Source: Oscillospiraceae bacterium (lineage in GTDB: Bacteria; Bacillota; Clostridia; Oscillospirales; Oscillospiraceae). Taken from it: a stretch of DNA of 36,865 bases. Shown here one piece after another: positions 1 through 36,865 of this stretch. The translations under genes and the position numbers were made by a program. Under the pieces are notes generated by a model, which saw nothing but the letters and a program-made list of their open reading frames with translations, searched no databases and was not told the origin of the DNA. How positions within the stretch are numbered: the first letter of the stretch is position 1; each line of letters starts with the position of its first letter. Location of the stretch: assembly GCA_015068365.1 (NCBI GenBank), contig SVKR01000175.1, forward strand, positions 1 through 36,865, read 5' to 3'.

Positions 1-1
1 C

Positions 2-88
2 AGGAAGGGTCTCTCGATTCTCGGCAGCGCCGCGGCGGACGCAAAGCCGCAGGCCGAACGCTGGCTGAAGGCCAACGGCGTGATTTGA
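2..88 (+). CDS. C-terminal fragment of an upstream CDS (possibly flavodoxin-like)
   Basis: Open frame ...RKGLSILGSAAADAKPQAERWLKANGVI* ending at TGA 86-88; 5' part outside the window. Flavodoxin assignment is weak. Confidence 0.5.
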   Translation, partial: RKGLSILGSAAADAKPQAERWLKANGVI

Positions 89-89
89 G

Positions 90-683
90 GTGACTGAGAT
101 GGATTACAAGCCCGGATACGTATATGACCTGATGGACGCGGGCGGCCCGACCGACGTGCGCGAGCCGTATTTCCGCGAAGCGGTGGACGAGATGATGCGC
201 GCCCGCACCCTCTGCGCCAGGGCGAACGCCGCCATGCCGGACGACCCGACCTACGTGACCTATCTGGAGGCGCTCTTCGGGCGAAAGCTCGACGACGTGC
301 GCATCCTCACGCCGTTCATCTGCGACTTCGGCAACCGCGTGAAGTTCGGCAAGGGCGTCTTCATCAACCACTCCGCGATCCTCTCCGCCTCCGGCGGCAT
401 CGAGTTTGACGACGGCTGCATGGCCGCGCCCGGGCTGCGGATCGCCACCATCAACCACGATATGAATCAGCGCCACACGCTCTACACCTACGGCAAGGTG
501 CGCATCAAGAAAAACGCCTGGATCGGGATGAACGTCACCATCTGCCCGGGCGTCACGATCGGGGAGTACGCCGTGGTGGCCGCCGGCGCTGTCGTCACGA
601 AGGACGTGCCGGATCACGCCATGGTGGGCGGCGTCCCGGCGAAGGTCATCCGCTATCTCGACCCGTCCGAGCAGAGGGAATGA
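90..683 (+). CDS. Maltose/galactoside O-acetyltransferase-like sugar O-acetyltransferase (hexapeptide repeat)
   Basis: Left-handed beta-helix hexapeptide pattern; WIGMNVTICPGVTIGEYAVVAAGAVVTKDVPDHAMVGGVPAKVIR is typical of the Maa/LacA family. Confidence 0.92.
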   Translation: MTEMDYKPGYVYDLMDAGGPTDVREPYFREAVDEMMRARTLCARANAAMPDDPTYVTYLEALFGRKLDDVRILTPFICDFGNRVKFGKGVFINHSAILSASGGIEFDDGCMAAPGLRIATINHDMNQRHTLYTYGKVRIKKNAWIGMNVTICPGVTIGEYAVVAAGAVVTKDVPDHAMVGGVPAKVIRYLDPSEQRE

Positions 684-726
684 ACATGGACGAGACCGAG
701 ACGATCCGGGAACACAACAAAACAAA

Positions 727-770
727 GCGCCCGACCGTCGGTGACGAAACCGACGGTCAGGCGCAGTTTT
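727..770. terminator. Bidirectional intrinsic terminator between convergent genes
   Basis: GCGCCcGACCGTCGG-tgacgaaa-CCGACGGTCaGGCGC followed by agttttt; A-rich on the other side. Confidence 0.75.
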
Positions 771-1756
771 TATTTGAGCTGCTCCAGGATCGCACCGGCG
801 TCTCCGTCAATGCAGATGGAGCGGTCCTCGATCTTCCTGGGGCAGAAGGCCTCGCTGTAGTTCAGGCAGGCGTACACCGCCTTCGGGTTTTCCGCCGTCA
901 TCGCCCAGAAGGGGTATTTGATGATGACCGGGGTGTTGGCGCCGACGCCGATCTCCAGAAAGAGCGTGTGCGAATCTGCGTGCCGGCGGAGGAAGTCGGC
1001 ATACGCGGCCGAGGCGCGGTGCCAGCCCTCGTCCTCCACGAAGGAATCGTCCGCGCGCAGGTTCATGGCGACGTCCGATCCGTCGTCGGGGCACTTCGGG
1101 ATCAGAGAGGACGGGATACGCATGGCGACGCCCGCAGACCCGGGCTGGAAAACGCCGCCGGCGTCGCGGACAAAGCCCTGCGCCTCCATGGCCCGCATGA
1201 CCCAGTCCTCGTTGTCCCAGGTCTTCCGGATCGCGGGATCGACGCTCTGGAACAGGCCGTAGTCCCCCTGCGTGTAGAAAAGGCGCTTTTTGTCGAATCC
1301 GGCGCGCTGGAACTGGTGATCCACGTTGGTGGTGATGACGAAGTAATCCTTATCGCGCACCGTCTCCAGCAGCGTTTGGTAAACGCGCTTCGGCGCGTCG
1401 ATATAGCGGTTATAGTAGATGTGCCGCGCCCACCAGGCCCAGCGTGTCTCGGCGTCCGGGAAGGGATAAAACCCGCCGGAATACATATCCCGGATGCCGA
1501 AGCGCGCCGCGAAGTCCCCGAAGTATCGGTCAAAGCGCTCGCCGGAATAGGTGAAGCCGGCCGCGGTGGACAGCCCGGCTCCGGCGCCGATGACGAGCGC
1601 ATCCGCGCGCCCAATCTCCGCTTTCAGGCGCGCAAGCTGCTCCTCCCGGCTTCCGGCGCCGCGGGAAACGCCGGACGGAAAGGCGCGGACGGCAGCGATC
1701 CCTTTCCGGATCGTCTCCTGATAGCCGTTCGGTCTGATTTGATTTTGCTTCATCAT
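770..1756 (-). CDS. Sir2-family NAD-dependent protein, SirTM (class M)-like
   Basis: GAGAGLSTAAGFTYSGERF (NAD-binding GAG), ITTNVDHQF, TQGDYGLFQ (Gln where canonical sirtuins have the catalytic His), LEIGVGANTPVIIKYPF. Confidence 0.88.
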   Translation of the reverse strand: MMKQNQIRPNGYQETIRKGIAAVRAFPSGVSRGAGSREEQLARLKAEIGRADALVIGAGAGLSTAAGFTYSGERFDRYFGDFAARFGIRDMYSGGFYPFPDAETRWAWWARHIYYNRYIDAPKRVYQTLLETVRDKDYFVITTNVDHQFQRAGFDKKRLFYTQGDYGLFQSVDPAIRKTWDNEDWVMRAMEAQGFVRDAGGVFQPGSAGVAMRIPSSLIPKCPDDGSDVAMNLRADDSFVEDEGWHRASAAYADFLRRHADSHTLFLEIGVGANTPVIIKYPFWAMTAENPKAVYACLNYSEAFCPRKIEDRSICIDGDAGAILEQLK

Positions 1757-1760
1757 GGAT

Positions 1761-1841
1761 TCACCTTTGCTGAAGATTTCTTCGGTGCCGGGCCGCGCGC
1801 AGCAGCGCGACGCGGGGGCTGATGGGGCTTTTCTGATACAT
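1761..1841 (-). CDS. Possible 26-aa small ORF just upstream of the sirtuin gene
   Basis: ATG preceded by ggagggagcacc; MYQKSPISPRVALLRAARHRRNLQQR*. Below the length cutoff of the supplied track frames. Confidence 0.3.
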   Translation of the reverse strand: MYQKSPISPRVALLRAARHRRNLQQR

Positions 1842-1887
1842 GGTGCTCCCTCCCGTAATGTGTGTCGTGCGCTTTGCCGCAGGCGGC

Positions 1888-2055
1888 TCAGCTTTGTGCC
1901 GCCTCCGGCCAGCGGCAGGTGTTGTCGCGGTCAGAGAAGTGCCTGCACACCTCGCAGTATTCCGGCTCCTCGATGAGCGAGGTGCTGCAGCGGTCAAACC
2001 GCGGGCAAAAGCCCTCCGGGGAGACGCGGGGGTAAGTATTCTGTTCCATGTCCAT
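1888..2055 (-). CDS. Small Cys-containing protein (55 aa)
   Basis: MDMEQNTYPRVSPEGFCPRFDRCSTSLIEEPEYCEVCRHFSDRDNTCRWPEAAQS*; RBS ggagg upstream; four of its five Cys fall in two pairs (CPRFDRC, CEVC). Not in the supplied ORF track because of length. Confidence 0.6.
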   Translation of the reverse strand: MDMEQNTYPRVSPEGFCPRFDRCSTSLIEEPEYCEVCRHFSDRDNTCRWPEAAQS

Positions 2056-2144
2056 CCTCCGTTCCCGATGCGCCGATGCGCTTGCTGCGATCTACAATAT
2101 CATATCACAGCGGCGGCTGAAATGGAAGCGCCGCGCCCGGCGCA

Positions 2145-2174
2145 TTGACAAAATCTGCCCGCAGCGGGTATAAT
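2145..2174 (+). promoter_or_regulatory. Sigma70/SigA-type promoter
   Basis: TTGACA-N18-TATAAT exact consensus hexamers, 28 nt upstream of the HxlR start. Confidence 0.8.
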
Positions 2175-2201
2175 CGGGAAAGCAAAGGGGGGAGACACGG
2201 A

Positions 2202-2591
2202 ATGCTGGACGAGATGCTGGATGAGATTGAGCAGTATGTCCGCTCCTGCGTGGACAATCACATCGGCCTGCCGGCCATTGAGATCATCGGCTCGAAATGG
2301 CAGATGCGGATCCTGTTCCACATGTGCCGCAAGAGCCCGCGCCGCTTCGGGGAGCTGAAACGGCGGCTTCCGGGGATCTCCAATGCGGCGCTGGCCGCGA
2401 CGCTGCACACGCTGCATTCCTACGGGCTGATCACCCGCACGGAGTATGACGAGCTGCCGCTTCGGGTGGAGTATTCCATCACGGAAGCGGGGGTGGAGCT
2501 GATGAAGCTGGACCACAAGATCGTGGAGTGGGAAAAGAAATACTGCAAGCCGCCGATCACGGAGGCAAAACAAAGGGATGAGCTCATTTGA
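2202..2591 (+). CDS. HxlR-family winged-helix transcriptional regulator
   Basis: IGSKWQMRILFHMCRKSPRRFGELKRRLPGISNAALAATLHTLHSYGLITRTEYDELPLRVEYSITEAG; ATG with ggggggag RBS. Confidence 0.92.
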   Translation: MLDEMLDEIEQYVRSCVDNHIGLPAIEIIGSKWQMRILFHMCRKSPRRFGELKRRLPGISNAALAATLHTLHSYGLITRTEYDELPLRVEYSITEAGVELMKLDHKIVEWEKKYCKPPITEAKQRDELI

Positions 2592-2604
2592 GCTCATCCC
2601 TTTT
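2572..2604 (+). terminator. Intrinsic terminator overlapping the HxlR stop codon
   Basis: AAAGGGATGAGCTCA-tt-TGAGCTCATCCCTTT, 15-bp perfect stem ending in T-run. Confidence 0.85.
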
Positions 2605-2638
2605 GCTGGGGTGGAGAAAAAAGGATGGAGAAGAATTC

Positions 2639-5600
2639 TTACTTCATCACGCGCCACAGGAAGTACACCACGTCGGCGCGGGGGCAGTCCACGCCCGGGG
2701 CGACGGTGATGTCCAGTCCCTCCGTCACGCCGGCGGACTTGGCCCAGGACTCCGCCTCAGCGTACCAGCCGTCCGTGCCGATGCCCTGCGCGCGGTACAG
2801 GAAGGTGAGGATATCCGCCGTGGAGCAGGTCAGCGCCGGGGAGAAGTGAGCGGCATCCGTTCCCTTGGTGATGCCCTTTTCCACGGCCCAGAGCACGGCC
2901 TTGAAGTAGTAGTCCGCCTCGCTCACGTCCGCGAAGGGGTTCGCGGTGCTGCTCGGCTCCGGCTTGCCGGCGGCGCGCCACAGGAAGGTCACCGCCTGGC
3001 CGCGGGTCACGGTGCTCTGCGGGGCGAAGTGGGTGGCGTCCACGCCGTTGGTGACGGCTTTTTCCACGGCCCACTGCACCGCGTCATGGAAATAATCCTC
3101 CGCCTTGACGTCGGCAAAGCTCTGATTGCCCACGTGGATGACGGCATAGGCGTCCGCAGCGCCCTGGGCCTTGACGGCCACGCAGTAGTCGCCCTCCGCC
3201 GGGAAGCTGAGCTGGACCCGGCCGTTCACGGCCTTGGTGCCGCTGTCGACCAGGCTGTCCCAGCTGCTGCCGACGTACACGTCGCCGTTCATGGGGATTT
3301 GTGCGAAGGTGTAGCTGGGCTGGGACTCCCAGGTCCTGGCGATCAGGTTCACCGTCCCGCCGGCGGCGATGCGGGTCTCCTCCAGGTTCACATAGCTGCT
3401 GGTGACCTGGGGGTGGGCGCTGTCAAAGAGGCTGAGATAGTAGCAGTTGCCCGGCTGGGCGGGGTCGGTGACGGCCACGTAGCCGTCGTCGGAGTTCATG
3501 GCCAGGACAAAAGCGCCGTCCACGGTCATTTTCAGGGTGGAGGAGGCCTCCGCCTCATCCAGGCCCCAGACCTTGGTGAAGTAGCCGCGGTTGCCCGCCG
3601 TGACCTCCGGGTTGTCCGTGCCGGGATACTCGGCATCCTGCAGGGCGCGGAAGGCGTCGGCAATGGTCATGTTCTCCCTGTAGGGCACGGGGTAGAGGAT
3701 GATCTTCTCGCCGCTCTTGCCGGTCACGGCGTCGGCGCCGAGGGTCATGGTGAGGTAGACATAGCCCGGGTCACGCAGCACGTCGTAGTCATACTGGGCG
3801 GTGACGACCAGGTGGCGGTTGACCTTGTCAAAGGCGGTGTCCCAGCCGGTGTAGTTGTAGTGGTCGAACTGCGGCACCTCCGGCGCGGTGGCTGCGCCGC
3901 CGGGCTCGACATACTCGGTCTTCAGCGTGGCGTACTCCACGCCGTCGCGGAATTCCACATAGTACGGGCCGTTCTCATGCAGCACATGGCCGTCCATGTC
4001 GTAGTAATCAAAGGTCAGGCTGCCGTCGGGCTCGATGGTGGTGATCAGGCCCTTTGCCAGCACCCAGGCGCTGCCGCCGTAGGCGCCGGTGTACTCCACG
4101 TCGGAGATGCAGCCGGCGGAGAGATAGGTGAAGTTGATCTGGCGGGTGGTGCCGTTCTGGTCGATGGTGATGGTGTCGCCCGGACGGTAGACCATGTCAT
4201 AGCTCTCGTCAAAGTCGGAGTGGTTGTGGCCCCAGAGCACCACCAGGTTCGGGTACTTGTTGAACACATCCAGCAGCTTGTCGGCGTTTTCCTCCTTGCG
4301 GTCGCCCCAGAAGTGGATGGGGAAGTGGGTCAGGACGAAGATCGGCCGGTCGGTGGGGGCGGTGGCCAGATAGGCGTCAGCGCGCGCGATGTCCTCCTCG
4401 CTGTAGCCCTGGCTGTACTTGCTGGCGATGGCGCCGGCACCCAGGCAGTAGATGATGTAATCGTCGGTCTTCATCGCCTCGCCGACGCGGAAAAGACGCT
4501 GGGCAATGGGGTTTTCATAGTACTCCATGTAGTTGCCGCCGGCGTCGGGATACCATTCGTGGTTGCCGAAGGTGAACACCGTCGTGCCGATGGCGCCGGC
4601 GTCCACCTTGCCGTCCAGATAGGAGAAGACGGGCTCCAGGTTGCTCCAGTACTCCTCCGGCGTGGCGCTGTAGGCGCTGCCCATGTCGCCCAGAGAGCCC
4701 ATCGCGTCGATGTAGCCCACCTCTTCGGAGACCTTGTCGAACCAGACCTGAAGGTTGTTCTGCGCGTACTTGGTGGAGTGGTGGATGTCGGTGACGAAGG
4801 CCAGGGTGATGGAGCCGTCGGCGTTCTTCACGGCGGCGCGCTCCACGCAGGGCAGGTCACTGCCGTCGGGGATGAACTTTTCCTCCTTGGCGACCTTGGG
4901 CATCTCCCGGCCGTAGAGGGTGAATTTCGCGGCGTCGGACGCCTCCAGCGACTGGTCGAACTTGCCGGTGGCGGCGTCAAAGGTCAGGTAGTACATCTTG
5001 TGCATGAGGATGGTGCCGGTGGTGGCGTCGTACTCAAAGGTGCGCCCGCCGGTGAAGGTCATCAGACCGTGGCTGCCGGCGAAGATGAAAACGCCCGGCG
5101 TGCCGGCGCTTTCCACCGTGCTGCCCTCGCGTGCCGTCCAGGCCACGGCGGGGGCGGGGGAGGTGATGGTGTCGCCCGCCACGGTGACGGGCTGGGAGGT
5201 CAGCGCCTCGCCGTCATAGGCCAGGGCCGCGCCGGACTCCGTGACGATGACGAACTGGTCATCCTCCGTGAAGGCGTCGGTCTTCGTGAATACCGGAACC
5301 GGCTCATACAGCGTGATGGCAGCGGCCTCGGACGCTTCCAGCGACTCGTCGAACTTGCCGGTCGCGGCGTCGAAGGTCAGATAGTACATCTTGTGCATCA
5401 GCACGGTCTTCGCCGCGGCGTCGTACTCGAAGGTGCGGCCGCCGGTGAAGGTCATCAGACCGTGGCTGCCGGCGAAGATGAAGACGCCCGGCGTGCCGGC
5501 GCTTTCAATGGCGCTGTCCTCGCGCGCGGTCCACACGGCCGATTTGTCGCTGAGCGTGATCACGCCATCGGCCTCGGTGACGGACTGGGATGTGAGCGCC

Positions 5601-5797
5601 TCGCCGTCAAAGGCCAGCGCGAACTTCCCGCCGGCTGTCTCCGCGACGACCAGGTAATCCATCCCCTCCGTCATCGCCTCGGCGGGACGGTAAGCCGTGC
5701 CGGGCTCCGCGGCCAGCGCGGGCGCGCCCAGCAGGGAGCACAGCATTGCCAGCATCAGCAGGAATGCCAGAATGTGGGTTCCGTTTCTCGTTTTCAT
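2639..5797 (-). CDS. Secreted metallophosphoesterase with C-terminal S-layer homology (SLH) domains
   Basis: Signal peptide MKTRNGTHILAFLLMLAMLCSLLGAPALAA; calcineurin-like motifs TDIHH, GDMG, FGNHEW, LTHFP, GHNH; C-terminal SLH repeats (FADVKAEDYFHDAVQWAVEKAVTNG...). Start set at internal Met with RBS aggagg. Confidence 0.9.
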   Translation of the reverse strand: MKTRNGTHILAFLLMLAMLCSLLGAPALAAEPGTAYRPAEAMTEGMDYLVVAETAGGKFALAFDGEALTSQSVTEADGVITLSDKSAVWTAREDSAIESAGTPGVFIFAGSHGLMTFTGGRTFEYDAAAKTVLMHKMYYLTFDAATGKFDESLEASEAAAITLYEPVPVFTKTDAFTEDDQFVIVTESGAALAYDGEALTSQPVTVAGDTITSPAPAVAWTAREGSTVESAGTPGVFIFAGSHGLMTFTGGRTFEYDATTGTILMHKMYYLTFDAATGKFDQSLEASDAAKFTLYGREMPKVAKEEKFIPDGSDLPCVERAAVKNADGSITLAFVTDIHHSTKYAQNNLQVWFDKVSEEVGYIDAMGSLGDMGSAYSATPEEYWSNLEPVFSYLDGKVDAGAIGTTVFTFGNHEWYPDAGGNYMEYYENPIAQRLFRVGEAMKTDDYIIYCLGAGAIASKYSQGYSEEDIARADAYLATAPTDRPIFVLTHFPIHFWGDRKEENADKLLDVFNKYPNLVVLWGHNHSDFDESYDMVYRPGDTITIDQNGTTRQINFTYLSAGCISDVEYTGAYGGSAWVLAKGLITTIEPDGSLTFDYYDMDGHVLHENGPYYVEFRDGVEYATLKTEYVEPGGAATAPEVPQFDHYNYTGWDTAFDKVNRHLVVTAQYDYDVLRDPGYVYLTMTLGADAVTGKSGEKIILYPVPYRENMTIADAFRALQDAEYPGTDNPEVTAGNRGYFTKVWGLDEAEASSTLKMTVDGAFVLAMNSDDGYVAVTDPAQPGNCYYLSLFDSAHPQVTSSYVNLEETRIAAGGTVNLIARTWESQPSYTFAQIPMNGDVYVGSSWDSLVDSGTKAVNGRVQLSFPAEGDYCVAVKAQGAADAYAVIHVGNQSFADVKAEDYFHDAVQWAVEKAVTNGVDATHFAPQSTVTRGQAVTFLWRAAGKPEPSSTANPFADVSEADYYFKAVLWAVEKGITKGTDAAHFSPALTCSTADILTFLYRAQGIGTDGWYAEAESWAKSAGVTEGLDITVAPGVDCPRADVVYFLWRVMK
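4910..5665 (-). repeat. Intragenic tandem duplication (about 120-130 aa, two units)
   Basis: Block SAGTPGVFIFAGSHGLMTFTGGRTFEYDA...LMHKMYYLTFDAATGKFD.SLEAS.AA occurs twice; DNA near-identical around 5050-5113 and 5442-5507. Confidence 0.9.
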
Positions 5798-5928
5798 GAT
5801 AGCCCTCCTCTTTTTCTCGTTTCTCCGGCGGCAGATGACGCCGGGCCGTTTCAAGTTCATTGTAGTTTTACGGCGGAGGGCTTACAAGTAGTATTATTTT
5901 TTTTACCAGGCAGAGGGAGAAGCACATC

Positions 5929-5960
5929 ACCCGCCTCCGGGAATGACGGAGGCGGGTGAT
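5929..5960 (-). terminator. Hairpin downstream of azlD
   Basis: CACCCGCCTCCG-ggaatga-CGGAGGCGGGTG stem; poly-U weak. Confidence 0.5.
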
Positions 5961-5964
5961 GAAT

Positions 5965-6288
5965 TCACATGACACGAATCAAAACCATATAGCAGGCGGT
6001 GCCGGCGATGATGGACAGATACATATTGTTCCGCACTGCCTGCAAAATCACCACCAGCGCGCCCGCGGCGAGCGCCGGGATGCCGTAGGGGGCATTGGCG
6101 AAGGAGGTGTCCCGCAGACAGTAGATGACCAGCACGGTCATGATGGCGGGCGGCAGCACCCGGCCCAGATAGCGCACCACGCCAGGAAGAGGGCGGCTGC
6201 CGAACAGCAGAAAGGGGAAGGCCCGCAGGGCCCAGGTGACCAGCGCCACCACGGCGATGACCGCCGCGGGATAGAGGGCTTCACTCAT
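5965..6288 (-). CDS. azlD: AzlD family branched-chain amino acid exporter small subunit
   Basis: MSEALYPAAVIAVVALVTWALRAFPFLLFGSRPLPGVVRYLGRVLPPAIMTVLVIYCLRD; overlaps azlC by ATGAGTGA. Confidence 0.9.
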   Translation of the reverse strand: MSEALYPAAVIAVVALVTWALRAFPFLLFGSRPLPGVVRYLGRVLPPAIMTVLVIYCLRDTSFANAPYGIPALAAGALVVILQAVRNNMYLSIIAGTACYMVLIRVM

Positions 6289-6976
6289 CCGGCGCACCTT
6301 CTTTCTCCTCAATGCGCCCGCGCAGCAGCACCAGCACCACCAGCGCGCAGGCCAGAGTGGGGATCAGAAAGCTGTCCCGGCCCAGCAGCAGCAGGAAACA
6401 CAGCGCGCACACCGCCGCCGTCAGAAACGGCAGCTTGGAGCGGTGCTGCCGCCACTGGTTCACCACCACGACCAGGAAAAACGCGGTGGCGGCAAAGTCG
6501 ATGCCCCGCATGTCGAACTGCAGCACCCGCCCGGCGCACGCGCCGAGGAAGCAGCCGAAGATCCAGTAGAGGTGGTTGAGCAGGGCGATCAGAAAGGTGG
6601 CCCGGACCTCATTCAGATCGGGGGGAACCTGCACCGAGCAGAGGATGGAATAGGTCTCATCCGTCAGCGACAAAATCATGTAGGGGCAGCGCCAGCCCAT
6701 GGCGCGGAAGCGCTCGATAAAGCCCAGCCCGTAGAAAATGTGGCGGGCGTTGATGATGAGCGTCATCAGCCCCAGCGTGAGAAGCGAGGCGCCGGAGGTC
6801 ATCATGGGCACCATCACCAGCTGCATCGAACCGGCATAGATGAAAACCGCGCTGGCCGTACACAGCGCCACGCTGTAGCCCGCGTCGCTCATGAGGATGC
6901 CGAAGGCGATGCCGATGAACAGATAGGTGAAGAAGATCGGGACTGTCTGCCGCAGCGCAAAGCGCAACTCTTTCAT
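6281..6976 (-). CDS. azlC: AzlC family ABC-independent branched-chain amino acid exporter
   Basis: MKELRFALRQTVPIFFTYLFIGIAFGILMSDAGYS...FIYAGSMQLVMV...NARHIFYGLG; start moved to Met13 of the track ORF. Confidence 0.93.
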   Translation of the reverse strand: MKELRFALRQTVPIFFTYLFIGIAFGILMSDAGYSVALCTASAVFIYAGSMQLVMVPMMTSGASLLTLGLMTLIINARHIFYGLGFIERFRAMGWRCPYMILSLTDETYSILCSVQVPPDLNEVRATFLIALLNHLYWIFGCFLGACAGRVLQFDMRGIDFAATAFFLVVVVNQWRQHRSKLPFLTAAVCALCFLLLLGRDSFLIPTLACALVVLVLLRGRIEEKEGAPDE

Positions 6977-7012
6977 GGGGAAGTCATCCTTTTTCTCTTG
7001 AGAATGACCCAA

Positions 7013-7041
7013 TTATAGCATCGCTCCCGGACGGATGACAA
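7013..7041 (-). promoter_or_regulatory. Promoter for azlCD
   Basis: TTGTCA-N17/18-TATAAT on minus strand upstream of azlC. Confidence 0.65.
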
Positions 7042-7141
7042 GAAAAAACCGCTGCCCACCGGCGCAAACGCTTGCAGCGCGTCCTGCCGCGTGGTAAACT
7101 GAGGGCAACAAAACCGGAACGAATACGGAGGCGCAGACAAG

Positions 7142-8281
7142 ATGGAACAGACCAACCCCGCAGCCGCAGCGGTGAGCCGCGACAAAGTCATCATCCGCAC
7201 CAGCATCATCGGCATACTGACCAACGTGCTTTTGGCGGCGTTCAAGGCCGTGATCGGCATCGTGTCCAACTCCATCGCCGTGACACTGGACGCCGTGAAC
7301 AACCTGTCCGACGCCCTCTCTTCCATCATCACCATCGTGGGGACGAAGCTGGCCGGCAAGCTGCCGGACAAGAAGCACCCGCTGGGCTACGGGCGCATCG
7401 AATATCTCAGCGCCATGATCGTGGCGGGCATCGTGCTGTATGCCGGCATCACCTCCGCGGTGGAGTCGGTGAAGAAGATCCTCCACCCGGAGCAGCCGGA
7501 TTACAGCATCGTCTCGCTCGTCATCATCGCCGTGGCGGTGGCGGTGAAGATCGTCCTCGGCCGCTATGTCAAGGCCCAGGGGAAAAAGGTGAACTCCGGC
7601 TCCCTGGTGGCCTCCGGCTCCGACGCGATGTTTGACGCCATTTTGTCCGGCTCCGTGCTGCTTTGCGCCATCATCTTTCTGCTGGCCCATGTCTCGCTGG
7701 AGCCTTACGTGGGCGTGGTCATTTCCGCATTCATCATCAAGTCCGGCATCGAGATGATGATCGAAACGCTCAATGACATTCTGGGCATCCGGGCGGATAA
7801 GGAGACCACCGACCGCATCAAGCAGCTTTTGATGGAGGAGCCCGAGGTGCAGGGGGCCTTTGACCTCATTTTGTACAACTACGGCCCGGACAAGAACCTG
7901 GCCTCCGTGCATCTGGAGCTGCCGGACACCATGAGCGTGCAGGAGGTGGACCGCCTCACCCGGCGGGTGGAGGCGAAGGTCTATAAGGAGACCGGCGTAT
8001 TTTTGACCGGCGTGGGCGTTTATTCCTATAACACCGGCGATACGGAGGCCGCGCGCATCCAGAATGACGTCCGGCAGCGGGTCCTGGCGCACGACTGGGC
8101 CGTCCAGTTCCACGGCTTTTACCTCGACGAAAAAGCACGGCAGATGCGCTTTGACGTGGTCATGAGCTTTGACATCAAACCCTCCGAGGGGCTGCAGATC
8201 CTCTATGATGAGATCGGCAAAGCCTACCCGGACTACAGCCTTCAGATCGCCCCGGACGTGGACGTGTCCGCGTCGGACTGA
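7142..8281 (+). CDS. Cation diffusion facilitator (CDF) family transporter
   Basis: SNSIAVTLDAVNNLSDALSSIITIVGTKLAGKLPDKKHPLGYGRIEYLSAMIVAGIVLYAG is diagnostic CDF. Confidence 0.95.
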   Translation: MEQTNPAAAAVSRDKVIIRTSIIGILTNVLLAAFKAVIGIVSNSIAVTLDAVNNLSDALSSIITIVGTKLAGKLPDKKHPLGYGRIEYLSAMIVAGIVLYAGITSAVESVKKILHPEQPDYSIVSLVIIAVAVAVKIVLGRYVKAQGKKVNSGSLVASGSDAMFDAILSGSVLLCAIIFLLAHVSLEPYVGVVISAFIIKSGIEMMIETLNDILGIRADKETTDRIKQLLMEEPEVQGAFDLILYNYGPDKNLASVHLELPDTMSVQEVDRLTRRVEAKVYKETGVFLTGVGVYSYNTGDTEAARIQNDVRQRVLAHDWAVQFHGFYLDEKARQMRFDVVMSFDIKPSEGLQILYDEIGKAYPDYSLQIAPDVDVSASD

Positions 8282-8297
8282 AGCGGACAAAAAATCA

Positions 8298-8336
8298 AAA
8301 AGCCTTGGAATTTCAGAGATTCCAAGGCTTTTTTGC
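8298..8336. terminator. Intrinsic terminator between convergent genes
   Basis: AGCCTTGGAAT-ttcagag-ATTCCAAGGCTTTTTT. Confidence 0.88.
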
Positions 8337-8348
8337 TGCAAATCGGGG

Positions 8349-9260
8349 TCACTTCATTCCAAATACCCGGTCCAGAAATGCAAAGCGGCTGCGCTCATAC
8401 TGCGGCGCGGCATAGTACGGGTGGCCGTGGGTGGCGCCCTGCAGGGATTCCAGCGCCGCGCGCCCTTCGCCGCAGACGGCGTTGACGTGCTTCACCAGCT
8501 CCACCGACGCGGCGTAGGGCACGATCTCGTCGGCGGTGCCCGCCTGGATGAGCATGGGCGGGCAATCGGGCGTGACGTAGGCCGCGGGGGAGGCCAGCGC
8601 CGCCAGGCCCGGGCAGTCACGGCAGACCATGCCGGCAAAGGTGTCCGCAAAATTCGCCAGCTTATTGCCGTCGGGCATGGGCGGGGCGTCAAAGGTGAAC
8701 TGCGACTGCATCGCCAGGTCGTAAACGCCGAACAGACCGATCACCGCCTGCACGGCGCTGTCGCTGTCGGGGCAGCCCATGGTCTTGTCCTCCAGGGCGG
8801 CAACGCCGGCGGACGTGCCCAGAAGCGCCGCGAAATAGGCGCCGGCAGAGTCGCCGGAGGCGGCAAAGCGCGCCGGGTCCAGGCAGTACTTCGCCGCGTT
8901 GGCCCGCAGAAAGCGCACCGCCGCCTTCGCGTCGTACACCGGCTGCGGGAAGATGGTCTCGCCGGTCAGGCGATAGTTGACGTTGACGACGGCATAGCCC
9001 CGGCGGATGCCGTTGATGAGGTAAATGCTCTGGGCGTCGCGCTTGTCGCCGCCGAGAAATGCGCCGCCGTGGAACTGGATCAGCGTGGGGAAGGGGCCGT
9101 CCCCTTCGTCGGGGAGAAAGATGTCCAGCGCCTGGGCGCTGTTTGCCGTTCCGGCATAGGGCACGTCCAGGTATTTGCGCCTGATGCCGCTGACGTCCAT
9201 CTCGGGCTGAATGAAGGGCGGCGTGCCCGGCGGGAGCGGTTTGAAACGGATCTCATCCAT
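8349..9260 (-). CDS. Alpha/beta hydrolase (esterase/lipase, HSL/BD-FAE type)
   Basis: IQFHGGAFLGGDKR (HGG), GDSAGAYFAALLG nucleophile elbow, GATHGHPYY His. Confidence 0.9.
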   Translation of the reverse strand: MDEIRFKPLPPGTPPFIQPEMDVSGIRRKYLDVPYAGTANSAQALDIFLPDEGDGPFPTLIQFHGGAFLGGDKRDAQSIYLINGIRRGYAVVNVNYRLTGETIFPQPVYDAKAAVRFLRANAAKYCLDPARFAASGDSAGAYFAALLGTSAGVAALEDKTMGCPDSDSAVQAVIGLFGVYDLAMQSQFTFDAPPMPDGNKLANFADTFAGMVCRDCPGLAALASPAAYVTPDCPPMLIQAGTADEIVPYAASVELVKHVNAVCGEGRAALESLQGATHGHPYYAAPQYERSRFAFLDRVFGMK

Positions 9261-9340
9261 AGAAGCATCGTCTCCTTATTCTTCTTTACGGCGGGACGCC
9301 GCACAAGGGTGCGCGGCGTTCCGGGGCGTTTCTATGCGGT

Positions 9341-9871
9341 TCATTCCGGCAGGATGTAGCCGTCCTCCCGGATCATCTGCTTGCACTCTTCAATGGCGGC
9401 GGCCCAGTCCGGCTTGATGTCGGCGGGCGGGTTGAACAGCTTGACGCGGTCAACGCAGAAATCGACCTCGTTGGAGATGTCGTTGTAGAAATACCAGCGG
9501 CGCTTGCGCTCCCGCAGGTGGTACACATCGTCCGGCGCATCGTCGATGGCCTTCCAGTTCACCTTGTAGGCATAGGCCGGGTCTTCCCGGATGCGCTCCA
9601 TGGCGGTGGTGATCTTCTCATCCCGGATGCTCATCAGCTTGTGCTGAAATGCCTTCCCGTTGACAAAGCGCGCGGTGCATTTGCTCTCGACCCGCTCGAT
9701 CTCCTCCGGGGTGTAGCTGTGCTTCAGAACCACGATGGGGACAAGCTCGCCGTGGTCCCATTCGTAACCGTTGCCCGGCTCGCAGAACAGGCGGTTATAG
9801 CAGTCCGCGCGGTTCTTGAACAGCTTCGGGAACTTGTCGTACATACGCTGGATTGTCATTTCAACGTTCAT
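9341..9871 (-). CDS. Hypothetical protein
   Basis: MNVEMTIQRMYDKFPKLFKNRADCYNRLF...; start at ATG with ggagcg RBS; upstream extension of the track ORF reads into the repeat element and is rejected. Confidence 0.7.
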   Translation of the reverse strand: MNVEMTIQRMYDKFPKLFKNRADCYNRLFCEPGNGYEWDHGELVPIVVLKHSYTPEEIERVESKCTARFVNGKAFQHKLMSIRDEKITTAMERIREDPAYAYKVNWKAIDDAPDDVYHLRERKRRWYFYNDISNEVDFCVDRVKLFNPPADIKPDWAAAIEECKQMIREDGYILPE

Positions 9872-9890
9872 TGTTGCGCTCCTTTTCGTG

Positions 9891-10094
9891 ATAATGATTA
9901 TCGGATGGCGAAAACAATCGTTACTTCGATTGTTTTCGCTGCCAAACGACACGTTTGGCAGCGAATGATTTGAAAAATCATTCGCCCGATGCTCATTGCA
10001 ATGAATACATGACAAAACAGCGTTGCTGTTTTGCTGCACCGCAAAGCGGTGCGGCGGAACGCTTTGCGGCGTTTCGCCATCATGTAATCATTAT
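9891..10094. repeat. Multi-hairpin dispersed repeat, copy 1 (204 bp, MITE-like)
   Basis: Terminal inverted repeats ATAATGATTA-tcgg-ATGGCGAAA / TTTCGCCAT-catg-TAATCATTAT enclosing consecutive perfect stem-loops; nearly identical to 13204-13392 apart from a 15-nt indel. Confidence 0.9.
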
Positions 10095-10171
10095 GACTGC
10101 GTTGCTTACAGTATAGCACAGATTCCTTCGTTTGTCATTATCGGCTTTCAAAACAGGCGCTGCCGCCGGGC

Positions 10172-12193
10172 TTATTTCACGTAAGAATAGCGCACCTCGG
10201 CGGTGACGGTGCCGCCGTAGGTCAGATGCTCGGAGGCGCGGCCGTCGTGGGAGTTGCCCTGCTGGGTGATGACGGGGTGCAGCTGGCCCATTGCCCCGCG
10301 CAGCTGCGCCTCCCGCACGGCCTGGGCCGCGGCGGCGGCGCGCGCGATCTCCGTGGCCTCCTCCAGATCCCGGTGCTTTTCGCTGCCGTCGGGGGTGTGC
10401 ACCATATAGGTCACGCCGCCCTCGTCCCACTGGGTCACGGTGACGCTGGCCCGGGCGATCAGCTCCGCCATCACGGAGCCGATGGCGTTGCCGATCTCGG
10501 CGTGTTCCGGCAGGATGCAGCGCGTCCCCAGCGCCTTCGCCACCTCCGGGAGGAACACATGCGCCGGGGCGCCCATGCCCAGAAGCACCATGTCGGTGCG
10601 AATGGGCGTGTCGATCAGCGCAAAGCCCTCCTGCCCCCGGCGGTTCCAGGCCTGCTCGGCCAGAAGCTCGACCTGCGGCTCCAGAGCGCTGTCAAAGGCC
10701 GCTCCGTAAGCCTTGGCCAGCAAAATGCGCACCAGATTTGTGTACAGCTTCCGGCCCACGGCGCTGTAGGCGGCCTCTGCCAGCGCCGCGACGTCCTCCG
10801 GGGCGTGGGGCAGGTTGCTGTTTTTCAGCTCGCACTCCGCCGCCAGAAGCGAGGCTTCCCGGTCAAATTCGGTGTAATCGCCCTTGATGTGCATGAAGTC
10901 CGTCGGCGTCAGGCCGCAGCGCATGACGACGCCCTCCTGCTCCAGCCGCTCGGTGTCCCGGATGTAAGAGCCAAGGCCCTTTTCTTCCTTCAGACGGAAG
11001 ACGGACAGCGGCCCGTCGCGCAGCGCGTCCACCAGCTTCAGCTCCTGGGCGCTGTAGCGGCCGCGGTCCGCCGGGTCTCTCATCAGAGCGTAAAACTCAT
11101 GGAAGCGGTAGCGCTCGGTGGAATAGCCGTTTTGCAGCACGTCCCGGAGCATGGGCACGATCTGCGGCCAGCGTGCCGCGGCGGAGCACAGCGGGATCGC
11201 CCGCCGGGGGTGGACCGTCAGCACGCCCTTTTCGATGCGGATGGTGCTGTCGCCGCCCAGGGCGAAGGTGTCGACGAACACGCCGTCCACCGAGGTGCGC
11301 CAGCCGCCCACGCGGATGCCCTGGGCCTCGTTCACGGTCTTGCCGCCGCAAACCATGGAGACGTCCGTGGTGGTGCCGCCCATGTCCACGACCATGTAGT
11401 TTTCCTCGTCGGTGAAGGCCTTGCCCGCCAGGATGCTGGCCGAGGGGCCGGAGAGAATGGTCTCCACGGGCTTGAGCATGGTGGCGTCGGTGCTCATCAG
11501 GCTGCCGTCGCTGCGCACGACCATGACCGGCGCGGTGCAGCCCCGGGCGCGGATGTCCGCCAGCGCCACGGCGATGAACTCGCGGATGACGGGCAGCAGC
11601 CTGGCGTTCAGCAGCGCGGTGGCGCCGCGCTGGATCACGTCGATGCGGTCGGTCAGCTCGTTGGCGCAGACGCAGGAAAGCCCGTGGCGGGCCAGCAGCT
11701 GTGCCTTGAAGGCCTTTTCGCAGGGCGCGCCGGTGTTGGCGCCGTAAAGCTCCGCCGCGGCCATGTAATCCGTCTCCGCGATCCAGGGGTCATAGTCCCG
11801 GAACAGCGCGTCCCAGTCCGGCTCGTCGATGAAGCTGCCGTCGGCGCTGCTGTGGGTGTCCACACAGCGGACGGCGCTGCGCTGAATGCCGTACTGCGCC
11901 TCAACGCCCAGCCGCTCCATCAGCTCGTCCGTCAGCCCGAAGATCACCAGCTTGGCGCGGGCGCCCTTGTTCTCCACGCAGGCGTTGGTCGCCAGCGTGG
12001 TGGAGAGGGAGACGAGCACCGCGTCGCGGATGTAGTCCTGGGGCAGCGTGTCCAGCGCCTTGGCGATCCCGATGGACAGGTCCTCGCGCGTCGTCAGGGT
12101 CTTGCCCTTCGCCAGCACGCGGTTTTCGCTGTAGTCGTATGCGACGGCGTCCGTACAGGTGCCGCCGGTGTCGATGCCGATCGCTATTTTCAT
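10172..12193 (-). CDS. Hydantoinase/oxoprolinase family protein
   Basis: MKIAIGIDTGGTCTDAVAYD, NYMVVDMGGTTTDVSMV, LGGDSTIRI; start reset to internal ATG. Confidence 0.92.
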   Translation of the reverse strand: MKIAIGIDTGGTCTDAVAYDYSENRVLAKGKTLTTREDLSIGIAKALDTLPQDYIRDAVLVSLSTTLATNACVENKGARAKLVIFGLTDELMERLGVEAQYGIQRSAVRCVDTHSSADGSFIDEPDWDALFRDYDPWIAETDYMAAAELYGANTGAPCEKAFKAQLLARHGLSCVCANELTDRIDVIQRGATALLNARLLPVIREFIAVALADIRARGCTAPVMVVRSDGSLMSTDATMLKPVETILSGPSASILAGKAFTDEENYMVVDMGGTTTDVSMVCGGKTVNEAQGIRVGGWRTSVDGVFVDTFALGGDSTIRIEKGVLTVHPRRAIPLCSAAARWPQIVPMLRDVLQNGYSTERYRFHEFYALMRDPADRGRYSAQELKLVDALRDGPLSVFRLKEEKGLGSYIRDTERLEQEGVVMRCGLTPTDFMHIKGDYTEFDREASLLAAECELKNSNLPHAPEDVAALAEAAYSAVGRKLYTNLVRILLAKAYGAAFDSALEPQVELLAEQAWNRRGQEGFALIDTPIRTDMVLLGMGAPAHVFLPEVAKALGTRCILPEHAEIGNAIGSVMAELIARASVTVTQWDEGGVTYMVHTPDGSEKHRDLEEATEIARAAAAAQAVREAQLRGAMGQLHPVITQQGNSHDGRASEHLTYGGTVTAEVRYSYVK

Positions 12194-12210
12194 CGCAGGG
12201 TCCTTTCCTT

Positions 12211-12945
12211 TTATGGCGCGCTGCGCGCCTCGTCGGATTCCATCGCCACGTTCAGCGCCTCGTCGACGACGGCGGTATAGTACAGGTCTTCCTCCTCCAT
12301 GATGGGGGAGCGGCTGTGCACGCACACGGCGGTGGTGCCGGGCTTCAGCCCGGTGAAGGTGAGGATGACATCATAGGGCGAGCCGTCCTCCGGCTCGTCC
12401 CGGCGGGTGCCGTAGTCCCGCTCCATGGTGCAGGAGAGCAGGGCAGGGTCCGCGATCTCCACGGAGTATTCCGGCCCGCCGCCGTCAAAGGAGGACAGGC
12501 GCAGCACGGCGTTTTGCGGCGCTTCCGGCGCCGGCCCCGTCACGATTTCGCCCGTCCAGTCGATGATCCCGCCGAACTCATAGACCCGGGTGTAGCCCAT
12601 GCCGGCCAGCTTCTCCGCCGCCTGCTTGCTGCGGTTTCCGCTGCGGCAGTATATGAGCAGGATCTGGTCATAGTCCGGCAGAGCCTCCGGCGCGTCGCAG
12701 CCGATGAGCTCATTCGGGACCAGTATGGCGCCGGGGATGTGGCCGGCGTCATATTCCTCCTGCCGGCGCACGTCCACGACGACGTGGCCGTCCTCGCGGG
12801 CCATCATCTCCTTCGCGGTCTCCTGGTCGATCTGGGTGTAGCCTTGCTTCGGCATGTCATCACCTTCCTTGCCTGAATGCGCGGAATCAGAGCCGCAGCC
12901 TGCGAACAGCAGGACAAAAATCAAAAGAAACAGCGCTTTTTTCAT
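12211..12945 (-). CDS. Rhodanese-like domain lipoprotein
   Basis: Lipobox LLFAGCGS; VVVDVRRQEEYDAGHIPGAILVPNE... LLIYCRSGNRSKQAAEKLAGMGYTRVYEFGGIIDW with active-site CRSGNRS. Confidence 0.92.
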   Translation of the reverse strand: MKKALFLLIFVLLFAGCGSDSAHSGKEGDDMPKQGYTQIDQETAKEMMAREDGHVVVDVRRQEEYDAGHIPGAILVPNELIGCDAPEALPDYDQILLIYCRSGNRSKQAAEKLAGMGYTRVYEFGGIIDWTGEIVTGPAPEAPQNAVLRLSSFDGGGPEYSVEIADPALLSCTMERDYGTRRDEPEDGSPYDVILTFTGLKPGTTAVCVHSRSPIMEEEDLYYTAVVDEALNVAMESDEARSAP

Positions 12946-13169
12946 AGCTTTTCAAACCTCTGAAACGTTGTTCCGTCCCGCGTGACGGTCTCCAGCCACA
13001 TGTCCGCCGGGCGTACCCACATGCCGCCGTCGCCGTAAAGGGCGCGGTACACGACCATGGCTTCCTCGGTCTCGGAGTGGCGGGCGAGCGCGAGCACTTC
13101 ATATTCCCTGCCCTTGAAATGGCGATAGCGGCCGGGCGCGATCTGGGCCGATGCTTCCTCATAGGTCAT
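12942..13169 (-). CDS. DUF1653 domain-containing protein
   Basis: PGRYRHFKGREYEVLALARHSETEEAMVVYRALYGDGGMWVRPADMW; ATGA overlap with the rhodanese lipoprotein gene. Confidence 0.9.
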   Translation of the reverse strand: MTYEEASAQIAPGRYRHFKGREYEVLALARHSETEEAMVVYRALYGDGGMWVRPADMWLETVTRDGTTFQRFEKL

Positions 13170-13203
13170 GGCTTTTCACCGCCTTTGCTTCATTAGAATC
13201 ATT

Positions 13204-13392
13204 ATAATGATGATCGGATGGCGAAAACAATCGTTACTTCGATTGTTTTCGCTGCCAAACGACACGTTTGGCAGCGAATGATTTGAAAAATCATTCGCCC
13301 GATGCTCATTGCAATGAATACATGGAAAAACAGCGTTGCTGTTTTGCTGCACCGCAAAGCGGTGCGGCGTTTCGCCATCATGTAATCATTAT
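13204..13392. repeat. Multi-hairpin dispersed repeat, copy 2 (189 bp)
   Basis: Same element and same orientation as 9891-10094; lacks the 15 nt GGAACGCTTTGCGGC; otherwise about three substitutions seen by eye. Confidence 0.9.
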
Positions 13393-13412
13393 AACGGCGC
13401 GCTGCGCAGATT

Positions 13413-13988
13413 TCAACCTGCCGCGCCGCCGGATGCCTCCCGCCACAGAAAGACCGCGATGGGCGGGTTGCCGGGGCGGTTGCGCCAGTCACAGCAAAGG
13501 ACGCTGAAGCGCTGCGCGTCCACGCCCCGGAGATAGTCCAGCAGCGCGTCGCGCTCCTCAAAGCCGTTCGCCCCGCCGTAATAAAGCGCCAGCGCCATCA
13601 CGCCGCCGGGCTTGAGCAGCCTGAGCCCGGCGTCCACCGCGGCGACGGAGGTGTCCGCCCGGGTCATGATCTGCGCATCGCCGCCGGGCAGCCGCCCGAA
13701 GTTGAACACGATGCAGTCCACGCTGCCCGCTGCGGCGTAGGTTTCCATGTGTACGTGGCTGTCCAGATGCAGCTCGGCGTGCAATCCCTCGGCGGTGAGC
13801 AGCGCCGCGGTCTGCTCCAGGGCAGCGGGCTGAATGTCAAAGGCCAGTACGCGGCCGTCCGGCCCGGAAAGGCGGCAGAGCAGCGCCGTGTCCCGCCCGC
13901 GGCCGGCGGTGGCGTCGATGCACAGCGCCCCGGGGCGCACATGCTGACGCAAAAAATCGTGCACCATGGCAAGGGTGTTTCGTTCCAT
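13413..13988 (-). CDS. mnmM: Class I SAM-dependent methyltransferase, MnmM/YtqB-like
   Basis: ALCIDATAGRGRDTALLCRLSGPDGRVLAFDIQPAALEQTAALL ... DCIVFNFGRLPGGD ... GGVMALALYYGG; start reset to ATG 13988. Confidence 0.8.
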   Translation of the reverse strand: MERNTLAMVHDFLRQHVRPGALCIDATAGRGRDTALLCRLSGPDGRVLAFDIQPAALEQTAALLTAEGLHAELHLDSHVHMETYAAAGSVDCIVFNFGRLPGGDAQIMTRADTSVAAVDAGLRLLKPGGVMALALYYGGANGFEERDALLDYLRGVDAQRFSVLCCDWRNRPGNPPIAVFLWREASGGAAG

Positions 13989-14125
13989 CTGCCTGCACTC
14001 CCAACGCGATCGATCGGATGGCCCCATTCTACCATTTCCGAAGCGAGTTGACAACCGCTTACCAGAGGAGAAAAGGGAAATCCGCCGCCGTGACTTTTCC
14101 TCTTCAAAAACGGAAGCGGATGTGC

Positions 14126-14131
14126 TATACT
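14126..14131 (+). promoter_or_regulatory. Putative -10 (tgtgcTATACT) of the ATP-cone gene
   Basis: TATACT in an extended -10-like context; -35 unclear. Confidence 0.4.
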
Positions 14132-14211
14132 GGATAAAACCAATCGCTCTCTTCTGCCTTTTAACAAAAACGGAAGAGCATTCCTGAAAACTGAAAGGAT
14201 GGGACGGCACT

Positions 14212-14478
14212 GTGAAGATTATGAAACGCTCCGGCAACCTGGTGTTTTTCGACGATGAGAAACTGGTCAGCAGCATTATGAAGGCCAACGAGGGGACAGG
14301 CGAGACGCTGTCGCCCAAGGCCGCGGAATACCTGGCGGACGCCGTGCTGGGCCGCCTGGTGAAGAACAATGCCATCGTCACGACGCAGATGATCAGCGAA
14401 GGCGTCTACGAAGCGCTGAACGAGCGGGACTTGTGGCTGACGGCGAGACAGTACAGGGAATTCAAAAAAGACGCATGA
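14212..14478 (+). CDS. Stand-alone ATP-cone domain protein
   Basis: KRSGNLVFFDDEKLVSSIMKAN...AVLGRLVKNNAIVTTQMISEGVYEALNERDLWLTARQYREFKKD fits the ATP-cone pattern; GTG start. Confidence 0.8.
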   Translation: MKIMKRSGNLVFFDDEKLVSSIMKANEGTGETLSPKAAEYLADAVLGRLVKNNAIVTTQMISEGVYEALNERDLWLTARQYREFKKDA

Positions 14479-14490
14479 ACGGACAAAGAA

Positions 14491-14520
14491 AAGGCCGCCC
14501 GAAGAAGGGCGGCCTTTTCC
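14491..14520. terminator. Intrinsic terminator
   Basis: AAGGCCGCCC-gaagaa-GGGCGGCCTTTTCC. Confidence 0.88.
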
Positions 14521-14538
14521 ATATCCGGATATCCGGGA

Positions 14539-15402
14539 TCAGTCGCGGACCTCCACCAGCTCGATGGTGAAATTCAGCTCTTTTCCGGCCATCTCATGGT
14601 TGGCGTCAAAGGTGATGGTTTTGTCGTCCTTGGCGGTGACCTTCACGGGCACATGGCGGCCGTAGGCGTCCTGCAGATACACCTGGTCGCCGACGGAAAC
14701 GTCCTCCGCGCCGGGAAGCTCGGCGATCGGAACCGTGAAGATGGCGCTGGGATCGACCTCGCCGTAGGCCTCCGCGGGCGTGAGGTGCACATTCACCGTC
14801 TGCCCCACGTCCATGTTGGCGACGGCGGCGTCAAAGCCCGGGATCATCATGCCCGCGCCGCAGACGAACTCCAGCGGCTCGCCCCGGGTATAGGAGGAGT
14901 CGAACTGCGTGCCGTCGTTGAAGGTGCCTCTGTAGTGCGTCCGGCAGGTTTTCCCCACGTTTTTGCCCTCGATCTGCGGGCCGTGGCAGCCGCCGTGGCA
15001 CCCGCCGGAGCAGCCGCCGCAGCCGCCTGCCTCGCCCTGCGCGTGGCCGCCGCAGGCGTGCTCCTCACCGTGGCGGTGGTCGCAGTTGACGCCGGTGTCC
15101 ACCAGCTCGCCCCGGAGATAGGCTGCAACCGCCTTGTCCGCATCGCCGGCGGCCCCGGCGCACAGCTCGATGCCCTCAGCCGTCAGCGCCGCGTGCGCCC
15201 CGTCGCCGATGCCGCCGCAGATCAGCACGTCCACCTTGTGCCCGGCCAGAAGCGCCGCCAGCGCCTCGTGGCCGCTGCCGTCCGTGCCGATGATCTCGCT
15301 GGAGGCGACGGCACCGTCCACGATGTCGTAGAGCTTGAACTGCTCCGTGTGCCCGAAGTGCTGGAAGACCATTCCGTCTTCATAGGTGACTGCAATTTTC
15401 AT
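14539..15402 (-). CDS. Fusion: NifX/NifB-type dinitrogenase cofactor domain + Cys/His-rich linker + SlyD-like FKBP peptidyl-prolyl isomerase
   Basis: N-term MKIAVTYEDGMVFQHFGHTEQFKLYDI...LAGHKVDVLICGGIGDGAHAAL; linker CDHRHGEEHACGGHAQGEAGGCGGCSGGCHGGCHG; C-term HYRGTFNDGTQFDSSYTRGEPLEFVCGAGMMIPGFDAAV...AYGEVD. Confidence 0.9.
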   Translation of the reverse strand: MKIAVTYEDGMVFQHFGHTEQFKLYDIVDGAVASSEIIGTDGSGHEALAALLAGHKVDVLICGGIGDGAHAALTAEGIELCAGAAGDADKAVAAYLRGELVDTGVNCDHRHGEEHACGGHAQGEAGGCGGCSGGCHGGCHGPQIEGKNVGKTCRTHYRGTFNDGTQFDSSYTRGEPLEFVCGAGMMIPGFDAAVANMDVGQTVNVHLTPAEAYGEVDPSAIFTVPIAELPGAEDVSVGDQVYLQDAYGRHVPVKVTAKDDKTITFDANHEMAGKELNFTIELVEVRD

Positions 15403-15441
15403 GTTTCAACCCCTCAAATTCATGGATTCATATCAAAACGG

Positions 15442-16365
15442 TCAGAGCCATTTTTTCTTTTTGAAGAAGATCAGACAGAAGACCACGATGGCGACGCTGA
15501 CGGCGATCACGACGGGGTAGCCGTAGGGCCAGTTCAGCTCCGGCATATAGCGGAAGTTCATGCCGTACCACCCGGCGATCAGCGTCAGGGGCATGAAGAT
15601 CGTGGTCACAACGGTCAAAAGCGTCATGGTGCGGTTCTGCCGCACCTCCAGCTGGGCGTTGTACAGATCGCGCACCTGGATGGTGTGGTCCCGCAGGGAG
15701 ACGGCGGAATCGTGCCGCCGGGCCATGCGGTTCATGAACAGGTGCATATAGCGCAGATTCGCCTCGCTGAAAAAGCCGTTTTCGTTCTCCTCCAGCTCCT
15801 GGGTCATGTCGATGATCTGCTCATAATGCACCAGAAGCTCGCGCACGTCGCTGCGGATGACATTGACGCGGGCCATGTCGTTCTGCCCGGCTTCCGCCAG
15901 AAGCTCATCCTCGATCCGGTCCAGCTCCGATTCATAGCGCTCCATGATCGGCAGATCGCCGTCCACGATTGGCTCCAGAAAGTCGTAGAGAAAGCGCTCC
16001 AGACTCGGCTCCCGCCAGCGCTTGGTGCGCTGGATCGCGGCGATCATCTCCTCGGCCTTTCCGCTGTCGTCAATGAAGACGATGCCCTTTTCATCCAGGG
16101 CGAAGGCAAAGCAGAACGCCCGCTCCCGCAGATTTGTGCGGTCGGGGATCTGGAAGGTGCCGGTGAGGGAATCGTAGTTGACCTCGGCTTTCGTGTTGTG
16201 GATGTTGTCCGCGTCCGGCTCCAGCTCGATGCCCATGTCAAAGCGATCGCGCTCGCGCTGCCACTGCGGCGTGGTGAGCACGGCGACGTACTTCCGCCCG
16301 GCCTCGGCGAACAGCGCTTCGGGTGCGCAGGCGCGGATGCGCTCGTCCAAAAGATAGTATCCCAT
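15442..16365 (-). CDS. CorA-family magnesium/divalent cation transporter
   Basis: C-terminal YGMNF motif and two TM helices (TVVTTIFMPLTLIAGWYGMNFRYMPELNWPYGYPVVIAVSVAIVVFCLIFF). Confidence 0.92.
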   Translation of the reverse strand: MGYYLLDERIRACAPEALFAEAGRKYVAVLTTPQWQRERDRFDMGIELEPDADNIHNTKAEVNYDSLTGTFQIPDRTNLRERAFCFAFALDEKGIVFIDDSGKAEEMIAAIQRTKRWREPSLERFLYDFLEPIVDGDLPIMERYESELDRIEDELLAEAGQNDMARVNVIRSDVRELLVHYEQIIDMTQELEENENGFFSEANLRYMHLFMNRMARRHDSAVSLRDHTIQVRDLYNAQLEVRQNRTMTLLTVVTTIFMPLTLIAGWYGMNFRYMPELNWPYGYPVVIAVSVAIVVFCLIFFKKKKWL

Positions 16366-16588
16366 GCTGTATGCTCCTCATGATCGAGATCCCTGTCTGG
16401 ACTTATTTTACACTCTATTCCGCGTGGAATCAACTGTTTCAGACTGTTAAAAAGCCGTGCTTCGGCGCAACAATTACGGAGCAGCAGGGGAGTCCGAGGG
16501 GGCCTTGCCCCATCGGGTCGAATTATTGACAAAGTCAATCAGCGCCGCCCTGTATGGGCGGCGCTGAAAAAACTGAGAGGATTTCGGC

Positions 16589-19066
16589 TTACAGGGCCAT
16601 CTCCGTGCGGGAGATCAGGTCGTCCTGGCAGCCCTTGAACACCTCGACAAAGTAGGCGGAGAAGCCGGCCACTCGCACGACGAGGTCCCGGTAATTGTCC
16701 GGGTGGGCCTGCGCGTCGCGCAGCGTGTCGGCGGAGACGATGTTCAGCTGCAGCTCCATGCCGCCCCGGTCGAAGTAAGTGCATATGACGCCCTTGAGCT
16801 TTTCCAGCCCGCCCGCGCCCTGCAGGGCCGTGGGATGGAACTTCATGTTGCACAGCGTTCCGTTGCCGTAAAGCCCCTGGTCAAAGTTCAGCACGGAGTT
16901 GATGAAGGAAAGCGGCCCGTTCTTGTCCATGCCCTGCACGTTGGAGATGCCGTCGGTCAGCGGGTCGCCGAAGCGGCGGCCGTCGGGCGTGGCCCAGGTG
17001 AACCAGCCGAAGATGACGTTGGCCGTCACCGGATAGCAGCCCGCGGCGAAGCCGCCCCGGGGGCCGGTGGCGCGGTTGATGGCCTTGGCGTAGGTGCTGG
17101 CGGTGAAGTCCACGTATTTGTCCGCCTCGGGGTTGCCGTTGCCGTAGCGCGGCACGCGGCCGTTGATGATCTGGCGCAGGTCCTCATAGCCCTCCCAGTT
17201 GTGCATGATGGCGTCATACATCTCCCGGGTGGTGGCCAGCTTTTCCCTGAAGCAGACATAGTCGATGACGTTCAGCGAGTCGGCCACGTTGCCGAGGCCG
17301 ATGCAGCTGTTGCCCGTGGAATTGTACTTCGCGCCGCCCCACATGACGTCCTTGCCGGAGTCCATGCAGCCTTCCATCGTGGCGGACACCATGGGCAGCG
17401 GGTTGTGGAACGCGGCCATGGATTCCCACATGTTGATGTTGGTGCACTGCCACTTGCAGAAAAAGTCGAACTGGGTCTTGACGGCGGCGAGCACCTCATC
17501 CATGGACTGCATCTCATAGAGATAGCCCGTGGCGGGACCGGTGCGCTGGGCCTCCATGGTCTCGGGGGCTTTGCCGCTCTGCTCGTCGGCCTCGGTCAGC
17601 AGCATGTTGCCGGACTTGGGCATGCCCATGGGGTTAATGCCGTTGTTGATGGCCAGGAGCATGGCGTTGGCGATGTTGAGATAGCTCTCGGTGCCGGTGC
17701 CGCCGGGCTGGGCCCACTCATAGCCGCCGATGCCCGGCTCCACACAGCCGTGCAGGCTGTAATTCCGGGCGTCCTCCAGCGGGATGCCGCGGCTCATCAG
17801 TGCCTTGATGATGATCTGGTCGGACTCAAAGGTCGGCACGCCGCCGGCGCGCTTCGTGGTCTCGATGGCGGCCTCCCACAGCTCCGGCGGGGTGCCGGGG
17901 TGGATGCGCAGGGCCTGGGGCGGATCGTGCAGCACCAGGCGGCCGGAGGACTGGAGCATCATATAGGTGACCGGGTTGGTGGCGTCGTTGCCGTCGCGGT
18001 CCACGCCGCCCAGGGTCATGAGCTGGCCGGAGGTGTAGCCCGGGCCGGACTTGGTGGCGCCCTCGGACCAGATCTTGTTGCACTCCGCCACCTTCAGATA
18101 GAACAGGTCCAGGATCTCCTGGGCGTACTCCGGGGTGATGGTGCCGTTTGCGATGTCCTGCTCGTAGTAGCGGCCCAGATACTGGTCTACGCGCCCGTAG
18201 CTGATGCCGTGCATCTGCCCGTCCATGCACATGGCAAGCTGGTAGAGATAGATGCACTGCACCGCGTCATGGAAGTTGCGGCAGGGGTTTTTCATGATCC
18301 AGTTCAGGCAGTCGGCCATCTCCAGCAGTTCCTTTTTGCGGGCCGGGTCGGTGCACGCTTCCGCCTGGCGGGCGCACTCGGCAGCGTAGCGCTCGGACCA
18401 GTGGATCAGCCCCTCGCACACGATGGAGACGGCGCGGTAGAAGCTGTACTTATTGTTGTTGTCGCCGAAGATGCCCTCTTCCTCCATCTGAGCCATCTTC
18501 TCCTCCGCCTCGCGCTGGATGGCGCCGAAGCCCTTCTGGGTGGCCGTCCAGAAGTTGGCGGTGAAGTGGCCGACAGGGGACTGGCAGTTGTCCTTCGGGC
18601 CGAAGAACAGCACGCCGTTGCCGGTCATGTGGTCCCGGTGATAGCGGGGCATGTACTCGTCCACGATGGCGGACATGGAGTTCTTGTCCCAGAAATCGCC
18701 GGTTTCCAGCAGGTAGCGCTCGTCCTCCGGGTCGATGTCATAGGGGTCCTGCTCCCGCTTGGGGATGGAGCCGGCGCGCAGCTCCTTCATGAACCAGTTG
18801 AAGCTGGTTTCCGGGTACAGCGCGCAGCAGCGGTAGGTCTTGCCCTGCCAGCCGACGATGATCTCATCCTCGTTGACCAGAACGGGCATGTTTTCAAACA
18901 GGTTGCGCAGATTCTTTGCCCGCTTGAGAATGCCGGTAAGCTGCGGGTTGTTCATATAAAACTCCGTCACCAGCCGGTAGCGGCTGATGTCGATGCGCGG
19001 GCGGGTGCTGCGGTATTTCGCGCGGACGCGCTGCACACGCTCGGTGACCGGTTTCCACTCAAACAT
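16589..19066 (-). CDS. Pyruvate formate-lyase-like glycyl radical enzyme, substrate unknown
   Basis: Active-site Cys context YSLHGCVEPGIGGYEW; C-terminal glycyl radical motif VVRVAGFSAYFVEV...DLISRTE. Confidence 0.93.
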   Translation of the reverse strand: MFEWKPVTERVQRVRAKYRSTRPRIDISRYRLVTEFYMNNPQLTGILKRAKNLRNLFENMPVLVNEDEIIVGWQGKTYRCCALYPETSFNWFMKELRAGSIPKREQDPYDIDPEDERYLLETGDFWDKNSMSAIVDEYMPRYHRDHMTGNGVLFFGPKDNCQSPVGHFTANFWTATQKGFGAIQREAEEKMAQMEEEGIFGDNNNKYSFYRAVSIVCEGLIHWSERYAAECARQAEACTDPARKKELLEMADCLNWIMKNPCRNFHDAVQCIYLYQLAMCMDGQMHGISYGRVDQYLGRYYEQDIANGTITPEYAQEILDLFYLKVAECNKIWSEGATKSGPGYTSGQLMTLGGVDRDGNDATNPVTYMMLQSSGRLVLHDPPQALRIHPGTPPELWEAAIETTKRAGGVPTFESDQIIIKALMSRGIPLEDARNYSLHGCVEPGIGGYEWAQPGGTGTESYLNIANAMLLAINNGINPMGMPKSGNMLLTEADEQSGKAPETMEAQRTGPATGYLYEMQSMDEVLAAVKTQFDFFCKWQCTNINMWESMAAFHNPLPMVSATMEGCMDSGKDVMWGGAKYNSTGNSCIGLGNVADSLNVIDYVCFREKLATTREMYDAIMHNWEGYEDLRQIINGRVPRYGNGNPEADKYVDFTASTYAKAINRATGPRGGFAAGCYPVTANVIFGWFTWATPDGRRFGDPLTDGISNVQGMDKNGPLSFINSVLNFDQGLYGNGTLCNMKFHPTALQGAGGLEKLKGVICTYFDRGGMELQLNIVSADTLRDAQAHPDNYRDLVVRVAGFSAYFVEVFKGCQDDLISRTEMAL

Positions 19067-19278
19067 CGGTCGGTTTCCTCCTTTTTTGGCTGTTCTATGT
19101 CTGTAAGATAGAATGACTGTGCTGTAGTCGTTATATCATTATTCTATCACATGATAAATAAAATTGCATCTGTTTTTTGCAAAAAAGCGATGACAGTTTC
19201 AGGCATCGAGAAAGCCCAGGTATTCGTTGAAGACGTTGAACAGCCACCTCGCCGGCGCAGACGCGCCGCTCGGTCTCG

Positions 19279-19938
19279 TCAGCGGTCTTCAGCATGACTG
19301 CCTCCACAGCACCTGAGCTGCTCCAGCGCGCAGGCAAAGGCGTTCGCCGTGCGCCCCTCCGGGTCTTTGAAGTGGCCGCCCGGATTCCACTCCAGCGCGC
19401 AGGGGATGCCCTGCGCGCGCAGAAGCTGCTGCGTTTCGCGGATGCGCTCGCCTACGGTGCGCATCACGGGGTGGGCGGTCCTCTCCTCCTTATCGCCGAG
19501 GCTCAGGCTGACCGCCCGGACGCGGGGCGGATTATCCCGCAGATAGTCCACGAAGCCGGGGAACCACACCGAAGGCGAGGCGGCCGCCACGGCGGAAAAA
19601 CGGTCCGTGCAGCAGGCTGCCCAAAGCGAAAAAAGACCGGCAAGCGAATAGCCGCCGATGATGTACTGCCGCCCGTCGTCCGGGCAGAGGGTCAGAATGT
19701 CTGCCAGCGTCTCCGCTGCGCCGCCGCCGAAGGCTTCCCCGCGGAAAACCGCCTCCGCGCGCCAGGGCGACAGGTCGCGGCTCCAGTCCGCGACGGGCAC
19801 CGCCGCCAGGCGGAAGGCCAGGCCGGTCTTGCGCCGGATGGCGGCGGACTCGCGCTCCATCCCGGCAAGCTCGCGCGCGTCCACCGGCTGGATCAGCACG
19901 CTGTCCGCCGCAGCGTCGCCGAATTCGTAAATCTCCAT
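19279..19938 (-). CDS. Alpha/beta hydrolase (Fes/IroE-like esterase)
   Basis: IIGGYSLAGLFSLWAACCTDRFSAVAAASPSVWFPGFVDYL; NPGGHF His motif. Confidence 0.85.
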   Translation of the reverse strand: MEIYEFGDAAADSVLIQPVDARELAGMERESAAIRRKTGLAFRLAAVPVADWSRDLSPWRAEAVFRGEAFGGGAAETLADILTLCPDDGRQYIIGGYSLAGLFSLWAACCTDRFSAVAAASPSVWFPGFVDYLRDNPPRVRAVSLSLGDKEERTAHPVMRTVGERIRETQQLLRAQGIPCALEWNPGGHFKDPEGRTANAFACALEQLRCCGGSHAEDR

Positions 19939-19954
19939 TTCCGCTCCGTTTCCG

Positions 19955-20653
19955 TCAGTGCAGAAACCGTTTCAGTTCCTTTTCCGTCGCCGCCGGGAAA
20001 AGCCCGTGCAGAAACTCCGTCAGCTTCTGGCGGGACTGCTCCGGCGGGCAATGATAGACCTGCTCCGAAAAGGCGCTGCCGAAGGCCTTTTCCGGGGTGG
20101 AGTACTGCGCCGCGCCCCAGCCCCGCAGCTTTCCCGATTTGTCCCGGGAAAAGACGAAATCGCTGGTGATGACGTAGCACTGCTCCTGCAGCCGGGTGAT
20201 GGCAGCGTCAAAGCCCTTGATGCCCTCGGTCTTCTGCCAGCGCCCGTTGTAGGCGTAGCCGCCGAAGTCGCGCAAAAACTTGCTGACCACCGGCGCGTTG
20301 GCGTCGATCAGGTCAAAAAGCTGCTTGTCCTGATAGCGGGCCAGGCCGTCTTCATAGCGGGCGTCGAAGTCATAGCCGTCGCGCCGGTAGTTCGCCAGGT
20401 CCAGAAAGAGGTCCTGCCGGACGTAGGCGGCCTTTTTCCCGAAAAACTTGCCGTAGGCGCAGCCGGTCTCCCGGATGACCGGCCCTTTCCAGAACCAGGA
20501 GTTTTCCTCACCGTCATTGAACAGCATGGCCGGGTGGCAGTGCTCCTCCAGGGAAAAGCCGGGGATGGAGGAGGAAAAATAGGGGATGATGCCGTATTCC
20601 CGCACCGCGTCGATCAGATCCTGCTTCGTCCGAACATAAAAATCATAGGCCAT
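19955..20653 (-). CDS. Conserved hypothetical protein (possibly AlkZ-related)
   Basis: Well-formed 232-aa ORF, MAYDFYVRTKQDLIDAVREYGIIPYFSSSIPGFSLEEHC...; family name is a weak recollection. Confidence 0.6.
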   Translation of the reverse strand: MAYDFYVRTKQDLIDAVREYGIIPYFSSSIPGFSLEEHCHPAMLFNDGEENSWFWKGPVIRETGCAYGKFFGKKAAYVRQDLFLDLANYRRDGYDFDARYEDGLARYQDKQLFDLIDANAPVVSKFLRDFGGYAYNGRWQKTEGIKGFDAAITRLQEQCYVITSDFVFSRDKSGKLRGWGAAQYSTPEKAFGSAFSEQVYHCPPEQSRQKLTEFLHGLFPAATEKELKRFLH

Positions 20654-20675
20654 GAGGTCTCCCGAAAACGTCCTT

Positions 20676-22472
20676 TCAGATCGTGATGATCAGATTGTTG
20701 GTGTTCATGGTGTTGGTATAGGCGACATCCTTCGCCACGCGCATGATCATGCGGATGCCGATGTTGCGCTCCGGATGCTCCGGGTCGGGCTGCCAGCTGG
20801 CTGCCTTCTCCCGCAGGTCAAACTTGCTGCAGTCGTCCCGCAGGCGCAGGACCACGGTGCCGTCCTTCACCAGCACGCGCACGTCCAGATGGTGGGGCTT
20901 TCCGTCAGCAAAGCCGTGCTCGATGACGTTGCCCGCCATCTCCTCGATGCACAGCGCCAGCCGGTTCGCGGTCTTCACGGCGATGCCGCGCTCGGCGCAG
21001 AAGGGGACGACCTCGCCGGACAGGGCGACCACCTCGTCCACGCTGTGGAGCGAGCGCTCGATGCAGTCGTGCGCGGGGATGCCGAAGTCTTTCGGCAGCA
21101 GCATGTGCGATTCCAGCCCCGTCCGCCCGCTGTCCCTGGACAAGAGCATCCGCAGCACGAGGAACAGGCTCAGCACGGCCTGGCCCGCCGCATAGGCGAT
21201 CCAGACGCCGGCGGCGCCCAGGAAGGAGCTGAGCAGATAGGCCGCCAGCGCGGTAAACACGACCTCGATGTCAATGTTCACGATGTTGGCATCCAGCGTT
21301 CTGGAGACCACCTGCAGATAGTTCGCCATCGTGACGTTGAAGGCCAGAAACGGCAGGCAGATGGCATAGCAGCGCACGAAGGCCAGCGCCATGGACTGCG
21401 CCTCGCCGCCGTCGGGGACGAAAAGCACGGCGATGTACCTTGCGCAGAGAAAGACCACCGCCGCCAGCGCGATCACGCCGATAAGAATATCCGTCAGCGC
21501 CGTTTTCATGACCGTGCGGAGCCCCTTGACGTCCTGCTCGCCGATCATCATGCCGCCCATGATGAGCACCGCGCCGCCGATGCCCCAGCCCAGCGCGCCG
21601 ACGATGAAGCTGGAGTTGATCATGGCGGAGAGCGCCGTCACGCCCGCGTCGCCCGCAAGGCGGAGCAGCAGCGTGTTCAGCAGAATGGGCAGAAGCCCGC
21701 GGCTGAGCATGCACATCGCCCGGGGCAGACCGTCCCGGAGCAGGGGGGAGAGGGTGCCCTTCTGGATGGCGCGGAAAGAGAAGTGAAAGAGGCTGCTCTT
21801 TTTCAGAAAATGGGACGCCACGATCAGAAACGCCACATAGTGACTGATGCTGCTGGCCAGCGCCATGCCGAACATCCCGCCCCGGAAGACAAAGACGTTC
21901 AGCAGATCGCCCGCCACGTCCGTGACGGCGCAGGCGATGCTGGCGATCTTCGGGCGGAGCGCGTCGCCGTCAAGCTGCAAGATCGGCGTCAAAATGACGT
22001 ACAGGATAAAGCCCGGCGCGCCGAGGAACAGGCCCCGCAGGTACGCCGCGGTCTGGGTGAATACCTCCTCCGTCGCGCCCTTCGCGCCGAAGAGCAGCGC
22101 GAACTGCCCCGGCATCCCGGCGCCGAAGGCGGCCAGAAGCACGGACAGCGCGACGCCCAGCGTCAGCGTCAGGGAAAAGACGCAGTTCAGCCCGTCCCGG
22201 TCGCCCCGGCCGATGGCCTTGGTGCTCAGGTTCGTGCAGCCGACCATCAAAATCCCGCTGATGATGGAGGCAACGCTGTAGTACGGCGAGCCCAGGCCGC
22301 TGACGGCAAGCGCCGTGGTGCCCAGGTATCTGCCGACCAGAATGCCGTCGATGATCGCCGTGACGCCGCCGGTCAGCTCCGCGATCACCATGGTGATCAT
22401 GGTCTTCTGGAAGAGCTTTCTGGTGATGACGCCGTCGGCATGGGGGCCTTGCGATGTGCGATTGAGTTTCAT
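20676..22472 (-). CDS. MATE-family transporter fused to a C-terminal GHKL/RsbW-like ATPase domain
   Basis: N-term MATE (TMITMVIAELTGGVTAIIDGILVGRYLGTTALAVSGL); C-term NRLALCIEEMAGNVIEHGFADGKPHHLDVRVLVKDGTVVLRLRDDCSKFD...NIGIRMIMRVAKDVAY (N-box and G-box-like motifs). Confidence 0.9.
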   Translation of the reverse strand: MKLNRTSQGPHADGVITRKLFQKTMITMVIAELTGGVTAIIDGILVGRYLGTTALAVSGLGSPYYSVASIISGILMVGCTNLSTKAIGRGDRDGLNCVFSLTLTLGVALSVLLAAFGAGMPGQFALLFGAKGATEEVFTQTAAYLRGLFLGAPGFILYVILTPILQLDGDALRPKIASIACAVTDVAGDLLNVFVFRGGMFGMALASSISHYVAFLIVASHFLKKSSLFHFSFRAIQKGTLSPLLRDGLPRAMCMLSRGLLPILLNTLLLRLAGDAGVTALSAMINSSFIVGALGWGIGGAVLIMGGMMIGEQDVKGLRTVMKTALTDILIGVIALAAVVFLCARYIAVLFVPDGGEAQSMALAFVRCYAICLPFLAFNVTMANYLQVVSRTLDANIVNIDIEVVFTALAAYLLSSFLGAAGVWIAYAAGQAVLSLFLVLRMLLSRDSGRTGLESHMLLPKDFGIPAHDCIERSLHSVDEVVALSGEVVPFCAERGIAVKTANRLALCIEEMAGNVIEHGFADGKPHHLDVRVLVKDGTVVLRLRDDCSKFDLREKAASWQPDPEHPERNIGIRMIMRVAKDVAYTNTMNTNNLIITI

Positions 22473-23335
22473 AGTGTCTTGATCTCCACTTGTTCCTGCG
22501 TGATCCGGAGATCGGAGCACGCCTCCGCCGCACGGCGGCATTCGTCCAGTGTCTGCTGTATTTTTTTGCGCAATTCTTCGATCAGCGGGACAAATTCCGG
22601 TGCTTTCGGCCTGACGTAGAGGAGAATGCGCTCCGGCGTCACCTCCACGCGGCGGATCGATTCGTGCGTCCCGAAGGCTTCAATGCCGCGCTGCGTTGTC
22701 ACGGCGGAGCTGTCGAACAGCAGCTCCGGGTTCCGGTCCGTCCCGACGTCGATCTCGTCGGCCAGGCGGATGATCGCCGCGAGAAAGGCCGTGCGGATGA
22801 CGCCGTAGGGCGTGTGCAGCTCCGGGTATTCCGCGCTGTCGAGCAGATCTGTTTTCCTGTGGCCGCGGGAGGTCTGGATGACGGCAAAGAGAATGTCCCC
22901 CGCCGGGATCTCCAGCAGCTCGGCATACTTGCGGATGAACAGGCCGCTGTATTCGTTGTGAAAATCGCGGATCGTCTGCGCAGTGTCCGCCTTGTCATGG
23001 GTCTCAAAATAGTCGCCGAAGTCGATGGAGCGCGAGAACACCTCATAGTCCTTCTGGCTGATCCCCATCCCGATGTCGTGCAGGTAGCAGGCCATGATCA
23101 GCACGAAGCATTCGCCGGTGCTGAGGCGGCACATCTGCTCCTGCCCCAGGATGCGGTTGGCGTAATCCAGCACATCCATGCTGTGCAGAAGGGAGTGGTC
23201 CGTGAAATCGGGGAAGCGCGGGAGGAACGATTCCAGAATCCCCTGGAGCATGAAAACGCTGTCCCGCACGCGCTGATGAAGCTCCGGCGCTTCATCCTTC
23301 AGTTTTCGTTCAAGAAAAAAATCCGTATCCATCAA
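22469..23335 (-). CDS. HD-domain protein (possibly HD-CE-like)
   Basis: FPDFTDHSLLHSMDVLDYANRIL...ACYLHDIGMG...AAIIRLADEIDVG; ATGA overlap with the downstream MATE-ATPase gene. Confidence 0.85.
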   Translation of the reverse strand: MMDTDFFLERKLKDEAPELHQRVRDSVFMLQGILESFLPRFPDFTDHSLLHSMDVLDYANRILGQEQMCRLSTGECFVLIMACYLHDIGMGISQKDYEVFSRSIDFGDYFETHDKADTAQTIRDFHNEYSGLFIRKYAELLEIPAGDILFAVIQTSRGHRKTDLLDSAEYPELHTPYGVIRTAFLAAIIRLADEIDVGTDRNPELLFDSSAVTTQRGIEAFGTHESIRRVEVTPERILLYVRPKAPEFVPLIEELRKKIQQTLDECRRAAEACSDLRITQEQVEIKTL

Positions 23336-23387
23336 TCTCTATTTCCTTTGTGATGAAACTGCTTTTTTCATATTCTATCATTATTGG

Positions 23388-23432
23388 AAAGTGTCGGCAA
23401 CCTGCCGGAGGGCTGCCGGGCACTTTTTTTTA
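23388..23432 (-). terminator. Probable intrinsic terminator downstream of glsA
   Basis: AAGTGtCGGCA ... TGCCGgGCACTTTTTTTT inverted repeat; T-run on + strand is stronger than on - strand. Confidence 0.5.
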
Positions 23433-24389
23433 GTCAAAGACGTTCAGACGCAGCAGATGGGACATGTGCTGCAGCGCGGCGATGCCGCCGGCGCTGTTGC
23501 CCTTCGCGTCCAGCGCCGGGCCATAGGTGCCGATGCCCCAGCGCCCGGAGACCGAGGCGGTGATGCCGCCGCCCACGCCGCTTTTGGAGGGAATGCCCAC
23601 CAGAACGCCGTATTCCCCGGACTCGTCATAGAGCCCGCAGGTGTACATGAGGCTGCGGATGGTGCGCACATAGCCGGGGTGGAGCACATGCTTCCCGGTA
23701 AAGGGATTCCGGCCCGCGTTCGCGATCAGCAGTCCCATGTTGGCAAGCGTCCGCGCGCTGACGTTCAGCGAGCACATTCTGAAATACAGGTCCAGCGTTT
23801 TTTCCGCATCGCCTCGCAGCACGCCCTTGCTTTTCAGCAGATAGACGATGGCGCGGTTGCGGTCGCCCGTCTCGGATTCCGAGCGGTAGACCGCCTCGTT
23901 CAGCACGATGTCGTCGTCCATGCAGAAGGCTTTGGCAAAGCCCAGCAGATCGTCAAAGTCCATGATGTTGGACAGCGTGCCCATCACCTGGATGGCGCCG
24001 GCGTTGATCATGGGGTTGAAGGGCAGCTCGCTGGCGGCGTCCAGCTTCAGAATGGAGTTGAACGGGTCGCCGGAGGGTTCCATCATCACATGGGAAAAGG
24101 TCTCCCGGAAGCCGAGATATTTCAGCGACGCGGCGAGATTGATGACCTTGCTGATGCTCTGGATGGAAAAGCGCTTCTCCGTCTCGCCGAGGGCGATGAC
24201 CGTGCCGTCCGGAGCGCACACGCAAAGGCCAAAGTCCTCCGCGCTGGCCTTTTTCAGCTCCGGGATGTAGTCCGCCACCGTTCCGGCGCGGGCGCTCTCC
24301 CTGCCGTTGCAGTAGGCTTCCTCGATGACGCGGCGGATCTCCTTCGGGTCGGAAATGTCAAAATCAGGGCGTTCATAGGTGAAATACAT
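23430..24389 (-). CDS. glsA: Glutaminase A
   Basis: RFSIQSISKVINLAASLKYLG, EPSGDPFNSILKLD, NPMINAGAIQV, GVGGGI: conserved serine-dependent glutaminase motifs. Confidence 0.95.
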   Translation of the reverse strand: MYFTYERPDFDISDPKEIRRVIEEAYCNGRESARAGTVADYIPELKKASAEDFGLCVCAPDGTVIALGETEKRFSIQSISKVINLAASLKYLGFRETFSHVMMEPSGDPFNSILKLDAASELPFNPMINAGAIQVMGTLSNIMDFDDLLGFAKAFCMDDDIVLNEAVYRSESETGDRNRAIVYLLKSKGVLRGDAEKTLDLYFRMCSLNVSARTLANMGLLIANAGRNPFTGKHVLHPGYVRTIRSLMYTCGLYDESGEYGVLVGIPSKSGVGGGITASVSGRWGIGTYGPALDAKGNSAGGIAALQHMSHLLRLNVFD

Positions 24390-24464
24390 GGCAAACCTCC
24401 CTTATTTGTTCGGCTTCGCAAACCTATTGTATCATATCTGTCAATGAATCGGGCGGCGTATCTA

Positions 24465-24493
24465 TTGAAAAAAGTGCGGGAAAACGATATAAT
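24465..24493 (+). promoter_or_regulatory. Promoter of the carboxylesterase gene
   Basis: TTGAAA-N17-TATAAT. Confidence 0.75.
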
Positions 24494-24543
24494 GGAACCC
24501 GATCAGACGCAACAATATCATCCTTATCCGGGAGGAGACGACT

Positions 24544-26052
24544 ATGGAGACGAGCCTGATTGTATCGACAAGCTGCGGCCCCGTGGAGGGCTTTGCGGAA
24601 AACGGCATCCGCCGCTGGTTCGGCATTCCCTTTGCCGCCCCGCCGGTGGGCGCGCTCCGCTTTCGCCGGGCGCAGCCCCCGGAACCCTGGACGGAGGTGC
24701 GCCCATGCAAGGCCATGGGCCCGTCCCCGGTGCAGTTCGCCGCCGGCCCCATGGCAGAGACGATGACGCACTTCTCGCCCCCCAGCGAGGACTGCCTGTA
24801 TCTGAACGTCTGGGCGCCGGAGCAGGCCGAGGGCGCGCCGGTGTTCGTTTACATCTACGGCGGGGCGAATCACATGGGCGAGTCCGCCGCGCCGGACCAT
24901 GACCTCTCCGCCTTCGCCCGTGACGGCATCGTGGGCGTCAGCTTCAACTACCGGCTGGGCGCGCTGGGCTTTTATGACTTCTCCGCGCTGGGGGAGGGCT
25001 TTGACTCCAACTGCGCGGTGTCGGACATGCTGTGCGCCATGAAGTGGGTGCATGAGAACATCGCGGCCTTCGGCGGCGACCCCGGCAACGTCACCATCTG
25101 CGGCGAATCCGCCGGCGGCACCGGCGTCTACTGCCTGCTGGCTGCCCCGGCGGCACAGGGCTGCTTCCAGAAGGCCATCCCCATGAGCGGCCTGGCCGGC
25201 AACGTCACGCCCCGCTATGTCCATACGCTGAATAACGCGCTGTTCTTTGAAGCGCTCGGCCTTTCCCCGGCCGAGGCCGCGGCGGCGCTGAAGACCATGC
25301 CGGTGGCGGAGCTGGTGCGCGGCGGCGGCGCGGTCATGGCCGGGCACAACGACGCGCACCAGGGCATCTTCCTCACCGGCCCGGTCATCGACGATCTGGT
25401 GCCGGACTACCCCTGGCGGATGCTGGAGCGGGGCAGCGCAAAGGACGTCTCCCTGCTGGTGGGCACCTGCCGGGACGAGGGCGGGCTCTTCTGCATGATG
25501 GGCTGCGTGCCGCGCACCTGGGCGGACATCGAGACCTGCCTGCGCCAGGGCGGCGGCACGGCGTATCTGGAGGGCTTCCGCCGGGTCTACGGCGGCAAGC
25601 CGGAGCACGACGCGGTGGTGGACTGGGTCACCGACCGCATGTTCTGGGTGGACGCCACCCGCTGCGCCCTGGCGCAGACCCGGTTCAACCGCGTGTACGC
25701 CTACCGCTTCGACTTCGTCCCGGCGCTGTGCGCCAAAATGGGCATCGGCGCCACCCACTCCATGGACATCGCCCCGGGGCTGGACACCTACGCGGTCTCT
25801 CCCATGTCCTTTTATAACGAAACGCCCATGGCCGAACAGGAGCGCATCCACGCAAAGCTGCACGGCGCCTTCGCGGCCTTTGCCAAAACGGGCCACCCCG
25901 GCAACCCCGCCATCGAGCAGGACTGGGAGCCCTTCACCCCGGAGACACGCGCGGCCATGACCATCGACACGGTCAGCACGCTTTTGCGCAATCCCAATGC
26001 CGAGCGCCTGGCCGCCTGGGGCGACCTGGTCCTCTACGACCACGCGATGTAA
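24544..26052 (+). CDS. Carboxylesterase/lipase family protein (type B)
   Basis: EDCLYLNVWAPE, VYIYGGANHMG, GESAGGTGVYCLLAAPAAQGCFQKAI; RBS ggaggag. Confidence 0.95.
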   Translation: METSLIVSTSCGPVEGFAENGIRRWFGIPFAAPPVGALRFRRAQPPEPWTEVRPCKAMGPSPVQFAAGPMAETMTHFSPPSEDCLYLNVWAPEQAEGAPVFVYIYGGANHMGESAAPDHDLSAFARDGIVGVSFNYRLGALGFYDFSALGEGFDSNCAVSDMLCAMKWVHENIAAFGGDPGNVTICGESAGGTGVYCLLAAPAAQGCFQKAIPMSGLAGNVTPRYVHTLNNALFFEALGLSPAEAAAALKTMPVAELVRGGGAVMAGHNDAHQGIFLTGPVIDDLVPDYPWRMLERGSAKDVSLLVGTCRDEGGLFCMMGCVPRTWADIETCLRQGGGTAYLEGFRRVYGGKPEHDAVVDWVTDRMFWVDATRCALAQTRFNRVYAYRFDFVPALCAKMGIGATHSMDIAPGLDTYAVSPMSFYNETPMAEQERIHAKLHGAFAAFAKTGHPGNPAIEQDWEPFTPETRAAMTIDTVSTLLRNPNAERLAAWGDLVLYDHAM

Positions 26053-26069
26053 TTTACGGAATATGACGA

Positions 26070-26106
26070 GTTCCCGGTTCTCATCTCTGAGAACCGGGAA
26101 CTTTTA
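26070..26106 (+). terminator. Intrinsic terminator
   Basis: GTTCCCGGTTCTC-atctct-GAGAACCGGGAACTTTTAT. Confidence 0.88.
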
Positions 26107-26453
26107 TCGGGAGCGTCGCTCAATCCCGGGTGACGGCCCCCATGCTTTTCAGCAGCATGCAACAAACATGATACGTCGCGTCGCTGTCCCATAGAAAGGA
26201 CAGATCGGGGCGGCGAGAAGCAGAAACGCCTTGAACCGAGTTTCGATCCAAGGTGTATGCGATTCAAGATCGTTTTGTTTTCTGTTGCAGGAGCTATCCC
26301 GGCAAAACGCAGGCGTAGGAAAACAAAATTAGAACATAAAAAACGCATATTAAAAAGATATAAGAAGAATAATTATGTGATGATCCGCACGGGAAATCGT
26401 CAAGGAAGATTAAGCCATATATCAAAATCGCAGAGCATGTCGGAGACCTCAAA

Positions 26454-27812
26454 TTACACTTTGATCGCGCTCCACTTTCCGGACCGAAACCGCAGCATGC
26501 CGAGGAGGCAGCGGAAAAACTGATCCGCCAGAACGCCGAACCAGATCCCGACAATGCCGAGACGCAGCACATTGCCGAAGAGAAACGACACGCCGGTGCG
26601 GATGATCACAACCGAAAAAATCGCGACCTTCGTTGTGTACCGGATATCGCCCGCGCCGCGCAGGCATCCGATATAGACGACCATGAGGACCTGAAAGACA
26701 ACCGTCAGAATCAGAGACGGCATTAAGCGGAGCCCGATCGCAATGATCTCCTCTTCCCGGAAGAACAGGGAATAGAGCATTCTGGCGCTGAAGGCCAGCA
26801 GCACGGCCAGCGCGGCGGAAATGACGAGTCCATAATTGCGGCAGGCTTTCCCGTACGCTTTTGCCGCCTCCGGCCTGCCCTCGCCCAGACTGCGCCCGAC
26901 CAGCGCGACGGACGCCGCCTGCAGGCCGTCCCCGAACGCGTAGGAGATCACGAGGATATTCATGGCGACCTGATGCGCGGCCATCGCGTTGTTTCCGCAG
27001 GCCGCCGCCAGGATCGAGGTCGCCACAAGCCCGACACGGGTCAGGATCTGCTCGATGGCGACGGGATAGCCGATATGGACGATCGTGCCCAGATCGCGCC
27101 TGCTTGCGCGGAGCTTTTCCCTGCGCATAAACGGGATGCTGAGGAATCCGTCTTTTTTCAGAAGGGAGCCCAGGCTGATGAAGCACCCGACCGCGGTTCC
27201 GATCACGGTGGCGATGGCGGCGCCGCGGATCCCGAGCGCGGGGAAGCCGAAGCGTCCCCCGATCAGCAGATAGTCAAAAATGATATTCACGAGATTGGCG
27301 GCCATGTTGGTGCGCATGGTGATCTTTGTATTTCCCGCGCCCCGCTGGGCGGCGTTGACGACCATCTGAATGCAGGAAAACAACATGCAGCCCATCACGA
27401 TCCGGTAATAGGCGCTTGACGGTTCGAGCGTCTCCGGCGTTGCGCCGCAGACGCGCATGATCGGCGCGGCGAACAGCGCGAGCAGGAGCCCCATTGCCGC
27501 CGAGAGCAAAGCCGCCAGAGTAACCGCCGTCAGCGCCAGCGAGTTTGCCCCGATCCGGTTTTTCTCACCGTTTCGGCGGGCGACCAGGGTCGCAATGGCG
27601 ATATTCACGGCGTAAAACAGCGTGAATCCGGCGTATTTCGGCTGATTGGTCAGTCCGATCGCAGCCACGGCATTTGCGCCCAGGGAGCTTACCATGAACG
27701 AATCCACGAAGCCGATGATGGCTGTGAACAGGGATTCCGCGATCGCGGGCAGCGCGATCCGGATCGTTTCTGAAAGCATCTCTCTTTTTATCTCGTGCTT
27801 TACAGCAGGCAT
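26454..27812 (-). CDS. MATE family efflux transporter
   Basis: RIALPAIAESLFTAIIGFVDSFMVSSLGANAVAAIGLTNQPKYA...; full length. Confidence 0.95.
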   Translation of the reverse strand: MPAVKHEIKREMLSETIRIALPAIAESLFTAIIGFVDSFMVSSLGANAVAAIGLTNQPKYAGFTLFYAVNIAIATLVARRNGEKNRIGANSLALTAVTLAALLSAAMGLLLALFAAPIMRVCGATPETLEPSSAYYRIVMGCMLFSCIQMVVNAAQRGAGNTKITMRTNMAANLVNIIFDYLLIGGRFGFPALGIRGAAIATVIGTAVGCFISLGSLLKKDGFLSIPFMRREKLRASRRDLGTIVHIGYPVAIEQILTRVGLVATSILAAACGNNAMAAHQVAMNILVISYAFGDGLQAASVALVGRSLGEGRPEAAKAYGKACRNYGLVISAALAVLLAFSARMLYSLFFREEEIIAIGLRLMPSLILTVVFQVLMVVYIGCLRGAGDIRYTTKVAIFSVVIIRTGVSFLFGNVLRLGIVGIWFGVLADQFFRCLLGMLRFRSGKWSAIKV

Positions 27813-27867
27813 ATCAGCATCCTCCGGAACAGCCCATCCGCGTTCAAAGCGTTTGCAGCCCAGCGTA

Positions 27868-27885
27868 AGTTAGTCAATTCTAACT
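27868..27885. promoter_or_regulatory. Operator-like palindrome 1
   Basis: aGTTAG-tcaatt-CTAACt, upstream of the MATE gene. Confidence 0.65.
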
Positions 27886-28013
27886 GACATCGCATTTTAT
27901 CCCACGCACGGAAGAAAATCAATAGGAGTATCGTCCTTCTATATGTAGAGCGAAGAATACTTTTCAATAAATCCCCTCTTGATTCCTTCCGGGAATGGAT
28001 TATTATAGAGTTA

Positions 28014-28031
28014 GGTTAGATGACGCTAACC
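28014..28031. promoter_or_regulatory. Operator-like palindrome 2
   Basis: gGTTAG-atgacg-CTAACc. Confidence 0.65.
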
Positions 28032-28137
28032 AGTGTTGACCGTCGCATCCTGAGAGACTTGCGGATGGGAGAAATGGACGAGTTCCTGCGGAGAAAGGAT
28101 CGGATGGGAGAAATGGATTTTCTTTTTTTGCATAATG

Positions 28138-28153
28138 GTTAGCCATAGCTAAC
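28138..28153. promoter_or_regulatory. Operator-like palindrome 3
   Basis: GTTAG-ccatag-CTAAC, 20 nt before the ATG at 28174. Confidence 0.65.
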
Positions 28154-28173
28154 GTATGCGGGAGGTGATTCAT

Positions 28174-28233
28174 ATGTTTTTCAATGAATATGGAAACAGG
28201 AGCGATTCGGCCATCAGGGGGGGCGCACGATGA
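28174..28233 (+). pseudogene. Short ORF resembling the truncated N-terminus of an alpha/beta hydrolase
   Basis: RBS gggaggtgattcat + MFFNEYGNRSDSAIRGGAR*; ATGA overlap with the next CDS. Confidence 0.35.
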
Positions 28234-28910
28234 AAAAGCTGACTTCAAGACAAAAGATCCTGTTTGGCGTATATGCCATGATCCTGGCCATGATCGGAGA
28301 TTATCTGCTCGGATTTGGCACATTCGGTTTTTCGGATTCCCCGGACGCCTATATGGGCATGACCGCCAATGTGGTGCCGGACTGGCGGTATGCTGTCTCT
28401 TCTTTTCTCGGCTTTCTCTGCGCTGCCCTGTTTGCGGTGGCAGCAACGGAACTGATGAAGGTCATGGAGAAAAAATACAGCCTTGCGGACAGCAGACTGT
28501 ATCAGCTCTTTCAGATCGCGAACTGGGGCGGGATCCTGTACTTTGCCTTCATTCATATCGGGATCTGCATGCTGCCGGTCGTGTTCAATGCGGGAATGGA
28601 AGCGACCGGCAGCCTGCAGGCATCGATCAACATGGTCCTCCGCGTATTGAAAAGCATTGCAGTGCCGTTGGGACTTGGCTTTGTGATCTGCGATGTGTTC
28701 GTAACGATCGCATGGATCGGGTTCGTCGTCAAAGGAAAGCTCCCGCTCAGAAAGATCGCCCTGATCTGCAACCCGGTCATCATCTCGCTTCTCGGGCAGC
28801 TGATGAATTATATCGCGGAAGGCCTGGACTCCGGCTTCGAATCCTTCGGGTGGCTGCTGATGTATCTCGTATGCGCATGGAAGCTGGTCGATGGAACGGA
28901 AAAGGTCTGA
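28230..28910 (+). CDS. Integral membrane protein, probably DUF6796 family
   Basis: 226 aa with several hydrophobic segments: ILAMIGDYLLGFGTFGFSDSPDAYMGMTANVVPDWRYAVSSFLGFLCAALFAV. Confidence 0.75.
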   Translation: MKKLTSRQKILFGVYAMILAMIGDYLLGFGTFGFSDSPDAYMGMTANVVPDWRYAVSSFLGFLCAALFAVAATELMKVMEKKYSLADSRLYQLFQIANWGGILYFAFIHIGICMLPVVFNAGMEATGSLQASINMVLRVLKSIAVPLGLGFVICDVFVTIAWIGFVVKGKLPLRKIALICNPVIISLLGQLMNYIAEGLDSGFESFGWLLMYLVCAWKLVDGTEKV

Positions 28911-29036
28911 TAATCGGCCCTGAAAGTGCATTTTCAAAGCATATCAATTCATCCGTATGGTTACTATATGGTTACTGTTTTGAGATGCTTGCAACTTTTC
29001 GGGCCGCTTAACGCCGAAAACCAGCCGAAAACAAAA

Positions 29037-29064
29037 GAAATCCACACTTTTCAGTGTGGATTTC
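29037..29064 (-). terminator. Intrinsic terminator following a tRNA 3' fragment
   Basis: GAAATCCACACT-tttc-AGTGTGGATTTC 12-bp perfect stem, TTTTGT on minus strand. Confidence 0.8.
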
Positions 29065-29065
29065 C

Positions 29066-29089
29066 TGGTGGACGATACAAGACTCGAAC
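29066..29089 (-). other. Displaced 3' end of a tRNA gene (att-like site)
   Basis: Minus strand GTTCGAGTCTTGTATCGTCCACCA: T-loop TTCGAGT, acceptor 3' strand and CCA; no matching 5' half nearby and the 5' T-stem does not pair. Confidence 0.65.
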
Positions 29090-29347
29090 TGCAAATTGTC
29101 CGTGTTAGCGCATACCGTGCGATCCCGCAACGTGTTGAAAACACACGGTTTTTCGCATTTCTCCATTTTATTGTGTACCGTTTCATAACCGCTCATTTTG
29201 TGCGGTTAAGGGAAAAATAAGGGAAAACATTTTGAGTGTTGCGCAGAATATGTCAGCTATTTTCATCTCATGCTTAATTAGGAGTGCGAAGAATATGAGT
29301 CAAGGCAGCTTGGCCAATCAAGGAGCACATGAATTCACCAGGAATTA

Positions 29348-29746
29348 TCAACGGTATATATCTGGCCGCTGAGCAAACCTAGAATGAAGACACTCTGCTT
29401 TTTGTTTTATCACATCAAACCGTCTAAACCAGTCGTCAATCTGCTCTCTGGTGATTTCATCAAAAGCGTTAGGATTGATGGCTTTGATTTCGCTCATTGC
29501 TTGTCCAGACTTTCTGAGAGCTACAAAGCATTGATAAACGGCAAGGGCTCTATCTTCCACATCATCTTTATAGCCTGGATGGCTTTCTGCCTCATAGCTG
29601 GCCATTAGTCTTTCGGCGTTGGCTATCTTGTTTTCTATGTCTGCAGGATTCCTGATGGAACGGTAAAAACTTTCATCATAAGAATCTGGTTTTACAAAAT
29701 GATATTGAGAAATACGTTCATTTACATATTTTTTCAGCTCATTCAC
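29348..29746 (-). CDS. Hypothetical protein
   Basis: GTG start with aggagga RBS; NELKKYVNERISQYHFVKPDSYDESFYRSIRNPADIENKIANAERLMASYEAESHPGYKDD.... Confidence 0.6.
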   Translation of the reverse strand: MNELKKYVNERISQYHFVKPDSYDESFYRSIRNPADIENKIANAERLMASYEAESHPGYKDDVEDRALAVYQCFVALRKSGQAMSEIKAINPNAFDEITREQIDDWFRRFDVIKQKAECLHSRFAQRPDIYR

Positions 29747-29842
29747 TTTTTTCTTCCTCCTGATTCTACCACCACTCGTTGGCTTCATTTATATTTTATA
29801 TTCATAATCTGGATTCTAAGATACTTCAAACAAATGATGTAT

Positions 29843-30106
29843 TTAATACCCGTAAACAGCCATTCTGTTTGCTTGAATAAAGAGGCGAGGATTACTCCCC
29901 GCCTCCCGATATACTCTGCGAAGATCAAATGCCGATTTACGATCTCCATTGCCCTGTTCCGAGTATTGTTCATTCTCTGTACCCACAGCATTTTTATTCT
30001 CTGACTTCAGCTGCTCGGTCACGTCCTCGCTGGCGGCCATCTGATCGGCCAGATGAAAGAACATATCTTCCACCGCTCGGATTTTAAAGGGCTGAAGTGA
30101 GGCCAC
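29843..30106 (-). CDS. Hypothetical small protein or gene remnant
   Basis: MASLQPFKIRAVEDMFFHLADQMAASEDVTEQLKSENKNAVGTEN...; plausible composition, no family recognised. Confidence 0.35.
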   Translation of the reverse strand: MASLQPFKIRAVEDMFFHLADQMAASEDVTEQLKSENKNAVGTENEQYSEQGNGDRKSAFDLRRVYREAGSNPRLFIQANRMAVYGY

Positions 30107-30150
30107 TTCCTAACGAAGTGCCTCACTTGGAAGGGAAGCTTATGTTGGTA

Positions 30151-30993
30151 TCAAAAAAGACTAAGCTGCTCGTGTTCAGGCGGCATGGGAAGAGGAAATA
30201 CGCCAATCACAATAAAGGGATTCTTTGAAATATAATGGTTGCTTAGCGTGGTGCCAAGGAAAAAATACGTATCCCGTTTAGTATATTCGTCATAGAATTT
30301 ATGTTTTACTTTTTCAATGGCTGTTTTTTCATCATTTCTTTTTAAGCAATTCAAATAGAGCATTCCAATTTCCCAGTCCTCTATCGTTGCTCTAGACCGC
30401 TTTCCTTCATCATCTTCAAATACATAGTAAAAGGTGTATGGAATCTTTTGAACAACGCGGAATTCCTCTTCCCTTTCCTGTTCTGTTTGAAAAAGGTTCA
30501 TTTGCCGTGCTTGGGCTGCAAGGCTTTCCAGCTTGTTCGAATCCCAATTCGGATCACATCGTTCACAGTCGACACTGATGATTTTTGCCGGCTTGAAAAT
30601 GGCCAAAGACATTGGCGATTCTTTGCTTTTTGCTTTATCAATAATTGTTTGCAGATTCGTGTAGACTTCGCTGTTTCCTAAAACGATTCTACGTCTTTCG
30701 TTCCAGTCAACATGGCCAGATTTTTTATACACATGATGGACCTCAATGCTCTCTAGCTGTGGACGATATGACTCTATGCGAAAATCACTTGTGTTTTTTT
30801 CGACTTCCACTTCTATCCATGAGTACTTGGGATACTTTTGTTCATCATTGAGCAGACGATATGGCATTGGATAAAGACGTATCCAAGATCCATCTTCCAT
30901 AATACCTGCCGTACAAACAAGTTCAGCGTATTTTCTTGAAATGGTAGGGTATGTCTTGACAGTAATATAGACTTTTACCTTGCCACTTATCAT
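30151..30993 (-). CDS. Conserved hypothetical protein, partner of the DUF488 gene
   Basis: 280 aa, KVKVYITVKTYPTISRKYAELVCTAGIMEDGSWIRLYPMPYRLL...; ATGA overlap with the upstream DUF488 gene. Confidence 0.8.
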   Translation of the reverse strand: MISGKVKVYITVKTYPTISRKYAELVCTAGIMEDGSWIRLYPMPYRLLNDEQKYPKYSWIEVEVEKNTSDFRIESYRPQLESIEVHHVYKKSGHVDWNERRRIVLGNSEVYTNLQTIIDKAKSKESPMSLAIFKPAKIISVDCERCDPNWDSNKLESLAAQARQMNLFQTEQEREEEFRVVQKIPYTFYYVFEDDEGKRSRATIEDWEIGMLYLNCLKRNDEKTAIEKVKHKFYDEYTKRDTYFFLGTTLSNHYISKNPFIVIGVFPLPMPPEHEQLSLF

Positions 30994-31883
30994 AAATCAG
31001 CACTCCTAATAGTATACTTTGAACACATATAATCACGAATAACATGGCGGTGGCACATTTGAGGGTCTTTTTCAAAACACATTAGTGCTACTCTGCTTTC
31101 TGCTTTTATAATACGATATAGCTTATCTAACTCTTTCGTCAGTTTAGGCAATGTCTTTTCGTAATCGGAAAAAAGACTAGTATAGTCTTCTATTCCACTC
31201 AGATTCTTTCGCTTTTCCGATTCAATGCCCAATGCTGAGATAGAAATATATTTAATTGGGATACCCTTCATTCCCTGCATTACTTGTTCTAATTTCTCCC
31301 GGGAAAATCCAAACTTACGGCTATAAGTGTTCTTTCGAACATCGCATAATACTCGAACATCGTTTTCAATCAATGTATTAACAAACGCTTCCAGACTACG
31401 TCCTTCGTATCCTATCGTGAATAGCACCTCATCGTCTTGTTTATAACGCTCGCGTTCATCCAGCAATTTCTGTAGTTCTTTTTGTTTATTTCCAAATAAT
31501 CTGTTGAGAATCTCGCTATTGATTGTATAGTACGGATATGCACTATACGTTCTTCTCATAAGTGCATCTCCACGTTCCTTTGGAATGGAATAATCAGTTT
31601 CTATTTCTCCATCCAAATCTAAATCGCGGGATAGCGTGATTCTGTGTGTGACATCAGATAAAAAGCCATTCTTTCGGAGAACAGCGACATCTTCTGCTAA
31701 TTGAAAAGAATACGGTCCATAATGATAAGGCACGAACTCATAATCAGTCCGCTTATACTGCATCATGAACAAGAACATAAGCTTTTGAAAATCCGTTGCC
31801 GATGCTGGCTCGTCAAGCTTGTCCGCGATGGCAAGCAAAAGACGCTGGCGCTTATATGTTGGCAGATCTTTGTTCGTGCTCAT
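30990..31883 (-). CDS. DUF488 domain protein with an N-terminal Panacea/SocA-like region
   Basis: C-term LFTIGYEGRSLEAFVNTLIENDVRVLCDVRKNTYSRKFGFS...ALMCFEKDPQMCHRHVI (DUF488); N-term TDFQKLMFLFMMQYKRTDYEFVPYHYGPYSFQLAEDVAVLRKNGFL. Start reset to ATG with ttggagga RBS. Confidence 0.85.
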   Translation of the reverse strand: MSTNKDLPTYKRQRLLLAIADKLDEPASATDFQKLMFLFMMQYKRTDYEFVPYHYGPYSFQLAEDVAVLRKNGFLSDVTHRITLSRDLDLDGEIETDYSIPKERGDALMRRTYSAYPYYTINSEILNRLFGNKQKELQKLLDERERYKQDDEVLFTIGYEGRSLEAFVNTLIENDVRVLCDVRKNTYSRKFGFSREKLEQVMQGMKGIPIKYISISALGIESEKRKNLSGIEDYTSLFSDYEKTLPKLTKELDKLYRIIKAESRVALMCFEKDPQMCHRHVIRDYMCSKYTIRSADL

Positions 31884-32020
31884 TGTTCTTCCTCCAACAA
31901 AATAAGTCGTTTGTTCATCATGCTGTGTTTTAATAATATATTTTACACTATTATCAAGCCGTTTGCAATCATTATTCATTCTAGAAGTGAAGGTAAAATG
32001 AAAAATGTAATCTTCCAATA

Positions 32021-32066
32021 AGCGAAAAGCGGTGGCCGCAGGAATCCGCAGCCACCGCTTTTCGGA
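32021..32066 (-). terminator. Terminator-like hairpin
   Basis: CGAAAAGCGGTGGC ... GCCACCGCTTTTCG 14-bp perfect stem. Confidence 0.7.
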
Positions 32067-32083
32067 GGGAAGCCATATTCATT

Positions 32084-32689
32084 TTACGCTAAATGTTGAT
32101 ACATAAAGATGCAGGATTCGTCATAGGCCGGCTTCAGCCGAGCGTGCAGGCTATCCTCCGACTTTTCATCCAGGCGCTTGAAGCCGTAAGCTTCATATCG
32201 GTTAATCAGCTTCTCAAACGGCAACGCAAAGATATACACCACGCGGACGCCAATATCCTTGGAGATCCGCTCAATGATCGGGATGACGAACTCCGAAAAG
32301 ATGATGGCGCCGATTCCCTTGTAATCCGGGTGGGCATCGATGTAGGCGCTGTTGACGGCAAAGTTGGCCAGCTCCACGCCGGGGAGTGTGTCGAATTCGA
32401 TATGCCCGTCCCGCTCCTGCTCATTGCCGGAAATCAGACCGGCCTTCAGCGAAAAATAGCCAACGAGCTCATCTGTTTCGCAGGAACGGACAAGATATGT
32501 CCGCATTGTGCTGGCGTTCTCTTCCGGGAACGCATAGAATTTGATGTACCGTTCCAGCCCAATGCCAGCCGTTTCTTTGATGTAGAAATGGTTGGCAATA
32601 TCATCCTCGTCCCGCTTCAGTGCGCCGAGATGATCGCAGTAAAAGGGATAGCTTTGAATTACACCTTTAGGCATTTGGCCGCTTCTCAC
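32084..32689 (-). CDS. GNAT-like N-acetyltransferase
   Basis: VELANFAVNSAYIDAHPDYKGIGAIIFSEFVIPIIERISKDIGVRVVYIFALPFEKLINRYEAYGFKRL matches the GNAT core layout. Confidence 0.75.
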   Translation of the reverse strand: MRSGQMPKGVIQSYPFYCDHLGALKRDEDDIANHFYIKETAGIGLERYIKFYAFPEENASTMRTYLVRSCETDELVGYFSLKAGLISGNEQERDGHIEFDTLPGVELANFAVNSAYIDAHPDYKGIGAIIFSEFVIPIIERISKDIGVRVVYIFALPFEKLINRYEAYGFKRLDEKSEDSLHARLKPAYDESCIFMYQHLA

Positions 32690-32852
32690 TTTCCATCTGT
32701 TCTACGATCTTTTTGCGGAGCTCAGCGGACTCCGCTTTCATCTTCTCCCGGTCGGGGGCAGGCGTGTCCATGATCTGCTTCATGATGCTCTTCCCCAACT
32801 CCCCGGAAAGATTCGCCATATTGGGCTTTCCATATCTAACGGCTTGATCCAC
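32667..32852 (-). CDS. Small protein (61 aa) overlapping the GNAT gene; candidate antitoxin or partner
   Basis: GTG start with AGGAGGT RBS; VDQAVRYGKPNMANLSGELGKSIMKQIMDTPAPDREKMKAESAELRKKIVEQMESEKRPNA; 23-nt overlap with the next gene. Confidence 0.7.
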   Translation of the reverse strand: MDQAVRYGKPNMANLSGELGKSIMKQIMDTPAPDREKMKAESAELRKKIVEQMESEKRPNA

Positions 32853-32975
32853 AGTACTACCTCCTAACACGTTAGACTATGCGGTGAAGACTCCTTCATT
32901 GCAATCATATTATATCACAAAGCATTTTGATACGCAAATAGTATTACTCACCAGTTGCCAAATAATGAGGACTAA

Positions 32976-33010
32976 CGCCCTGTGCGGTCTCAACTTGACT
33001 GCACAGGGCG
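32976..33010 (-). terminator. Hairpin downstream of the XRE gene
   Basis: CGCCCTGTGC ... GCACAGGGCG. Confidence 0.55.
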
Positions 33011-33016
33011 CTTTCA

Positions 33017-33358
33017 TCATTCATCCGTTGTCGCAAACGCTTCCAAAAGATTGCCCATCACATCGCTTGCAATCCTAAACTGCTTGGGCGTCAGCAGGGC
33101 GAGGCGGGCACTCAATTCAGATACATCATTCTTTTCCTGAGCGCCAAATAGCAGCGTGTCACATGAGATAGAAAGCGTTGTACAGATTTTCCTTAATGTC
33201 GTCAAAGAAACACCAACGGTGCCGCGCTCGACTGCAGAAAGACTCTTTGTCCCCAGCCCAATCATTTCTGAGAACTGGTCTTGCGTTAAGCCAACCTTTT
33301 CCCGCTCTTTCTTGATGTTCTGCCCAATCACAATATTGATCTCTTTCTTCTCACTCAT
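33017..33358 (-). CDS. XRE-family helix-turn-helix regulator
   Basis: IGQNIKKEREKVGLTQDQFSEMIGLGTKSLSAVERGTVGVSLTTLRKICTTLSISCDTLLFG. Confidence 0.93.
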   Translation of the reverse strand: MSEKKEINIVIGQNIKKEREKVGLTQDQFSEMIGLGTKSLSAVERGTVGVSLTTLRKICTTLSISCDTLLFGAQEKNDVSELSARLALLTPKQFRIASDVMGNLLEAFATTDE

Positions 33359-33482
33359 GTCAGCACCACCTTGTAACATTAGTTTATGTAATGGTGATGT
33401 TGACTAAAACACATTATTGACATTAGAATTAATCGCATTAATAATACGACTATTTATCCAATAATGACGAGGAGTAACTGCT

Positions 33483-33947
33483 GTGCGCACAAAAACCTGC
33501 TTCTTCATCGGCCACCGGGATGCACCTGATGTGCTGTGTCCGTTGCTGTCCGATGCCGTGGAACGACATATCATCGAATATGGGGTAACAGAATTCATTG
33601 TTGGGCATTACGGACGCTTTGATGCAATGGCAGCAAGTGCGGTACGTAAAGCAAAGGAGCGCCACCCGGAGGTGACGCTCACTCTTCTAATACCGTATTA
33701 TCCCCCAACCTGCGACACGTCCGATTATGACTGCACATATTATCCAGAGGGAATGGAGAATGTTCCAAGGCCTTTTGCTATCGTTAAGGCGAATGAACAC
33801 ATGATCCGGCACTGTTCATTTTTGATATGCTACAGTTGCGACTATATTGGAAACACTCGTCGGCTGGTGGAATATGCCAAGTCGTGTGAAAAGCGTGGAA
33901 ACTTGAAAGTTGAAAACCTGGCAGACCTGAATGCTGTTTATTTCTGA
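33483..33947 (+). CDS. SLOG/DUF1273-like Rossmann-fold protein
   Basis: CFFIGHRDAP...VERHIIEYGVTEFIVGHYGRFDAMAASAVRKAKERHPEVTLTLLIPYYPP; GTG start with aggag RBS. Confidence 0.8.
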   Translation: MRTKTCFFIGHRDAPDVLCPLLSDAVERHIIEYGVTEFIVGHYGRFDAMAASAVRKAKERHPEVTLTLLIPYYPPTCDTSDYDCTYYPEGMENVPRPFAIVKANEHMIRHCSFLICYSCDYIGNTRRLVEYAKSCEKRGNLKVENLADLNAVYF

Positions 33948-34018
33948 AAGTGTGTATGCTACAATAATACCAAACAAAAAGCCTCGAAAAATTATCTGTG
34001 ATAGATGGAGCCAATGCA

Positions 34019-36571
34019 ATGGAACTAAACAGATTCTGGGCAAAAACAGAACCTTTCCAATCTGTTCTGACGCATGCATTTGTCAGTGGCAGCGTTGCTC
34101 AATACTTGTTGCGTGATTTGCTTTCAGAAGGTGACAGAAGACAACTGCGTGCCAACCTTGGATTGAGCGCGGATTCATTGTCCGGTTTTGTAGGATACCT
34201 TGTCTCTCTGCACGATATAGGCAAGCTGGAATACAGTTTTCAATGTCAAGATGCGTTCTACAGAGATATGATTGCGGGAAATAGCAACCTCCAGGGGCTC
34301 TTTATCGCAGGTGTCCGACATGAAAAAACCAGTCAATCCTGTATGAGTGCACTGTGGAAGCAGCAAGGAGAAAACAGAGCATCGTCTGCGCTGCTGTCAA
34401 AGATTATCGGTGCACATCACCAAGGAAAGACCGGAAACGGGAATTTCAAGAGATCGTCCGGTTGGTTTGAACTACAAAGTGAGCTGGAAGGAACAATGCG
34501 GCGTCATTTCCTCGGTGCAGAAGGCGTTATGCTTCCCGAAATAGAGAGATTGCATCAAGGTCCTGCGGCTGTATTGCTGCTTGGTCTCATGATTCTGGCA
34601 GACTGGATATCATCCGGAAGCATGTTTTCCGACGCGGAAGCGTGGATTGGATGCCCAAATCAGGATATACATATCGAAGAAGCAACCAAAGAGTTTCTGA
34701 ACAGGAGCGGATTGAACCCGCAAAAAATAATTTGGCCTCCGGCATTTTCCGATGTATGGCCAAACATCCCATATGACGGTCAGCGCCCGCTGCAGAGAAC
34801 TGTGGAAACTGTCTTGCATGAAATGGAACTGCCAGCACAGTTGGTCTTGATTGAAGCTCCGATGGGAGAGGGCAAAACCGAGGCTGGCGTTTACGCTGCG
34901 CTGCATATGGCAATGCAATGGGGAAAAGACGGACTCTATGTCGCTTTGCCGACGGCAGCCACATCCAATCAGATGGTTGGAAGAATACGGGCATTGCTAG
35001 ATCTTCATGGTTTGTCCGATTCCGTTCGGCTCCTTCATTCCATGGCCTGGCTGGAGAAAGCGGAAGAATACCGCCCGAACTCCCCGGATGAACATGATGA
35101 GATCGCCTCCTGGCTTGCTCCGGTCAAACGAGGCTTGCTCGGTCAATATGCAGTCGGAACAGTCGATCAGGCCATGCTTGCAGCGACCAATGTGAAATAC
35201 GGCGTACTCCGACTGCTCGGACTGTCCAACAAAGCATTAATCATCGATGAGATCCACTCCTATGATGCATATATGTCGGAGATCATTGTTCGTCTTCTGG
35301 AATGGTGCAAAGCGTTGGAGATTCCGGTTGTAATGCTTTCCGCGACGCTTCCGCCGATGCTGAAGGAGAAGTTACTAAAACCGTACGCTTCCCATCGTTT
35401 TTCGGAAGCATATCCGCTGATCACGGCAATAGACCAGGACGGAAGAGTGATCGAACGAGAAATCGGACAAACGAGTCACCGGCTTAATGTCCAGGTCCAG
35501 CTTACCCCGTTGCTTGGTGACGCAGATCAGATCGCGGAACTCGCAGTAAACGAGGTCGCTGATGGAGGCTGCATCTGTGTTCTGATGAACACAGTTCGGG
35601 AAGTGCAGGCCGTATATTCGTCCATCAAAAAACGATATCATGGCGACTTGCTTCTGTTCCATGCACAGTTTCCGGCAGGACAGCGCGCCGAGCTTGAAAC
35701 AGAGTGTATTTCACGTTACGGGAAGGATAAAAGCCATCGTCCGAAGCAGTCTATACTGGTCGCCACGCAGGTCGTGGAGCAGTCTTTGGATGTGGATTTT
35801 GATTTCATGATCACAGCGATAGCACCGATCGATTTGCTGCTGCAAAGAATGGGCCGTGTATTCCGGCATGACGACAGCCCACGCCCAGCAAGCCATGTTC
35901 ACGCAGGTATGACGGTCCTGGTTCCGAAAGAGGGCTCCGGATTCGGATCCAGCGCCTATGTCTATCCCGAGTGCCTGTTGAACAGCGCGATTCGTCTATT
36001 GAAAGACCGAACACACATTCAGATACCTGAGGATATGGCCCAGCTGGTGCGTGAAGGGTACGATCCTTCCTTTGCCCCGGAAGAGGAGGCTCGGCAATGG
36101 CTTGAGAACCAGATCAAAGAGCAGGCTGAAGCCGGCGCAAGCCAGCAGTATCTCCTGAATCCTCCGGACAAGCTATACTCTGCGCTGAATGAAGAATTCC
36201 TTTACGAAGATGATGAGAACTCTTATCGCCTCTCTGCAAAAACTCGTTTGGGCGAGCCGACAGTTCGAATTGCGCTTCTTACTGAGGAAGAAATGGCGCA
36301 GCTTTATCCGTTTATTCAGACAAAGAACGGGAGACAGGTTGCAAATGTCTGGGATCGAAAGACAGCAGAACTGGTAATGAAGAGAAGCGTTTCCGTAAGA
36401 ATTCGAAGACTGGATGGGAATCTGTCCGGATTATCGGACATTCAAGGCGCTATGCTTCTATCGGGCTTGAAAATACTGCCGCTTAAAGATGGCGTGTATC
36501 GGACGGAAAAAGGAAGAATCATCCGTTTTGACACAGCGCTTGGATTGTTAATTGAAGAGGGTGTGTCATGA
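34019..36571 (+). CDS. cas3: CRISPR-associated helicase/endonuclease Cas3 (type I-E context)
   Basis: HD nuclease motif LHDIGKLEYSFQ; Walker A APMGEGKTEAG; DEIHSYDAYM; LSATLPPML; VATQVVEQSLDVDFD; QRMGRVFRH. Confidence 0.95.
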   Translation: MELNRFWAKTEPFQSVLTHAFVSGSVAQYLLRDLLSEGDRRQLRANLGLSADSLSGFVGYLVSLHDIGKLEYSFQCQDAFYRDMIAGNSNLQGLFIAGVRHEKTSQSCMSALWKQQGENRASSALLSKIIGAHHQGKTGNGNFKRSSGWFELQSELEGTMRRHFLGAEGVMLPEIERLHQGPAAVLLLGLMILADWISSGSMFSDAEAWIGCPNQDIHIEEATKEFLNRSGLNPQKIIWPPAFSDVWPNIPYDGQRPLQRTVETVLHEMELPAQLVLIEAPMGEGKTEAGVYAALHMAMQWGKDGLYVALPTAATSNQMVGRIRALLDLHGLSDSVRLLHSMAWLEKAEEYRPNSPDEHDEIASWLAPVKRGLLGQYAVGTVDQAMLAATNVKYGVLRLLGLSNKALIIDEIHSYDAYMSEIIVRLLEWCKALEIPVVMLSATLPPMLKEKLLKPYASHRFSEAYPLITAIDQDGRVIEREIGQTSHRLNVQVQLTPLLGDADQIAELAVNEVADGGCICVLMNTVREVQAVYSSIKKRYHGDLLLFHAQFPAGQRAELETECISRYGKDKSHRPKQSILVATQVVEQSLDVDFDFMITAIAPIDLLLQRMGRVFRHDDSPRPASHVHAGMTVLVPKEGSGFGSSAYVYPECLLNSAIRLLKDRTHIQIPEDMAQLVREGYDPSFAPEEEARQWLENQIKEQAEAGASQQYLLNPPDKLYSALNEEFLYEDDENSYRLSAKTRLGEPTVRIALLTEEEMAQLYPFIQTKNGRQVANVWDRKTAELVMKRSVSVRIRRLDGNLSGLSDIQGAMLLSGLKILPLKDGVYRTEKGRIIRFDTALGLLIEEGVS

Positions 36572-36865
36572 AAGCAAGTTTTTCTGTTTTGGATCAGGCA
36601 TGGATCCCCGTTGTTTCTCTTGACGGAGAGGAAAAGTTTCTCGGTATCCGCCAGGTGCTGGAACATGCCCATGAGCTGCGGGAAATCAGCTCTGCATCTC
36701 CATTGGAGGAATACAGCGTTTATCGTTTCCTCGGCTTGTTCCTGATGGATGCGCTCCGCCCGGAAACAGAGTTACACATTGAAGACCTACTGGACGCGGG
36801 GCGATTCGACATGAAGCAGGTGGAGGCATATATTGCCCTGTGCGAAAGCGAGGGCGTCAGCTTCG
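36568..36865 (+). CDS. cas8e: Type I-E Cascade large subunit Cas8e/Cse1/CasA, 5' part (truncated by window end)
   Basis: MKASFSVLDQAWIPVVSLDGEEKFLGIRQVLEHAHELREISSASPLEEYSVYRFLGLFLMDAL; ATGA overlap with cas3. Confidence 0.88.
   Translation, partial: MKASFSVLDQAWIPVVSLDGEEKFLGIRQVLEHAHELREISSASPLEEYSVYRFLGLFLMDALRPETELHIEDLLDAGRFDMKQVEAYIALCESEGVSF

Follow-up and report, generated by a model that had tools for sequence, protein, structure and literature searches.

The window, the whole 36,865-nucleotide stretch that we analysed, carries two copies of what is very probably a non-autonomous, MITE-like mobile element of Oscillospiraceae, moved by an enzyme acting in trans and with its hairpins acting as DNA. 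The element occurs between genes at many sites that are unrelated to one another, with exact ends and no gene, and its six hairpins stay complementary as their sequence changes. Comparison of alleles shows that a related copy was inserted at an AT (preferred context TT-AT-AA), with that AT duplicated. The family is apparently new and undescribed, of a known kind and with an unusual anatomy. It is abundant in rumen and gut Oscillospiraceae, moves without a known partner and interrupts genome assemblies wherever a copy lies. Its copies provide natural replicates on the upkeep of hairpins (compensation without an excess of G-U pairs, repeated inversion of a loop, solo halves and minimal forms), and its anatomy makes it testable whether multi-hairpin DNA is read as a DNA structure by a mobilising enzyme.

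The first-pass annotation had placed the 204-bp hairpin block correctly at positions 9891–10094. Its five listed hairpins are all present, and a sixth was missed. Folded as single-stranded DNA, the 204 bases reach −74.7 kcal/mol, compared with −31.6 ± 3.4 kcal/mol for 200 dinucleotide shuffles of the block (z = −12.6; equalled by 0/200). The predicted fold (MFE and consensus) consists of two halves, each a cloverleaf-like set of three hairpins, that meet at TCATT-GC-AATGA; each end of the element pairs with one side of this central palindrome, TCATTGCAATGA, creating two three-armed domains. An outer inverted repeat had been proposed to close all of the hairpins into one cloverleaf; that repeat exists (9888–9913 and 10072–10097, 85% complementary), but the fold is divided into two domains. 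The terminal inverted repeats of copy 1 are 23 bp each, and the same half-site, AATGA, is found at each end, in the centre and within hairpin 3. Copy 2 lies on the same strand and is 91% identical to copy 1, without 15 bp. As had been noted, no transposase is encoded: the element has no ORF, its 204 bp lie within the size range of a MITE (<600 bp, no transposase gene), and every size form that we saw is too small to house a transposase. The coordinates of these features are collected in the table.

Table. Features of element copies 1 and 2 and of the sequence adjoining copy 1, in window positions.
Feature	Position	Strand	Basis or remark
Gene downstream of copy 1	9341..9871	-	No Pfam match; 19 bp between start codon and element
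Element copy 1, including one AT per end	9891..10094	+	204 bp
Element proper	9893-10092		ATs assigned to target duplication from empty alleles
AT, left copy of 2-bp target duplication	9891..9892	.	
AT, right copy of 2-bp target duplication	10093..10094	.	
Left terminal inverted repeat ATAATGATTATCGGATGGCGAAA	9891..9913	+	
Right terminal inverted repeat (reverse complement ATAATGATTACATGATGGCGAAA)	10072..10094	-	
Left domain, hairpins 1-3 within an AATGA...TCATT stem	9893..9997	+	MFE fold and consensus fold
Hairpin 1, 13-bp stem	9908..9939	+	Fold and covariation
Hairpin 2, 9-bp stem	9940..9960	+	Fold
Hairpin 3, 11-bp stem	9961..9985	+	Near-invariant AATGA/TCATT in arms
Central palindrome TCATT-GC-AATGA, junction of the two domains	9993..10004	+	Sequence; conserved among copies
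Right domain, hairpins 4-6 within an AATGA...TCATT stem	10000..10092	+	MFE and consensus fold; found solo elsewhere
Hairpin 4	10013..10033	+	Fold
Hairpin 5	10036..10052	+	Fold
Hairpin 6	10053..10078	+	Fold; overlooked in the first-pass annotation
Sigma-70-like promoter ATGACA-17-TATACT facing copy 1	10110..10138	-	Consensus match; 1 found, 0.4 expected
Element copy 2, 15-bp deletion in hairpin 6	13204..13392	+	189 bp

The window's own genome (G000; 2.25 Mb in 189 contigs) contains 28 strong matches to the element, most of them about 99% identical and with unrelated flanks. Most of these matches end a contig inside the element, so that they represent between 16 and 28 sites; such contig ends are expected of a repeat that breaks assembly. 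Within the same genus, genome G002 carries a subfamily that is 84% identical and genome G001 has no element match. Across the family, BLAST is positive in 16/401 genomes, while a covariance model finds relatives in 19/401 genomes and 11/106 genera, with about 21 copies in G301 and about 14 in G006, both well assembled. The first-pass annotation would have been undermined by a repeat of two copies only, with no homologues and no empty sites in relatives; the searches of the host and its relatives found homologues in both, and empty sites are described below. A search of GTDB genomes with the right-end pattern returned at least 114 stretches, and the titles among the matches listed are all of uncultured Oscillospiraceae, Ruminococcaceae, Clostridiales, Eubacteriales or Clostridia. 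The element had no match in the phage and plasmid collections searched, and no searched viral contig has its core pattern. Open papers hold no description of the family that we could find, which is weak evidence of its novelty. Many dispersed copies in unrelated flanks are a feature of MITEs in the broad sense.

Intact copies begin with ATAATGA (with few point variants) and finish with TCATTAT, and the sequence outside them is unrelated. These exact common ends and unrelated flanks recur in more than 100 copies, among which the terminal inverted repeats are conserved, as in MITEs. Over 80 two-sided sites, the flank preference is T (60%), T (65%), AT, A (65%) and A (52%); the preferred target is symmetric, TT-AT-AA. 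Because the AT is palindromic and invariant, a duplicated target can be separated from a fixed element end only by empty sites. Within a genus of 102 genomes, the site upstream of rpsT (S20) is occupied in G363, G419 and G470 and empty in the other relatives examined. The empty alleles read CAATTTT-AT-AGGAGG (G006, G482, G431, G432, G481, G402 and G437) and the occupied alleles read CAATTTT-AT-[AATGA...TCATT]-AT-AGGAGG, indicating that the net insertion is the element plus one AT. This comparison of occupied with empty sites, which the first-pass annotation had suggested, thus finds a 2-bp duplication of AT, with the empty-allele AT taken from alleles whose flanks are closest to the occupied ones. 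Sites compared between G000 and G002 are compatible with AT duplication and less clean than rpsT; the 2-bp duplication rests mainly on rpsT, the one well-populated locus. The terminal ATs of copy 1 behave as a target duplication, and the element proper is therefore 9893–10092.

The 2-bp duplication, the AT-rich palindromic target and the terminal inverted repeats could also belong to a classic MITE derived from an IS630/Tc1-mariner transposon with a TA target, as is RUP; TA ends are found in most known bacterial MITEs (PMC2229807). We consider this origin highly unlikely. The duplicated pair is AT within TTATAA, and we rejected a TA duplication as it would need ATAT in the empty site, whereas the rpsT empty alleles show one AT. 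Furthermore, DDE_3 (PF13358, IS630) is found in 1/13 element-bearing genomes and not in the other 12, including those that are 94–99% complete. RUP of Streptococcus pneumoniae (107 bp, with IS630-Spn1 as its proposed mover) shares with our element a short length, terminal inverted repeats, intergenic location, many copies, the lack of a gene and insertion at a dinucleotide, but it uses TA rather than AT, has a proposed partner IS and is not described as a six-hairpin array (PMC2229807). The Correia or NEMIS repeats of Neisseria are similarly small (about 100–150 bp), hairpin-forming, bounded by terminal inverted repeats and often close upstream of genes (PMC10969869, PMC2229807). They differ in their TA ends, their sequence and their host. 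They are not known to form two domains of three hairpins.

The first-pass annotation had also offered a single-stranded DNA-transposed element, which would be of the IS200/IS605 or REP/RAYT type and moved by a hairpin-recognising Y1 transposase. The hairpin-rich, intergenic, small units of variable composition invite this reading, and REP and BIME sequences are likewise dispersed intergenic palindromes that join into mosaics and occur as halves and wholes. The present element is larger and more regular than a REP/BIME unit, as had been said, and unlike it has conserved terminal repeats. A Y1 enzyme is expected to leave no duplication and to need a fixed and asymmetric target on the 5′ side of the left end, whereas the target here is symmetric and its AT is duplicated. 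Y1_Tnp (PF01797) is present in 7/13 element-bearing genomes and was not found in G000, G006 (94% complete), G389 (99%), G438, G442 and G459, all of which carry the element. Together, these observations leave transposition by a Y1 enzyme extremely unlikely. The absence of both IS630-type and Y1-type enzymes from several element-rich, nearly complete genomes makes a resident mobiliser of either type unlikely.

An autonomous relative sharing the terminal repeats, which had been suggested as a check, was not found: neither a scan of all loci for pairs of ends by position weight matrix nor a search of five genomes for the end patterns detected ends enclosing a transposase gene, in MAGs where repeats are under-assembled. 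The end scans returned two interrupted copies only, locus L088 and the 356-bp form described below. In the preferred explanation, that of a MITE-like element mobilised in trans, the enzyme would recognise the element's ends (AATGATNAT and the inner GCGAAA) and would probably not be a resident IS630-type or Y1-type transposase. Insertion at AT could proceed either by a 2-bp stagger or through a matched 2-bp core. The hairpin interior may matter as DNA, forming cruciforms or single-strand hairpins during replication or transposition, and either selection or template-switch correction might preserve perfect pairing in the hairpins, which would not be needed as one particular RNA.

Within this explanation, a serine recombinase (resolvase, invertase or IS607-like) acting on a matched AT core is a tentative possibility. 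The ends carry a strict AT and the site is symmetric; joined ends would form the palindrome TCATT-AT-AATGA, the target TT-AT-AA offers the same core, and the internal TCATT-GC-AATGA resembles a relic of that site bearing a different core. An AT core that matches between the two ends and the target is, however, also expected of a DDE enzyme with a strict AT target. Hairpin 3, in which the near-invariant AATGA/TCATT are the same five bases as at the element's ends and centre, is the hairpin most often inverted in other copies (13 minority-orientation copies, compared to 0 for hairpin 6), and occurs in both orientations, for example as TTCAAAGAA in 12 copies and TTCTTTGAA in 8. The crossover site of the gamma-delta/Tn3 resolvase is TTATAA, with an AT core and inverted half-sites, and resembles the element's target. 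This likeness is limited to the target, and a literature search brought up no account of it. Serine recombinases (PF00239) are present in 13/13 element-bearing genomes, but they are nearly as common in apparently element-free relatives (10/12), and no recombinase gene is linked to the element's ends. A serine recombinase is consequently permitted as a candidate mobiliser.

The history of the rpsT site admits more than one account. In a different genus, genome G085 carries an element at this very base and in the matching orientation, and the rpsT gene tree requires at least three changes of occupancy state, while a single clade of rpsT copies is compatible with the element tree (AU p 0.90). The site may have undergone repeated insertion or, after one old insertion, repeated precise loss. 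A doubtful reading would join these observations to the hairpins: a gene-less element whose DNA hairpins must be perfect for it to move or replicate, and which a recombinase at AT cores inserts, excises cleanly and flips at hairpin 3. Clean excision would then produce the patchy occupancy of rpsT.

We measured how pairing is kept while the letters change across 84 aligned copies and 77 stem pairs. Standard pairs make up 97.2% of stem cells, and 40 of the 77 pairs have been altered on both sides. Doubly changed cells number 305, compared with 86.4 ± 6.1 after shuffling, which does not remove relatedness among copies; sliding the partner column, a control that retains this relatedness, yields no more than 63. 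With two G-U-dominated border pairs left out, G-U pairs in the hairpin stems (about 50 cells) are about as frequent as A-C mismatches (about 54). A one-strand RNA should favour G-U, so their parity suggests that DNA, both strands or palindrome correction is involved. At the rpsT site, the elements of G419 and G470, which are sisters in the rpsT tree, differ at 39/198 positions, with seven pairs fully compensated and four broken; if they descend from one insertion, pairing has been maintained at a fixed site. At another orthologous site (L091 and L151) the element is 98.5% identical and the adjoining intergenic windows are 63–94% identical. The hairpin array evolves under constraint, which probably acts at the level of DNA.

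The same data bear on the proposal, also raised in the first-pass annotation, that the block is a structured RNA. In this view it would be a leader or a small RNA with a gene that has multiplied and a fold selected in the transcript. The covariation is strong, the two rpsT sisters are both occupied and show the compensated and broken pairs given above, and a promoter and a start codon enclose copy 1 as well as the rpsT copies; if the promoter-like site at 10110–10138 is real, copy 1 is in the 5′ leader of the gene at 9341–9871. However, a one-strand RNA tolerates only G-U, which is not above A-C; Rfam 15 covariance models have no match at E ≤ 1 in window positions 9700–13600; and the copies show no clear orientation bias (18 with tandem genes and 12 against). 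The sites facing a start codon (54/70) are not enriched over other intergenic gaps. Selection as a single-strand RNA is accordingly quite improbable.

According to a simple gene caller, the genes neighbouring the copies are divergent in 24 cases, tandem in 30 and convergent in 16, which resembles the pattern of other gaps (47, 85 and 29). We dropped a preference for start codons or orientation, which did not rise above the intergenic baseline, and also the insertion of the element into a −10 box so as to restore a promoter, as, wherever a promoter is visible, its −10 box is intact and upstream of the element. The genes around the copies are ordinary, and include an alpha/beta hydrolase, a hydantoinase-like protein, a rhodanese, a DUF1653 protein and a putative rRNA methylase.

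The size of the element varies widely around its common ends. Many copies are missing one or two hairpins, four loci have solo right halves with their own ATAATGA start (L061, L084, L108 and L073), and a minimal form of about 58 bp retains a single hairpin (L112, in G389). At the other extreme, a 356-bp form in UBA3758 occurs at the unrelated loci L171 and L183, each time with the same 152-bp insert inside hairpin 3. The solo halves and the 58-bp and 356-bp forms suggest that the element's ends suffice for the mobility of other DNA. Such ends, common to the size variants, together with the many copies, the empty sites and the lack of an ORF, bear out the non-autonomous MITE that was the first of the original proposals. 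The BOX repeat of pneumococcus is also a modular dispersed repeat whose modules are gained and lost; compared by description only, it is not known as a paired, two-domain hairpin array.

Several loci have more complex arrangements. Two elements stand in tandem at L144 (RUG13498, positions 5600–5900) with a single AT common to both, and the composite at L141 (RUG12356, positions 2677–2885) has the element's ends and two copies of hairpin 6 around unrelated hairpins. In G301, the elements at L079 and L080 sit within a larger repeated unit with flanks that are 94–96% identical, showing that some copies travel in a bigger repeat. The 58-bp form at L112 in G389 and a 162-bp form at L081 in G301 lie beside the same gene, at neighbouring but not identical positions. 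Two other short dispersed repeats (one with the ending GTCATTGCGAGGCCCCGCAAGGGGCC..., the other GTCATTCCGAGCCAGTGCGCACACT...) occur in many G002 contigs and were met at the right flanks of L013 (G000:C37) and L025 (G000:C64). Finally, a weak model match at L122 (G232:C37, positions 2589–2753, minus strand) is a distinct GC-rich hairpin array, running from TATAATAACCGC... to ...ATGATATAATA, and is possibly a separate, related family.
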